Part shown: positions 1-64,000 of the stretch, piece by piece | Numbering within the stretch: position 1 is the first letter of the stretch | Layout of the letters: every line of letters starts with the position of its first letter | Assembly: GCA_947446575.1 (NCBI GenBank) | Contig: CANFHC010000004.1 | Coordinates: 62,001 to 126,000, forward strand | DNA length: 64,000 bases | Origin: Bacteriovoracaceae bacterium | Lineage (GTDB): Bacteria; Bdellovibrionota; Bacteriovoracia; Bacteriovoracales; Bacteriovoracaceae | Reading direction: 5' to 3' | Position numbers and translations under genes: made by a program | Notes under the pieces: generated by a model | Seen by the model: the letters and a program-made list of their open reading frames with translations, nothing else | Told to the model about the DNA's origin: nothing | Database searches by the model: none

Positions 1-1280
1 AGATAAGATTTTAAGCGAATATCTTCAATTTGTTTTGCAGAATCTGTAATTGCGTATTTTTCCATTACGCTATAAAGGCTTGCAAAAGCAGTATTGGGTC
101 TTCTTGAGAAAGCACCAACATCTTCATTGATTTTTTTAATTTCGTCGTCGATTGCTTTTAGACGAGAATCATCTTCATCTAAGCTTGCTCTTTGTTTAAT
201 TAAAACATCAAGACGAGCAATCGCAGGGTTAAGAAATTTATTATCTAATTCTTTTGTCAGATCAGCATACTGACGTGTGAGTTTTTTCGACGTAGCTTCA
301 TCGATAGTATCTCTTTCTTTTGTAAGACGATCTTCAATTTTTTCCATGTCTTTTTTAATTCTTTCGACATCTTTTTGAACTGCAACCAAATACCCCGCAT
401 CAAGCTCAGCTTTAATCTTTTCTGCAATATCTTTTAGTGCATCAGCATTACCATAGGCTTTTCTTGCTTCAGCAATTTCTTGGGCTTTACCACCCCTACA
501 AATTTCCTTAAGCTCAGAGATCATTACATCCTGACCTTTATTTAAATATGTTACTTGTGGCTGAATTTTTTCAGCGCTAAAACATTGATTGTCTTTTGCT
601 TGAATAGCGACATCTTCATCGATCCCATAAACTGGTGCATAACCATCTTTACCTTTAAAAGATCTTGGGTATCCATATGACAGTTTTACCGATTGTTTTA
701 CATCTTTAGATTTATCAAAATCATAATCGACAATATAAGAATACTCTGAGTATTCTTTTCCAGCTATCTCATCATGATTTACTTTTCCATCTTTTAATAA
801 TTTTTTATCTTCAAGACATTTTACGTATTCAGCATATGTTTTCCCATCAGCTGATTCCATCATTATGGTTACATCTTTTGTTTTGGGGTTTTGCACACGT
901 GTTGCTTTGAACTTTCCACATGTATCAATTATAGCTGGAATTTTTACTAAAACTTTATTATCCGCTCTTTGCTCGAAAGTTAAAGATGATCCATCTCGAG
1001 TAATATTGGAAAAGAAATCAAGTGGAAAATACTTGGAAGCATCTTGATCCATAGTACAAGATTCGTTTCTATTTCCTGCTTGGGTTGAATCGGGAACAGA
1101 TGCGCCAGAAGAACTACTAGAACCACCACCATTACTTGGCTTCGTAGTTGGAGTGTTTGGTCCATCTGAAGTTCTTACCCCTTGGATCTTTGCATAACTT
1201 GCTTGCGACAAGAGAGCACAGGCCATACTAATAGTAAAAAACTTAGTGGCCTTAAACATTGGTTCCGTTTTTTTCTTCAT
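1..1280 (-). CDS. Secreted coiled-coil protein of unknown function (partial, C-terminus outside window)
   Basis: An open frame runs from ATG at 1280 to the window edge without a stop, giving about 426 visible residues. A purine-rich site, AGAGGA, lies about 8 bases upstream of the ATG. The N-terminus looks like a Sec signal peptide: a lysine-rich start, then a hydrophobic stretch ending near LLSQASYAK. A Gly/Ser-rich linker follows (GGGSSSSSGAS), then a domain with several cysteines. From roughly residue 260 onward it is rich in Lys/Glu and predicted coiled coil by eye. I do not recognise a family. It is probably a periplasmic or surface protein. The C-terminal end is missing because of the window boundary, not a mutation. 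Confidence 0.75.
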   Translation of the reverse strand, partial: MKKKTEPMFKATKFFTISMACALLSQASYAKIQGVRTSDGPNTPTTKPSNGGGSSSSSGASVPDSTQAGNRNESCTMDQDASKYFPLDFFSNITRDGSSLTFEQRADNKVLVKIPAIIDTCGKFKATRVQNPKTKDVTIMMESADGKTYAEYVKCLEDKKLLKDGKVNHDEIAGKEYSEYSYIVDYDFDKSKDVKQSVKLSYGYPRSFKGKDGYAPVYGIDEDVAIQAKDNQCFSAEKIQPQVTYLNKGQDVMISELKEICRGGKAQEIAEARKAYGNADALKDIAEKIKAELDAGYLVAVQKDVERIKKDMEKIEDRLTKERDTIDEATSKKLTRQYADLTKELDNKFLNPAIARLDVLIKQRASLDEDDSRLKAIDDEIKKINEDVGAFSRRPNTAFASLYSVMEKYAITDSAKQIEDIRLKSY

Positions 1281-1359
1281 ACGAATTTTCCTCTTGGACC
1301 TTAAAGGTCTTAATGGTTCTCATCGTCTTTACGGATTTTTAACTTGGTTACTTTAAAAC

Positions 1360-3363
1360 TTAATCAAAATAATAAGGATCTACGTCTATTTTCAAAGAGA
1401 TAGTATGAGGAGGATGGTAATTTTTGCTGAAAGTCCTAACAAGATTATGAAGTTGATTCACATCCGCACTTCTAATCATTAAAGACCAAGTAAATTTGTT
1501 AACTTTTTTTTCAACCATAGAAGGCTTTGGTCCTAATATTTCCACTTGATTAAAATGTGTATCACATAAAGCACGTAAAGAATTTGCTTGATGCGAGCTC
1601 TCCTTTATAGCGGTCTCTTGAGACTTAGAATTAAAATAAATTAACACTAACTTTTTCATTGGTGGTGAGGAACATAGTTGGCGCATTGGAATTTCATCTT
1701 GATAAAATTCTTCAAAGGTATGTTTCTTTAAATATGAAAAAATTTTATTTTCAGGAGCTAGAGTGTGAACTAAAACTTCTGCATTTTTACCGAATCGCCC
1801 CGCCCTTCCACTTACTTGCGTCAGTGTTTGATAGACTCTTTCGTTTGATCTGAAATCTGGAAAATTAAGTTGAGAGTCGATTCCCAATATAAGTACAAGG
1901 TTTACGTTTTCAAAATTATGTCCTTTTGAGAGCATTTGAGTGCCCACTAAAACATCAATTTCCTTGTTGTGAAATTTTTCCAAAACAGATTCTAGTTGCG
2001 TAAATGTTTTTATTTCATCTCTATCAAAACGTTCTATTTTTTTATCAGGCAAAAGTTCTTGCAAAATTTCGTAAGCTTTTTCCGTCCCAAAGCCTTTGGG
2101 TGTTAGATTTATATTCATGCACTCGGGGCACATTTCTGGTGCACGTTCTTTGTATTCACATGTTTGGCAGGAAAGTTCCGAACGTTTTTTAAAATATTTT
2201 AAATTAGTACTGCAATTAGGGCATGCGAACTGATGCCCACAAGCATTGCATTGAAGATAGTTAGCGTATCCTAGACGATTAATAAAAACCAAAGCCTGCT
2301 CACCTTTTGCTAAGGCTTTTTTTATTTTTATTATGCTTTCACTTGAATATGGCCAAAGCATTTTTTCAGATTCAATTTTTGATCGGCCTCGCATATCAAC
2401 CAGTTCTACACTTGGCAGTTTTGCATTTTGAGCGCGGCTCTTTAATGCAAAATAATGATCTGTTTCGACAAAAGCTTTATATGTTTCTACCATTGGCGTT
2501 GCAGAACCTAAAATAACTGGAGTTTTTTCTAGAGAAGCTCTTTTAATGGCTATATCACGGGCATTGTATGTGCATCGATCATCTTGCTTAAAGGATTGAT
2601 CATGTTCTTCATCAACAATGACTAGTCCTAATTTTTTTATGGGAAGAAAAATACTACTTCTCACTCCCAAAATCATTTTTGGTGCATCATCTTCTTGTAA
2701 CAACTTCCAAAGCCCAAACTTATCGGAGTTGCTAATAGAGCTGTTATAGGAATAAATTGGTACATTTAAATATGTTTGGAATGTTTTTAGAAATTGTGGT
2801 GTGAGATTAATTTCAGGCAACAAAAAAAGAACAGATTTATTTTCTGCTAATATTTTTTTTATTAACTCCAAATAGATGAGTGTTTTTCCTGCTCCAGTTA
2901 CTCCATGCACGAGCCATTTTGAAAATTTATCAAATCCAAATTTTGAAATGGTATCAACAACATTTTGTTGATCGGCATTTAAGATCATATCAATGGGTGT
3001 TCCAAGGCCTTGATCAAAATTGAGTTTTCGCGGTCTCTTCAAGAAAGGTGGTAAGACATCATTGAGCAATTGACCGAGTGGATAATGATAATAACTGGCC
3101 ATCCACTGATAAAGGTCACACTCGATTTCCGAAAGAAATATTTCTGTTTCTGCCTCGGTGATTTCTTTTATTTTTTCTTTATTAACAACAGAGGAACTCT
3201 CTTCAACTCCCCAAACACAACCATCAATACTTCTTTTCCCCAAGGGAACTTTTACCAAGGTCCCTCGCTTTAGTATTGAGGCCATAGCAGCAGGTGCTTT
3301 ATATGTTAAAAGTGAACCATTAAATGGTGAATTTACGGCAACTAGAAAATAGTGTTCACTCAT
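1360..3363 (-). CDS. priA: Primosomal replication-restart helicase PriA
   Basis: PriA recognises stalled forks and reloads the replicative helicase. The 667-residue product has an N-terminal 3'-DNA-end-binding region (about 1-100), Walker A GVTGAGKT at 154-161, and the DEEH box at 251-254. An eight-cysteine zinc-binding insert (CNAC, CPNC, CQTC, CPEC at roughly 400-440) is the family hallmark and sits inside helicase lobe 2. It is somewhat shorter than the usual 700-730 residues, with no key motif missing. It lies downstream of a secreted-protein gene with only two bases between them, so the two are probably co-transcribed. Identification is secure from motif order. Confidence 0.96.
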   Translation of the reverse strand: MSEHYFLVAVNSPFNGSLLTYKAPAAMASILKRGTLVKVPLGKRSIDGCVWGVEESSSVVNKEKIKEITEAETEIFLSEIECDLYQWMASYYHYPLGQLLNDVLPPFLKRPRKLNFDQGLGTPIDMILNADQQNVVDTISKFGFDKFSKWLVHGVTGAGKTLIYLELIKKILAENKSVLFLLPEINLTPQFLKTFQTYLNVPIYSYNSSISNSDKFGLWKLLQEDDAPKMILGVRSSIFLPIKKLGLVIVDEEHDQSFKQDDRCTYNARDIAIKRASLEKTPVILGSATPMVETYKAFVETDHYFALKSRAQNAKLPSVELVDMRGRSKIESEKMLWPYSSESIIKIKKALAKGEQALVFINRLGYANYLQCNACGHQFACPNCSTNLKYFKKRSELSCQTCEYKERAPEMCPECMNINLTPKGFGTEKAYEILQELLPDKKIERFDRDEIKTFTQLESVLEKFHNKEIDVLVGTQMLSKGHNFENVNLVLILGIDSQLNFPDFRSNERVYQTLTQVSGRAGRFGKNAEVLVHTLAPENKIFSYLKKHTFEEFYQDEIPMRQLCSSPPMKKLVLIYFNSKSQETAIKESSHQANSLRALCDTHFNQVEILGPKPSMVEKKVNKFTWSLMIRSADVNQLHNLVRTFSKNYHPPHTISLKIDVDPYYFD

Positions 3364-3365
3364 GA

Positions 3366-4316
3366 TTAGAATAAAAACGAATAGGCTTCAACTGCATTGG
3401 CAGGTGCGGTCTTTTTCGCTTCTTCAAATCTTTCAAATAATTTTTTCTCACGATTTGTTTTTGTGTCTAGACCCAAAACTTGCATTTTTGTTATTTGTCC
3501 TTTGGTATCTTTCATTAGAATAAATTTTGGCAATTCATTTGTTCCATTAAAGAGGATATAATCATTGGCCTCAAGCTTTGATGAAAGCTCTCCATTTATA
3601 TATTCCATTTTTCTTAAACGTCTATCTTCATTGCTGAAATAAGCTTGCACTATTTTCCAGTCAACCTTCCACACAAACTCATTTTCCATTTTTACTAGCT
3701 CAATGTTTTTTGAACGCTGAAACGTATTGGCGCGGAAGAGCTCAACTACTTTGGCTTTATTTTGTGGGTCTGGTGGATTTAGAGGTGAGCTAGCGTCCCC
3801 CTTGCCCTTTGTCGTTGATAAGTAAGTGCGATATGCGCGAAGTAATTTCATTTTATCTTCATTTAAAATATTTTTATTTTTTACGACTTGCACTCCGCTT
3901 TTTTCTAAAAATGTTTCTACTCCCTGAGAACGATTAGTTGCCAACATCATCAGTACTGAATAAAAAATACCTTTATCAATAGATTTCTCTTTCTTGATAG
4001 CCGTTAACAAATCTGGAATATATTTTAAATCCTTAACTTGTGAATTCAGCATTTGTGCATTTGAGTATCCGACTTGTAAAAGTGTAACTGCGTTAGGATT
4101 TTCTAACGAAAGAACAAATTTATAATAATCCGACTTTCCACTTTCAACTTCAGTAGGTGTTCCAAGGCTTGAGCCAGAAAAAATAGCTTTAATGGTAATT
4201 AGATTTCCAGGTATTCCAGCATTGTTTAGATTTTTAAGCAATCCTTCCTCTGTTGGAACAGAAGCCAAGGCCCCAAAAGCTAAAGCTAGAGTAAAGACAC
4301 ATGCTAGAATTTTCAT
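3366..4316 (-). CDS. Exported protein of unknown function
   Basis: The 316-residue product starts with a clear Sec signal peptide (MKILACVFTLALAFGALAS, cleavage near ALA-S). The rest is soluble, with no further membrane segment, few cysteines and mixed helix/strand composition. It is therefore probably periplasmic. I recognise no catalytic motif or family. It sits between galU and priA on the same strand with very short gaps (7 and 2 bases), so a shared transcript is likely. The neighbours do not point to a function. Confidence 0.75.
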   Translation of the reverse strand: MKILACVFTLALAFGALASVPTEEGLLKNLNNAGIPGNLITIKAIFSGSSLGTPTEVESGKSDYYKFVLSLENPNAVTLLQVGYSNAQMLNSQVKDLKYIPDLLTAIKKEKSIDKGIFYSVLMMLATNRSQGVETFLEKSGVQVVKNKNILNEDKMKLLRAYRTYLSTTKGKGDASSPLNPPDPQNKAKVVELFRANTFQRSKNIELVKMENEFVWKVDWKIVQAYFSNEDRRLRKMEYINGELSSKLEANDYILFNGTNELPKFILMKDTKGQITKMQVLGLDTKTNREKKLFERFEEAKKTAPANAVEAYSFLF

Positions 4317-4323
4317 ATATCAC

Positions 4324-5211
4324 CTATTTAATATTATATTTTTCAATTTTTTCTTTGATTATTTTTTTCATCATCGCTTCTGAATCTTTATTCATTAAAG
4401 CGAATTCAACAGTCGCATTCAAATAGCCTTCGATATTGCCCGTATCAAATCTCTGCCCTTCAAAGATATGAGCATACACTTCACTTTCTTTTGCGAGTAA
4501 ATTAATTGCATCAGTAAGTTGATATTCGCCACCAACACCTTTTGGTATTACTTTTAGAGCGTCAAATATTTCTGGACGGAAAATATATCTTCCGGGGGTT
4601 GCAAGATTTGAAGGTGCGTCTGCTGGCTTGGGCTTTTCTACCATTGTAGTCATTCGCATTGTTTTCGTAGAGCCTTCTATAAAGCTTCCTTTAACAACAC
4701 CATACTTATAAGTTTCCATCGGATCAACTTCCATAACTCCGATCACGTTAGCATTATTATTTTGTTCTGAAACTTTCATTAATTGTTTGGTTACAGGATT
4801 TGGCCCGCGAACTATTTCATCTCCTAAAATAACAACAAATGGTTCATTACCAACAATATCTTTCGCACACAATACAGCGTGCCCCAAACCCAATTGTTCT
4901 TTTTGTCGAATCGAAGTAACTTCTACCATCTTTCCAATTTCTTGAATCATTTCTAATTCTTTAATTTTTCCACTTTTCATTAGAAATTCTTCTAATTCAA
5001 AATTTCTATCGAAATAATCTTCAATGGCATTTTTTCCAGATGAAGTTATAAAAATAACTTGCTCAATACCTGACAAAATTGCTTCTTCAACTACGTAGTG
5101 AATCATCGGTAAATTGATAATAGGAATCATTTCTTTTGGAACTTGCTTCGTAGCTGGTAAAAATCTTGTTCCTTTTCCTGCAACAGGGATGACGGCGCGA
5201 CGAATTTTCAT
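4324..5211 (-). CDS. galU: UTP-glucose-1-phosphate uridylyltransferase
   Basis: GalU makes UDP-glucose from UTP and glucose-1-phosphate for surface polysaccharide and LPS synthesis. The 295-residue length is typical. The nucleotidyltransferase signature VIPVAGKGTRFLPATKQVPK is at the N-terminus, followed by KEMIPI and the downstream VVEEAI region. The conserved VEKP and FDTGNIEGYLNA segments are also present. It is divergent from the outer-membrane protein gene to its right, with only about 45 bases between likely starts, so both promoters must lie in or close to that short gap. Confidence 0.95.
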   Translation of the reverse strand: MKIRRAVIPVAGKGTRFLPATKQVPKEMIPIINLPMIHYVVEEAILSGIEQVIFITSSGKNAIEDYFDRNFELEEFLMKSGKIKELEMIQEIGKMVEVTSIRQKEQLGLGHAVLCAKDIVGNEPFVVILGDEIVRGPNPVTKQLMKVSEQNNNANVIGVMEVDPMETYKYGVVKGSFIEGSTKTMRMTTMVEKPKPADAPSNLATPGRYIFRPEIFDALKVIPKGVGGEYQLTDAINLLAKESEVYAHIFEGQRFDTGNIEGYLNATVEFALMNKDSEAMMKKIIKEKIEKYNIK

Positions 5212-5257
5212 TATAATTTCCTCTTAGACCTAAAACATTTTAAAGGGAATTAAGAAC

Positions 5258-6136
5258 ATTCGCAATCATATCAAAAAATCTTTGTTTCTGTCAGCTTTCT
5301 TGTTATCAACAAGTGCTTACTCTAAAATTCACGAGTTTGAAACCACACATTTAAAATCTATGGGTGGAGCTGGGGTCGCTTCTGTTTTAGCCGAAGAGTC
5401 AGCTTTTTTAAATCCAGCCTCTATGGCTTTTTTTAATTCTTCTAATTTTTATGTGCAAAAAGATTCCGCAACCCTCTCAGATGCTGGCGTTGTTCAACCC
5501 AAACCCAAATCTTTAGGCTTAGTTCTTTCTGATGGGAATCCTTCTCTGAGTGGATCACTAAGTTATGTGATACAAGAAGAAGGTGATACCAAAAGAAAAC
5601 GTTGGGGAACATCTTTTTCTGCTCCAGCTGGTGAACGATCTACTTTCGGTGTAAGTCTTCGACAGTCGGCAGACGAGAACATTAATACAAAAATCGTTAA
5701 GAAATATTACCAAACTGTTTTAGGTGTTACGCACGCACTAGATGAAAAATTCACTTTGGGCATAGTTGCCTATGATCCATTCAAATCTAAGGGAAACGAA
5801 ACGAAAGCATTGCTTGGAATGCAATACGTATTAATGAATTACTTAACTGCAGCAATTGACTTCGGGGCGGATTATACCTCTGAAGAAATTTCAAAGACTC
5901 TTCTTTATAAAGCTGCCCTTCAAGTAAAAGTGCTTGATGATTTTTATCTTCGATTCGGAGGCTTTAATGACAAAGCTCGCTCAGAAAAAGGAAATGGGTT
6001 TGGATTAGCTTGGATTCAACCGCGACTTTCATTTGAGTTTGCCGTAAAAAGCACGAAGAGAGCAGCAGACATAAACATTCATCAAACAGATGCCAACTTA
6101 AAAGAAACATCATTTGCAGCATCTATACGATTTTAA
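5258..6136 (+). CDS. Outer-membrane beta-barrel protein, probable ATT start
   Basis: The product is about 292 residues with a signal peptide, a MGGAGVA...LNPASMA segment reminiscent of FadL/PorV-type barrels, alternating polar/hydrophobic strands, and a terminal Phe as in outer-membrane proteins. The cargo is unknown. The first standard start is TTG at 5282, but that gives a signal peptide without a basic n-region and has no ribosome-binding site. An ATT codon at 5258 lies 9 bases after AAGGGA (5243-5248) and would add IRNHIKKS, supplying the missing positive charge. I therefore place the start at 5258. If non-ATG/GTG/TTG starts are excluded, the CDS is 5282-6136. Confidence 0.7.
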   Translation: MRNHIKKSLFLSAFLLSTSAYSKIHEFETTHLKSMGGAGVASVLAEESAFLNPASMAFFNSSNFYVQKDSATLSDAGVVQPKPKSLGLVLSDGNPSLSGSLSYVIQEEGDTKRKRWGTSFSAPAGERSTFGVSLRQSADENINTKIVKKYYQTVLGVTHALDEKFTLGIVAYDPFKSKGNETKALLGMQYVLMNYLTAAIDFGADYTSEEISKTLLYKAALQVKVLDDFYLRFGGFNDKARSEKGNGFGLAWIQPRLSFEFAVKSTKRAADINIHQTDANLKETSFAASIRF

Positions 6137-6149
6137 CATTGAGGCCTAA

Positions 6150-6884
6150 TTGGTAAAAAAGAAACCGGATGCAAAAGATTTAAAAGATGAGAAAAAACGC
6201 GAGCAAGTCATTGAGCTTTACCGCACTCGCTTGCAACATCTAAAAAAAGCACAGGCCTTAGTTAAAGATGACCGTATGGCACAAGCGGTAGATTCATATA
6301 CAAAATATCTTGGGATTCTTGCTCTCTATTTTGATACAACAGAAGATCGTCTAACACCAACAATGTTTGATCCTGAAAAAGACGTTACAGAACTTTTGCT
6401 GATCAGCCATGCTTATTGGGATCTTGCTAAAGCATTCGACAGAAGTCCCAATCTTCAACGCGATTGTTTTAGATGCTTGGAACAATTCATTAAGTTCTCT
6501 ATTGGATTTAAATATCAACATGTAAACGCTCAGATTATTCGGAAGTTTAACAACAAAAAGCAAGCTCACAATCCAAAAGCTTTTGAAGCTGCCTATCACA
6601 AAATTCAAATTAGCTCAAAAAAATGTTATGTGGCTTCGATGTGTTTTGGTGAAACTGACAACAGAACAGAAACGCTGAGACATTTCAAATTATCTATTGC
6701 TCCATATGAATTAGGAAAAGATTTTATTGATTTTTATTATTCTAGATCACCGGCGCTCGTTAACTTTTTCGAACACAACCAAATGATTAAAATGTTTGCA
6801 GAAAACGTTTTTATAAAACCATTTCTTAATTGTTTTACTTTTTTAATCGGACCATATGTCAAAAATAAGAAAACTAATTCTTAA
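6150..6884 (+). CDS. Protein with C-terminal CFI-box-CTERM-like domain
   Basis: The 244-residue product starts at TTG with GAGG five bases upstream. The N-terminal part is highly charged and helical, with a TPR-like stretch around residues 20-130. The C-terminal segment from about residue 162 (CYVASMCFGE...FIDFYYSRSPALVNFF) resembles the CFI-box-CTERM type domain (CYIATAxYGxxxx...LRxFRDxxL...FYYxxSPxxA), a small helical domain of unknown role often found at protein ends. It overlaps the following permease gene by 29 bases, so translation of the two is probably coupled. Function is unknown. The match is from memory of the motif, not from a search. Confidence 0.65.
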   Translation: MVKKKPDAKDLKDEKKREQVIELYRTRLQHLKKAQALVKDDRMAQAVDSYTKYLGILALYFDTTEDRLTPTMFDPEKDVTELLLISHAYWDLAKAFDRSPNLQRDCFRCLEQFIKFSIGFKYQHVNAQIIRKFNNKKQAHNPKAFEAAYHKIQISSKKCYVASMCFGETDNRTETLRHFKLSIAPYELGKDFIDFYYSRSPALVNFFEHNQMIKMFAENVFIKPFLNCFTFLIGPYVKNKKTNS

Positions 6885-7965
6885 AGAGTGGCTAAGGTTT
6901 TTCCTTAGCTCTTCCATTGTACTTTTAATGGTGCTTTCTTTGGGGCATATACTAAATGCTCTTTTGAAAGATTCTGCTGAATTTAAAACTATCTTCAGTA
7001 GCCTCTCTCTTGAGCTCCCAAGCTTTACAATTAAAATTTTTCCAGTTTCCTGCTTAATCGCTTCGCTTTTTTCCATCAATAAATTAAAAAACAGGAATGA
7101 ATTGACTGCTATTTTTGCAAGTGGATATTCAAGAAGAAAATTCGTTTGTGATATTGGTGTCATTGGCGCAATTATCGGAGTGATCCTTTTTTTTATCAAT
7201 GCATATTTGGTTCCCTTTACTAAACATAAGCAAGATTTACTTAAAAAAGGTGCAACAATTGAGACCCCGGGCATAATAAAAAAATCTTCTGTTTCTATCA
7301 ACGCTTTAAATTCAGGGAAAATTTGGTTTAAAGGCCAAGACTATTTTTTTTCTTACAGCTCATTTGATCGAACGAGCAGCACTCTTTATAATTTGACACT
7401 TTACTATTACGATAAAGATTTTAAATTCACGGAGCAGGTAGCTGCGGCTTATGCTGATTACCAAGAAGGAAATCGCTGGCTTTTGCACAGAGCACTTCAC
7501 TTTACTAATTTAGAAAACAAAACATTCCCAAGTGTTCAGTATTTTGAAAGCAAGCCACTTGAGATTCATGAATCGATTTCAGACTTTGCACAAATCAACG
7601 CAGACATTGCGACACTTAATATTTGGAAGCTCTACGATTATATTGGGGTCTTGAAAAACAATGGAATTAATTACAGTGAGTACTATGTCACATTTCTCGA
7701 TAAATTTTCATCTGGATTTACTTGTTTAGTTCTTTCAATATTGGCCTCAATAGCACTTTTTAACCCTAATCGCCGCAATAGCTCATTTGGTAAAAACGTA
7801 GCTCTCGTCTTAAGTTTTACATTTATTTACTGGTTTATTTATTCTTATTTTCTTTCCCTAGGGCAAACCAGCAGAATTCCAGCTATTGCTGCGACATTTG
7901 GTGTACCCTTTATTTTTGTTATCTATCTCGCCTGCTATTTTATTTACCATCGCAAATTGCGCTGA
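6856..7965 (+). CDS. LptF/LptG-family permease (LPS export)
   Basis: LptF and LptG are inner-membrane subunits that pull lipopolysaccharide out of the membrane with the LptB ATPase. The 369-residue product shows the family layout: three N-terminal membrane segments (about 12-32, 55-75, 98-120), a long periplasmic domain, and three C-terminal segments (about 285-365). The NELTAIFASGYSRRKF stretch matches the conserved coupling loop (E-x-x-A-x-x-x-x-G-x-S). Only one such gene is here, so I cannot say whether it is LptF or LptG; the partner must be elsewhere. It overlaps the upstream gene and precedes def-fmt-rpe. Confidence 0.82.
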   Translation: MSKIRKLILKEWLRFFLSSSIVLLMVLSLGHILNALLKDSAEFKTIFSSLSLELPSFTIKIFPVSCLIASLFSINKLKNRNELTAIFASGYSRRKFVCDIGVIGAIIGVILFFINAYLVPFTKHKQDLLKKGATIETPGIIKKSSVSINALNSGKIWFKGQDYFFSYSSFDRTSSTLYNLTLYYYDKDFKFTEQVAAAYADYQEGNRWLLHRALHFTNLENKTFPSVQYFESKPLEIHESISDFAQINADIATLNIWKLYDYIGVLKNNGINYSEYYVTFLDKFSSGFTCLVLSILASIALFNPNRRNSSFGKNVALVLSFTFIYWFIYSYFLSLGQTSRIPAIAATFGVPFIFVIYLACYFIYHRKLR

Positions 7966-7984
7966 TTTGTGATATCAATTTTCT

Positions 7985-8572
7985 ATGGAAAACAATTTTT
8001 TAGAAAACTATAAGTTGGAAGGTGAAAAACTTGAAATATTCACTTATCCTGCCCCCATATTAAAACAAATTGCAAAGCCCGTTACTGAATTTAACGAAGA
8101 TCTTCGCACACTAATTAAAAACATGCTTTTTACTATGTATCATGCTCCAGGAATAGGCTTAGCCGCTCCTCAAGTTGGTGCAAGTATACGAATGTTTGTT
8201 TTAGACATTTGGTTTGACCGAGAGAAAATCACCCACGCAGATGGTTCTGAAGAATATCGCCTTTCAGAGTTTAGCCCTATGGCCATTATCAATCCTATTT
8301 TTAAAAGTAAAACCGGAGAGATTATTCATGAAGAAGGATGCCTAAGTGTTCCTGGTATTTATGAAGATGTGAAGCGTGCCGAATTAGTTTCAATCGAATT
8401 TCAAGATATGTTCGGTAATCATCATGAATTAGATGCCGATGAGCTTCTCTCTGTTTGTTTGCAACATGAAAATGACCACCTTGATGGAATCGTTTTTATT
8501 GAGCGCCTTAGTTTTTTAAAAAAACAACTTTTAGAAAAAAAGTTTTTAAAACAAAAGTTGAAGAAGAAATAA
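7985..8572 (+). CDS. def: Peptide deformylase
   Basis: Def removes the formyl group from nascent N-terminal methionine. All three metal-site motifs are present in the 195-residue product: GIGLAAPQVG at 56-65, EGCLSVP at 117-123 (the cysteine ligand), and HENDH at 161-165 (two histidine ligands and the catalytic Glu). A 10-15 residue insert around residues 80-95 and a lysine-rich tail are lineage variations. The stop codon abuts the fmt start, the classic def-fmt pairing. Confidence 0.97.
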   Translation: MENNFLENYKLEGEKLEIFTYPAPILKQIAKPVTEFNEDLRTLIKNMLFTMYHAPGIGLAAPQVGASIRMFVLDIWFDREKITHADGSEEYRLSEFSPMAIINPIFKSKTGEIIHEEGCLSVPGIYEDVKRAELVSIEFQDMFGNHHELDADELLSVCLQHENDHLDGIVFIERLSFLKKQLLEKKFLKQKLKKK

Positions 8573-9529
8573 ATGAATCAAAGAACAAAGAAACTCAATG
8601 TTGTTTTTTGCGGTACTCCTGATTTTTCAGTCCCAACGCTTGAACTTCTACACCAGCATCCACATATAAATCTTGTTGGCGTGATTACTATGCCTGATCG
8701 ACCAGCAGGAAGAGGCCAAGAGTTAAAATCTCCTCCTGTTGCTGAATATGCCAAACTTCACAAGCTTCCACTCTATCAAATTGAAAACATCAATCGCGAA
8801 GAGGTACTACTAGCTGAACTTGAAACTAAAAAAATCGACTTTATTCTAGTGCTTGCATTTGCTCAATTTTTAGGAAGTAAAGTGCTAACGATGCCGAAGT
8901 TGGGATGCTTTAATATCCACACTTCAATTCTTCCTAAATACAGGGGTGCAGCTCCTATTCAATACGCTCTTTTAAATGGCGACACTACAACGGGTGTTTC
9001 AATTCAAAGAATGGTTAAGGAAATGGATGCCGGTGATTTAGTACACTTTCATCAATTAAAAATTTCACCAACAGAAACAGGTGGACAGCTGTATACTCGA
9101 CTTAAATTTCAAGCGGCCCTTAGCACCAACACACTCACTGAACTTATTTTAGAAAACAATTTAGTTTTTACCCCCCAGGACCCAAGTGGGATTAGTTTTG
9201 CTCCAACTTTAAAAAAAGAAGATGGCCTTCTTAATTTTAAAGATTCGAGTATTAAAAAAATTCATAATCAAATCAGAGCACTAGATCCATGGCCTGGGAC
9301 CTATTGTTTTCTTGGAAAACAAAGAATGAAGGTTTTTGAAATTGAACAATTGCAACGAGCTTTAAAACCTGGCGAGACTTCTATTGAGCATGGTCATTTA
9401 GCCATAGGAGTTATAGATGGAACAATTCGTTTATCTTCTGTTCAACTTGAAGGTAAAAAGATTTGCACAGATACAGAACTTTTAAATGGCTTAAAAAATA
9501 AGGGCGGAGAGATAATAATCAATCCGTAA
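8573..9529 (+). CDS. fmt: Methionyl-tRNA formyltransferase
   Basis: Fmt formylates initiator Met-tRNA using 10-formyl-tetrahydrofolate. The 318-residue product has the N-terminal GTPDFSVP motif (14-21), the catalytic-site segment FNIHTSILPKYRGAAPIQ near 116-133 (Asn and His), and the later MDAGD segment with the catalytic Asp. The ATG follows the def TAA with no gap, so translational coupling is likely. The C-terminal tRNA-binding domain is present in full. Confidence 0.96.
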   Translation: MNQRTKKLNVVFCGTPDFSVPTLELLHQHPHINLVGVITMPDRPAGRGQELKSPPVAEYAKLHKLPLYQIENINREEVLLAELETKKIDFILVLAFAQFLGSKVLTMPKLGCFNIHTSILPKYRGAAPIQYALLNGDTTTGVSIQRMVKEMDAGDLVHFHQLKISPTETGGQLYTRLKFQAALSTNTLTELILENNLVFTPQDPSGISFAPTLKKEDGLLNFKDSSIKKIHNQIRALDPWPGTYCFLGKQRMKVFEIEQLQRALKPGETSIEHGHLAIGVIDGTIRLSSVQLEGKKICTDTELLNGLKNKGGEIIINP

Positions 9530-9535
9530 ATTTTT

Positions 9536-10189
9536 ATGACAATCATTTCTCCTAGTCTTCTAGCATGTGATTTTTTAAACATTGAATCTGAGTTAAATGC
9601 CTTCAAGGGCGTAGATGATGTTTGGTTTCATCTAGATATTATGGATGGACATTTTGTTCCAAACTTAACCTTCGGTCATCCGATTATTGAACTTATAACT
9701 AAAAAAACCTCCCATAAATGTGATGCCCATTTCATGGTTACAAATCCAGAATTCCATGCTGAAACTTTAAAAAAAAGTGGTCTTTACAACTTTACCTTCC
9801 ACTTAGAAGCAACACCCAACTCCCTGGAGTTTATTCATACTTTAAAAATAGATTATCCGAGCGTTGGAATTTCAATTAAACCTGGAACACCGACAGCCGC
9901 TTTGACTGATGATATTTTAAAGGCAGTCGATTTGGTTTTAGTAATGTCTGTAGAACCTGGTTTTGGTGGACAATCTTTTATGCCGGGAGCATATGATAAA
10001 ATTCGAGATTTAAAGTTTAGAAAGTCTTCTCTTGGAGCGCATTTTCAAATTCAAGTTGATGGTGGTGTGTCTGACAATAACGCAAATCTTTTGGTTGAAT
10101 CAGGGGCCGACAACTTAGTTGCCGGCTCATACATTTTTAAAAACAAAAAAGAAGACTATAAAAAAGCAGTCGATTCTCTTCGCTCATAA
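9536..10189 (+). CDS. rpe: Ribulose-phosphate 3-epimerase
   Basis: Rpe interconverts ribulose-5-phosphate and xylulose-5-phosphate in the pentose phosphate pathway. The 217-residue TIM-barrel product carries SPSLLACDF at the start, HLDIMDGHFVPNLTFG (metal and catalytic Asp), VEPGFGGQSF (phosphate loop) and QVDGGV. It lies six bases after fmt and ends one base from the convergent gene on the opposite strand, so no separate terminator fits between them. Confidence 0.95.
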   Translation: MTIISPSLLACDFLNIESELNAFKGVDDVWFHLDIMDGHFVPNLTFGHPIIELITKKTSHKCDAHFMVTNPEFHAETLKKSGLYNFTFHLEATPNSLEFIHTLKIDYPSVGISIKPGTPTAALTDDILKAVDLVLVMSVEPGFGGQSFMPGAYDKIRDLKFRKSSLGAHFQIQVDGGVSDNNANLLVESGADNLVAGSYIFKNKKEDYKKAVDSLRS

Positions 10190-10190
10190 G

Positions 10191-10763
10191 TTAGAGATCT
10201 AGTTGAATTATAAAAAGTGCTGCAGTTAAAACTGCACCATTATTATTAACATTTAAATCAATATTTTGTTCACAAGTCATAAGGTCAGTTGATTTATCAA
10301 TTGAACAGACTTGATCTCCAATTGATAAAGATTTTCTTTGTCCTTTTTTATTATCTAAATCGCGTAGGGCAATGATTCCCTCTCTAGAAAGGGATTCAAA
10401 ATAAGCATTCTCTAGACTTTCTCCAGAAACTTTTATTCCTTTAAGTTTACCAAAAATTGATCTGTCTGCTGAAATAGCCATCTCAGTATTTACGCCAGCA
10501 CTTTCATCTGTAATTTTAAGAAGATTTTTTTCTATTTTATAAGTAAGCTTACTTTCATTAACCGCTTTTTTTTCATCAGTACGTGTTTGACCATTTAGGG
10601 TAATTGCCGTTTCCATGAGTGAGACTTCATTAATTTTTTCGTATGTTTCTTTATCTATTTTTTTAAGAGTAATTGTACTGTGGATATGTAAGTTTAAATC
10701 CGCTGCAAAAGAAGTTGTTGCAAATGACAATGAGAGGGCAAGCAATGCGAATGTTGTTTTCAT
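10191..10763 (-). CDS. Small exported protein of unknown function
   Basis: The 190-residue product begins with a Sec signal peptide (MKTTFALLALSLSFATTSFA, cleavage before ADLN). The mature part has two cysteines near the C-terminus (VCSIDKSTDLMTC), which could form a disulphide in the periplasm, and mostly beta-type composition. No family recognised. It is convergent with rpe, with stops one base apart. Confidence 0.7.
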   Translation of the reverse strand: MKTTFALLALSLSFATTSFAADLNLHIHSTITLKKIDKETYEKINEVSLMETAITLNGQTRTDEKKAVNESKLTYKIEKNLLKITDESAGVNTEMAISADRSIFGKLKGIKVSGESLENAYFESLSREGIIALRDLDNKKGQRKSLSIGDQVCSIDKSTDLMTCEQNIDLNVNNNGAVLTAALFIIQLDL

Positions 10764-10951
10764 TCAGACTCCGTTAAAAATTGTTTAATTTGAAATGAGT
10801 ATAACTTTTCTTTCAAATCTAACAATCTACTCTGAAGATATTACTTAATGCCTCAAAAGGTGGGCAAAATTCAGGCAAACGTTATTCGAGTCTTTAGCTA
10901 GTTAGGTGGCTGCAACAACACTTTTCTCACACTGGGCTAAGATAGCGATAG

Positions 10952-11404
10952 ATGAATGACAAAGAAACTATTCCCCCTGTAAATATTCACTCTCAAAGAA
11001 GAGGTTTAAAAATTTATTTATTTTTAATTTCTGCACCGGTTTTTCTCTATCAGACATTTGCGGCAAAAGACATTTGGACATTACTTTTTATTTCTTGCCT
11101 TGCTTTGTATGCACCAATTCTCTGGAGCGCCTTCGTAATATACATTGGTATTAAAGCTTTTCTTTTTATTGGTAGCTATGCCAAATACAAAAAAGAAAAT
11201 ATCCAAAACAATGTTGTTGAAGCTTTGCAAATGAATCGCTTGGAAGATCTTACCCGAGAGATAGAAGCGAACCCTGAAATATTGTATTGTGATTATCAAC
11301 GACGCTCTTTGATTGCCTGGTGTCGCTATTATAAGAACACCAGGGCACAAGAATTAATCATTCACTTAATGCAAAAATATCCTAAAGAATCACTTGCTGC
11401 TTAA
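10952..11404 (+). CDS. Small membrane protein of unknown function
   Basis: The 150-residue product has hydrophobic segments at about residues 20-38 and 45-76 (probably two or three membrane spans) followed by a soluble, charged C-terminal half (about 77-150) that looks helical and resembles a single ankyrin/TPR-like unit by eye. The start ATG has no strong ribosome-binding site. Its last four bases overlap the stop of the convergent gene. No family recognised. Confidence 0.6.
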   Translation: MNDKETIPPVNIHSQRRGLKIYLFLISAPVFLYQTFAAKDIWTLLFISCLALYAPILWSAFVIYIGIKAFLFIGSYAKYKKENIQNNVVEALQMNRLEDLTREIEANPEILYCDYQRRSLIAWCRYYKNTRAQELIIHLMQKYPKESLAA

Positions 11405-11862
11405 AAACGGTAACGAACTCCAAGGCCCGCTTCTAGATCTACATTTGAGTAGGGAATAATATCAAATGCCATTGCCAATTCACCGAAGAATTCTAAATTT
11501 GGATTAGACATTTTATACATTACTCCTACTGGTGTTCTTGGCCCAATAGCGATATCTCCATCATGACTTCCTCTTCCAATGGTCGCAAAACGGGCACCGA
11601 TTCCTAAATAAAGCTCAAGTGGATTTGGGGCATTTATATTAAATGAGTGAAGGTTTTCGATTAAGTAATCACTATGAAATTCTAATTCTAAATCGCGAGC
11701 AAGAGAGTATGCTAATAGTCCATCTACTGCTCTATTTTTTCCCAGCTCCACCTTTCCGCTAATACCCGTTTGAGTTCCAAATTCCACACCAACTTGGTAT
11801 TCATCTCTGGCAAAACTCAATTGTGCTAGTAAGCTTAATACTACGATTAAAATCATTTTCAT
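11401..11862 (-). CDS. Small outer-membrane beta-barrel protein
   Basis: I take the start at ATG 11862, 6 bases after GGGAG, rather than the upstream ATG at 11898, because it gives a clean signal peptide (MKMILIVVLSLLAQLSFA). The 153-residue product then shows alternating strands (for example EYQVGVEFGTQTGISGKVEL and LYLGIGARF) and ends in VRYRF, the terminal-Phe signature of outer-membrane barrels. Eight strands would fit the length. Specific function is unknown. Confidence 0.7.
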   Translation of the reverse strand: MKMILIVVLSLLAQLSFARDEYQVGVEFGTQTGISGKVELGKNRAVDGLLAYSLARDLELEFHSDYLIENLHSFNINAPNPLELYLGIGARFATIGRGSHDGDIAIGPRTPVGVMYKMSNPNLEFFGELAMAFDIIPYSNVDLEAGLGVRYRF

Positions 11863-12013
11863 TAAAACTCCCATGTATTTCTGCGTTAAATAAACCATTT
11901 ATGATAATAAGGGATTTTTCCATTTTTCATAGGGCAAACGCGCAAAACATCATTACAAAGAAGAGACTTTTAGCTACGATAACTTAGTTTTTATCTATGG
12001 GAGTAAATGCTAT

Positions 12014-13549
12014 ATGAAATTAGTTCTTAACGGCCAGAATCTTACAATCGATCAAGTGTATCAGGTAGCTTTTGCAGAAGTTGGTTCATTAGAATTAACA
12101 ATCGATTCAAAAGCCATGGAAAAAATGAATGCTTCACGTGCTTTTGTTTTTGATGTGGTAAAAAAAGGGAAACCTGTTTATGGAATTAACACCGGCTTTG
12201 GTGCTCTTTCAAGTAAACACATTGAAGAAAAAGATTTAGCACAACTTCAGGTCAATTTAATTCGTTCACATTGCACAGGTGTAGGCCGACCTTTTTCAAA
12301 AGAAATAACTCGTGCCATAATGTTGTTGCGGGCAAATTGCTTAATCTCTGGATTCTCGGGAGTCGAACCAAGCACCGTCGAGCTACTTCTTCATTTTTTA
12401 GAAAAGCACATAACACCTGTTGTTCCTGAAAAAGGCTCTGTTGGTGCTTCGGGTGACCTTGCTCCATTGTCTCATATCGCTCTTGCCTTAATTGGTGAAG
12501 GTGAAGTGGAAGTGGACGGGAAAATATTAAATTCTAAACTTGCAATAGAGGTAACTGGTAAAAAACCCGCGGTGCTTGGACCAAAAGATGGCCTTGCTCT
12601 TATAAACGGTACAGCTTGTATGGCCGCTCTTGGAGCACTTGCCGTCTATGAAGCAAGACAGATTATGAAGCTTGCTGATATTGCAACTGCGATGACCCTA
12701 GACGGTGTTAAGGGAACTTCGGCAGCGTATAATCCCAAAATTTCTTCACTCAAACCACACAAAGGACAAATCGCTGCTGTTCATAATTTAAACTTACTCC
12801 TTGCAAACTCACCACTAAAAGACTCACATCCAGATTGTGGAAAAGTTCAAGACCCCTACTCACTTCGTTGTGTTCCTCAAGTTCATGGCGCTTGCAGACA
12901 AACACTTACACACGCCGAAGAAGTCATTAACACAGAACTAAACGCTGTCACAGACAATCCACTTATTTTTGTGGAAACAGGTGAAGTCATTTCTGGTGGA
13001 AATTTTCACGGAGAAGCGCTTGCCTTAGTGATGGATTATTTAGCTATGGGTGTTGCGGAAATTTGCAATATTAGTGAACGAAGAATAGAAAAAATGATGA
13101 ATCCTACTTTTTCCGATCTCCCTGCGTTTCTAACTAAAAACTCTGGATTAAATTCTGGACTCATGATTGCTCACGTAACAGCTGCAGCTCTTGTTTCAGA
13201 AAATAAATATCTTTGTCATCCGGCAAGTGTGGATTCAGTTCCAACTTCAACCGACAAAGAAGATCACGTTTCAATGGGTGTTACAGCTGGAAGAAAACTC
13301 CACGAAGTGATTTCAAATGCAAAGTCTGTTTTGGCAATTGAATTTTTATGTAATACACAGGCCCTAGATCTTCAACGTCCACTTAAATCTTCAAGGGCGT
13401 TAGAAGCTGCTTATACAATCATTAGAAAGCATGTCGATACTATTGGCGAAGATAGAATATTTTATAAAGATATCAACAATATTATTAAGCTTATCAACAC
13501 AGGTGAAATTCTCTCCGCAGTTGAAGAGCATATTGGAGTTTTAAAATAA
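12014..13549 (+). CDS. hutH: Histidine ammonia-lyase
   Basis: HutH deaminates L-histidine to urocanate, the first step of histidine catabolism. The 511-residue length is standard. The self-processing Ala-Ser-Gly that forms the MIO electrophile is at 145-147 in [14 protein letters not shown]. Other conserved pieces are YGINTGFG (57-64) and NGTACM. GGGAG lies 10 bases before the ATG. It is the first gene of hutH-hutU-hutI and its stop shares one base with the hutU start. Confidence 0.97.
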
Positions 13550-15207
13550 TGGAAAACAAAACAATACCACTTCCTCCAACGGGTTCAGAATTAACATGTA
13601 AAGGCTGGCATCAAGAAGCTGCTCTTCGTTGTTTGTTAAATAACCTTCACCCCGATGTAGCTGAAGATCGCGACAATCTCATTGTTTATGGTGGAAATGG
13701 TCAAGCAGCTAGAAATCACAAAGCTCTTCATGACATAATTCACTCATTAAAGAATTTAGAAAATAACGAAACCCTTCTCATTCAATCAGGAAAGCCAGTC
13801 GCTATTTTTCCTTCTCACGAACATGGACCAAGAGTTTTAATTGCAAATTCCAACCTCGTTCCTCACTGGGCAACCTGGGAGCATTTCAATAAATTAAAAG
13901 ATGAAGGCTTGATGATGTATGGCCAAATGACCGCTGGTTCTTGGATTTACATCGGAACACAGGGCATTTTGCAAGGAACTTACGAAACATTCATGGCGGC
14001 AGCTGAAAAGCACTACGGTGAAGATCGAGACCTGACCGGTAAATTAGTTTTAACTGCTGGTATTGGTGGAATGGGTGGAGCTCAACCACTCGCTGTTAAA
14101 ATGGCCAATGGCGTATGCTTGGCTTGTGATGTTGAAAAATGGAGAATTGAAAAAAGGTTAAAAACAAAATATCTCGACGTTTTATGTGATTCTTTTGATG
14201 AAGCCATTGATCTTGCTTTAAAATCAAAAAAAGAAAATAAAGCTATTTCAATTGGCGTTGTTGGAAACGCTGCAGATTTTTTCAAATATGTTTATGACAA
14301 AGGACTTGTTCCAGATCTTGTAACAGATCAAACATCCGCCCATGATCCACTCAATGGATATATTCCACATAACATGTCAGTCGAAGACGCACTCAGTTTA
14401 CGAAAAAGTAATCCAACAAAATATACTGAGCTTTCTAATTTAACAATGGGAGAGCATGTAAAAGTAATGCTCGCTTTTCAAAAAAAGGGATCGCATGTTT
14501 TTGATTATGGTAACAATTTGCGCGAAGGTGCCAAAAAAGTTGGTGTAACTAATGCTTACAACTTTCCAGGATTTGTTCCCGCTTATATTCGTCCATTATT
14601 TTGCAAAGGCTCTGGTCCTTTTCGCTGGGTAGCTCTTTCTGGAGACCCTGAAGATATTCGCGTTACAGATGAAGCATTAAAAAATTTATTTCCAGATAAT
14701 AAAAAACTTCATAACTGGTTAAATAAGGCGCGTGAAATGGTTGCCTTCCAAGGATTACCAGCTCGAATTTGTTGGCTCTCATACGGAGAGCGTGAAAAGG
14801 CAGGACTGCTTTTTAATAAACTCGTTCGCGAAGGAAAAGTTAAAGCTCCAATAGTTATTGGACGCGATCATCTCGACTGTGGTTCTGTAACTTCTCCAAA
14901 TAGAGAGACTGAAGGAATGATGGATGGAACAGATGCTGTTTCTGATTGGTCTTTATTAAATTTAATGATCAATACCATGAATGGTGCTAGTTGGACTTCA
15001 TTTCACCATGGCGGAGGAGTTGGAATTGGTTATTCCCAACACTCTGGAATGGTCATTTGCGCTGATGGGACAGATGATATGGATAAAAGATTATCAAGGG
15101 TTTTAAATTCTGATCCAGGAATGGGTATTGCTCGTCACGCTGATGCTGGTTATCCAATAGCAAAAGAGTGGACACACAAAACAAATATAAAATTCCCAAG
15201 TTTATAA
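13549..15207 (+). CDS. hutU: Urocanate hydratase
   Basis: HutU hydrates urocanate to imidazolone propionate using tightly bound NAD+ as electrophile. The 552-residue length is standard. Conserved segments seen include [10 protein letters not shown] near residue 45, [11 protein letters not shown], the NAD-binding stretch [25 protein letters not shown] with the active-site region, and [15 protein letters not shown]. Start and hutH stop overlap in TAATG, indicating coupling. Confidence 0.97.
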
Positions 15208-15224
15208 AATATTAATGAGGCTTT

Positions 15225-16445
15225 ATGTCATTTAAAATTTTTAGAAATTTTTCTGAAGTTGCGACTTTAGCCGGTGCTCACCATAAAGATGGTCGTAGAT
15301 TGAACCATGACGACTTGGGCCTCATCAAAAATGCAGCAATCATTTTTGATTCAGAAAAAATTTTATGGGTAGGCGAAGATAAAAACATTCCGGTAGATTT
15401 TTTAGAAAAAGATTTTATTGAAATAGATATGTCTGGAAAGGTTTGTGTTCCAGAAGTTGTCGATTCTCATACCCACTTAGTGTTTGGTGGAGATCGTGCA
15501 CATGAATACGCCATGAGGATGAATGGTGCAAGTTACGAAGAAATCGCAGCAAGTGGCGGTGGTATTTTAAATTCTATGCAAGGAACTCAAGCTCTTACTA
15601 GATCTGATCTCTTAAGGCTTGCAACTGCTAGGGCCAAGGCGATTAAGGCTTATGGTGTTGGTACGATCGAAGTGAAATCTGGCTATGGATTAACTTTTGA
15701 AAAAGAATATGAAATATCTCATATCATTCACGATCTAAAAAATGTACTTAGACCTGACATTCAAATTATCAATACATTTATGGCAGCTCATGCTGTTCCT
15801 AAAAAATTTTCTTCTTCGTATGAATACATGAAAGATGTTGTTCTTCCGTTGCTAGACAAGCTAGGCGAAGAAAAAATATTAGATTGTGTAGATATTTTCC
15901 ATGAACAAAATTATTTTTCTGATGAAGATGTAATTGCACTTTTTGAAAGAGCACAAAGACATAATATTCCTTTAAAAATGCATGCTGATGAATTTAACGA
16001 TAATAAAGGCGCAATTCTCGCAACAAAATTTGACGCTCTTTCTGCGGATCATTTACTAGCGACTACACAAGATGGACTTTGGGCCCTCGCTAATTCTAAA
16101 ACTGTTGCGACACTTCTTCCCGGTACAGGATTGTTTTTAGGAAAACCGCAGGCAAATGCTCGAGCGATGCTGGATGCTGGAGTAAAAGTTGCGATTGCTT
16201 CTGATTTTAATCCAGGTTCATGTCACTGTGATAATTTAATTATGATCGCTTCAATCGCGGCACCACTTTATAAAATGAACCAAGTTGAACTTTGGTGTGC
16301 GATAACTTTAAATGCAGCCAACGCTTTAGGATTAAGATCCCAAGGTGCGATCGTTGAAGGTTTAAAACCGCGCTTTACTTTCTTCCAAGCACCTTCACTT
16401 GATCATGTAACTTATAGCTGGGGAAAAAACCACGCCATTAATTGA
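15225..16445 (+). CDS. hutI: Imidazolonepropionase
   Basis: HutI opens the imidazolone ring to N-formimino-L-glutamate. The 406-residue amidohydrolase has the metal motif DSHTHLVFGGDRAHEY near 83-98, EVKSGYGL, MAAHAVP, LKMHADEF (metal His) and SDFNPGSCHCDN (metal Asp). It is 17 bases after hutU and ends the operon. No hutG or hutF gene and no hut regulator lies nearby, so the last step to glutamate must be encoded elsewhere. Confidence 0.96.
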   Translation: MSFKIFRNFSEVATLAGAHHKDGRRLNHDDLGLIKNAAIIFDSEKILWVGEDKNIPVDFLEKDFIEIDMSGKVCVPEVVDSHTHLVFGGDRAHEYAMRMNGASYEEIAASGGGILNSMQGTQALTRSDLLRLATARAKAIKAYGVGTIEVKSGYGLTFEKEYEISHIIHDLKNVLRPDIQIINTFMAAHAVPKKFSSSYEYMKDVVLPLLDKLGEEKILDCVDIFHEQNYFSDEDVIALFERAQRHNIPLKMHADEFNDNKGAILATKFDALSADHLLATTQDGLWALANSKTVATLLPGTGLFLGKPQANARAMLDAGVKVAIASDFNPGSCHCDNLIMIASIAAPLYKMNQVELWCAITLNAANALGLRSQGAIVEGLKPRFTFFQAPSLDHVTYSWGKNHAIN

Positions 16446-16505
16446 GTCGTTTGCTCCACAATTAATTACTTAAAGTTCTATTAACAAATTCACGAAAAGA
16501 TTTAT

Positions 16506-16853
16506 ATGAAGTTAATGTGCCTCTTTCTATTTACGATTATTTTAAGCTCTTGTGGGGCAGATAAGTTAAAGCCCCTGGTTGTCTCTAGTCAATCAAATTT
16601 GAATTCAAACGGAGCAAGTTGCAGTTGTACATCTGTTCATTCACCTGTTTGTGGTGCAGACAATAAAAACTATAACAATAGCTGTATTGCTCAATGCTTT
16701 GGAACAACTGTCAAAAAAGCTGGAATGTGCGATTGTAATGCAAATGGAATTTCTGTTTGCGGCAGTGATGGATTAGATCACACCCAATGTGAAGCTGAAG
16801 CACAAGGAATTTCAATTGTTAAATTTATTCCATGTGCTGCGACTGAAATCTAG
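16506..16853 (+). CDS. Kazal-type serine protease inhibitor lipoprotein
   Basis: The 115-residue product has a lipoprotein signal peptide with lipobox LSSC (lipid-modified Cys16). A first Kazal-like module follows: CSC...SPVCGADNKNYNNSCIAQC...GMC, matching the C-x(n)-PVCGxDxxxYxNxCxxxC framework. A second, degenerate module (CDCNANGISVCGSDG...CEAEAQG...C) follows, so it may be double-headed. Kazal domains bind and block serine proteases; here the protein would sit at the membrane facing the periplasm or outside. The target is unknown. Stop abuts the convergent gene. Confidence 0.82.
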   Translation: MKLMCLFLFTIILSSCGADKLKPLVVSSQSNLNSNGASCSCTSVHSPVCGADNKNYNNSCIAQCFGTTVKKAGMCDCNANGISVCGSDGLDHTQCEAEAQGISIVKFIPCAATEI

Positions 16854-17405
16854 TTAGCCCTTAATCCACTTTTTCATTTTCTCTATCATCTCTGGAGAAT
16901 TAAAATCCATTGGTCCATTGCTAAAATGCACCACTTTTCCACGATTAAAAATAATAGTGACTGGTATTGCAGAGAATTTAAAACTCTCTGCTATTTTTGT
17001 ATTTTTGTCAGCGATTATATTAAATTCATTTTTTAGATTTAATTTTTTAACAATTTTGTGAATGTTTTTTAATTGATCATCTTCATCCGTATTAAATGCC
17101 AAGACTTGAACTTCATCATCTTTAAATTTATTCTTCATCGAAATCAAAGAAGGCATTTCTTCAAGACATGGATTACACCATGATGCCCAAAAGTTATATA
17201 TTATGATTGGTGCCTTAATTTTTGAATTTTCAATTTTTTTGCCCTCAACTGTTTCAAATTTTCCTTTCAAAAACAGATCTTCATATACTAAATATTGCGT
17301 ACTGCCTTTAGTTGTCTCGGCCACAAGTGTCTGCCAGCCCACTTGCCCGACAAGTACTGCGGTAAAAACCAAAACAAATAAAACAAATGGTAAAAATTTC
17401 TTCAT
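16854..17405 (-). CDS. TlpA-like membrane-anchored thioredoxin
   Basis: The start is ATG 17405, 8 bases from AGGAG, giving MKKFLPF...; an upstream GTG at 17414 overlaps that site and is less likely. An N-terminal hydrophobic segment (about 4-22) acts as membrane anchor or signal. The redox motif WASWCNPC (Cys77, Cys80) and the cis-proline region AIPVTIIF place it in the TlpA/ResA thioredoxin family, which reduces disulphides outside the cytoplasm, often in cytochrome c maturation. No cytochrome genes are next to it, so the client is unknown. Confidence 0.85.
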   Translation of the reverse strand: MKKFLPFVLFVLVFTAVLVGQVGWQTLVAETTKGSTQYLVYEDLFLKGKFETVEGKKIENSKIKAPIIIYNFWASWCNPCLEEMPSLISMKNKFKDDEVQVLAFNTDEDDQLKNIHKIVKKLNLKNEFNIIADKNTKIAESFKFSAIPVTIIFNRGKVVHFSNGPMDFNSPEMIEKMKKWIKG

Positions 17406-17438
17406 TGTGAACACTCCTATTCCCCTTAGAATTATACT

Positions 17439-17633
17439 ATGACTTCTTCAAAAGAAAACCTAATCAAAGACCAAAAAGGTCAAACATTCATTGAATTTAT
17501 ATTACTGTTGGTTTTGCTGGTTTCCCTCTCATTTACTTTTATGCGTGGCTTTAATAGCCATATTGGTAACCGATGGGAATATATGCTCAAGCGAATTGCT
17601 GTTCCTAATGAAGCCGACGTGAGCGTTCCGTAA
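17439..17633 (+). CDS. Small prepilin-like (class III signal) protein
   Basis: This 64-residue protein has the hallmark of a type IV prepilin-like leader: a short basic, hydrophilic start ending in KG at 13-14, then QTFIE with Glu at +5 (Glu19), followed by about 18 hydrophobic residues (FILLLVLLVSLSFTFMRG). That is how Flp/TadE-like and minor pilins begin. The tail is short (about 27 residues). It is alone here; no prepilin peptidase, ATPase or secretin is adjacent. Assembly into a pilus is inference. Confidence 0.6.
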   Translation: MTSSKENLIKDQKGQTFIEFILLLVLLVSLSFTFMRGFNSHIGNRWEYMLKRIAVPNEADVSVP

Positions 17634-17653
17634 ATATTAATCGAGGTCAACTT

Positions 17654-19150
17654 ATGAAATACATCCTTTCAATCGATCAAGGTACGACAGGCACAACGGC
17701 CTGTTTGATAGACGCTGAAACCTTTATTTTCATCGGCAAAGTAAATAAGGAATACCCTCAAATTTATCCCAAACCTTCTTGGGTCGAGCACAACCTTAAT
17801 GACATTTGGTCGACGGTAGAATTTACAACTCGTGAACTTTTGCGTTCCCACAATGTTCAAGGTACACAAATTTGCGCAATCGGAATTACTAATCAAAGAG
17901 AAACGACATGTGCCTTTAGTCGCCAAGGTTCTCCACTTGCTAATGCAATTGTTTGGCAAGATAGACGCACATCGGATTTCTGCCAAGAACTCCGTTCACG
18001 CCCGGGTCTCGTTGAAAAAATAAAAAAACTAACTGGTCTTCCAATTGATCCATATTTTTCAGCTACAAAAATGAATTGGCTGATGAATAATAATTCTGCT
18101 GTTAAGGCTGCATCTGAAACGAATGATCTACTTTTTGGAACAATCGATACATTTCTTCTTTATAAATTGTCGGGTCATAAATCTCATAAAACAGATGCTT
18201 CAAATGCCTCTCGGACGATGCTGATGAATTTAAAAACTACGAATTGGGATCAAGAATTGCTCGATCTTTTCGGTTTAAAAAAAGAATCACTCCCTTCTGT
18301 AGAAGATTCATTCCATCATTTTGGTTCAACTGAAGGCCTGTCTTTTCTTCCAGACGGAATTCCTATCACTGGAATTTTAGGTGATCAACAATCCGCTCTT
18401 TTTGGCCAAGCCGGATTTTTTCAAGGAGAAATGAAATGCACATACGGAACTGGTGCGTTCGTTCTCCTCAATACTGGTGATAAACTCATTTATTCACAAT
18501 CAGGCCTTCTCACAACTGTTGAATATCGTCACAAAGGTAAAGCTTGTTACGCTCTTGAAGGATCAAGCTATATTGCAGGAGCAGCTGTTCAATGGTTGCG
18601 CGATAATTTACAAATTATTTCTAAAAGCTCTGATATCGAACCTCTTGCTCGCGAAGTAAAAAATCTCGATGAGTTAAAAAACATTCTCTTTTTTCCATTT
18701 TTTTCCGGTATAGGTTCGCCATACTGGAATGCTGAGGCTAAGGCAGCTATCGTTGGACTTACTCGCGATTCAAATCGTGCGCACATCGCCTACGCTTGTT
18801 TAGAAGGTATCGCTCTATCTATCAATGATCTTCTAGTAGCGATGAGGAAAGATACTGGCCTTTCTATTGATACACTTAAAGTTGATGGTGGAGCCGTTGA
18901 AAATAATTTGTTGATGCAACTGCAAGCAAGTATTTCTGAAACTAAAATAATTAAGCCTAAAGTTATAGAAACGACTGCATTTGGTGCTGCTTTGGCTGCG
19001 GCGATTGGTGCTGGGTTGGCAGAGTTCGATCAGTTAAAAAATATTTGGCAAAAAGATCGCGAGTTTGGAGTTGAAGAGTCTTTGCTTCAATATACAAAAG
19101 AGAAAAAAGAGCTGTGGACGAAAACGTTGATGAAAAATTATCAATCTTAA
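17654..19150 (+). CDS. glpK: Glycerol kinase
   Basis: GlpK phosphorylates glycerol to sn-glycerol-3-phosphate. The 498-residue length is typical. FGGY kinase features include the phosphate-binding SIDQGTTGTTACLID at the N-terminus, the GITNQRETT segment, the central DQQSALFGQ and GTGAFVLLNTG, and VDGGAVENNLLMQ near the C-terminus. No glpF or glpD is adjacent. Its stop overlaps that of convergent radA by three bases. Confidence 0.96.
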   Translation: MKYILSIDQGTTGTTACLIDAETFIFIGKVNKEYPQIYPKPSWVEHNLNDIWSTVEFTTRELLRSHNVQGTQICAIGITNQRETTCAFSRQGSPLANAIVWQDRRTSDFCQELRSRPGLVEKIKKLTGLPIDPYFSATKMNWLMNNNSAVKAASETNDLLFGTIDTFLLYKLSGHKSHKTDASNASRTMLMNLKTTNWDQELLDLFGLKKESLPSVEDSFHHFGSTEGLSFLPDGIPITGILGDQQSALFGQAGFFQGEMKCTYGTGAFVLLNTGDKLIYSQSGLLTTVEYRHKGKACYALEGSSYIAGAAVQWLRDNLQIISKSSDIEPLAREVKNLDELKNILFFPFFSGIGSPYWNAEAKAAIVGLTRDSNRAHIAYACLEGIALSINDLLVAMRKDTGLSIDTLKVDGGAVENNLLMQLQASISETKIIKPKVIETTAFGAALAAAIGAGLAEFDQLKNIWQKDREFGVEESLLQYTKEKKELWTKTLMKNYQS

Positions 19151-20523
19151 CGATTAATAACGTTCTCTATATCACGCGCAGACTTTAACCCGATAAGTTC
19201 AATCTCGTATTTCCCTTTTAACTCACGAGCCGTCTTTTCTGAAGTCACAACTCGTTTATAGTTTAACTGAGCCATTTCTTTAATTCGAATTTCCATCTGG
19301 GGAATTGAGCGCACTTCTCCTGAGAGACCGACCTCTCCAACAAAAATTGTTCCTGAATCAATGGGCTTTGACCTGTATGAACTCAATAGTGAAGCTATTA
19401 TAGAAAGATCCGATTCACGAGAAATTAATTTCATTCCACCAACAACGTTTAAATAGATGTCATTAAAACCGAGAGGAAGTCCGAAATATTTTTCGATAAC
19501 AGCAACCATCATCGCAAGACGGTTGTTATCTACTCCTTGCGTGGTACGTCTGCCGTTTCCGAATTTGTTTTCTACAACGAGTGCTTGGATTTCGACAAAT
19601 AGTGAGCGTGATCCCTCAATGATACACGTGAGCGATCTTCCATAAGATCCTTCAAGCTGATCGTCTAAGAAATACTGTGAAGGGTTTTTTACTTCATCTA
19701 AGCCGCTTTCTTTCATTTCAAAGATTCCAACTTCGTTAGTATTACCGAAGCGATTTTTCATCGCCCGCAATAACCGGTAGTGGCCAAATTGATCGCCTTC
19801 GAAATATATAACGGTATCAACCATGTGTTCTAAAATTTTGGGACCAGCGATAGATCCTTCTTTTGTAATGTGACCGATAACAAAACAAGTTATGCCGTTA
19901 GCCTTTACGTGGCTCATGAGCTCATAAGTGACTTCGCGAATTTGAGTAACAGTTCCGGGAGCAGAATCAATTTCAGAAGATGAAGTTGTTTGGATCGAAT
20001 CGATTACGAGAAATCTTGGTTGTAATTTATTAATTTGCTCTAAAACTTTTTGCCAATTGGTTTCGTTGTAGATGTAAAAGTTGGCGGTATTGACTCCGAC
20101 TCGCTTTGCTCTTTCTGCAACTTGATTAACTGATTCTTCGCCGCTTACATAAAGAACGACTTGGTCGCCATGAGTTTGTGAAAGTTTTCCCATTACACTT
20201 GTTAAGAGGGTTGATTTTCCGATTCCTGGTTCTCCTCCTATTAAGATGAGTGATCCCGGAACAACTCCACCACCAACAACTCGATCGAATTCGCCCATAC
20301 CAGTAACGACACGAAATTGTTTTTCTAAGACGATATCATTGATAAGTTTAGGAACTTCACTGCCTTGAGCAGTTCTTTTATGAGCACGGTTTAAATCTTT
20401 AGCAGCAACGGTTGTCTCTTCAACAAATGAATTCCATGAACCACATTCTGGACACTTTCCCATCCATTTCGATGTCTGGTATGAACAGCTCTGACAAATG
20501 AATGTCGTTAACTTTTTGGCCAT
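19147..20523 (-). CDS. radA: DNA repair and recombination protein RadA
   Basis: RadA promotes branch migration during recombinational repair. The 458-residue product has the N-terminal four-cysteine zinc finger (Cys10, 13, 24, 27), Walker A GGEPGIGKST at 96-105, the RadA-specific KNRFG motif near 258, and a C-terminal Lon-like domain (VGEVGLSGEVR). It lies ten bases downstream of ligA, so the two DNA-repair genes probably share a transcript. Confidence 0.96.
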   Translation of the reverse strand: MAKKLTTFICQSCSYQTSKWMGKCPECGSWNSFVEETTVAAKDLNRAHKRTAQGSEVPKLINDIVLEKQFRVVTGMGEFDRVVGGGVVPGSLILIGGEPGIGKSTLLTSVMGKLSQTHGDQVVLYVSGEESVNQVAERAKRVGVNTANFYIYNETNWQKVLEQINKLQPRFLVIDSIQTTSSSEIDSAPGTVTQIREVTYELMSHVKANGITCFVIGHITKEGSIAGPKILEHMVDTVIYFEGDQFGHYRLLRAMKNRFGNTNEVGIFEMKESGLDEVKNPSQYFLDDQLEGSYGRSLTCIIEGSRSLFVEIQALVVENKFGNGRRTTQGVDNNRLAMMVAVIEKYFGLPLGFNDIYLNVVGGMKLISRESDLSIIASLLSSYRSKPIDSGTIFVGEVGLSGEVRSIPQMEIRIKEMAQLNYKRVVTSEKTARELKGKYEIELIGLKSARDIENVINR

Positions 20524-20532
20524 GGAGAATTC

Positions 20533-22410
20533 CTATTTCAAAAGCTTTAAGAGATCAGCTTCTGTAATTATTTTTATTTTTAACTCGAGAGCTTTTTTAT
20601 ACTTACTGGAACTTGGGTCTGTTTCGTTAGTGACAAGTATATCTGTATTCTTAGAGACGGAACTCACAACAATTCCTCCGCCTTCTCTAATCATATCTTC
20701 AATAACGGGTCGTTTTTCTGAAAGAGCTCCGGTGATGCAAATTTTTAAACCAGTAACTTTTGTTTCCCTAGTTTCTGCTGTCGTGAATTCAAAACCAAGG
20801 TCAATAAGTTCATCTATTAGTTTTGATTTTTCTTTTAGCGAACTTAAAAATTCTGTTGCTGACTTTTCAGCAAAAGATTCTACGTTCATTAATTGCTCTA
20901 TCCTTAGGTGTTGGATTTTTTTAATTGTATCAAATCCGGCACGTACAACTTTTTCGCATTTATTGAAAGCTCCGCCTGTAATTCCTAAAGCTGAAAGAAA
21001 AACTATCAAGTCAACTGTCTTAGATTTTTGAATTGATTCGATTAATTTGGCACTTAACTTTTCTTTAACCTTGTCGATCTTCATAAGATCAGCGGCTTCC
21101 AGTCTGTATAAATCAGCTATGCTTTCAACGAGCTTTGCATTGATCAATTCTTCTAAGCGCTTCCCGCTTAGATCTTCTATGCCAATCTTCTGAATGAAAT
21201 TTAAAATAATTTCTAGGTTTTTACCGGGACAAAACTCATTCTTGCAGTAAATTCTGATGTCCACGATTTCAACTTCTGAATGACAACTTGGACAATGATC
21301 CGGAATCTCGAATTTATTTATTGAAGATTTAACGACAGATAAAAACTTTGGAATAACTTCACCCGAACGAATAATTTCTATAACGTCCCCGGCCTTAAGA
21401 TTATTGGCACTAACCATTCCATAATTATGTAACGTCACTCGACTAATCATTGCGCCAGAGAGCTCAACTGGCTCCACATCACCTACAGGTGTGAGAATTC
21501 CATTTCTAGAAACCGACCAGATGATTTCCTTTAAAATGGTAGTTTTTGATTCTCCTTGAAATTTAAAGGCGATTTTATAGCGAGGATGATGAGAGGTCTC
21601 TCCTAGCTCTTCGTGCAGGGCCATTTTATTATACGTAAAAACCAAACCATCGATTTGATAGTCGCCCTCACTCATAAAAGTACGAGCCTTGTCGATTACA
21701 TCATTCAAAGAATTTTTTTCTTTATGAATTTCGACATCCGGAATTAAAAATTCATGTTTTGATAATAACTTAAATTTATCTGATTCAAACTTCACCACTT
21801 CATTACTGATATAATCAAACGACATAAATTTAATATAGCGACAAAGTTCTAAGTTATCTTTTCTTCCCATAAGACCGGCGACAATATTTCGCTGGCTCGT
21901 CGGTTTTTCTAATCCGATGGCACTCATTTCTTGAGAGAGTTTAAAAAAACTATCTTCATCACAAAAAAGTTCACCACGAATTTCTACTTTATTTTTATTT
22001 GTTATGCACTTTGGAACATTACTTATCCACATTACTTTTTTCGTAATGTTTTCTCCATAAGTCCCATCACCCCTTGTTTTTGCTAAAAACAAATCGCCAT
22101 CTTGATAAATCAGTGAGCAGCTAATTCCGTCGAGCTTCACAGTGCTTAGGATTTCTTCATTGCCCATCCAAGACACGAGATCTTCCACTACATATGTTTT
22201 TTCAAGCGATAGCATTTTTTTGTCGTGCTTAATTTTATCACTTGCTGACGAAGTTGTTCCTACTATTAATAACGTGGGGTTTTTGGGATCAAGCGATCTC
22301 AACTCATCTTCAATTTTATCATAGGCGGCATCAGAAATTTCAGGACGCCCTTGATAATAGAGCGCTTTATGCTTAATAAGCTCGGCTTCGAGCTTTTGAA
22401 TACGACTCAT
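20533..22410 (-). CDS. ligA: NAD-dependent DNA ligase
   Basis: LigA seals nicks using NAD+. The 625-residue product is slightly shorter than the usual ~670. The adenylated lysine is Lys92 in VKLDGISC. Downstream are the OB-fold, a four-cysteine zinc site (CPSC...CKNEFC), helix-hairpin-helix repeats and a C-terminal BRCT domain from about residue 548 (TGLKICITGALSEKRP). No key element is missing. Confidence 0.96.
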   Translation of the reverse strand: MSRIQKLEAELIKHKALYYQGRPEISDAAYDKIEDELRSLDPKNPTLLIVGTTSSASDKIKHDKKMLSLEKTYVVEDLVSWMGNEEILSTVKLDGISCSLIYQDGDLFLAKTRGDGTYGENITKKVMWISNVPKCITNKNKVEIRGELFCDEDSFFKLSQEMSAIGLEKPTSQRNIVAGLMGRKDNLELCRYIKFMSFDYISNEVVKFESDKFKLLSKHEFLIPDVEIHKEKNSLNDVIDKARTFMSEGDYQIDGLVFTYNKMALHEELGETSHHPRYKIAFKFQGESKTTILKEIIWSVSRNGILTPVGDVEPVELSGAMISRVTLHNYGMVSANNLKAGDVIEIIRSGEVIPKFLSVVKSSINKFEIPDHCPSCHSEVEIVDIRIYCKNEFCPGKNLEIILNFIQKIGIEDLSGKRLEELINAKLVESIADLYRLEAADLMKIDKVKEKLSAKLIESIQKSKTVDLIVFLSALGITGGAFNKCEKVVRAGFDTIKKIQHLRIEQLMNVESFAEKSATEFLSSLKEKSKLIDELIDLGFEFTTAETRETKVTGLKICITGALSEKRPVIEDMIREGGGIVVSSVSKNTDILVTNETDPSSSKYKKALELKIKIITEADLLKLLK

Positions 22411-22444
22411 TTCTCTATCTCCAAATTTTAAAAAAAGAATTGGA

Positions 22445-23905
22445 TTAAAATGTAAAAATCGTACCTATCTTAGCAGAAACATCTTTGAATTGCTCTTCTT
22501 TTGTAGTGCCTGAAAAGCTCGCTTTGTTGGCAAGAACAGAAAGCCCGCCACTAAAGGTCATGTTCGGTTGGTATAAATATTGACTACCGAATTCTAATCG
22601 GTAATTTGAACTTGAATCATCTGAACCAAAGATTGTAACTTTTTCTTTATAAGATGAAGTTAGGAGAAAATCAAAAAGCAGATACATTCTTACAGACTCA
22701 AAAACAGGCACACTGCCTCTTGTTCCTAGCAATAAACCACTAAAAGTAAAATCTGTGTATCCATCTGTTGTATTTGTGTTTAGACCATAATCGTAATTAG
22801 CGTATCCTGTATAAATATCTACTTGTGGCCCGTAGAAAAAACCCATGGGTAAATATTTATACCCAAATTTTATTCTCGTAACTGAATTAGTCGTGCTGTT
22901 GTTCTCTGTTGTAAATGTTCCCTGATCTTTTGAATATTTCCCAAATTTTTTTCCGATGTCTAAACCAACCCAATAATTTCTTGTGGCCCAGAGTTCGGTT
23001 TCTAAATCAACTCCATAAATTAAACCCGTCATTGATTTTTCTGCTGTCCCTGTTTGAGAAGTTGACCCATTTCCGACATTTAGAAATAAACCAAATGTTC
23101 CAAGTTTTCCAAAATCTTCTTTATCTTTTTCCGGATAATTAATTTGCTGAATCGCTTTCTCTTTTTCACTAGCACGAACCTTTATCCAGTCTTCAAGGCG
23201 CAATTTTTTCTGCCCTTCATAACTTGTAATTTTGGCCTGGGCCTGAGTATCACTGACATCAAAGACTTTCGCGTCTGCAATTTTTTCTGTTTGATAATCA
23301 ATAATTTCTTTTAAAAGCGGATGTTGACGCTTTGTTGTGGGTCTTTCAATTGTAATTTCGCTTCCGTTATAGATATGAGCTTTTTTCCCAATATCAATTG
23401 TAAACTGATCCCCTAAAACACCTTTAACTCTTCCTTCATAGGGAATAGTTTTTTCATAAACATCGAGCCAATTAATAATAGTCTGAGCAATTAAAGCACT
23501 ATCATTACTTTTTAATTGTGTCTGCTCTTTGAAATATTTATCTTCTCCGTTTTCACCAATAATTTCTGTTTTAATATCTGTCGTTCCAACCTGCATACGC
23601 AGTGTAACTCTAATCATTGTTCCGGCTTTTGTTTTGTCGGCAATAACCTTTAAAACGTCTTTGTTTCCTAGGTGTTCCTCTAAGTTTTTTGAGTACTGCC
23701 CTAGAATGTTTATTAATTCCGAATTTGACTTATATGTGCACCAGCTTCCCTCTTTTATATAGTTTTCTATTTCTTCAAAAACTTTAAATCCTACCTTGTT
23801 ATCTACTCCATCTGTGATGGGCAACAACATACAGTGCCTCATCGATTCTGTGGCGCTGACACCTAAAGTAAAGATCATAAAAAAGAAGAAAATTATTTTA
23901 TTCAT
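22445..23905 (-). CDS. Exported protein with C-terminal outer-membrane barrel
   Basis: The 486-residue product has a signal peptide (MNKIIFFFFMIFTLGVSAT), a periplasmic-looking N-terminal domain (about 20-260) with two early cysteines, and a C-terminal half made of alternating strands ending in IGTIFTF, as in outer-membrane beta-barrels. Family unknown. Its start overlaps the upstream HTH-protein stop by 4 bases (ATGA type), so the two are translationally coupled and probably act together. Confidence 0.7.
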   Translation of the reverse strand: MNKIIFFFFMIFTLGVSATESMRHCMLLPITDGVDNKVGFKVFEEIENYIKEGSWCTYKSNSELINILGQYSKNLEEHLGNKDVLKVIADKTKAGTMIRVTLRMQVGTTDIKTEIIGENGEDKYFKEQTQLKSNDSALIAQTIINWLDVYEKTIPYEGRVKGVLGDQFTIDIGKKAHIYNGSEITIERPTTKRQHPLLKEIIDYQTEKIADAKVFDVSDTQAQAKITSYEGQKKLRLEDWIKVRASEKEKAIQQINYPEKDKEDFGKLGTFGLFLNVGNGSTSQTGTAEKSMTGLIYGVDLETELWATRNYWVGLDIGKKFGKYSKDQGTFTTENNSTTNSVTRIKFGYKYLPMGFFYGPQVDIYTGYANYDYGLNTNTTDGYTDFTFSGLLLGTRGSVPVFESVRMYLLFDFLLTSSYKEKVTIFGSDDSSSNYRLEFGSQYLYQPNMTFSGGLSVLANKASFSGTTKEEQFKDVSAKIGTIFTF

Positions 23906-24231
23906 AGTGTTTCTGGAAGCGGAGGCAATTCCGTAATTTGTTGAGACTCATAAACTGAGAGTAGCATTTTGAGATCGTTAATTTCTTCTTGAAGTTCTCG
24001 GTTTTGGCGTTTAAAAAATTCTACTTCTAACTTCTGAGCAAGTTCAGCTTTTGCGTTTGAGTAGTCAACTCTATTCTCTTCAGGAATTTCTTTTGTCCAA
24101 ATAAAATACTTTCCGTTTTCTTCTCTGTATTTTACATGACCCGCTTTAATAGAACGTCTAATTGTAGAAATCGACGTTTTTTTAATGTTTGCGTAGTCGA
24201 GTATAGATAACCAAATTCCATCTTGATTCAT
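23902..24231 (-). CDS. Small HTH / coiled-coil protein
   Basis: The 109-residue product starts with a MerR/excisionase-like helix-turn-helix (about residues 8-48: DYANIKKTSISTIRRSIKAG then HVKYREENGKYFIW, resembling helix-turn-helix plus wing). A coiled coil follows at about 58-95 (heptad-like, Glu/Leu rich). A good ribosome-binding site (GGAG) precedes the ATG. Coupling to an outer-membrane barrel gene is unusual for a DNA-binding protein; it may autoregulate the pair or bind something other than DNA. Confidence 0.6.
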   Translation of the reverse strand: MNQDGIWLSILDYANIKKTSISTIRRSIKAGHVKYREENGKYFIWTKEIPEENRVDYSNAKAELAQKLEVEFFKRQNRELQEEINDLKMLLSVYESQQITELPPLPETL

Positions 24232-24293
24232 TTTTCACTCCATTATTAAAAACATTTTAGCTCAAATATCCCATGGATAAAAACTTTTTATAG

Positions 24294-25541
24294 TTGTCTA
24301 ATATTCTCGAGTATTATTTTTCAAAAAGTCTTCCGGACCCATGTTATGCTTTAAACATGTATCACAATATCGACCTCTCACCTTTTAAGAATAAAAAAAC
24401 TGCACTTGTTTTATCAGGTGGAGTTGTTAAAGCTGCTTCATGGCATTTAGGCGTAGCTTTGGCCTTAGAAGAATTCGGATTTGTTTTAAAGCACAACAAA
24501 TCTCCAATTGATCCTGATTACGAAATTTCAACATATGTTGGTTCAAGTGCTGGCTCATTAATTAATCTCTATTTTGCATCTGGATTTCGACCTATTGATG
24601 TTATCGATGCGACTATTAATCGCAAAAATGCTCAGACATCACTTAAGGCCGTAACCTATTCTGATATGCTTTCAAGAAAAATGCCTTCTCGTGATGCTTT
24701 CAATTTTGATTTTTATAATCCTTTTGAAGGTTTTCCAACACTCTTTAAACAAATGGCGAAGCCATTGCTCTCAATTTCGGGTTTGTTTTCTACGGAAGGC
24801 TTAAACCAATACATGCAAAACCACGTCATTCTTTCGCAGCAATTCGAAGAATACATGGCAGATATGTTTGTAGTCGCCACTCAGCTAGATCATTCTCGCA
24901 AAGTAATTTTCAGTAAATATAATTATCCAAGCCCCATTCATGATTCAACCTCGGAGTACTATACGGGCGTTGATGTTTCTCAAGCGGTTTCTGCCAGCAT
25001 GAGTGTCCCGCCTTTTTATGCTCCATTCGCCGTTAAAAACCCAAGAACATCTAAAATTGACTATTATATTGATGGTGAAATTAGAGAGACACTTTCTAAC
25101 CACATTGCCGTGGATAATAAATGTGATTTTATTATAAGTTCTTGGACTCACACACCTTATCACTATCACGATGAAGTTGGATCTCTTATAAACTACGGAC
25201 TTCCTGCTATTTGTATGCAAGCAATCTATTTGATGATTCAAAAAAAGATAGTCGCCTCTAGAAGTCAAAAGATATTGGCTAAAGATATCATCGATACGGT
25301 TAATGACTATATGGCATCGAATAATTTTTCTCAAAAAGATCGTACTAAGATTGTTTCTATTTTAGAGCGTAAGATGAATTACAATCCCAATATTAAATTC
25401 ATCGACATTTTTCCTGACCACTCTCATTACAAGTTATTTTTCACGAACTCTTTTTCTCTTGACCCTCAAAAAGCCAAATACATCATGACAGCCGGTTATA
25501 AAAAAACCTTTGAAGTATTTAAAAAACTAGAATGGGATTAA
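24294..25541 (+). CDS. Patatin-like phospholipase
   Basis: The patatin fold hydrolyses acyl esters of lipids. The oxyanion-hole segment SGGVVKA (41-47) and the nucleophile elbow GSSAG (Ser85) are clear, and the dyad aspartate is probably in YYIDGEIRE near residue 262. The product is 415 residues from TTG 24294; that start directly follows an in-frame stop and has no ribosome-binding site. ATG 24357 is the alternative and keeps the whole catalytic domain. No signal peptide is seen, so it could be cytosolic, or secreted by another route. Confidence 0.85.
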   Translation: MSNILEYYFSKSLPDPCYALNMYHNIDLSPFKNKKTALVLSGGVVKAASWHLGVALALEEFGFVLKHNKSPIDPDYEISTYVGSSAGSLINLYFASGFRPIDVIDATINRKNAQTSLKAVTYSDMLSRKMPSRDAFNFDFYNPFEGFPTLFKQMAKPLLSISGLFSTEGLNQYMQNHVILSQQFEEYMADMFVVATQLDHSRKVIFSKYNYPSPIHDSTSEYYTGVDVSQAVSASMSVPPFYAPFAVKNPRTSKIDYYIDGEIRETLSNHIAVDNKCDFIISSWTHTPYHYHDEVGSLINYGLPAICMQAIYLMIQKKIVASRSQKILAKDIIDTVNDYMASNNFSQKDRTKIVSILERKMNYNPNIKFIDIFPDHSHYKLFFTNSFSLDPQKAKYIMTAGYKKTFEVFKKLEWD

Positions 25542-25545
25542 AAAT

Positions 25546-27624
25546 TTAGAGTTGCTCAACCAGGTAAGTGCCTTCAGAGCAAAACGTTTTTAAGAACTCA
25601 GTCGATCCATCAGTGTAATCAAGCTTAACGTTCATTAAGCCTTCCATATCACCTACAATAAATGCTTTTTCTGCAAGCTCAGAGCTGTCTTTTGAAAAGT
25701 TTCCATCTTTATCTAAGAAACTTGTTTCAACAAACATTTCTCCGCTGCGGTTTTTTCCATTGGCCTTAAACTCGCGAAGGTCTTTTGAGAGATTTACTTG
25801 AACAACACAACGCTCTTTTAATGAGCTGATCTGATTCATTTCTAATACTTTTCCAATAAAATCGTTGCCTGGGATTTCTATGTCTTTTTCATTCCACGAA
25901 CCAACAAACACAGAGTCTTTTAGGTGTTTAAATTCTAGGTATTTTCTCATTCCGTTAGCAAGCGTTGGCACTTTTACTTCATACGCATTGAGAGTTTTTT
26001 TCTTTGCCGTATTTGTCGTATTAAAATATGAGATTGCATTACCATCAATAACCAATTCTTTCTTTTTTTGTCCCAATAGACTTCTAGTTGTAAACGTAAA
26101 GGTCTCTCTCTCACTTTTACTAAAGCTTGGATCTTCGTAATACATTTCCCCGTCACCAACATAAACAATTTTCTGAGCGACTTCTTTATTATTTAACAAA
26201 TAACGAATTAAAATATTACCTGTTTTCACACCAGCATAGAGAACGTAACTCGCTCCAGCTGCATCCGTTTGTGGCTTAAAGTTTTGGTTAAAATAAAAGC
26301 GCTGAGCAAATCTTGAATCTATTTCTGTATCTACTATAGAAGCGTCAAGAGCTACCATTAAAAGATTTCCTTCAATTGAAAGACCTTGTTTCACTAAAAA
26401 CTTTTGAATTCCTTCTTCATTTATTAGTGGAACTTCAATTCCTTTTGTTGCTCCTAGATTTAACTCTACTCTTGTTGGAATCATTCCTTGAGCTTGCACA
26501 ATTCCCGTCTGAGTATTCATCTCGCCACTAAGTGAGTAAGCAATTGCGATTTCGCCACTCGTTTGATCATCAAGTCTTTCTGCTCTATCGTAATCAGGAA
26601 CAAATTCAAAAGCATTGGCACTTCTACTTTTGTGAGTACTCAAATTAATTTCTTTTGCTCTTAAGATGAATTGTGTCTCGTGAGTATTCAGTATTGGCGG
26701 AGCCATAAATGCGCTTACTTCTTTTTCAAGATCACTCACCGCTTGTTTTTTTGTATTGTTGGTATAATCATAAATCGTATTATCTGGTGAATCCAAAGCA
26801 ATTTCTTGATTTTCTATTTTAGTTGTTTCAGCTAAGGCCGCTTTTTTTTGAGTATTCACACTCGCTAGTCTTACCGGTGAATTTCCAATCTCTCTACTGA
26901 TTGCCTGTTTTACTGTATTTGATATTGGTCTTTCATATAACTGTTGATCAATCGTTTTTGCTTTGGGCAATTTGTCTGAGTAGTCAAACATGACCATCTC
27001 TTCATCCTTAGCAGCTTCTTTTATTGCGGCTTCTTCATGTGCAACATTTCTTTCTGGCGCTGGTTGAATTGTTTTAACTTCATCTGCCTCTATAGGGGCA
27101 GTAATTTCTTTTACGCTTTCTTGTGTACTGGCCTGAGCAACAACAACTTCATCTTTAATAGTTGCTTCATATGTAGAAGAGATTGCCATGTTTTCAAACT
27201 TTGAATACTCAACCGACTCAACACTATAGGCATACAGATCTATCAGACCTTTGTTGTTAATTTCGTATTCGGAAAATAATTCATTTGGTTTTGTAACTTC
27301 AACAACGGCCACGATTGCTTTTTCTTCAATAATGATTTTTGGTTTAATCATTCTTACTGCGTATCTAGTCTGTTTAATTTTTTGTGTGAGTTCTTTATTG
27401 ATAACGTTAATGATGTCATTAGTAACGGTTGTTTCGTCAGACAATGTCGTTGCATTTTCAGTCTTAGAAATTTCTTGAACATTCGCAGCTAAATTAGCAA
27501 ATGCCGAAAAATTTATTTCAGTTGTTTTATTTTTTTGTGTTGCGAATGAATGGATTTGCGACAGCAGAATTGCTGAAATGAAAAAACAAGAAGATGTCGT
27601 GAGTAACGTCTTTTTTATGGTCAT
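25546..27624 (-). CDS. Large exported protein of unknown function
   Basis: I start at ATG 27624 (MTIKK...), three codons inside a TTG start, giving 692 residues. The N-terminus is a signal peptide ending near IHSFA. The N-terminal half (about 30-330) is low-complexity and rich in Glu, Lys, Thr and Ala, probably disordered. The C-terminal half looks more folded and beta-rich. No family recognised. The gene holds five copies of the decamer TGARTAYTCA, with two more just upstream. It follows the ATP synthase operon on the same strand, separated by a hairpin. Confidence 0.7.
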   Translation of the reverse strand: MTIKKTLLTTSSCFFISAILLSQIHSFATQKNKTTEINFSAFANLAANVQEISKTENATTLSDETTVTNDIINVINKELTQKIKQTRYAVRMIKPKIIIEEKAIVAVVEVTKPNELFSEYEINNKGLIDLYAYSVESVEYSKFENMAISSTYEATIKDEVVVAQASTQESVKEITAPIEADEVKTIQPAPERNVAHEEAAIKEAAKDEEMVMFDYSDKLPKAKTIDQQLYERPISNTVKQAISREIGNSPVRLASVNTQKKAALAETTKIENQEIALDSPDNTIYDYTNNTKKQAVSDLEKEVSAFMAPPILNTHETQFILRAKEINLSTHKSRSANAFEFVPDYDRAERLDDQTSGEIAIAYSLSGEMNTQTGIVQAQGMIPTRVELNLGATKGIEVPLINEEGIQKFLVKQGLSIEGNLLMVALDASIVDTEIDSRFAQRFYFNQNFKPQTDAAGASYVLYAGVKTGNILIRYLLNNKEVAQKIVYVGDGEMYYEDPSFSKSERETFTFTTRSLLGQKKKELVIDGNAISYFNTTNTAKKKTLNAYEVKVPTLANGMRKYLEFKHLKDSVFVGSWNEKDIEIPGNDFIGKVLEMNQISSLKERCVVQVNLSKDLREFKANGKNRSGEMFVETSFLDKDGNFSKDSSELAEKAFIVGDMEGLMNVKLDYTDGSTEFLKTFCSEGTYLVEQL

Positions 27625-27719
27625 AGCTATCAAATAATTCTAACAAAGCTTTAATGATGATCAAGAAAGAGTTCTTTTTGCCTAGCTGATTTTGAATAGT
27701 CGAATGAGGATTTTATGAA

Positions 27720-27770
27720 AATTTTGAGTACTCATTTAATAAATAATTAAAAAATGAATACTCAAAATGT
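27720..27770 (-). terminator. AT-rich hairpin downstream of atpC
   Basis: Nearly perfect inverted arms at 27721-27738 and 27752-27769, each carrying one TGARTAYTCA decamer (27725-27734 and 27755-27764), with a loop of about 13 A/T bases. On the minus strand the second arm runs into TTTT. It lies 6-55 bases after the atpC stop, so it could end the ATP operon, though the stem is A/T-rich and weak. Regulator binding is an alternative because of the decamers. Confidence 0.45.
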
Positions 27771-27775
27771 ATTTA

Positions 27776-28201
27776 TTAGCGTGGACGAGTGAACTCACCG
27801 ATCTGAATGCGGATTTTCGCTCTTTCTGCCTTACCTTGGTAAAGCTCGATGTCTTCAGGAGTAAGTCCTTCAGTGTTCTTTAAGTGATCTTCTGCGTTTT
27901 TAAGCGCAAGTTTTGCTCTTTCAACATCAACATCAGTGCTTTCTTCAGCTGTGTTTGAAAGGATCACAATTTTATTTTCCAGAATTTTACAAACACCTGT
28001 TGATAAAGCGTAGTGTCTGTCGGCATTCTCAGCTCCCCCGAAAACAGTGAGTACACCCGGCGACAATTTAGTCACGATGTGTGTGTGGTTTTCGAGAACG
28101 TTGATTTGCCCGCGGACCGTTGGTATTAGCAACGATTCCGCAAGAATTCCTTTTGCTATAATTTTAGAAGGCGTAAGGATATCAACTGTAAAAAATTTCA
28201 T
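27776..28201 (-). CDS. atpC: ATP synthase epsilon subunit
   Basis: Epsilon belongs to the central stalk and inhibits ATP hydrolysis. The 141-residue product has the N-terminal beta-sandwich (FTVDILTPSKIIAKGILAESLLIPTVRGQINVL...) and a C-terminal helical pair (DVERAKLALKNAEDHL). It is the last gene of the F1 operon, in the standard beta-epsilon order. Confidence 0.93.
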   Translation of the reverse strand: MKFFTVDILTPSKIIAKGILAESLLIPTVRGQINVLENHTHIVTKLSPGVLTVFGGAENADRHYALSTGVCKILENKIVILSNTAEESTDVDVERAKLALKNAEDHLKNTEGLTPEDIELYQGKAERAKIRIQIGEFTRPR

Positions 28202-28221
28202 CTGCTTTCGATCCTAAAAAA

Positions 28222-30521
<2,300 letters not shown>

Positions 30522-30557
30522 TGTTTATATTCCTAATTCTTTTTCTTAGCACGACTT

Positions 30558-32066
30558 CTAGTATTTCTTGGTTGCTAAGAAACCTTTAACAGCTTCAAGG
30601 ATTTTTCCTTCGTTTCCACCAGAAATTTCTTTCGAGTTAGAAATTTCAGACATAACGTCAGCATGTCTTGAGTGTAAAAATCCAAGAATATCTTTTTCAG
30701 CAACTCTAACTTGTGGAGTTGGAACAACATCTAAAAGACCTTTAGTTGCAACTAAAATTGCTACTGCTTGGTCAATAACATCAGCAGGAGCATATTGATC
30801 TTGTTTTAGAAGTTCAACTAATCTCTCACCTCTGTTTAGCTGTCTTTTTGTTGCTTCATCTAAGTCCGATCCGAAAGCAGAGAAAGCAGCTAGCTCTCTA
30901 TACTGAGCAAGATCAAGGCGAAGTGTACCAGCAACTTTTTTCATTGCTTTAATTTGAGCAGATCCACCAACGCGTGAAACTGAAAGACCAACGTTAACAG
31001 CTGGACGAATACCAGAGTTGAATAAATCAGACTCTAGGAAGATCTGTCCATCAGTGATCGAAATTACGTTTGTTGGAATGTATGCAGAAACGTCACCTTC
31101 TTGAGTTTCGATGATCGGAAGTGCTGTCAATGATCCATTTCCAAGAGCGTCGTTAAGTTTACATCCGCGCTCAAGAAGTCTTGAGTGAAGGAAGAAAACG
31201 TCCCCTGGGAATGCTTCACGTCCTGGAGGACGACGAAGAAGAAGCGACATTTGTCTGTACGCTTGTGCTTGTTTTGTTAAATCGTCATAAACGATAACTG
31301 CGTGGCGACCGCTGTCTCTATAGTACTCACCCATTGTACAACCAGTGTATGGTGCAAGGAACTGCATAGGAGCAGAAGCTGAAGCAGTTGCTGATACGAT
31401 GATTGTATAATCAAGAGCGCCAGCATCTTTTAATTTTTGTTGAACTTGTCTTACTGTAGATTGTTTTTGTCCAATTGCTACGTAAACGCAAACAACGTTT
31501 TTACCTTTTTGATTGATGATTGTATCGATAGCGATTGCTGTTTTACCAGTCTTACGGTCACCAATGATAAGCTCTCTTTGTCCACGTCCAATTGGAATCA
31601 TAGAATCGATTGCTTTTAATCCTGTTTGTAGCGGCTCATGTACTGATTTACGAGCGATGATCCCTGGAGCTTTAATTTCAACAACACGTGAGTGTTCTGA
31701 TTTAATATCTCCCATTCCATCAATAGGCTCTCCGATTGCGTTTACAACTCTTCCTAAAAGAGCGTCACCAACTGGAACAGCTACGATTCTTTCTGTTCTT
31801 TTTACTGAAGACCCTTCTTTAATTCGAGTGTCTTCACCAAGAATAGCGATACCAACGTTATTTGCTTCTAAGTTTAGAACCATTCCTGTCGTACCTGACT
31901 CGAACTCAACAAGTTCACCGTACATTACGTTTTTAAGACCGAACGCTCTAGCGATCCCGTCTCCGACAGTTAATACTGTTCCAACTTCATCTACTTGAAG
32001 TCTAGTTTGAAAGTTTGAGATTCTTTCTTTGATAATACTTGTAATCTCTTCTGGATTCATTGCCAT
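30558..32066 (-). CDS. atpA: ATP synthase alpha subunit
   Basis: Non-catalytic nucleotide-binding F1 subunit. The 502-residue product shows Walker A GDRKTGKT (about 170-177), [13 protein letters not shown], the [25 protein letters not shown] block and the N-terminal crown. Spacing to delta is 28 bases. No anomaly. Confidence 0.98.
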
Positions 32067-32094
32067 TTTTTACCTCAACATTCCTAATAATGTA

Positions 32095-32634
32095 TTACGA
32101 ATTTAAAACACTTTCTTTAAAGTTATCTAATTGGTTTTCGAGAGATGCATCTAACTGAAGATCTTCAACAGTTACTCTATATCCCGCAGAAACATTTTCA
32201 TTCTGACTGTATTCGAGTATTGGCTCTCTTCCTAGTTTCGCTTTAAGATAAACTTTTAGTTTTTCTTTTACGTCAGCTGGAATTGAGTCTTCACTTCCTT
32301 CAATTGTCCCACGAAGAAATCCTCTTCTATGGTCATCGATTACAATCACGTTCTTAAAAATCATTGGCAATAAACCAATTCTTTTTTCTTGAATCAAAAA
32401 TTGCATAAAGTTTTTCATGATCTGAGATAGACCAAGTTTGCCCATTACGGCATCCATTACGCTTAATTTTTCTTCGTTCGTGAAAACTTCTAAAAACATG
32501 ACCGTTTCTAGGTCATTATTTTTATTGATAGTTTCGTTAAGTGTAGTTAGTTCACCGGCCAAATCAAGTTTCAACTCATCAGAGAGTTCAACAAGTGATT
32601 GGGCATAAGCTTTGGCGATTATTTGCTCTTTCAT
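32095..32634 (-). CDS. atpH: ATP synthase delta subunit
   Basis: Delta links the peripheral stalk to the top of F1. The 179-residue product has the N-terminal helical bundle (AKAYAQSLVELS) and the C-terminal signature (LSAGYRVTVEDLQLDASLENQLDNFKESVL type, with G-Y/R-V-x-x-x-D-x-x-x-D-x-S). Position between b and alpha is standard. Confidence 0.92.
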   Translation of the reverse strand: MKEQIIAKAYAQSLVELSDELKLDLAGELTTLNETINKNNDLETVMFLEVFTNEEKLSVMDAVMGKLGLSQIMKNFMQFLIQEKRIGLLPMIFKNVIVIDDHRRGFLRGTIEGSEDSIPADVKEKLKVYLKAKLGREPILEYSQNENVSAGYRVTVEDLQLDASLENQLDNFKESVLNS

Positions 32635-32655
32635 TTTCTTCCTATCTAAAAAATC

Positions 32656-33198
32656 TTATCTGAGTTCAGAAACAATTTTTTGAGTCGCTTTCGTTTGGAA
32701 ATCTTTATTCCCTTTAATAGTCGTTTTCGCACCTAAAACAACTTTATTAATGAGGTCATGATTTAATTCATCAATCAATTCTTTTTTCTCACCATCAAGC
32801 TTATTTTCAAGATCGCGCTTCATACGTGCAATTGTCGTTTGAGTTTCTTCACTTTGATTTTTTGCAAATTGAGCAGCTTCAGAATCATAATCAGCTGTGA
32901 TTTTTACTAATTCTGAATCTAAGTTTTTAATTTTTGCTTGAAAACTATTAAGGCGATCTTCTGCATCTTTATTATTTCTTGCTGCTGATTCCATTAGTGA
33001 TTTTACATCTGCAGCTTGTTTGTTGAATTTTTCCCTCAACGGTTTAACAACCTTTGAAAGAATTGCAAGCATGATTATAAAGTTAACAAATGGATATTTT
33101 AAATCCCAAATACTTGCTTCGTGGTGAGCGGCTTCTTCAGCTCCGGCCACAGAAATAAGTGATGTGAATAAAAAAGTATAATAGATAATCGATTTCAC
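32656..33198 (-). CDS. atpF: ATP synthase b subunit with signal-peptide-like leader
   Basis: Peripheral stalk subunit. The 180-residue product has a signal-peptide-like leader (MKSIIYYTFLFTSLISVAGA, then EEAAHHEAS), then the membrane segment (PFVNFIIMLAILSKVV) and a long charged coiled coil. The extra leader is not typical of well-studied b subunits. It is next to a second b-type gene, so b and b' form a heterodimer stalk. Confidence 0.9.
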   Translation of the reverse strand: MKSIIYYTFLFTSLISVAGAEEAAHHEASIWDLKYPFVNFIIMLAILSKVVKPLREKFNKQAADVKSLMESAARNNKDAEDRLNSFQAKIKNLDSELVKITADYDSEAAQFAKNQSEETQTTIARMKRDLENKLDGEKKELIDELNHDLINKVVLGAKTTIKGNKDFQTKATQKIVSELR

Positions 33199-33207
33199 TA
33201 TAAATCC

Positions 33208-33651
33208 TTATTTAGTAAGTTTTTCGACTAGATTCCCAGCAAGTTTATCAGCTTCTGCCATTACAACAGTTCTTTTTTCTGACAAGTCTTTTAGGATTTT
33301 ATTTTTTCTTTCGTCGTATTCTGAGTTGATTTTCTCTTCTGCAGATTTAAGTTGGTCTCTTTCTTTATTCATCACATCTGATTTCTTTTTTTGTGTATGA
33401 AGTTGTGAATCAGAGTGTGTTTTTTCAATTTTTGCTTTGTATTGATCTGCAAGCTCTTCTGCTTGCTTATAAACTGCGTGAGCGTGGTTTTCTAATTTCG
33501 TTGTTTTTCCTTCTCTTTTTTCTAAAACTTCTTGAAGTTTTTTGAAAAACATTGGGGCAAGGATATTGAACAATACGAGCAGAATACCAAATTGTATTAG
33601 AGCGGTTTTATCGATTTTTAGAGCATTAATAATTACTAGAATCGTATCCAT
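33208..33651 (-). CDS. atpF': ATP synthase b' subunit
   Basis: I take the start at ATG 33651 (MDTILVII...), which has GGAG 11 bases upstream. A longer reading from GTG 33720 has no ribosome-binding site. The 147-residue product has one N-terminal membrane segment (about 16-34, ALIQFGILLVLFNILAPMFF) and a charged coiled-coil tail. First gene of the seven-gene F1/stalk operon; the F0 a and c genes are 20 kb away on the other side of oriC. Confidence 0.88.
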   Translation of the reverse strand: MDTILVIINALKIDKTALIQFGILLVLFNILAPMFFKKLQEVLEKREGKTTKLENHAHAVYKQAEELADQYKAKIEKTHSDSQLHTQKKKSDVMNKERDQLKSAEEKINSEYDERKNKILKDLSEKRTVVMAEADKLAGNLVEKLTK

Positions 33652-33723
33652 TTTTTCTATTACTCCAACAGTAGCGAAAGCTCGCGTAATATTATTAGAA
33701 TTTGTGAAAATTTTTTTCACTTA

Positions 33724-33752
33724 TGAATAAAGCTTTAAGCGTTTATCGTCAA
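33724..33752 (-). promoter_or_regulatory. Sigma-70-type promoter for the ATP synthase operon
   Basis: On the minus strand, TTGACG (33752-33747) and TATTCA (33729-33724) are separated by exactly 17 bases, about 75 bases upstream of the b' ATG. It is the only good match in the gap between bactofilin and b', which must hold this operon's promoter. By-eye match only. Confidence 0.5.
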
Positions 33753-33783
33753 GAAAATTTAAGGTTATTGTAATTTGCTGCGA

Positions 33784-34134
33784 TCAGCTTTGAATGTTTT
33801 TCTTGTCGCGCATTTTGGTTGTTCCGTGGAAAATAACGCCTTCTTCAACAATGAGACTTGGCGTTGTAATAATTCCCTCAAATCTTGCTGGTTTTAAGAT
33901 CTCAACGCGTGAGCTTGCTTTGATATTTCCTTTAACCGATCCCGCGATAATAATAATGTTTGCGTTGATGTCGGCGTTGATTATTGCGCCTTCAGAAATA
34001 ACTACCGTATCGTTTGAAAAAACACTTCCGTTTACGATCCCTGCAATTCTGGCAGTGCCATTGAAAGAAAGGTTTCCTTCAAATTTACAACCCTCTTCAA
34101 TAATCGCTGAAACTTCTCCGCGGCGTCTTTCCAT
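33784..34134 (-). CDS. Bactofilin
   Basis: Bactofilins polymerise into cytoskeletal filaments without nucleotide. The 116-residue product is almost entirely the beta-helical core (SAIIEEGCKFEGNLSFNGTARIAGIVNGSV... repeated every ~18 residues), with a short N-terminal tail and short C-terminal tail. It lies directly downstream of parAB; in Myxococcus, bactofilins anchor ParABS to cell poles, so a chromosome-segregation role is plausible here. AAAGGA precedes the ATG. Confidence 0.93.
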   Translation of the reverse strand: MERRRGEVSAIIEEGCKFEGNLSFNGTARIAGIVNGSVFSNDTVVISEGAIINADINANIIIIAGSVKGNIKASSRVEILKPARFEGIITTPSLIVEEGVIFHGTTKMRDKKNIQS

Positions 34135-34152
34135 AAACGTGGTCCTTTAAAT

Positions 34153-34180
34153 AATAAGTGGTCCGATAGGACCACTTATT
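34153..34180 (-). terminator. Perfect 12-bp hairpin after parB, member of the mnmE palindrome family
   Basis: AATAAGTGGTCC (34153-34164), loop GATA, and GGACCACTTATT (34169-34180) form a perfect 12-bp stem just after the parB stop. Its core TGGTCCGATAGGACCA differs by one base from the palindromes repeated in mnmE (TGGTYCYATAGRACCA). Only a weak T-run follows on the minus strand, so termination is likely but not certain; it also lies close to the bactofilin ribosome-binding site. Confidence 0.6.
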
Positions 34181-34204
34181 AGAAATTAATTTCTTAGTTC
34201 TATC

Positions 34205-35146
34205 TTACTTTGATAATAAGAATTCATATATATCGTTAAATTCTGCCTCATTGCTAAACTTAAGTACGATATTCCCAGAACCATTTTTACCCGAGTTAAT
34301 TCCAAAGTGGTAACCTGTTTTTTGCTCGAGAGTCTTTCTAAATTGATCAAGTTTTTCATCAAAAAATGGATTTTTCCTAGCTGCCTTTTCTTTAAGTGGT
34401 TTTTTGCCTTTAATTCCGTTTTCTAAATCGCGGACAGACCAATTATTAGCTACAGCCTCGTTAGCGAGTCTAATGGCATCCTCACGCTCTTTAACAGCTG
34501 CTAGAATTTTAGCGTGACCAAAAGAAAGCGATTCTTTTTGAAGAAGATCAATTACTGGACGAGGAAGGTTCAATATTCTTAGAAAGTTAGCAACTGTTGA
34601 GCGTTCCTTTCCAAGTTTTTTTGCTACGTCTTCTTGAGTGAGTTTGTATTCGTTCATCAATTGGTAATATGCCAATGCTTCTTCCACACAATTTAAATCT
34701 GATCGTTGAACGTTTTCAATGATCGACATGATCATTTTTTCACGTTCAGTCGCTCTCTTCACCACGACAGGAACTTGCCCAAGACCCGCTTTTTTAGCTG
34801 CTCTTAAACGTCTCTCACCTGCCACTAGTTCGAATTGACCATTTTCTAATTCAGCTACAATTAGCGGCTGAATAATTCCATTTTCTTTTATAGATTCAGC
34901 AAGTTCTTCTAAATCTTTTTCTTTAAAAATTTTTCTTGGTTGATTTGGATTTGTCTTAATTGATCCAACATCTACAAGCAGGGGCGTATTTTCAATTCGA
35001 ATTTCTACTTCTCTTTCCGCTGGAGAATTATCTTCGATTTCTTGATTTCCATAGTGACTATTATAAGTCTGATTAACAACAGACTGAGGAGTCGACTCTT
35101 GAAGTAGTGATGCGATTCCTTTTCCTAGTGCAAGTTTCTTGGCCAT
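34205..35146 (-). CDS. parB: Chromosome-partitioning protein ParB
   Basis: ParB binds parS, spreads as a CTP-dependent clamp and loads SMC. The 313-residue product has NPNQPRKIF then the CTP-binding GERRLRAAKKAGL motif, and the parS-binding helix-turn-helix (LTQEDVAKKLGKERSTVANFLRI). A C-terminal dimerisation domain ends the protein. It is 15 bases after parA. Confidence 0.97.
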   Translation of the reverse strand: MAKKLALGKGIASLLQESTPQSVVNQTYNSHYGNQEIEDNSPAEREVEIRIENTPLLVDVGSIKTNPNQPRKIFKEKDLEELAESIKENGIIQPLIVAELENGQFELVAGERRLRAAKKAGLGQVPVVVKRATEREKMIMSIIENVQRSDLNCVEEALAYYQLMNEYKLTQEDVAKKLGKERSTVANFLRILNLPRPVIDLLQKESLSFGHAKILAAVKEREDAIRLANEAVANNWSVRDLENGIKGKKPLKEKAARKNPFFDEKLDQFRKTLEQKTGYHFGINSGKNGSGNIVLKFSNEAEFNDIYEFLLSK

Positions 35147-35161
35147 AACAACTCCGTAAGC

Positions 35162-36067
35162 TTATTGCTCGAATGATTGAGTTCCATCAAAATTAATATT
35201 TTCTAAATTAGGGAGAATATCCATAATCAATTCTTCAGGAATTTTTGGTATTGAAGTTTCTTCTGGTTTCACCGCTACTTTTGATGACCCACTTTTCTTA
35301 AAACGTTCTTTAAGAATAAGTTCCTTGGCCAAGGCTAAATAGGCTTCACTGCCTTTTGATTCGATATCGTAAAGAATAATTGGTTTTCCAAATGAAGGAC
35401 ACTCAGCAAGCTTTACGTTTCTTGGAATAATTGTATTGAAAACAGAATCGCCAAAATGAGTTTTAATTTCATTGGCAACTTGCTTGTGTAAACCTGAACG
35501 TGAATCAAACATCGTTAATAAAATTCCATCTAATTCCAATTCTGGATTTAGCGATGATTTAATTAATTTAACTGTGTTCAATAATTGTGCGAGTCCTTCC
35601 ATTGCTAAATATTCTGTTTGCATAGGAACGATGTATGAGTGAGCTGCGTTCAATGCATTTACAGTTAAAAGTCCCAATGAAGGAGGACAATCGATGATAA
35701 TATAATCGTAGTCCTTTTCAACAGCTTTAAATGCTGTTTTTAATTTTGATTCGCGAGCAAACAAACTCACTAACTCTAATTCTGCTCCCACTAAATTGTT
35801 ATCAGAGGGACAAATATCAAAACATGGAAGTTCTGAGTGGTAGATCGCTTCTTTTAAACCAATCTGACCAATCAATGCATGATAAATATTTTTTTGAGCA
35901 AATGTATCTTTCGAAAGACCAATACTGATACTTCCGTTACCTTGTGGATCGAGGTCTATTAGTAGAGTCTTTTTCTCAGCTACTGCTAGACACGCCGCCA
36001 AATTTACTGAAGATGTAGTCTTACCTACCCCACCTTTTTGGTTCATCATCGCTATAATTTTAGCCAT
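35162..36067 (-). CDS. parA: Chromosome-partitioning ATPase ParA
   Basis: ParA (Soj) forms DNA-bound ATP dimers that move ParB-parS. The 301-residue product has the deviant Walker A KGGVGKTT (11-18) with the signature lysine, DLDPQGN, and DCPPSLG. A C-terminal extension of about 45 residues beyond the core, rich in Lys/Pro/Glu, is unusual. Operon partner of parB and downstream of rsmG. Confidence 0.97.
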   Translation of the reverse strand: MAKIIAMMNQKGGVGKTTSSVNLAACLAVAEKKTLLIDLDPQGNGSISIGLSKDTFAQKNIYHALIGQIGLKEAIYHSELPCFDICPSDNNLVGAELELVSLFARESKLKTAFKAVEKDYDYIIIDCPPSLGLLTVNALNAAHSYIVPMQTEYLAMEGLAQLLNTVKLIKSSLNPELELDGILLTMFDSRSGLHKQVANEIKTHFGDSVFNTIIPRNVKLAECPSFGKPIILYDIESKGSEAYLALAKELILKERFKKSGSSKVAVKPEETSIPKIPEELIMDILPNLENINFDGTQSFEQ

Positions 36068-36119
36068 TTAGATTCCTCATTTTTCGTATTTGATTGTGTA
36101 TTTATACTAATAAATATTA

Positions 36120-36758
36120 CTAAAGTAACTCAGAAAATTTAATAATTTTTTCAGTTTGCATTGTTCCACGTAGAACTTTTCTATTTTTGAAGCCTAAAAA
36201 CATTCGACCCTCCGTCCCAGGAACATCGTACGACTTTTCTTCAATGAGTTCCCAATTACTTTCGATCATATCCTCTATATCTTCCAGCTCATAAAAGTTT
36301 GGTCCTTTATAAAAGAAAACATATAAAGTTTTATTTGTGCGCAACAGTGGAAGGTAGTCCGAAACTTTTCCCACACCTTTAAAAGTGATGACGGTGTCGA
36401 CATCAAAGTCCACGGTCTCTAATCTTTGATGTTTTAAAAAAACATTTATTAAGCCAAGTTTTCCGGCAATCTTTTGAACAACCTGAGCTTTTTTTGCTCT
36501 GGCCTCAAATCCGATAAATTTTTTATCTGGGTTCGTGAAGGCCAAAGGCAAAATTGGAAATCCGCCACCAAACCCAACATCCACCATTAACTTGGTTTTC
36601 TCGAGTGCGTTTTTAAAAACATTACTTTCAGTTTCAGGCAAAACTGAATCCACGATTTGTTTTTGGTAAAATTCTTCGGGTGAGGTAATTCTTGTCAAAT
36701 TGATTCCGGCAAACTCACCAGTAAGCAGATCAAGGTACTTTTTACTAAAATCTTTCAT
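36120..36758 (-). CDS. rsmG: 16S rRNA (guanine527-N7)-methyltransferase
   Basis: RsmG (GidB) methylates G527 of 16S rRNA. The 212-residue product has the SAM-binding motif VDVGFGGGFPILPLA and the VITFKGVGKV region. The usual end of the protein is followed by an extra ~20 residues (NRKVLRGTMQTEKIIKFSELL type), which contain the codons that overlap a parS-like site. Its start shares a base with the mnmG stop, so coupling is likely. Confidence 0.93.
   Translation of the reverse strand: MKDFSKKYLDLLTGEFAGINLTRITSPEEFYQKQIVDSVLPETESNVFKNALEKTKLMVDVGFGGGFPILPLAFTNPDKKFIGFEARAKKAQVVQKIAGKLGLINVFLKHQRLETVDFDVDTVITFKGVGKVSDYLPLLRTNKTLYVFFYKGPNFYELEDIEDMIESNWELIEEKSYDVPGTEGRMFLGFKNRKVLRGTMQTEKIIKFSELL
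36162..36177. promoter_or_regulatory. parS-like site inside rsmG
   Basis: TGTTCCACGTAGAACT; read on the minus strand, AGTTCTACGTGGAACA, which differs at two positions from TGTTCCACGTGGAACA. It is about 100 bases upstream of parA start and lies inside the C-terminal codons of rsmG. Core CACGT and the GTTC/GAAC arms are intact, so ParB binding is likely. Confidence 0.65.
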
Positions 36759-38611
36759 TAAATTATGTTCCCGGCCACGTATGCTAGGGTAGCGGGTCTG
36801 ATTCCTTCAATTCTTTGCAATTGAGCGAAAGTTTCCGGTCTAATTGTCTTAATCCGGAGTTTGCACTCGAAAGAAATATTTTTTGAATCGGCCAAGCTTT
36901 CCCAGTTTATTTTCTTTTTTCCTAGTCTATTTATTCTTTCAGACTCCACTACTGCTCTATCAATATAGCCTTCGTACTTTGTTGCAACGGCAACTGTTCG
37001 AACAACATCTATGTCGAAAGCTATTCCCAGTCTTCTTGTTTCACGATCCAATACAGTTATTGGATTATTATCCGGTCGCTTTAAGAGTTCTTTGAAAGAG
37101 ATATTAATTTCAAGTGGTCCATAGTTGTACTGATCAAAGTAGATCTTGTTCTCTTTTGTTGAATAGAGCATCGTTGAATCGACCAATTTTTCTAAAAGCG
37201 AGACTTCTTCTAGAAATTCTTCTTGAAAATCATCGAGCGCAGAAGTTAATTCCAACTCTCTTCTGTATTTTCGCATTCTAGGAATAGTGTTATCTTCTCG
37301 TACGTACAATCTATTCTCCGAGCGAGCTGTGAATAGTCTATAAGGCTCATCTCTCTTATTTGTGACTAAATCTTCGACCATAACTCCAATGTATGAGTCA
37401 TATCGATCTAAAACCAGTGGATTTTTTCCCAAAAAGGCTAAAGCGGCGTTCACTCCAGCAATAATTCCTTGTCCGGCGGCTTCTTCATAGCCTGAAGTCC
37501 CACAAACCTGGCCAGCAAAATACAATCCAGGAATGGAAATATACTCCATTGTTTTAGAGAGTTGTGAAGTATCAACAACGTCATATTCAACTGCGTAGCC
37601 ATGAACTAGAATTTTTGCGTTTTCAAGTCCAGAAATAGTTTGAATAAAGCTTTCTTGAACATCTTTTGGTAGCGAAGTTGAGACTCCATTTGGATAAATT
37701 GTCTCTAGATCAAGTCCTTCAGGTTCAATGAAGACATGATGAACATCTTTTTCCGTATAACGGAAAGCTTTGTCTTCAATGCTAGGACAATATCTAGGTC
37801 CAACACCTTTTATTTGTCCGTTAAATATGGGAGATCTTTCTTTATTTGCGCGAATTATCGATAGAGTTTCATAATTCGTCTTCGTTAAATAACAAGATAC
37901 TTGTCTAGATTCTCTTTTGAACGGTGAATTCAATGAATGGAAGTTTCTTGTGCCCGAATCACTTTCCTGAGGTTCTAATTTTGAAAAATCTATTGTTTTT
38001 CTGTCCAACCTAGGCGGAGTACCTGTTTTAAATCTATTTGGAAGTGTTTTTATTTCATTAAAAAGCTCGTTCAATCCAACAGACTCTTTACACTCTACTC
38101 TTCCACCGGCCGTTTGCTCTTCCCCTGTATGAAGTTTTCCACCGAGAAAAGTTCCAGTAGTGACGACAATTTTCTTGGCGGTAACAATATTTCCCAATTC
38201 TGTTGTAACGGTAAAATGAGAATCAACTCTTTCAACCGATCGAACCATCTCGCGAATAATTGATAAATTTTGAACAGCTGCCAAAAGCTCTTCTACATTT
38301 TTTGTATATAAGTCTTTATCAACTTGTACTCGAGTGGACTGAACCGCAAATCCCTTTGATTCATTTAATGTTCGGTATTGAATTCCCGCCTTGTCGGCGA
38401 CGATTCCCATTAATCCACCAAGTGCATCTATCTCGCGAACAACTTGCCCTTTCCCTACTCCGCCGATGGCCGGATTACATGGAGCTGAAGCAAGACTTGC
38501 ATTCGGTGAAGAAATTAATCCTACCTGTAAATCAAATTGGGAAGTGATCCAAGCTGCTTCTGCGCCTGCATGTCCACCGCCAATAATTAAAATATCGAAG
38601 TTCTTTTTCAT
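36758..38611 (-). CDS. mnmG: tRNA uridine-5-carboxymethylaminomethyl modification enzyme MnmG
   Basis: MnmG (GidA) with MnmE modifies U34 of certain tRNAs. The 617-residue length is typical. FAD-binding GGGHAGAEAA is at the N-terminus, with the conserved PCNPAIGGVGKGQ segment (Cys) and CGTSGYEEAAGQGI further on. It precedes rsmG with one-base stop/start overlap and follows mnmE, the standard order. Confidence 0.97.
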   Translation of the reverse strand: MKKNFDILIIGGGHAGAEAAWITSQFDLQVGLISSPNASLASAPCNPAIGGVGKGQVVREIDALGGLMGIVADKAGIQYRTLNESKGFAVQSTRVQVDKDLYTKNVEELLAAVQNLSIIREMVRSVERVDSHFTVTTELGNIVTAKKIVVTTGTFLGGKLHTGEEQTAGGRVECKESVGLNELFNEIKTLPNRFKTGTPPRLDRKTIDFSKLEPQESDSGTRNFHSLNSPFKRESRQVSCYLTKTNYETLSIIRANKERSPIFNGQIKGVGPRYCPSIEDKAFRYTEKDVHHVFIEPEGLDLETIYPNGVSTSLPKDVQESFIQTISGLENAKILVHGYAVEYDVVDTSQLSKTMEYISIPGLYFAGQVCGTSGYEEAAGQGIIAGVNAALAFLGKNPLVLDRYDSYIGVMVEDLVTNKRDEPYRLFTARSENRLYVREDNTIPRMRKYRRELELTSALDDFQEEFLEEVSLLEKLVDSTMLYSTKENKIYFDQYNYGPLEINISFKELLKRPDNNPITVLDRETRRLGIAFDIDVVRTVAVATKYEGYIDRAVVESERINRLGKKKINWESLADSKNISFECKLRIKTIRPETFAQLQRIEGIRPATLAYVAGNII

Positions 38612-38614
38612 AAT

Positions 38615-38630
38615 TGTTCCACGTAGAACA
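38615..38630. promoter_or_regulatory. parS-like site upstream of mnmG
   Basis: TGTTCCACGTAGAACA, or TGTTCTACGTGGAACA on the other strand, one mismatch from the widely conserved parS TGTTCCACGTGGAACA. It begins 4 bases upstream of the mnmG ATG in the gap after mnmE, so it could also affect mnmG expression. It is 2.5 kb from the other site and about 6 kb from oriC, a normal distance for parS. Confidence 0.75.
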
Positions 38631-38674
38631 CTTTCATTTTGTTTTTGATTAGTAGTATAAAATTTAAGAATCGG

Positions 38675-40186
38675 CTACTTTCCAATGCAAAAATTCGCAA
38701 ATATGGAATTAAGTACATCATCTGGAGAAAGTATCCCGATCAACTCACTCAAGTAATGTGAAAAAATATTGACCTCGGAAGACAAGATAGCTATATCATC
38801 TATCCCACTGATTTTACTTGAAAACTCGGTCTTTTTTAAATACAATTCATTTATGCACTGACGGTGTCTTTCTAGTAAAATTGGGCTATTAGCTGTCTGC
38901 TTATGGAACTTTTCCGACAAAAGGCCCTTTACAAGTGGTTCTATAGGGGCAGTCTTTGAAGGTGGTTCTATAGGACCATTTTTCATAACTGGTTCTATAG
39001 AACCAGAAAAATGTAGTGGTTCTATAGAACCAGTTTTGAGTGGTCCCATAGGACCAACAAGAAACTGGTTCCCTGAAATTGGTCCTATAGAACCAGTTTC
39101 AAAACTTGCAGAAGCACTAAAATTTACGCGAATTTTACTAAGATCTAAAAGAGAAATTTTTTTCTGAAAATCCAATTTGTCCCAATGAGAAATAAGCAAA
39201 AGATCAAACTCCACTCCGCTTAATTTTTCTAAATAATCTGAATTCGTTTCAAAAGGATTAATAATTAAAATCTTAAAAAAAGCGCGATTTAAAATTTCAA
39301 ACGCGCGATCAATTCCGATGTTTTCGATGACATCTTTCGACTCCCGAATTCCTGCAGTATCGACCAATTTATAGTTGGTCCCATCAATATGAATGAGCTC
39401 GGAAATATAATCGCGTGTGGTTCCAGCGATATTTGAGACAATCGAGCGGTTCTGTTTAACTAAAAGATTAAAAAGTGAACTTTTGCCAGCATTGGTTTGG
39501 CCAACGAGCACCACTTCAGGTGAGAGAAGTGATGAAACATTTCCCACTGTGCGAGCATGCAACGACTCTAGAATCTTCGAAAAATGAGAAAATGAATAAT
39601 TGAACAATTTTTTCGACTCTTCCTCCCCCACATCTTCAGAAAAATCGATTGAAATCTCAACGGCTGCTTTGAGTTTTAAAAAACTATCGTAAAGGGCCAA
39701 ATATTGAGCGTGTAATTCACCCTGCAATATATCGAGACCCTGAGTCAGCATTAAATTTGAATTGGCATTCAAAAGCATATCTAGGCCTTCAACCTGCGAA
39801 AGCGACAATTTTTTATTTTTTAATGCGCGATAAGTGAACTCACCTGGATGAGCCGCCCTAAAACCAGCATTTTTGATAAAAATATCTAAAATTCTTTGAA
39901 TGTTGAGTAAGTTTCCATGAACTGAGAGTTCAAGTACGTTTTCAGAAGTATAACTTTCCCCTTCTGGAAAAAATACCATCAGTCCGTTATCAAAAATTTG
40001 ATCGTTAAAAACAATATTAGTTAAATGTGAAAAACGTGGTTTTATTTTATTTAGTGAAAAAGAAAAAAAGGGCTGTAGGGAAAGAAGCTCTTTGAAACCT
40101 GAAAGCCTTATCACTGCAATCGCAGTATTGGATTGTGTTCCAGTACTGCATGCAATGATAGGGTGATCGTCAGTATAAAAATTCAT
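38675..40186 (-). CDS. mnmE: tRNA modification GTPase MnmE with repeat insertion
   Basis: The 503-residue product (usual ~455) has the N-terminal folate-binding domain, G1 GQTNAGKS (229-236), GTTRD (255-259), DTAG (276-279), and the C-terminal CIGK (500-503). G4 reads DKLD (336-339) instead of NKxD. Between G5 (SAS, 358-360) and the C-terminal helical domain lies a 9-residue repeat tract (364-420: TGSIEPLHF, SGSIEPVMK, NGPIEPPSK, TAPIEPLVK and two degenerate copies), encoded by 27-nt DNA repeats with a palindromic core. It replaces the usual end of the G domain. Function probably kept because the C-terminal domain and CIGK are intact. Confidence 0.94.
   Translation of the reverse strand: MNFYTDDHPIIACSTGTQSNTAIAVIRLSGFKELLSLQPFFSFSLNKIKPRFSHLTNIVFNDQIFDNGLMVFFPEGESYTSENVLELSVHGNLLNIQRILDIFIKNAGFRAAHPGEFTYRALKNKKLSLSQVEGLDMLLNANSNLMLTQGLDILQGELHAQYLALYDSFLKLKAAVEISIDFSEDVGEEESKKLFNYSFSHFSKILESLHARTVGNVSSLLSPEVVLVGQTNAGKSSLFNLLVKQNRSIVSNIAGTTRDYISELIHIDGTNYKLVDTAGIRESKDVIENIGIDRAFEILNRAFFKILIINPFETNSDYLEKLSGVEFDLLLISHWDKLDFQKKISLLDLSKIRVNFSASASFETGSIGPISGNQFLVGPMGPLKTGSIEPLHFSGSIEPVMKNGPIEPPSKTAPIEPLVKGLLSEKFHKQTANSPILLERHRQCINELYLKKTEFSSKISGIDDIAILSSEVNIFSHYLSELIGILSPDDVLNSIFANFCIGK
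38936..39095 (-). repeat. Tandem palindromic repeat array inside mnmE
   Basis: Six 16-nt palindromic units of the form TGGTYCYATAGRACCA or one-sided variants begin at 38936, 38963, 38990, 39017, 39041 and 39080. The first four are exactly 27 bases apart. The units at 38990 and 39017 are perfect palindromes (38989-39006 extends to 18 bases). A degenerate half-unit lies at 39066. The spacers differ (for example the 11 bases between units), while the palindromes are conserved, so the palindrome is the unit under selection or copying. All lengths keep the mnmE frame. Confidence 0.85.
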
Positions 40187-40206
40187 AATAAAACATTTTT
40201 TTAAAT

Positions 40207-41685
40207 CTAGTCCGCCATTCTGTAAACAAGCGCCTGTTGAGCAACGCCAACAACTGTTGATACAAATATATAAAGAACTAAACCAGCTGGTAAGCTCTTC
40301 ATAATAAATGCAAAAATAACTGGCATAAACATCATGATTTTTTGTTGTGTAGGATCTACTGTTGTCTGTGGAGTTAATTTTTGTTGAGCAAGCATCGCAA
40401 GACCCATTAAAACTGGTAAAACATAAAAAGGATCATGAATACTTAAGTCGTGAATCCATCCGTAAAATGGAGCGCCAACAAGCTCAACTGCACTATAAAG
40501 AACACGATAAATAGCAAAGAAAAATGGCATTTGCAGAAGTAATGGAAGACATCCAGAAAGTGGATTTGCTCCAGCTTTTTTGAAAAGATCCATAGTCTCT
40601 TTTTGCATTTTTTGAGGTTCATCTTTGAATTTTTCTTTAATTTTTGCAAGCTCAGGTTGAATCGCTTGCATCTTCTTCATACTCTTAAAAGATTTGTATT
40701 GAAGAGGAAAAGTAATCAAGCGAATTAAAATTGTTAGAAGAATAATCGCAATACCATAATTTGGAATATATTTATGAATGAATTGTAGTCCACGTAAAAT
40801 CGGCACAGCTAAAACAGCAAAAAAACCAAAATCTACTGACAAGTGAAGATTGTCCCCTAGGGAAATTAACGTATCGTAATTTTTCTTAGTGAAAACCAAT
40901 TCACCATCAAATGATTTAGTAGCAGTTGGAAGTTCAACAAATAATTGTCCTGCTTCTGTTGTCTTATATTTCGCTGCAGTTTTTTCTTTTAAAATAAGAG
41001 CGAATAAATGGTAATTATAATCCACACCAAACCATTTCAATGTTCCGTCTTCTTGTTTATCTTTTGAAACAGCAATATGTTTAACGTCATTGCCAAAAAG
41101 TGCAAATTGTCTAACTTGACCGTTATCTAATTTCTTTTCCTTTGCTTCAAAAACAAATCGGAATTTATATGGTTTTTCAGAAGTTAAATTAAAAGTTACT
41201 TTTCCATTATCTTGAATAGAAGATGTATAAGTCACACCGTAATTTAGATTTTTCCCAACGATTAAATTTTTACCTTGTTGTTCCATTTGAAAAAACAAAT
41301 CTGCTGGTCCGTACTCTGTTACTACTTGAATACGAAGGGGTGTTGGAACATCCGATAAAGATCCAAAACTAAAAACTGAGTTTGGATTCTTCATATCAGT
41401 AACTGAAAGATCATTGTTTATTGTGAATTCAAAATCATTATGCTTAAGTGTGCTAGCAACAATAGTCGTTGGAATAGCGGCTGGAGTTGTTGTTGATCCA
41501 CTTAGAGTTGCTGGACTTGTGGGTGAAGTAGTTGTTTCAGTTTTAGCTAAGGCTGCTTCTTGTTTCACTGCAGTTTTAAGAGTGTTTTCTGTATTTTTTG
41601 GTGCGAAATAGTATTGCCATCCAAAAAGAACTACACCAGAGAGAACAACGGCAATGAATGCGCGTTTTTGATCAGAATTTAACAT
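40207..41685 (-). CDS. yidC: Membrane protein insertase YidC
   Basis: YidC inserts membrane proteins. The 492-residue product has an N-terminal membrane segment (about 8-26), a Thr/Ser/Pro-rich linker (about 45-75), a periplasmic beta domain, and five C-terminal membrane segments with the LPLLLQMPFFFAIYRVLY block. Length fits the Gram-negative type. Part of the rpmH-rnpA-yidD-yidC cluster. Confidence 0.97.
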   Translation of the reverse strand: MLNSDQKRAFIAVVLSGVVLFGWQYYFAPKNTENTLKTAVKQEAALAKTETTTSPTSPATLSGSTTTPAAIPTTIVASTLKHNDFEFTINNDLSVTDMKNPNSVFSFGSLSDVPTPLRIQVVTEYGPADLFFQMEQQGKNLIVGKNLNYGVTYTSSIQDNGKVTFNLTSEKPYKFRFVFEAKEKKLDNGQVRQFALFGNDVKHIAVSKDKQEDGTLKWFGVDYNYHLFALILKEKTAAKYKTTEAGQLFVELPTATKSFDGELVFTKKNYDTLISLGDNLHLSVDFGFFAVLAVPILRGLQFIHKYIPNYGIAIILLTILIRLITFPLQYKSFKSMKKMQAIQPELAKIKEKFKDEPQKMQKETMDLFKKAGANPLSGCLPLLLQMPFFFAIYRVLYSAVELVGAPFYGWIHDLSIHDPFYVLPVLMGLAMLAQQKLTPQTTVDPTQQKIMMFMPVIFAFIMKSLPAGLVLYIFVSTVVGVAQQALVYRMAD

Positions 41686-41704
41686 GTAAAAAACTCCAAA
41701 ATAT

Positions 41705-41920
41705 TTATTCGCGAGGAACGGGATCGTGCCCGCCTTCGCAGAATGGATGACATCTTATTATACGTCGTGATGAATACCATAGAGCACGAGGAATTGGAAA
41801 CTTCTGAAAGCACTCTTTTGAATATTCTGAACAACTTGGATAGAACCTACATTTGGGTCCTAGCAGTGGTGATATAAAATATTGATAGAAACGAATAAGG
41901 AGAATGAATAAAATTTTCAT
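41705..41920 (-). CDS. yidD: Membrane protein insertion efficiency factor YidD
   Basis: The 71-residue product has the invariant CRFYPSCSEYS and CHPFCEGGHDPVP segments. YidD is a small membrane-associated helper of YidC. Its start abuts the rnpA stop. Confidence 0.95.
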   Translation of the reverse strand: MKILFILLIRFYQYFISPLLGPKCRFYPSCSEYSKECFQKFPIPRALWYSSRRIIRCHPFCEGGHDPVPRE

Positions 41921-42295
41921 TTACACCCTTTTAACTTGCCGCTCAAGGTAGAGAAAAAATTCTTCTATATTTTTTAGCAATGTTTCTTCTTTAATTGTTT
42001 GAGGTTCAGGTGCAAGACTTCGGTTCCAAGAAACAACAATTAAAACGTCTGCCCCAAGAAACTTGAATTTGGATTGTCGAAAAAATTCGCGTAAAATTCT
42101 CTTCAATCGATTCCGATCATGAGATTTCCCAATCTTCTTGGGAACACTCAAACCAATACGAGACTGATTAAAAGAATTTTTCTTATAATAGATGATTAAT
42201 GAGGGCTTTTTGAACGAAAGAGAATCGACTTTAAGCTCAGAAAAATCGCTGGCCGAGAGAAGGCGAAATTGTTTTTCAAACCGACTGTCGGCCAC
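41921..42295 (-). CDS. rnpA: Ribonuclease P protein component
   Basis: RnpA is the protein of RNase P, which trims tRNA 5' ends. The 124-residue product starts at GTG 42295, with FRLLSASDF near the N-terminus and the conserved RIGLSVPKKIGKSHDRNRLKRILREFFR block. Only five bases separate it from the rpmH stop and no strong ribosome-binding site is seen, so translational coupling to rpmH is likely. Confidence 0.93.
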   Translation of the reverse strand: MADSRFEKQFRLLSASDFSELKVDSLSFKKPSLIIYYKKNSFNQSRIGLSVPKKIGKSHDRNRLKRILREFFRQSKFKFLGADVLIVVSWNRSLAPEPQTIKEETLLKNIEEFFLYLERQVKRV

Positions 42296-42300
42296 AGCTA

Positions 42301-42453
42301 TTACTTAGTACTTGAAGATACCGTAAGGCGAGCGCGACCTTTTGCTCTTCTTGCCTTAATTACGTTCTTTCCGCCTGGACTTGCCATTCTTTTAAGAAAT
42401 CCATGTACTCTTAATCTTTTTAACTTCTTTGGTTGCCACGTTCTTTTGCTCAT
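42301..42453 (-). CDS. rpmH: Ribosomal protein L34
   Basis: A 50-residue protein starting [20 protein letters not shown] and containing [22 protein letters not shown], the L34 signature. AGAGGA lies 7 bases upstream of the ATG. First gene of the rpmH-rnpA-yidD-yidC cluster. Confidence 0.98.
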
Positions 42454-42496
42454 TCAGATATCCTCTAAAACGACATTAAATAATTGAAGAGATACG

Positions 42497-42523
42497 ATTA
42501 TATTTTCTTTTGTGAAAGGTCAA
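42497..42523 (-). promoter_or_regulatory. Candidate rpmH promoter
   Basis: Perfect minus-strand TATAAT (42502-42497) with TTGACC (42523-42518) 15 bases upstream, which is short of the ideal 17. It is about 45 bases from the rpmH start. The gap between rpmH and dnaA otherwise shows no clear promoter; a dnaA promoter is not obvious to me there. Confidence 0.45.
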
Positions 42524-42644
42524 TGCTAAACAGGCCGCGTCACGTGTAAGAAAATGTGAAACTATGATTTATGGCCATTAACTTTTGGGCCATGCTACAT
42601 CTTTTGTCTCAGAATTTTTTGGCAGTCCCTCGGAGCACACACAC

Positions 42645-44201
42645 ATGGCGCATGATTTTCCATTCGATCATTTTCTAAAAATTGGTAATAAAAATAGTCC
42701 TACGTCCTTTAATCAATTTAATCCTGATCTTTCTAAAAATTCCGCTGAAATTAGCCAATCTAGCATTCCAGATGCTGAGCTAAGTGTAATTAATCAGGAA
42801 GTTTTGAATCACCTTAAGACTATTGTTCCTGAAATGAAATTTAAAACCTATTTTGAAAATAACTTCGAACTCAACCGAATTAATGAAGGTTCTGTGGTTT
42901 TTGAAGTAAAGACGGCATTTATAAAGAAATCCGTTGAAAACTATAAAGATGAAGTGGCGAAAGCACTTTATAATGTTTTAGGAACGCAGTTTGAAATCAT
43001 TGTCGAAACTCGCGATAATAATGAACTAAATATTATGAGTTACAGCTCTAATAACTCAAATAACAATAATAAAAGTTTCAATGATGTAAAATTCACTTTG
43101 GATTTAACTCCTACGAAAGATGACCTAGTAGCAAAAGCTCAAGCTCAATACATTGAGCACATGCACCCGAACCAATCGGGAATAATTATCGATCGTTCAA
43201 AAACATTTGATAACTTTATTGTTGGACCAACAAATAATATGGCCCAAGCTGCATCGAAGGCTGTTGCACAAAATCCTGGCAAGAGTGGAAAATATCCATC
43301 TTTATATGTGCACAGTAACTCTGGTTTAGGGAAAACTCACCTACTCCATGCTGTTGCCAATGAAATAAATGAAAAACATCCTGGACTCACAATCTGTTTA
43401 ATTACAGCTCGAGATTTTATGGATGAAATGATCACCCTAATGAAAAATAACAGAATCAATGAATTCGTAAAAAAATATACGGAAAAAGTTGATGTCTTAA
43501 TGATCGATGATATCCATGAATTAAAAAACAAAGAAGGGACTCAAGATCAGTTCTTTCATGTGTTCAACGAAATGCACAATAAGGGTAAGCAACTTATCTT
43601 TACATCAGATAAACGTCCAAAAGAAATTGATGGTATCTCAGAGCGAATTAAAACTCGTCTTCAATGGGGACTTGTGGTTGATATCCAGCCACCTGACTTA
43701 GAAACGAGAATAGCTATACTTCGCCGCAAAATGGAAGCTTTAGATCTTTACGTCACTGAAGATGTTTTAACGTTAATTGCATCGAGAATTAAAACTAACA
43801 TTAGAGAGCTTGAGGGCTCGCTGGTTAGACTTAAAGCTGTAAGTGAACTCATGAATGTGGAAATTGAAATTGACCTCGTAAAAGAGCAATTAATGCTTCC
43901 TAATAATGAATCAGAAAAAGAAATGACTATAGAGTACGTAGCAAAAGCGACTGCTCAGTATTTTAGAATTCCACTTGCGGATTTAAAATCAAAAGGCAGA
44001 AGCCAAGACATTACTAAAGCTCGTCATATCGCTATGTACCTGTCACGCAAGATCGTAAATGCCAAACAACAAGAGATCGGTGCATTTTTTGGTGGTCGAG
44101 ACCATTCTTCAGTAATTCATGCCGTTAATACGATCGCAGAAAAAGTTAAAACAGACTCGTCTCTTTCAAAAGACATCAATTCGATCGAATCTAATTTATA
44201 A
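42645..44201 (+). CDS. dnaA: Chromosomal replication initiator DnaA
   Basis: DnaA opens oriC. I place the start at ATG 42645, with GGAG 9 bases upstream; a TTG at 42585 is possible. The 518-residue product is longer than typical (about 450-470), mainly through a long N-terminal extension and linker (residues 1-165). Walker A is SNSGLGKTH, Walker B LMIDDIHEL, and the C-terminal DNA-binding signature SRKIVNAKQQEIGAFFGGRDHSSVIHA is clear. Followed by an intrinsic terminator and oriC. Confidence 0.96.
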   Translation: MAHDFPFDHFLKIGNKNSPTSFNQFNPDLSKNSAEISQSSIPDAELSVINQEVLNHLKTIVPEMKFKTYFENNFELNRINEGSVVFEVKTAFIKKSVENYKDEVAKALYNVLGTQFEIIVETRDNNELNIMSYSSNNSNNNNKSFNDVKFTLDLTPTKDDLVAKAQAQYIEHMHPNQSGIIIDRSKTFDNFIVGPTNNMAQAASKAVAQNPGKSGKYPSLYVHSNSGLGKTHLLHAVANEINEKHPGLTICLITARDFMDEMITLMKNNRINEFVKKYTEKVDVLMIDDIHELKNKEGTQDQFFHVFNEMHNKGKQLIFTSDKRPKEIDGISERIKTRLQWGLVVDIQPPDLETRIAILRRKMEALDLYVTEDVLTLIASRIKTNIRELEGSLVRLKAVSELMNVEIEIDLVKEQLMLPNNESEKEMTIEYVAKATAQYFRIPLADLKSKGRSQDITKARHIAMYLSRKIVNAKQQEIGAFFGGRDHSSVIHAVNTIAEKVKTDSSLSKDINSIESNL

Positions 44202-44220
44202 ATCTAAGAAGATACTCAAA

Positions 44221-44271
44221 AGACAAATTACCACAGGAGCCTGCAAAGGTTTCTGTGTTGTCTCTTTTTTT
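44221..44271 (+). terminator. Intrinsic terminator of dnaA
   Basis: Inverted arms AGACAA/TTGTCT and CACAG/CTGTG with CCT/AGG inside, followed by seven T (44265-44271). It starts 20 bases after the dnaA stop and separates dnaA from dnaN, so dnaN needs its own promoter. Confidence 0.75.
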
Positions 44272-44700
44272 GGTAAAAAGCGAAACTTATCCACAATTTG
44301 TTCACATACAATTAACAGACTTATCCACATAAAAGGGATGATTTGTGGGCTAAATACGAAAAAAAAAAAATTATTAACATTAGTAAGTTCGAAGAATATG
44401 TTTTCCACAAAAACTTATCAACATTGTGAATAAGTTTGTGGATAAAAAATAAAAAAAGCCTCATCTTGGCCTAAATAAAAGCAATCTAAGAAGTTATGTG
44501 GAAAGGCCGTGGACAGAGCGTGATCAAACTTTATTTTTGGGGCATTTTAACAGAATATCCGTCAAAAAATGCCACGAATCAAGAAAGTTGTTAGAAACAA
44601 TTAAGATAAATAAATAAGTTAATGAGCTGAAATTGTGAAACTTTCTTATATTTTCCACTTATCCACACTGTAATAAGAAAAGTATTAATAATAATAAATA
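44272..44700. other. Replication origin oriC
   Basis: Consensus DnaA boxes TTATCCACA occur at 44287-44295, 44321-44329 and 44659-44667 (plus) and TGTGGATAA at 44437-44445 (minus). Near-consensus boxes are TTATCAACA 44415-44423, TTATTCACA (minus) 44425-44433, TTTTCCACA 44401-44409 and CTTTCCACA (minus) 44498-44506. An A/T-only run with 12 A at about 44359-44372 is a candidate unwinding element between box groups. No coding sequence fits in this stretch. Position between dnaA and dnaN matches many bacterial origins. Confidence 0.9.
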
Positions 44701-44722
44701 ATATAAGAGAAAGGGAGTATGT

Positions 44723-44794
44723 ATGAAACTTCGCAGGAAGAAGACCCAGCGAAGCTTGATTTCACTTTTAGATAACGTTAAAAATAGACAATAA
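44723..44794 (+). CDS. Possible 23-residue basic microprotein upstream of dnaN
   Basis: A short frame starts at ATG 44723 with AAGGGAG five bases upstream, a better ribosome-binding site than dnaN itself has. It starts MKLRRKKTQR and is very basic, and ends at TAA 44794, 17 bases before the dnaN ATG. It may be a leader peptide or the region's translated leader. Only the strong binding site supports it. Confidence 0.35.
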   Translation: MKLRRKKTQRSLISLLDNVKNRQ

Positions 44795-44811
44795 ATTTAT
44801 TGGAAAAAATT

Positions 44812-45927
44812 ATGCTTGTTAAAATATCTGTAGCAGAACTCAAAGAAACACTTAATAAAATTCTAAGTGTTGTAGATAAAAAAAATACACGTTTAATTTT
44901 AAACTTTATTCAAATACAGGCTTTTGAAAATCGTATTGAGATGACTGCAACAGATTTAGAAGTATCAGCTAAGGTAACAACACCATGTCTTGTGGAAAAG
45001 TCCGGTACATTTTGTGTAAATGCCAAGAATATATTTGATATAGTAAAAGAACTACCAGATAAAGAATTAACAATAGAATTACCGGAAGGATCTAATAGTT
45101 TAAAACTATCGTGTGATAATATCAATTTCACACTCTTAATTTATACAAGTGAAGAATTTCCTCACTTGCAATTTGGTACCACTGGAAATGAATTTAAATT
45201 AAATTCAAATCAAATAATTGAAATAATCAACAAGACATCTCACGCAATTTCAAATGACGAAACAAGATTGTTTTTAAATGGAATATATCTACAAGAAGTT
45301 GATGGTAAATTAAGATCTGTGGCAACTGATGGTTATAGACTGTCTCTTGTAGAAACAGAATTAACAAATAACAAAATAGAAGCACTTATAAATGGAATTA
45401 TCATTCCTAAAAAAGGCGTAACAGAATTAAAAAAAATAGCAGAAACTTATCCAGATAAAGATATAAGTATTTCTGTAGATGAATCGTTCATCTATTTGAA
45501 CGCTAATAATACTTATTTATTAGCCATAAGATTAATTGCCAAAGAATACTTAAAGTATCAGGCAGTCATTCCAAAAAAGACGACATTCTTTGCTGATATT
45601 GAAAGAAGCGCTTTTTTAAATGCTGTGAGAAGAATAAAAATCATGGCAAATGAAAGATCAAATGGAGTGAAACTTTTAATTAAAGAAAATGAGATGATAG
45701 TCGCGGCTAATCACCCTTCGCTTGGAGACGCACAAGAAAAAATTAATATTCACTATTCTGGAAAAGAATTTGAAATTGGATTTAATGCTAAATTTTTACT
45801 AGATACGCTTTCAATATTTGGTGATGAAGAAATTCGCATGGAGTTTAATAACGAATTAAGCCCAGTGGCTATTAAGTCATCTAAAAATCAAAATTTCTTA
45901 TGCATAGTCATGCCATTGAAGTTGTAA
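44812..45927 (+). CDS. dnaN: DNA polymerase III beta sliding clamp
   Basis: Ring-shaped processivity clamp. I use ATG 44812 (MLVKISVAELKETL), with a weak GGA about 7 bases upstream; a TTG at 44800 is the alternative. The 371-residue product shows the three clamp folds, with the SVATDGYRLSLVE segment and the C-terminal VMPLKL. Followed by recF after 9 bases. Confidence 0.95.
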   Translation: MLVKISVAELKETLNKILSVVDKKNTRLILNFIQIQAFENRIEMTATDLEVSAKVTTPCLVEKSGTFCVNAKNIFDIVKELPDKELTIELPEGSNSLKLSCDNINFTLLIYTSEEFPHLQFGTTGNEFKLNSNQIIEIINKTSHAISNDETRLFLNGIYLQEVDGKLRSVATDGYRLSLVETELTNNKIEALINGIIIPKKGVTELKKIAETYPDKDISISVDESFIYLNANNTYLLAIRLIAKEYLKYQAVIPKKTTFFADIERSAFLNAVRRIKIMANERSNGVKLLIKENEMIVAANHPSLGDAQEKINIHYSGKEFEIGFNAKFLLDTLSIFGDEEIRMEFNNELSPVAIKSSKNQNFLCIVMPLKL

Positions 45928-45936
45928 TAAAAAAGA

Positions 45937-47034
45937 ATGAGTAATTACAAAATTTCTAAATTGCAAGTTACGAACTTTAGAAATTTAAATCCGGACATAA
46001 TTTCGTTTTCAAATGGTATCAATTGCATACTAGGTGAAAATGGAAATGGAAAAACAAACATACTAGAAGCCATTAATGTACTAGCTACAAAAAAATCCTT
46101 TCGTAAAAATACGAGTTTTCCACAATTTTTGAGTATAGACGGTGGAAAACCTGAAATAATATTTTCATCCGTTTTCCACAATCAAAATGACGATAAAATA
46201 AGTTACACATCTAAAATGACAACTGATTCAATTTTATGGTTTTTAGATGGAGCGCCTGTAAAAAAGAAATTGGATATTAAAATTGTTTTTATAAATCCAT
46301 TTGATTCATATGGCTTCCATAACAGCGCTAGTGACCGAAGAGAGTGGATAGATTATTTTTTAGGCCAACTAGATTCTAATTATAAAAAAAATCTAAGCAA
46401 GTACACACAGGCATTGCGCTTTAGAAATACATTGCTGTCTAAGAAGCCTTCCAAGTTTAAAGAACAGATAATGGCCTCTGATGGAGAGCTCAGTTTATTG
46501 TCAATGTATCTAACGGCAAGACGTGTTGAGTTTTTAAAAGAGATTGAACCTTATATCGCAGATACTTTTCAAAAGATTTTTTCAGAAAAGCACAAATTAG
46601 AAATTAAACTAGATTCGCGAATTATTAATTTATCAGCAGTGAGTGTGCAGAAAATATTTCTTAACAACCTAGAAACAGATTGTGAGAGAGGACATACGTC
46701 GTATGGTCCACACAAAGATGACTACGTGCTTCTATTTGACGGTTTAAACTCTTTTGATTTCTGTTCTTTAGGCCAACAAAAAATGAGTTATTTAAGCCTC
46801 TTATTTGCCTATATAGAGCTTTTTCGGTATAAATATATGTCCTACCCCATCGTGCTAATTGATGATGTTTCTGGCGAGCTAGATCAGCATCGATGGCGAA
46901 GACTAGTTGAGTATTTAGAAAAACGTGAATTTCAAGTTTTGATAACTACGGCCAACGAAAAATTTAAGGAAGAACTAGATCGAATAAGCGGGGCCAATAA
47001 AATCTTAATTAAGAACGGCTCAGTGATTCACTAA
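45937..47034 (+). CDS. recF: DNA replication and repair protein RecF
   Basis: RecF loads RecA at gaps. The 365-residue product has Walker A GENGNGKTN, the signature region LSLLSMYLT.. and SLGQQKM, and Walker B IVLIDDVSGELD. Standard place between dnaN and gyrB. Confidence 0.95.
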   Translation: MSNYKISKLQVTNFRNLNPDIISFSNGINCILGENGNGKTNILEAINVLATKKSFRKNTSFPQFLSIDGGKPEIIFSSVFHNQNDDKISYTSKMTTDSILWFLDGAPVKKKLDIKIVFINPFDSYGFHNSASDRREWIDYFLGQLDSNYKKNLSKYTQALRFRNTLLSKKPSKFKEQIMASDGELSLLSMYLTARRVEFLKEIEPYIADTFQKIFSEKHKLEIKLDSRIINLSAVSVQKIFLNNLETDCERGHTSYGPHKDDYVLLFDGLNSFDFCSLGQQKMSYLSLLFAYIELFRYKYMSYPIVLIDDVSGELDQHRWRRLVEYLEKREFQVLITTANEKFKEELDRISGANKILIKNGSVIH

Positions 47035-47071
47035 ACTCTTCTCTCTATAAAAATGGAATTTTGCAACTTAG

Positions 47072-49564
<2,493 letters not shown>

Positions 49565-49608
49565 TGCTGTTCGATTTTAAGAATTAAAGGATTAAGGAAT
49601 TAAAAAAT

Positions 49609-52113
49609 ATGTCAGACGAAAACAACACACCAATTAATCACGGAAATATCACACCCGTAGTTATTCAAGATGAGATGAAAAATTGTTATCTTGATTACGC
49701 TATGTCGGTAATCGTTGGCCGTGCCTTACCAGATGTTCGAGATGGTATGAAACCTGTTCACCGCCGCGTTTTATTTGCGATGGATTCATTAAATAACTAT
49801 CACAACAAACCATTCTTGAAATCAGCAAGAGTTGTTGGGGATATTATCGGTAAGTATCACCCTCATGGTGACTCTGCTGTGTACGGAGCAATCGTTCGTT
49901 TAGCCCAAGATTTCTCAATGAGATATCCGCTAGTCGATGGTCAAGGTAACTTCGGATCGATCGACGGCGATAACGCTGCGGCGATGAGGTATACAGAGAT
50001 CAGGATGAAGAAGCTATCAGAACAAATGATGGCCGATTTAGATAAAGAAACTGTAGACTGGCAACCCAATTATGACGACTCGTTAGTTGAACCAAAAGTA
50101 CTTCCAACAAAAATACCAAATCTTTTAATCAACGGTTCATCAGGGATCGCTGTAGGTATGGCGACAAATATTCCTCCTCATAATCTGACTGAGATTATGA
50201 ATGGATTATTAACTTTGATTGAAACACCAGCAACTTCAATTGATGAATTGATGAAAATTATTCCAGGACCTGACTTCCCTACTGCGGGGGCCATTCATGG
50301 AACAGAAGGAATTCGTTCTGCATACCACACAGGAAAAGGTGTACTGCAAATCAGAGCGAAAATGGACGTTGAACATAACGCTAAAAAAGATCGTGATTCA
50401 ATTGTTATCACGGAACTTCCTTACCAAGTTAACAAAGCAAAACTAATCGAGAGAATTGCTGAACTCGTTAACGAAAAAGAAATCACTGGAATTTCAGATC
50501 TTCGCGATGAATCTTCAAGAGAAGGGATTCGTGTTGTAATCGATCTTAAAAAAGGTGAAATCGCGACTGTTATTATTAATAAATTATACAAGTCGACTCC
50601 GCTGCAAACTTCATTTGGTATTATTTTCTTATCGATTGTTAACGGCCAACCAAAAGTTCTAAACATTAAAGAACAACTTCTGTATTTCTTAGATCACAGA
50701 AGAGAAATCGTTATTAGAAGAACTGTTTACGAATTAAAGAAAGCTAAAGAGCGCGCTCATATTTTAGAAGGTTTAAAAGTTGCCGTTGATAATATCGACG
50801 AAATCGTAGAGCTTGTTAAAAAATCTGAAGGACCTCTTCAAGCTAAAACAAAATTAATGAGTAACTACTCATTATCTGAAATCCAAGCGCAAGCTATTTT
50901 AGATATGAGACTACAACGCTTAACAGGTCTTGAGCGCGATAAAATCATTAAAGACTATAACGAGATCATGAAAGAGATTGCTCGTTTAGAATTAATTCTT
51001 GGATCTGATGAAGAAATTACAGCCATTATTAAAACAGAGTGCCAAGAAGTTCTAGAAAACTTCGGTGATAAAAGAAGAACTGAAATCGTCGCAAAAGCTG
51101 ACGAAATTCACATGGAAGATTTAGTAAAACAAGAAGACGTTATCGTTACTATCACTCACAAGGGATATGTAAAACGTATGGCGATGGATACATACCGCAC
51201 GCAAAAACGTGGAGGTACTGGAGTTAAAGGAGCTGATGGAGCAGATGATGATTTCTACACATCTATCTTCACGGCGAATACTCACTCTACTCTTTTTGTC
51301 TTCACGAACAAAGGCCAAGTATTCTCAATTAAGGTTTATAATATTCCAGAAGGAAATCGTACGACCAAGGGACGAAATATTGTTAACTTAATTCAACTTC
51401 CAGCTGGTGAAGCTGTTAAGAAAATTATGTGTATGCCAGATTCAATTGAAGGAAAATTCCTGATGATTGCTACTGAGAAAGGGATCGTTAAAAAATCTGA
51501 ACTTTCTGAATACAAAAATATCCGTCAATCAGGATTAACGGCAATTAAAATTATTGAAGGCGATAATCTTCTATCTGTTAGAATTACCGATGGATCTAAA
51601 GACGTCCTACTTTGTTCTTCATCTGGAAAAATTATTCGTTTTGCTGAAACAGACTGCCGTCCACTTGGTCGCGTGTCTCAAGGAGTAAAAGGAATTGAGC
51701 TTTCTGATGATGAAAAAATTATCGGTATGGAGATTATCGACGATACTGTTGAGATTTTATCAATCACAGCCAACGGATATGGAAAACGAACAAGTGCTTC
51801 AGAATACCGTAGGCAATCTCGCGGTGGTAAAGGAATCCTGGCGATGAGATTAACTGAGAAAAATGGAGATATAATCGACATTAAACCAGTAACAGATAAA
51901 GACGATCTAATGATCATTTCGGATAAAGGACAAGTTATCAGAACAAAAATTTCTGGTATCTCGTTGATGGGAAGAACTACTCAAGGTGTGCGTTTAATCA
52001 AACTTAAAGAAGGTGAATTAGTCGTAGCGGTTGAGAAAATTATCGATCCAGATGAAGAATTAGAAACAGAGGTAGCAGCTAGCAATGAAACTGCACCAAA
52101 AACTGAAGAATAA
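49609..52113 (+). CDS. gyrA: DNA gyrase subunit A
   Basis: GyrA cuts and reseals DNA. The 834-residue product has the catalytic tyrosine in [10 protein letters not shown], the QRDR at 87-110 ([11 protein letters not shown]) and the GyrA box QKRGGTG near 530. Gly93 occupies the position of E. coli Asp87, while Ser89 matches E. coli Ser83. The end overlaps the lipoprotein gene by 29 bases; an intrinsic terminator follows at 52122-52152. Confidence 0.97.
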
Positions 52114-52897
52114 ATTTATTGGGGTAGTGATTCTAATCACTACCCTTTTTTTAGCCTCGTGCGATTTCACACCACCAATTAATCGCAAGATTATTGACGC
52201 CCAAAACTACATCACTGAACAAAAATATAATAAAGCAGCTTTTCTCTATGAAGATATTTTAAAGAGTAATCCTGGTCCAGAATTACGTTTAAAAATTTGT
52301 TATCAGTTAGGAGAATTGTATTCGATCTATTTAGGGGAATATAAAAAATCAGTTTATTACTATAATGAAGTAAAAGATCTGACCGAAGATCCATTATGGT
52401 TAATTAAAACTGAAGAAAAACTCGCTGAAATAAATTTTAATTATAGAAAGAATTATAAAGATGCGATTAAGAACTATGTGAAGCTTTCAGAGTTTACTCC
52501 GAAGCTGAAAAAATATGATTATTTTCAGCTGCAAATAGCACTGTCTTATTATTATTTAAATAATACCGACGAAGCGATAAAGCAACTCACAAAAATTCAA
52601 ACTGACACCAATCACGAATATTTCGTCCGCTCATTTTATTATCTGGGTCTCATCTATTTTGAGAAAAAAGATTTCAACAAGGCTTTATTTGTTTGGTCTG
52701 AGTACTTGAAGCGCGAGACAAAAAAAGAATATATAGTTCAAGCAAAATTTTTAGTCGCAAATATTTATGAGTCTACTGAAAATCTTAAAATGGCCTATGA
52801 TATTTATTATTCTATTGCCAACGATTATCCAAATCCTGATGTTATCCAAAATCGACTATCGGCCCTGTATGAGCGACGCGTTTCTCGCCGGAGATAA
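52085..52897 (+). CDS. TPR-repeat lipoprotein
   Basis: The 270-residue product has a lipoprotein signal (basic [11 protein letters not shown], hydrophobic core, lipobox LASC) followed by tetratricopeptide-like helices (for example [30 protein letters not shown]). Resembles the outer-membrane BamD/YfgM-type TPR lipoproteins, but family is not certain. AGAGGTAG lies about 9 bases upstream of ATG inside gyrA. Its signal codons contain a gyrA terminator. Confidence 0.8.
52122..52152 (+). terminator. Intrinsic terminator of gyrA inside the lipoprotein signal peptide codons
   Basis: A perfect 11-bp stem GGGTAGTGATT (52122-52132), loop CT, AATCACTACCC (52135-52145), then seven T (52146-52152). It starts 8 bases after the gyrA stop and encodes VVILITTLF in the next gene's signal peptide. 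Confidence 0.8.
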
Positions 52898-52900
52898 ATA

Positions 52901-53110
52901 GTGATCAATAAAATAAAAAATACGAAATGGATAAAAATTATGGGTCTTGCCATGAGTTTGCCCTCAACTATTTTTATTTCCATTTGGGGCTCTATGCAAT
53001 TGGCGAAAATGCATATAATAAGTGAAACAGTTGCAATTATTTTATTTCTTGTCATCATCGGCAATATACTTTTTCTAATGGTTTACTATGCTAACAAGCG
53101 CAAAGATTGA
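52901..53110 (+). CDS. AtpZ-like small membrane protein
   Basis: A 69-residue protein from GTG 52901 (GGAG 7 bases upstream) with two membrane segments (about 13-34 and 43-63) and a basic tail. Size, two-helix layout and position before atpI-like and atpB fit AtpZ. It overlaps the following gene by 23 bases. Confidence 0.55.
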   Translation: MINKIKNTKWIKIMGLAMSLPSTIFISIWGSMQLAKMHIISETVAIILFLVIIGNILFLMVYYANKRKD

Positions 53111-53447
53111 TCTAAAAAAATATTTCCTATATTCAACTAGCCTACTACTTATCGCCTTCGCTTCAAGTAGATCACAAAAAGAATATCTCAGTCTTTTGAT
53201 TGTTTTTTTTGCAGCATGTCTAAATCAATGGATGCTTGTAACAGCAGTACGAGACGCATCAAAAAGTGCAGTAACTGGCGTTCCGGCTAACAAACTAAAG
53301 ATGCTTTTTTTGATTATTGGTAAGGTCGCCGTCATAGCGGGCGCCTTAATTTTTAGTGTACAAATTATGGGGAACAGGGTAATTATTCCTGTATTAATTT
53401 ACGTATTACAAATAGCTGTCCTCTACCTGAGTTTCAAAAAAACTTAG
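53088..53447 (+). CDS. atpI: AtpI-like membrane protein
   Basis: The 119-residue product has four hydrophobic segments and sits directly before atpB, as AtpI (a c-ring assembly helper) does. The sequence itself gives little certainty. It overlaps the AtpZ-like gene. Confidence 0.6.
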   Translation: MLTSAKIDLKKYFLYSTSLLLIAFASSRSQKEYLSLLIVFFAACLNQWMLVTAVRDASKSAVTGVPANKLKMLFLIIGKVAVIAGALIFSVQIMGNRVIIPVLIYVLQIAVLYLSFKKT

Positions 53448-53469
53448 AGCGGATCTAGGATTTAAAGAT

Positions 53470-54279
53470 ATGAAAAAACTCTTAACATTTTGTGCTTTAG
53501 CACTTTCAAGTTCTACTGTTTTTGCAAGCGAAGGTTTTACTTGGCTTTCAAAAGCAGCAACAGTCTCTGGAGTTGAAGAAGCTTTTCATAACCAAGGGAT
53601 TCATCACTTCGAACATATCCTTACTTTCTCTTTAGTGGGAATTGCTCTTTTGGTTTGTGGAATTCTTTACCGTTCAAAAGTATCAAACGTAGAAGCAGCA
53701 GCTGTTCCTGAAGCAGGAATCACTTTCAGAAATATTACAGAATTATACGGAACTTTCATCATGGCCCAGTGTCGTGCTGTTCTTGGAGAAAAAGATGCTC
53801 CAAAATATTTTTCTTTCGTAGCTACGATCTTCATTTTAATTTTCTTATCAAATGCAATTGGATTGATTCCTGGATTTTTACCTCCAACTGAATCAGTAAA
53901 TACTACACTTGCTCTTGGTATCTTCTCTTTCCTTTACTTCAACATTAAAGGTTGTAAAGAAATGGGAACATTGAATTACCTAAAACACTTTGCTGGACCA
54001 CTTTGGTACATGGCAATTTTGATTTTCCCTATCGAAATTATTTCAACTTGTATTCGTCCAATATCTCTTACTCTTCGTTTATACGGAAACATGTATGGAG
54101 ATCATATGGTTCTTGGAATTTTCTCTGAGCTAGTGCCAGTAGGAGTTCCAGTAATCTTTATGCTTTTAGGATTAATGGTTTCATTTATCCAGGCTTACGT
54201 ATTTATTATGCTTTCAATGGTCTATGTTAGTTTAGCTACTGCTCATCACGATCATGATGAACACCACGCTCACCACTAA
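53470..54279 (+). CDS. atpB: ATP synthase a subunit
   Basis: The a subunit carries the proton half-channels. The 269-residue product has the essential Arg in ISLTLRLYGNMYGDHMVLG, multiple membrane segments, an N-terminal signal-like leader (MKKLLTFCALALSSSTVFAS) and a His-rich tail (HHDHDEHHAHH). First of the two main F0 genes, separated by 20 kb from F1. Confidence 0.95.
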   Translation: MKKLLTFCALALSSSTVFASEGFTWLSKAATVSGVEEAFHNQGIHHFEHILTFSLVGIALLVCGILYRSKVSNVEAAAVPEAGITFRNITELYGTFIMAQCRAVLGEKDAPKYFSFVATIFILIFLSNAIGLIPGFLPPTESVNTTLALGIFSFLYFNIKGCKEMGTLNYLKHFAGPLWYMAILIFPIEIISTCIRPISLTLRLYGNMYGDHMVLGIFSELVPVGVPVIFMLLGLMVSFIQAYVFIMLSMVYVSLATAHHDHDEHHAHH

Positions 54280-54315
54280 TAGAAAACCGAACTTTAACTT
54301 TTTTAGGAGACACTT

Positions 54316-54648
54316 ATGTCAAAGAAAATGATGGCCCTTATCTCTACTCTAGCTTTCCTTGCACTTACTGGTGCTGCATTCGCTCAAGAAGGTGCTGCTG
54401 CTGCTGCATCTACTGGTGGTGGATGGTTAGGATCTGATACTGCTACAAAATATTTCGCTTACTTCTTCGCACTAGGACTTGCAGTTTACGGTGGTACAAC
54501 TGGTCAATCAAAAGCTGCTGCTGTAGCTCTTGAAGGAATCGCACGTAACCCAGCTGCTGCTGATAAAATCCAAACTCCAATGATTATTGCTCTTGCTCTT
54601 ATGGAGTCACTTGTAATTTTCGCTCTTATTTCTTCTAAACTTGTTTAA
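54316..54648 (+). CDS. atpE: ATP synthase c subunit with signal-peptide-like leader
   Basis: The 110-residue product has a leader (MSKKMMALISTLAFLALTGAAFAQ, then AAAAAST), then the two-helix hairpin with LEGIARNPAA loop. The ion-binding Glu is in LALMESLVIF. The helix-1 Gln and the Ser after Glu recall Na+-type c subunits, but the usual Thr is replaced by Leu, so coupling ion cannot be decided from sequence. Followed by a strong terminator. Confidence 0.95.
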   Translation: MSKKMMALISTLAFLALTGAAFAQEGAAAAASTGGGWLGSDTATKYFAYFFALGLAVYGGTTGQSKAAAVALEGIARNPAAADKIQTPMIIALALMESLVIFALISSKLV

Positions 54649-54670
54649 TCATAAAAAGAAAAATTAAGAT

Positions 54671-54702
54671 AAAAAAAGGGGAGCCTAGGCTTCCCTTTTT
54701 TA
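54671..54702. terminator. Bidirectional intrinsic terminator
   Basis: AAAAAGGG-GAGCC and GGCTTCCCTTTTTT form a stem with A-run before and T-run after, so it can end both atpE and the convergent methyltransferase gene. Confidence 0.85.
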
Positions 54703-54742
54703 TGTATGCAAATTATTGGCAAAGGCGTGCAGAATATAATTT

Positions 54743-55498
54743 TTAGAGTAAGCTCATGTGTGAAAGAAAAATAGCAGCAGCGTTTGCTGCATTTAAGTGA
54801 GCAACTTGTGGATTTATTTTAATTTTTAGAATGATGTCGGATAGATCCAAGATGTCGTGATCAACCCCGTGTCCTTCACTTCCAATTATCAAAACACATT
54901 TTTTGGGAAAATTAAAAGTAGCAAGATCTATTGAGCGATCGATATTGGCGGTGGAAATTATAGTGTAGCCAAGATTCCTAAGTTTCTGAAAATCAGTTCG
55001 AACATCTTTAGAGTGATTTGATTTCATTGCAAAAATATTTCCCATGGAAACACGAATGCATCTTCTTAAAAACGGAGAACAAGTTTTTTCATCAGTAATT
55101 ATTGAATTGATATTAAATCCAGCCGCAGAGCGAACAATGCTGCCCACATTCTCAGGGGAACTTAATCCGTTTAAAAGAATGATTCGGTTATCAAGGTATT
55201 CAAGTTTTGTATCAGCTGGTTTTTCAATGAGGAAAAGAACTTCGAATTCAATTTTAAATCCCGCGATAGATTCTAATATTTCTTTTGAAGCAATAAAGTT
55301 TGAATCAAAATTGAGTGAATATTTTTCAGCAAAAGATTTTGTGGATAAAGTCTTGAGTACAGCCCTTTTACTGTGGATAAACTGCAAAAATAATTTTTCG
55401 GATTCACAAACAACTAAATTATTGTCATGAAGAACACGATCGCGCATTTGAGTGAACTCAAGAATGCGCGGATCATCTGAAGATGTTATTTCAATCAT
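54743..55498 (-). CDS. SpoU-family RNA 2'-O-methyltransferase
   Basis: The 251-residue product has the three SpoU motifs: LSSPENVGSIVRSAAGF (motif 1), IGSEGHGV (motif 2) and AHLNAANAAAIFLSH (motif 3). These knot-fold enzymes methylate rRNA or tRNA ribose; the exact target is unclear (RlmB- or TrmH-like). It overlaps uvrA by 4 bases. Confidence 0.85.
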   Translation of the reverse strand: MIEITSSDDPRILEFTQMRDRVLHDNNLVVCESEKLFLQFIHSKRAVLKTLSTKSFAEKYSLNFDSNFIASKEILESIAGFKIEFEVLFLIEKPADTKLEYLDNRIILLNGLSSPENVGSIVRSAAGFNINSIITDEKTCSPFLRRCIRVSMGNIFAMKSNHSKDVRTDFQKLRNLGYTIISTANIDRSIDLATFNFPKKCVLIIGSEGHGVDHDILDLSDIILKIKINPQVAHLNAANAAAIFLSHMSLL

Positions 55499-58311
55499 GC
55501 TTTAAGAACTTTTTTTAGGTATTTACCAGTGTGTGACTTAGGATTTTTTGCAACTTGCTCTGGAGTTCCCTCTGCAACAATATCGCCACCGCCACTTCCG
55601 CCTTCAGGGCCAAGATCAATTACCCAGTCTGCCGTTTTAATAACATCGAGATTGTGTTCGATAATTAAAAGCGTGTGACCTTGTTCAACCAATTGTTGAA
55701 GAGCCGAAAGAAGTATTTTTATATCTTGAAAATGAAGACCTGTTGTTGGTTCATCTAGAACATAAAGACAATGGCCCTTAGTTCGTTTTGATAATTCTCG
55801 AGAAAGTTTTAATCGTTGCGCTTCCCCGCCAGAGAGTGTTGTTGCTGGTTGACCAAGTTTCATATAGCCCAAGCCAACGGAGTTTAGCGTGCTTAATACT
55901 CTTTGAAGTTTAGTGTGGTTTTTAAAAAACTCAGCTCCTTCTTCAATAGACATATCAAGAACTTCAGAAATATTTTTGCCTTTATAAAGAACAGATAAAG
56001 TTTCTGGATTATATCTCCTACCTTTGCATTCAGTACAAGTAATATAAACATCTGGAAGGAAGTGCATTTCAATCTTCTTTACACCGTTTCCTTCACACTC
56101 TTCGCAGCGACCACCTTTAACGTTAAAGCTAAAGCGACCTATTTTATATCCACGAATTTGAGATTCGTTAGTTGAAGCATAGATTTCTCTTATGTCGTCA
56201 AATAACCCAGTATATGTTGCCGGATTAGAATGAGGAGTTCTTCCGATTGGAGATTGATCGAGTTCTATAATTGTTTTTATTTCATCGACACCAGTAAGCG
56301 AGTTGTAGTTAGCTTTTTGGTAGAGAGTTTTATGAGTATTTGTTAAATGTGTTTTAACTGCAGGCACGAGTATTCTGTGAATCAAAGTTGATTTTCCGGA
56401 ACCACTAACACCAGAGACGCAAACTAATCCACCGAGAGGAAATGCGACAGAAAGATTTTTAATATTGTGTTCGTGAGCACCATTAAGTTTTAAAAACTTT
56501 GTAGCTTTTTTTCTAACGGCTGGTGTTTCTATTCTTTGGTCACCAGAAAGAAATTTAGCTGTCAGAGATTTTTTATTTTTTAAAATTTGGGGAATTGTTC
56601 CATGAGCAACAACTTCTCCACCGTGAATACCTGCCCCTGGGCCCATATCAATTAAATAATCTGAAGCTAACATTGTGTCTTCATCGTGTTCGACAACTAA
56701 AACAGTATTTCCAATATCGCGTAATGATTTGAGCGTTTTAATTAATCGGTCATTATCTCTTTGGTGTAAACCAATACTTGGTTCATCTAAAACATAGAGA
56801 ACGCCAGAAAGAGCAGAACCAATTTGAGTCGCGAGGCGAATACGTTGAGATTCACCACCTGATAAAGTCATCGCTCCACGATTGAGTGTGAGATAGTTTA
56901 GGCCAACGTCCAAAAGAAAACGCAGACGAGAAACAATTTCTTTTAAAAGCTTATCGGCAATTATTTTTTTCTCTCCATCAAGCTTAATGGCCGTTAAATA
57001 GTCAAAGCATTCAGCGATAGAAAGGGTACAAAGATCCATGATGTGCTTGTCACCAATCTTAGTTGAAAGCGCTACGCGGTTTAGGCGAAGTCCATGGCAA
57101 CTAGGACAAGTTTTAATGTTCATGAGTTTTTCAAGTTCGATGCGAACTTTATCAGAACCAGATTCTAAAAACTTTTTTTCTAACCAAGCAGATAGACCTG
57201 GAAATGCTTTTGAAAATTCAAAGTGAGAATTTTCTGAAGTAAATGAATAGCGGTATACTTTTTCAGTTCCGTTAAAAAGAATATTGGTCATTTTTTTAGG
57301 AAGTTTTTTGAAAGGGACACTTACATCCACCCCTTCTTCTTCAGCAATTGTCTCAACCATCTTATAAAGAAAAGAATTTCGTTTTGATAATGGAGTAATT
57401 GCTCCTTCAAGCAAGGGAAGGTTTTCGTCAAAAATCATAAGGTCGATATCGAAAGTTTTAGTCTCGCCTAATCCGTTACAGACTTCACATGCACCAATAG
57501 GTGAGTTAAAAGAAAATAATCGAGGCTCTAATTCTGGAAAAACTTTATCACCTTTTGTAGACTTGTTGTGTTCTGAAAAAGTTAATTCTTTTTTATCATC
57601 TACAAGAATGGTTACGTTTCCTTCACCAAGCTTGAGAGCATATTCAATTGAGTCTGCCGTGCGTTTATCGATATCATCTTTAATAACGATTCGATCAACA
57701 ACGATATCGAATTGAAATTTACCTTTTGGAGCTTTGGTTGATTCATCGATTTGAATCAGTTCCCCGTTGAGGCGTGCTCGTGAAAATCCCATGGTTAAGA
57801 ATTTAGAGAGAAGATCTTTAAATTTAATTTTGTCGTTATAAGGAATTGTAGCTAAAATTTGTAGTTTGGTTTTATCACCAAGCTTCAATACTTCTTTCGT
57901 AATTTGAGTTGGCGTATATCTTCTAACTTCTAATCCCGTGTCTGGATCATAAAGAGTTCCAATGCGGGCATAAAGAACGCGGAGGTAATCGTATATTTCT
58001 GTCGTTGTTCCAACAGTTGAACGTGGGTTTTTACTCGAAGTCTTTTGATCAATGGCAATTGCTGGAGATAAGCCAGTTATCGATTCAACTTCTGGAGGTT
58101 GATATTGACCTAAAAATTGGCGAGCGTAACTTGAAAGCGATTCAATATAACGGCGCTGTCCTTCAACATAAATGGTATCAAAGGCCAATGAAGATTTTCC
58201 TGAACCAGAGGGCCCAGTAATTACGGTTAAAGTATTTTTTGGAATGCTAATGGTGACGTCTTTAAGATTGTGAACGGCAGCTTTAACAATATTAATTTCG
58301 TTGATCGACAC
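55495..58311 (-). CDS. uvrA: UvrABC damage-recognition subunit UvrA
   Basis: UvrA starts nucleotide excision repair. The 938-residue product has two Walker A loops (GPSGSGKS and SGVSGSGKST), the CxxC zinc modules (CEVC...CPSC and CEEC...CTEC) and two LSGGEAQR/LSGGESQR signatures. Start is GTG 58311, with GAGG 6 bases upstream, overlapping pdxA by 20 bases. Confidence 0.97.
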   Translation of the reverse strand: MSINEINIVKAAVHNLKDVTISIPKNTLTVITGPSGSGKSSLAFDTIYVEGQRRYIESLSSYARQFLGQYQPPEVESITGLSPAIAIDQKTSSKNPRSTVGTTTEIYDYLRVLYARIGTLYDPDTGLEVRRYTPTQITKEVLKLGDKTKLQILATIPYNDKIKFKDLLSKFLTMGFSRARLNGELIQIDESTKAPKGKFQFDIVVDRIVIKDDIDKRTADSIEYALKLGEGNVTILVDDKKELTFSEHNKSTKGDKVFPELEPRLFSFNSPIGACEVCNGLGETKTFDIDLMIFDENLPLLEGAITPLSKRNSFLYKMVETIAEEEGVDVSVPFKKLPKKMTNILFNGTEKVYRYSFTSENSHFEFSKAFPGLSAWLEKKFLESGSDKVRIELEKLMNIKTCPSCHGLRLNRVALSTKIGDKHIMDLCTLSIAECFDYLTAIKLDGEKKIIADKLLKEIVSRLRFLLDVGLNYLTLNRGAMTLSGGESQRIRLATQIGSALSGVLYVLDEPSIGLHQRDNDRLIKTLKSLRDIGNTVLVVEHDEDTMLASDYLIDMGPGAGIHGGEVVAHGTIPQILKNKKSLTAKFLSGDQRIETPAVRKKATKFLKLNGAHEHNIKNLSVAFPLGGLVCVSGVSGSGKSTLIHRILVPAVKTHLTNTHKTLYQKANYNSLTGVDEIKTIIELDQSPIGRTPHSNPATYTGLFDDIREIYASTNESQIRGYKIGRFSFNVKGGRCEECEGNGVKKIEMHFLPDVYITCTECKGRRYNPETLSVLYKGKNISEVLDMSIEEGAEFFKNHTKLQRVLSTLNSVGLGYMKLGQPATTLSGGEAQRLKLSRELSKRTKGHCLYVLDEPTTGLHFQDIKILLSALQQLVEQGHTLLIIEHNLDVIKTADWVIDLGPEGGSGGGDIVAEGTPEQVAKNPKSHTGKYLKKVLKA

Positions 58312-59200
58312 TTATTACCTCGAAGGCTTGTTTAAACAGATAGAGCATACCAGAAATATTCGCTTTATTTTTACCATATAATTCAAATGCAGTGCCATGA
58401 TCAACACTTAGACGTAAGAATGGTAAACCCAAAGTTATATTAAGTCCTAGAAGACCATATAGGGATTTGAATTGAGCAAGTCCCTGATCGTGATGCATAT
58501 AAACGAGAAGTTGTTTTTTTGAATCATCATGTAGATAGTGAAGCGTATCTCCAGAGACGGGGCCCTTAAATATTTTTCCATAACTTTTTTCAAGCTTTAA
58601 AATAGCTTGTTTAATATACTTTTCCTCATCACCTAAAATACCATTTTCTCCAGCATGGGGATTTATCCCAGAAAAAATAACTTCATCAAAACTATTAAAA
58701 TATTTTTTAAAGTTCTCTAGTGTAATTTTAACTTTGTTGACTATTAAGTCTTCAGTAATAGTTTTAGAAATGTCTTTAATAGCGATATGGTCAGTAACAA
58801 GTAGTACATTTTGAGCAAGGCCTTTAAACGTCATTGAGATATTTTTATTATTGAAATAACTTCTAAAAAATTCCGTATAGCCAGCTAAGTTAACATTGTT
58901 ATAAACAAGTTGGTCTTTAGATGTTGGTAGGGTTATTAAAATATCTTCTGGTTTAATTAGATCAAGCGCTGTTAAAAGTGAGTTCGTCGATGAAAAAGAG
59001 GTGCTTTCAATGTTTTCAATAATAGCAAGTTCAGAAAAAAGTTTAGAACTTAAATTTAAATCGTTAAAGTTTTTTTCTAGATCTGCCTTTTTTACAATTA
59101 GCTTAATTAGTTTCTTCTCTTCTTTGGATAGAAGAAGATACGTTTTTAAAAATATTTCAAGGCCAATTCCTGATTCATGACCTTCAGTAACGTAGATCAT
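58292..59200 (-). CDS. pdxA: PdxA-like dehydrogenase (4-hydroxythreonine-4-phosphate)
   Basis: PdxA makes the pyridoxal phosphate precursor. The 302-residue product has INPHAGENG, MHHDQGL and GLPFLRLSVDHGTAFEL, with the three metal histidines (in TDH, NPHAG and VDHG). The N-terminus is divergent (EGHESGIGLE instead of GDPAGIGPE) and the GHTE motif reads GYTE. It may be a PdxA paralogue with altered substrate. Confidence 0.75.
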   Translation of the reverse strand: MIYVTEGHESGIGLEIFLKTYLLLSKEEKKLIKLIVKKADLEKNFNDLNLSSKLFSELAIIENIESTSFSSTNSLLTALDLIKPEDILITLPTSKDQLVYNNVNLAGYTEFFRSYFNNKNISMTFKGLAQNVLLVTDHIAIKDISKTITEDLIVNKVKITLENFKKYFNSFDEVIFSGINPHAGENGILGDEEKYIKQAILKLEKSYGKIFKGPVSGDTLHYLHDDSKKQLLVYMHHDQGLAQFKSLYGLLGLNITLGLPFLRLSVDHGTAFELYGKNKANISGMLYLFKQAFEVISVDQRN

Positions 59201-59214
59201 TTTGAGCCTTGGGC

Positions 59215-60132
59215 TTAAAGAGATATTTTAATGTAGTGTTTGTTTCTTTCGCGATCAAACCAAACAGCAGCTTCATTTTTTACAGCAACTTCAAATAAAT
59301 CATCTCTGATTTTGTCTTTTTGCTTGGTGAAGGCTTCAGATTCAACAAGATCTTTTTTTGCAACATAAAAAATGTGGTGTTGACCATTAAGCGTAATGGC
59401 CGCAGAAGCCGCACCTTCGTCTGTATGTTTTAAAAGATTTTTTAACTCAGGAGCAATGCCCTCTTCTGTGATTTCATCTAAATTGGCAGAAGTGAGAGTT
59501 GAGAAAGATTCAGGTAAAACACTGTTGATTCTATATTGCTTAACAACTTCTTCCATTTGTCCTTTTTCAAGTTTAGGCTGAACATCTTTTCCGATCGAAT
59601 AATCAATCAATGTGTATTTAAAATTCAAACGAGAATCTTTGATATTGTTTTTGAAATAAGTATTTTTTACGTCTTGTTCTGAAACAGAAATTGTTGGAGA
59701 AACAACTCTGTTAATAAAGTAACTGTATTCTATCGCTTCTCTCAACGTTTCAAAATATTCGTCAAATGTTGAGCCTTGTTGTTTTAAAAAAACCATTAAA
59801 GCTTTGCGATCAACATTTAGTCTTTTCTCATTTGATTTGATTTGTGCTTCAACTTGATCATCAGTGATTGAATATCCAAGTTCGGTAAGTTTTGTGCGTA
59901 TTAAGAATTTGTTTATTGAAATGTTTAAAACTTCTTCTGATGTATAAGAAGTTTTGTCATAAATCATAGGAGCGACATTTTTCTTAATAGCTAAGCTTTT
60001 ATTTACGCGATTAATTTGTGAAAGAGTAATGATATTATCGTCAATGATTGCAGAAATTTTATCTAGAAGCTTAGCTTCAGCGCTTGCATGAAAAATTGCG
60101 ATGGTCATTAAAAGGCTAATTAGTGATTTCAT
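59215..60132 (-). CDS. SurA-type periplasmic chaperone without clear parvulin domain
   Basis: Start at ATG 60132 (GGTAG upstream), giving MKSLISLLMTIAIFHASAEA, a signal peptide. The 305-residue product begins like SurA N-terminal domain (DKISAIIDDNIITLSQINR) and a C-terminal region that should be parvulin is degenerate. Chaperone for outer-membrane proteins is likely. Confidence 0.75.
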   Translation of the reverse strand: MKSLISLLMTIAIFHASAEAKLLDKISAIIDDNIITLSQINRVNKSLAIKKNVAPMIYDKTSYTSEEVLNISINKFLIRTKLTELGYSITDDQVEAQIKSNEKRLNVDRKALMVFLKQQGSTFDEYFETLREAIEYSYFINRVVSPTISVSEQDVKNTYFKNNIKDSRLNFKYTLIDYSIGKDVQPKLEKGQMEEVVKQYRINSVLPESFSTLTSANLDEITEEGIAPELKNLLKHTDEGAASAAITLNGQHHIFYVAKKDLVESEAFTKQKDKIRDDLFEVAVKNEAAVWFDRERNKHYIKISL

Positions 60133-60205
60133 ACTACCTACTTCCAGAAAGAAATTTATCAATAAGTTATATGACTCTTATCATCATGTCGCAAGGAATA
60201 TGGCG

Positions 60206-60236
60206 AAAAAAAACCCCAGGTTTTAAGGACCTGGGG
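60206..60236 (-). terminator. Intrinsic terminator after PpiC-type gene
   Basis: Minus-strand stem CCCCAGGT...ACCTGGGG (60236-60229 and 60221-60214) followed by eight T (60213-60206). It ends the transcript of the upstream isomerase gene. Confidence 0.85.
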
Positions 60237-60270
60237 TTAGTGATTTATTGGCATTAAATGGGCTGTAAAA

Positions 60271-61095
60271 TTACTTCAAAAATTCTTTATTAATTTTAAT
60301 TTGGGCTGTTTTACGGCCTTCAGCAAAATATTCTTCAAGAATTTTGTCACGTTTTTGGTCATAGACTATTTTTTTGTAAATAGCTGGATCCACTTCTTTC
60401 CACTCATGAACACCTAATACTTTTACGACATGTAATCCAAATTGAGTTCTTACAGGTGGCGAAATATATCCGTTAGCTTTTCCATTGATAGCTTTAAAAT
60501 ATTCTGGTGCATATTTTACAGCTGGAAGATAACCTAAGTCCCCACCCGCTGGAGCAGTTGAACTTTGAGAGTATTTATTAGCGAGTTCTGGCCATAATTG
60601 AGGTTTAGCTTGAAGTTGTTTGTAAACTTCTAGAGATTTTCTAGTTGCTTCAAGTGTTTCTTCCTTATCAGGGCTAACTCTAATTCTAAAAAGAATATGG
60701 GCCGTTCTATATTCTTTATTTTTAGCGTAATAATCTTGCGCTTCTTTGTCTGTTACAAGAATTGCTTGGAGTTTTTTCTCTAAATCTTTTGAAATTTTTG
60801 CGTGGTAAAGAACGTCTTCCATTTTAGCTTTAACTACTGGATCGTTTTCTAGCTTTTCTTCTTTTGCTTTTTTAATTCCAATTTCACGATTGATGATATC
60901 GTTTAAAACTTTTTCTTTTGTCACAACTTTATCTGATACAAACATTAAATTTTGCTCAAAAGCTTGATCAAGTTGAGTTTTTTTGATTTCTACGCCATTA
61001 ACTGTTGCAACAACTGGATCAGCAGCTGTCTGAGCAAAAGCCGAGAAAGATAAGATCAATGTTGCGGTCATTAAAAGATTTGATTTTTTCATCAT
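60271..61095 (-). CDS. PpiC-type peptidyl-prolyl isomerase
   Basis: The 274-residue product has a signal peptide (MMKKSNLLMTATLILSFSAFA), an N-terminal SurA-like helix domain and a parvulin core (RTAHILFRI..., GGDLGYLP, ISPPVRTQFGLHVVKVL). It speeds proline isomerisation in periplasm. AGGAATCA lies before ATG. The adjacent SurA-like gene suggests a partner. Confidence 0.85.
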   Translation of the reverse strand: MMKKSNLLMTATLILSFSAFAQTAADPVVATVNGVEIKKTQLDQAFEQNLMFVSDKVVTKEKVLNDIINREIGIKKAKEEKLENDPVVKAKMEDVLYHAKISKDLEKKLQAILVTDKEAQDYYAKNKEYRTAHILFRIRVSPDKEETLEATRKSLEVYKQLQAKPQLWPELANKYSQSSTAPAGGDLGYLPAVKYAPEYFKAINGKANGYISPPVRTQFGLHVVKVLGVHEWKEVDPAIYKKIVYDQKRDKILEEYFAEGRKTAQIKINKEFLK

Positions 61096-61156
61096 TTGAT
61101 TCCTGATTTAATCCTAAGAAAAGTTACTTTTTAAATATGCCAAATTTGGTTAGTTA

Positions 61157-61191
61157 CTTACTAATGATAACAGAAATTTAAAATTAGTAAG
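61157..61191 (-). terminator. Weak hairpin after mfd
   Basis: CTTACTAAT (61157-61165) and ATTAGTAAG (61183-61191) form a 9-bp stem 11 bases past the mfd stop. No T-run follows, so the call is weak. Confidence 0.3.
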
Positions 61192-61201
61192 AACAAAATC
61201 A

Positions 61202-64000
61202 CTAAGATGGAATTATTTGCTGAGCAATTTCTTTCGAAAACTTGAGTAAATCATTTTGAGTAATGACAGTTTTTGAATTATAGATAACTCGATAGTCTGG
61301 AGTGAATTGATAAATTTTTGGCCTGGAAATAAAAAAGTTCACTACCCGATCTCTTAACTCAACATTAGATTCTAAAAATCCCTTATCAAACTTTAAAGTG
61401 ATGGAAGTCCCGCCAACATTTACCGATTTTAAACCAAGAGTTTGCAAATAAATTCTCGTTTCAAGAACCACAAATAGATTTGCAAGTTCTTCACTGAATA
61501 ATCCATAAACATCTTGAAATTCATCTTTGATATTTTCTAAAAGAGTGAGTGTTTCACAATTTGAAAGACGCTTGTATTGCTTAAGTCGCTCGCTTGGATC
61601 ACTAATATAATGATTAGGAATAAATGCAGGAAAGGGAGTGAGTAATTCAATATCTTTTTTAAGGATTTTTCTCTCTCCTCGAATTTCATTAATGGCGTCT
61701 TTTAAAAGCTCCATATAAAGTTCAAGGCCCACGGCTTCGATGTGACCAGATTGAGTTGCGCCTAGAATATCTCCAGCACCTCTGATTTCTAAATCTACCG
61801 AAGCTATATTAAATCCCGAGCCCATATCTGCATAAGTTTGCAGGGCGTGTAATCTTTTTTGAGCAATTGTTGATATTTCACGCATGCGAGGGACGACAAA
61901 ATAGGCATATGCTTTTTTATCAGATCGGCCAATTCGTCCTCGTAATTGATGAAGTTGAGAGAGCCCATAAGTGTCGGCACGATCAATAATCATCGTATTG
62001 GCATTTGGAATATCAATTCCCGATTCTATGATAGTTGTAGCTATTAAAACTTGGTAATTGCCATTATAAAAAGAATTGATTCTATCTTCCAAATCTTTTT
62101 CGCTCATCTGCCCGTGAGCAAATGTGATTTTAGCTTCTGGAACGAGCTCGCGAATTGAGGCGGCATATTGTTCAATATCGTTAACTTTGTTGTGAACAAC
62201 GAAAACTTGTCCACCTCTTTGCAATTCTTTTTGAATTGCATTTTGAATAGTCAACTCATCTTCTTTTATTACATAAGTTTTAATCGATTGTCGTCTTGGC
62301 GGAGCCGTCTTTATAAGAGACAGGTCTCGCAAACCAAGGAAGGCCATTTGTAATGTTCTTGGAATTGGTGTTGCGGTCAATGTTAAAAAATCCACAGATG
62401 CTTTCATTAGTTTTAATTTTTCTTTATGACCAACACCGAAGCGCTGTTCTTCATCGACAATAACTAGCCCTAAATCAGCAAATTTTAATTTATCTGATAA
62501 AAGTTTATGTGTTCCAATGAGAATATCAATTTCACCTTTTTCAGCTTTAGCTAAAATTTCTTTGCACTCTTTAGCGGATTTAAATCGTGATATGAATTCA
62601 ATACGAACAGGGAAATCTTTAAAACGTTTAGTAAAAGAGTTGAAATGTTGAAGAGCTAAAATTGTTGTAGGCACTAAAACGGCAACTTGTTTTTTATCCT
62701 CGACTGCTTTGAAAGCAGCTCGCATCGCTACTTCTGTTTTTCCAAAACCAACATCACCACAAACTAAGAAATCCATTGGTACAGGTTTCTGCATTGATTC
62801 TAAAACTTCTTCGATTGCCCGTGCTTGATCGGGAGTTTCATCAAACGGAAATGCTAATTCAAACTCTTTATATAGATGGTCTGGTTCAGAAAAAGCGTAA
62901 GCGACAGATGATTGTCTTTCGGCTTGTAGTTTTAACAAATCAAATGCCAGTGCTTTGGCAGAAGTTTTAGCTCTCGCTTTAAGCATTACAAATTTATTAG
63001 TGCGAAGACTGTCTTTCTTTAGGCCGGCGTGAGCATCAGCATGTTTTTGTATTTGATTTAATTTATAAACAGGAACATAAACTTTATCGTTTTCAGCATA
63101 TTTCAAAACTAAAAAGTCTGTTTTGTCTCCGCCAATATTCAGCGCTTCAAGACCTAGGTACTCACCTACTCCGTATTCATTGTGAATAACGAAGTCACCA
63201 GCTTTTAGTGTAGCTAATTGTTCAGCAAATAAATCGAGATCAACTTTTGAAGATTTTTGAACTTTTGTTTTTTTAGCAGCAAACAAGTCACCATCAGTTA
63301 TGATGAGAAACTTCTCCCCTTCATAATAGAACCCTTCCGTAACCTTATAAGGTAAAAATTCTATGCGTTCTTTTAATTCGCGAGGGTAATCTTGTAATTC
63401 GATTAAATGTTTAATTTCTTCTTTAGATGTTTCGCTATATGAAGAAAAATAAACCTGTCCTTGAAATTCGAAATGTTTCTTTAGAAAGTTTAAGGCTGCT
63501 TTAATATATTCTGGCTTCGGTAGAGCTGGATTGATGTGTTGATTTAAAAAAGTTTTTGTCTTAATTAAACGCAAGTCAACCGCGTCGGAAACTTCAGAAA
63601 AATTTAAACTTAAGTTTAACTGATCCACCAAAATTGCTTTTTTCTTTTCGAGGTTCTTGAAAAAAGAAAAGTCATATAGCTGATCAAAGTGAGGCAAAAT
63701 ATTTTCACTATTTAGATTCTCTTCTTCATTTTCGTACTCAACTCGCAAGCTCTCAATTGTTTCTAGATAAGATCTGTAAGTTTCGTTGGCACTTAGTACG
63801 GAAACAATACAATCTTCGTAAATAAAATAATCAAATAGTGTTGCAGCCTTCTTAAAAAAGAGCGGTATATAGACGGGATAATTTTCAAAAAGTAGTCCGT
63901 CAGAAAGGCGGGCAAAAAGAGCTTTTCTAAATTCAAATTTATTTTTAAAGGAAGGGCCAGGTTGTGGAAGATTTTCTCTGAGAGTAACGGGAAAATCATT
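61202..64000 (-). CDS. mfd: Transcription-repair coupling factor Mfd (partial, N-terminus outside window)
   Basis: Mfd frees stalled RNA polymerase and recruits UvrA. The open frame reaches the window edge with no start, giving 932 visible residues; a TTG at 63748 would truncate the domain, and the codons upstream of it (ending FDYFIYEDCIVSVLSANETY) continue the same frame. The RNA polymerase interaction domain (FVIHNEYGVGEYLG), Walker A GDVGFGKTE, DEEQRFG and TATPIPRTL are clear. Confidence 0.96.
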   Translation of the reverse strand, partial: NDFPVTLRENLPQPGPSFKNKFEFRKALFARLSDGLLFENYPVYIPLFFKKAATLFDYFIYEDCIVSVLSANETYRSYLETIESLRVEYENEEENLNSENILPHFDQLYDFSFFKNLEKKKAILVDQLNLSLNFSEVSDAVDLRLIKTKTFLNQHINPALPKPEYIKAALNFLKKHFEFQGQVYFSSYSETSKEEIKHLIELQDYPRELKERIEFLPYKVTEGFYYEGEKFLIITDGDLFAAKKTKVQKSSKVDLDLFAEQLATLKAGDFVIHNEYGVGEYLGLEALNIGGDKTDFLVLKYAENDKVYVPVYKLNQIQKHADAHAGLKKDSLRTNKFVMLKARAKTSAKALAFDLLKLQAERQSSVAYAFSEPDHLYKEFELAFPFDETPDQARAIEEVLESMQKPVPMDFLVCGDVGFGKTEVAMRAAFKAVEDKKQVAVLVPTTILALQHFNSFTKRFKDFPVRIEFISRFKSAKECKEILAKAEKGEIDILIGTHKLLSDKLKFADLGLVIVDEEQRFGVGHKEKLKLMKASVDFLTLTATPIPRTLQMAFLGLRDLSLIKTAPPRRQSIKTYVIKEDELTIQNAIQKELQRGGQVFVVHNKVNDIEQYAASIRELVPEAKITFAHGQMSEKDLEDRINSFYNGNYQVLIATTIIESGIDIPNANTMIIDRADTYGLSQLHQLRGRIGRSDKKAYAYFVVPRMREISTIAQKRLHALQTYADMGSGFNIASVDLEIRGAGDILGATQSGHIEAVGLELYMELLKDAINEIRGERKILKKDIELLTPFPAFIPNHYISDPSERLKQYKRLSNCETLTLLENIKDEFQDVYGLFSEELANLFVVLETRIYLQTLGLKSVNVGGTSITLKFDKGFLESNVELRDRVVNFFISRPKIYQFTPDYRVIYNSKTVITQNDLLKFSKEIAQQIIPS

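Follow-up and report, generated by a model that had tools for sequence, protein, structure and literature searches.

The DNA analyzed here, a 64-kb stretch from a member of the Bacteriovoracaceae (hereafter, the window), is an origin region and contains dnaA, gidA, parA, parB, a bactofilin-like gene, the atp operon, a gene for an exported protein (denoted exp), a patatin-like gene and a gene for a small, putative DNA-binding protein (denoted hth). The dnaA and parB genes were identified with family models; parA, gidA, the bactofilin-like gene and the atp operon are what we take these genes to be from their sequences, and the patatin-like gene is presumably of that kind, given its characteristic motifs and an NCBIfam match below the threshold. 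The features of interest are the following.

22445..23905, minus strand: gene directly downstream of hth and overlapping it, with no family match
23902..24231, minus strand: hth, 109 aa, predicted winged helix (Xis/BldC/MerR type) with a long C-terminal helix, the likely binder
24058..24067: hybrid site TGAGTAGTCA in hth, one mismatch, codon 54 (peptide VDYS)
24294..25541, plus strand: patatin-like gene, divergent from hth
25546..27633, minus strand: exp, with an N-terminal hydrophobic helix; TTG start at 27633, the ATG at 27624 being the more likely start
26510..26519: site TGAGTATTCA in exp (peptide MNTQT)
26633..26642: site TGAGTACTCA in exp, a perfect palindrome (peptide LSTHK)
26681..26690: site TGAGTATTCA in exp (peptide LNTHE)
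26849..26858: site TGAGTATTCA in exp (peptide VNTQK)
26977..26986: hybrid site TGAGTAGTCA in exp, one mismatch (peptide FDYS), a G-type plus a C-type half-site
27202..27211: site TGAATACTCA in exp, in the other codon phase (peptide VEYSK)
27637..27664, minus strand: promoter-like TTGATC-16-TAGAAT before exp
27725..27734: site TGAGTACTCA upstream of exp, 110 bp from its ATG
27755..27764: site TGAATACTCA upstream of exp, 140 bp from its ATG; together with the site at 27725, the hairpin described after atpC
34205..36067, minus strand: parB and parA
36162..36177: parS-like TGTTCCACGTAGAACT, a separate element
38615..38630: parS-like TGTTCCACGTAGAACA, a separate element
42585..44201, plus strand: dnaA, marking the origin, 18 kb from hth

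The exp protein is modeled as disordered at residues 85-313 and beta-rich at 316-693. A protein search detected it in 31 of 57 genomes and in none of the 22 from other families; it has no significant match in Pfam or NCBIfam, and Foldseek returned low-TM rows, mostly beta-sandwich proteins. Across the family, exp appears as a C-terminal beta-rich domain joined to a fast-evolving disordered linker. Elements similar to the promoter-like sequence before exp are seen by eye at the same place in the genus, the promoter scan as a whole not being above chance (3 found vs 7.6 in shuffles). In other families of the phylum, 19 of 20 loci (L207-L226) retain the divergent arrangement of hth and the patatin-like gene, and given this conserved pairing, the patatin-like gene may share a control region with hth.

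The decamer TGARTAYTCA is found 7 times in the window, compared to 0.55 copies expected from dinucleotide shuffles (sd 0.72), and none of 100 shuffles reached 7; the first-pass annotation had estimated less than one chance copy per 64 kb. That annotation placed the copies at 26510, 26633, 26681, 26849, 27202, 27725 and 27755 and reported no others; all seven are there, within 26510-27764, and the window has no further exact copy. As it also described, five lie within the 695-aa open reading frame 25546-27633 on the minus strand, and four of the five share a codon phase (VNTQ, LNTH, LSTH, MNTQ), the fifth reading VEYS. The two near copies, TGAGTAGTCA, are real as well, one at 26977 and the other at 24058, rather than at 24059. 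An isolated TGAATAGTCA at 62244-62253, far from the cluster, probably occurs by chance.

Genome-wide, there are 41 copies of TGARTAYTCA in 3.39 Mb vs 19 for the reversed pattern, and the window shuffles scale to about 29. Outside the cluster, 32 of the 34 copies fall within mechanically called open reading frames (at least 70 aa), as do 26 of the 28 examined among the 36 other copies in the genome G003. The contexts of these 34 and 28 copies give no clear sign of a shared regulon; a copy is present in both members of one orthologous pair (L080/L103, 80% identical proteins) and of one pair of homologues (L003/L110, 46% identical). The form TGASTASTCA occurs 13 times in G000 and 16 times in G003, with 4 and 6 copies, respectively, in the exp/hth locus and the others scattered at or below control level; the strong form of the site is near control level genome-wide. 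In G015, 6 of 21 TGASTASTCA copies are in the first 112 kb from dnaA (G015:C1:1-112000, L227-L230); in G085, the copy after dnaA recurs as in G015, and no further matching cluster was seen. The isolated copies thus fit the expectation of common, random occurrence that the first-pass annotation had named as contrary to its reading, and the cluster does not: copies in other parts of the genome are close to background level, and only the cluster stands out.

In the 20-kb neighborhoods of nine relatives from the genus, every TGARTAYTCA copy is located in one of three places, namely, beyond atpC (1-2 copies, 22-57 bp from it), in exp, and at hth (one copy in the gene or just upstream in 6 of the 9). 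The cluster is present in all 10 genus loci with full-length exp and hth, the window included, contrary to the lack of conservation in relatives that would have spoken against a functional element. When all perfect 10-bp palindromes in the exp-upstream, exp and hth-upstream regions were ranked, TGAGTACTCA came first in the genus, with 27 copies in 11 of 11 loci vs 0.08 expected, and first again (25 copies in 15 loci vs 0.82 expected) when 61 further loci carrying both hth and exp were ranked, with TGACTAGTCA second there (11 copies in 10 loci vs 0.07 expected). In the 12 hth-less loci, the top-ranked palindrome had only 2 copies. Among the papers listed as matches for TGAGTACTCA, no title concerns such a site. 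Mixed sites, such as TGACTACTCA, are common, which suggests that the unit is the half-site TGAnTA; the pairing of a G-type with a C-type half-site is the most common combination among the exp genes of the family.

The motif was therefore redefined as TGAnTAnTCA, broader than in the first-pass annotation, and further sites came to light, in some of the species at the promoter or 5' end of hth and in 12 of 51 family genomes just downstream of dnaA. The 11 genus loci contain 18 sites in the 250 bp upstream of exp, 51 in the exp coding sequence, 5 in the 150 bp upstream of hth, 2 in the hth coding sequence and 0 in the rest; for 65 other hth-bearing loci, the respective counts are 57, 163, 10, 21 and 18. 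The corresponding densities for exp-upstream, exp coding sequence and rest are 6.5, 2.2 and 0 per kb in the genus, 4.2, 1.35 and 0.018 per kb in the other hth-bearing loci, and 0, 0 and 0.020 per kb in the 12 hth-less loci. Six permuted patterns gave at most 3 copies in the exp-upstream regions and at most 8 in exp, one of them occurring upstream of exp in 1 and 3 copies. At least one site is present in 10 of 11 exp-upstream regions of the genus, 40 of 53 of the other hth-bearing loci and none of the 12 hth-less ones; in total, 73 exp-upstream sites compare with 0.68 in mononucleotide shuffles. The family sample includes records of Bacteriovorax, Bacteriovoracaceae and Halobacteriovorax; the ranking and density counts were made without L043-L050, L053, L055, L059, L061 and L031, which duplicate records in L122-L201, and L124, a shortened genus-like locus, was counted among the other hth-bearing loci for density.

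Conceivably, the short peptides [NST]T[QH] and [DE]YS of exp could form a protein-level repeat whose codons happen to spell the decamer. Indeed, the MNTQ and FDYS peptides recur in the exp alignment, and shuffling of synonymous codons (in all loci with exp of at least 1300 nt) still yields some sites. The shuffles, however, give 9.7 sites in the genus (maximum 19 of 1000 shuffles) vs 51 observed, and 24.8 (maximum 38 of 1000) vs 163 observed in 56 other hth-bearing exp genes, so that the observed numbers exceed all 1000 shuffles, about five-fold and about six-fold, whereas three control patterns are at expectation. Because the synonymous shuffles produce a fifth or less of the observed sites, the DNA itself is under selection. 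Moreover, the 216 coding-sequence sites are divided between two codon phases, 118 in [NSTI]-[TSNI]-[QH] and 98 in [DE]-Y-S, which encode unrelated peptides (the third phase would create an in-frame stop codon), and the motif is also found outside the exp coding sequence, in front of both exp and hth and after dnaA. A protein repeat is, accordingly, a highly improbable explanation. The sequence comparisons show a conserved array of sites that is kept by selection at the DNA level in the family. The first-pass guess of a regulator-binding site spread over the gene is supported in this form, the role of a regulator in the strict sense being a candidate. Within exp, the sites are concentrated in the part modeled as disordered in the window's protein (residues 85-313) or at its border with the beta-rich part; counted from the exp start, their median position is 865 nt, and the quartiles are 712 and 1066.

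The pair of sites beyond atpC forms an inverted repeat with 22-nt arms, 86% complementary and separated by 4 nt, that folds as RNA on the minus strand (-20.4 kcal/mol, z -6.8) and, less stably, on the plus strand (-15.5 kcal/mol, z -2.4). The first-pass annotation correctly saw two decamers in the arms and placed the hairpin after atpC. A terminator of this operon, or another RNA structure, would account for the folding and for the excess of self-complementary upstream sites (35 of 75 vs 24.7 expected from independent halves), although a dimer that binds palindromes would produce the same excess, and 40 of the 75 upstream sites are not self-complementary. The position of the pair speaks against this explanation: it precedes the exp start by 78-140 bp in the genus and by 165-199 bp in L054, a locus in which about 700 bp separate it from atpC. 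Because the pair keeps its distance to exp rather than to atpC, it belongs to the upstream region of exp and not to an atp terminator, and the latter reading, with no terminator found at the pair by the terminator scan, is very unlikely. The pair also lacks the hallmarks of intrinsic terminators, a G+C-rich hairpin with a T run at a conserved distance from atpC. The two sites are spaced by 21-30 bp in the genus, with no fixed helical phasing, and Rfam has no match within the window.

Several observations link the sites to hth. At least one exp site is present in 60 of 65 loci with hth and in none of 12 without it, a comparison in which the loss of sites is confounded with loss of the disordered linker because the hth-less exp genes are mostly shorter. 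On the tree of the patatin-like protein (a quick method, with long-branch warnings), the state of hth changes at least five to six times, and a sign test on independent pairs was not significant (median p 0.25), with 3.2 pairs pointing the same way, 0 the other way and 1.8 undecided. This hth/exp comparison left out 10 of 89 loci (L052, L124, L151, L159, L167, L168, L173, L185, L196 and L198) that have no exp, an exp below 1300 nt or no patatin-like protein. Among the five hth-bearing loci without exp sites (L179, L183, L057, L058 and L149), the sisters L179 and L183 have the recognition helix IAGARS or IGAARS instead of ISTIRR, and L057 has a short coiled coil. By eye, no clean rule connects half-site preference with recognition-helix residues. 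The hth promoters of L207, L209 and L213, in family f6, have variant sites, for example, TGCGTAGTCA, TGACTACGCA and TGACTAGTCG, perhaps because of a shifted specificity.

The motif also occurs at the hth gene itself in part of the loci. By eye, 5 of 10 genus species (L127, L128, L129, L131 and L042) have a site directly after the -10-like TAGAAT of hth, at -21 to -29, and the other 5 genus loci have none in the 150 bp upstream of hth; one of the latter is the window's species, where only the hybrid site at codon 54 is present. Among the 65 other loci, the 150 bp upstream of hth contain a site in 9 and none in 56. The hth coding sequences of these loci contain 21 sites vs 6.9 in synonymous shuffles (maximum 15), mostly at codons 6-11; the 2 sites in the genus do not exceed the 1.0 given by shuffles. 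Outside the family, in 20 loci (about 400 kb) chosen by hand from hth matches, 10 of 14 sites are at most 250 bp from the hth start, where 0.34 are expected (P 7e-14) and nine control patterns have 0 copies. These 10 sites fall in 6 of the 20 loci; the remaining 14 have none within 250 bp, and no exp was found in the 20 loci.

The binder could, in principle, be a different DNA-binding protein, encoded elsewhere and controlling hth as well as exp, given that co-occurrence and promoter position do not prove the case for hth and regulators can share targets. Yet the motif marks the hth start in loci where exp was not found, exp sites are absent from all 12 loci lacking hth, and both loci with an altered recognition helix lack sites, which makes an unlinked binder unlikely. 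Rather, the decamer is most likely the docking site of hth, judging from the sequence associations.

The properties of hth are compatible with such a role. The structure model (mean pLDDT 82.7) includes a helix at residues 51-97, and its best fold matches are Pukovnik Xis (Z 6.6) and BldC (Z 6.4), middling scores that common folds can reach and that speak to the fold only. Among 19 hth members, HTH_17 was detected in 9 (best E 1.9e-5), MerR in 5 (best 2.7e-4) and DUF3972 in 12 (best 0.002), all with E up to 1; the window's own hth alone has no significant Pfam match, PDB sequence searches gave only noise, and no RacA model is among the NCBIfam rows for hth. By its modeled fold, hth would qualify as a winged-helix protein of the MerR-like/excisionase type. 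Of 191 genomes sampled from the phylum, 166 yielded a homologue, with two matches only in G158 and G168 among the rows listed; hth has no match anywhere in G018, G019 and G020 and is missing from some family members. A search of the open-licence literature found nothing on this protein or the motif.

The location near the origin calls for comparison with parS sites, which are usually found near origins, two being known in Bdellovibrio (PMC10547168). The decamer could be imagined as a diverged parS bound by ParB, given that parAB is about 6.5 kb away. The window, however, contains two separate parS-like 16-mers, neither a perfect palindrome, and such 16-mers are also found in 7 of the 9 genus relatives (the L049 and L050 regions end before parAB); the decamer is therefore a separate element. 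It also tracks hth rather than parB, which is retained in L056 and L061 (20 kb, without hth), so that a diverged parS is extremely unlikely. ParB-parS likewise involves palindromes near oriC, differing in sequence, and the decamer does not contain the parS consensus 16-mer.

The hth gene is 20-44 kb from dnaA in all 13 mapped genomes (12 of family f6 and 1 of the window's family), and sites occur next to dnaA itself. Two were first seen in G015, in the interval that separates dnaA from the gene after it; in the 800 bp downstream of dnaA of 51 family genomes (the regions L237, L241, L264 and L275 being shorter), there are 21 sites in 12 genomes, seven of these with at least two, compared to 0.70 expected at the local background and 0 to 3 for each of eight control patterns. 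Without G015, the count is 19 sites in 11 of 50 regions. All these sites start within 260 bp of dnaA. DnaA-box-like 9-mers (at most one mismatch) are present in all 12 site-bearing regions; in 7, a site lies between such 9-mers, and in 5, all sites precede the first. Two loci that bear hth and lack exp sites, L058 (G025) and L149 (putatively G212), have three TGACTAGTCA and two sites, respectively, downstream of dnaA, so that two of the five exceptions keep origin sites. No such sites were found in 7 regions from genomes without hth (G223 known from the L152 locus only).

Control of exp does not explain the sites downstream of dnaA, and hth might be mainly an architectural, anchoring or replication-control protein of the origin region, RacA-like in action, with the sites serving for loading and exp being merely tolerant DNA near the origin. 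The presence of hth in most phylum genomes at an origin-proximal position, the sites after dnaA, their presence in L058 and L149 in place of exp sites and the concentration of exp sites in and around the disordered part would all fit. Against this, the exp-upstream sites keep their distance to the exp start and not to atpC, an arrangement that looks regulatory; no site downstream of dnaA was found in 39 of the 51 family genomes, in the examined genus members or in the 12 genomes of family f6; the strong form stays near control level across the genome; and not all family members have hth. A mainly origin-directed role is, hence, possible but improbable.

The reading that we consider probable combines these elements. 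The decamer would be a pair of half-sites, TGAnTA facing TAnTCA, bound by an hth dimer encoded about 2-3 kb away. The dimer would repress its own gene via the site directly after the -10-like hexamer, and its coiled coil would bridge the sites upstream of exp with those 0.4-1.1 kb inside the gene, folding the exp promoter into a loop and thereby controlling exp. Comparable promoter control is exerted by GalR or LacI loops. In addition, hth probably shapes the origin region because conserved sites are found within tens of kb of dnaA, some just downstream of it. Looping control of exp accounts for the constant position of the upstream sites, and a role in organizing the origin accounts both for the origin sites and for the location of hth across the phylum; a mixture of the two roles appears likely.

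Among known systems, looping of the GalR/LacI type involves operators inside a gene. As in these looping repressors, sites here are on both sides of a promoter, with one set intragenic, plus a likely autoregulatory site; GalR and LacI are unrelated to hth, and the present arrangement has a spacing of about 0.5-1.2 kb and up to six intragenic sites. RacA of Bacillus subtilis combines a DNA-binding domain with a coiled coil, anchors the chromosome, tethering the origin to the pole via DivIVA, and occupies many sites over a wide origin-centered zone. The MerR-type winged helix of RacA has a predicted counterpart in hth, where a long helix is predicted to follow; the sites are symmetric, and the hth gene and its putative sites are near the origin. 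The match to the RacA domain (5i44) ranks 39th (Z 4.4, rmsd 1.9, 43 residues), a weak score common to many winged helices. The decamer, in contrast, is AT-rich and 10 bp long, whereas the RacA site is described as GC-rich (PMC5859096), and the conserved decamer sites are confined to a few loci rather than spread over a wide zone. Because both the composition and the spread of the sites differ, hth does not belong with RacA. BldC and Xis are the best structural matches of the hth DNA-binding domain (Z 6.4 and 6.6); BldC is described as binding direct repeats head to tail, without a coiled coil (PMC5859096), unlike the inverted repeats of the decamer and the predicted long C-terminal helix of hth.

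In this family, putative binding sites at the DNA level have shaped the exp coding sequence in both of the reading frames that they occupy, which can mislead readings of protein conservation. Because the likely docking protein is encoded in most sampled genomes of the phylum, hth is a candidate organizer of the origin region. According to a review on Bdellovibrio, a complex that is not yet known must anchor a region near the origin (PMC11318664), and hth can be named as a candidate for this role, nothing more. A more specific and rather doubtful version of this idea would make hth the protein that anchors or organizes the origin side in the predatory Bdellovibrionota. It would act as a winged-helix/coiled-coil dimer, autorepressed, that is loaded onto TGAnTAnTCA sites in oriC or close to it and either ties the region to a cell structure or controls the start of replication, with arrays hidden in the codons of the disordered linker of exp. 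In either case, a putative factor that is present in most sampled genomes of a predator phylum, and is encoded near the origin wherever it has been mapped, can now be described by its protein, its DNA motif and the exact positions of its sites.
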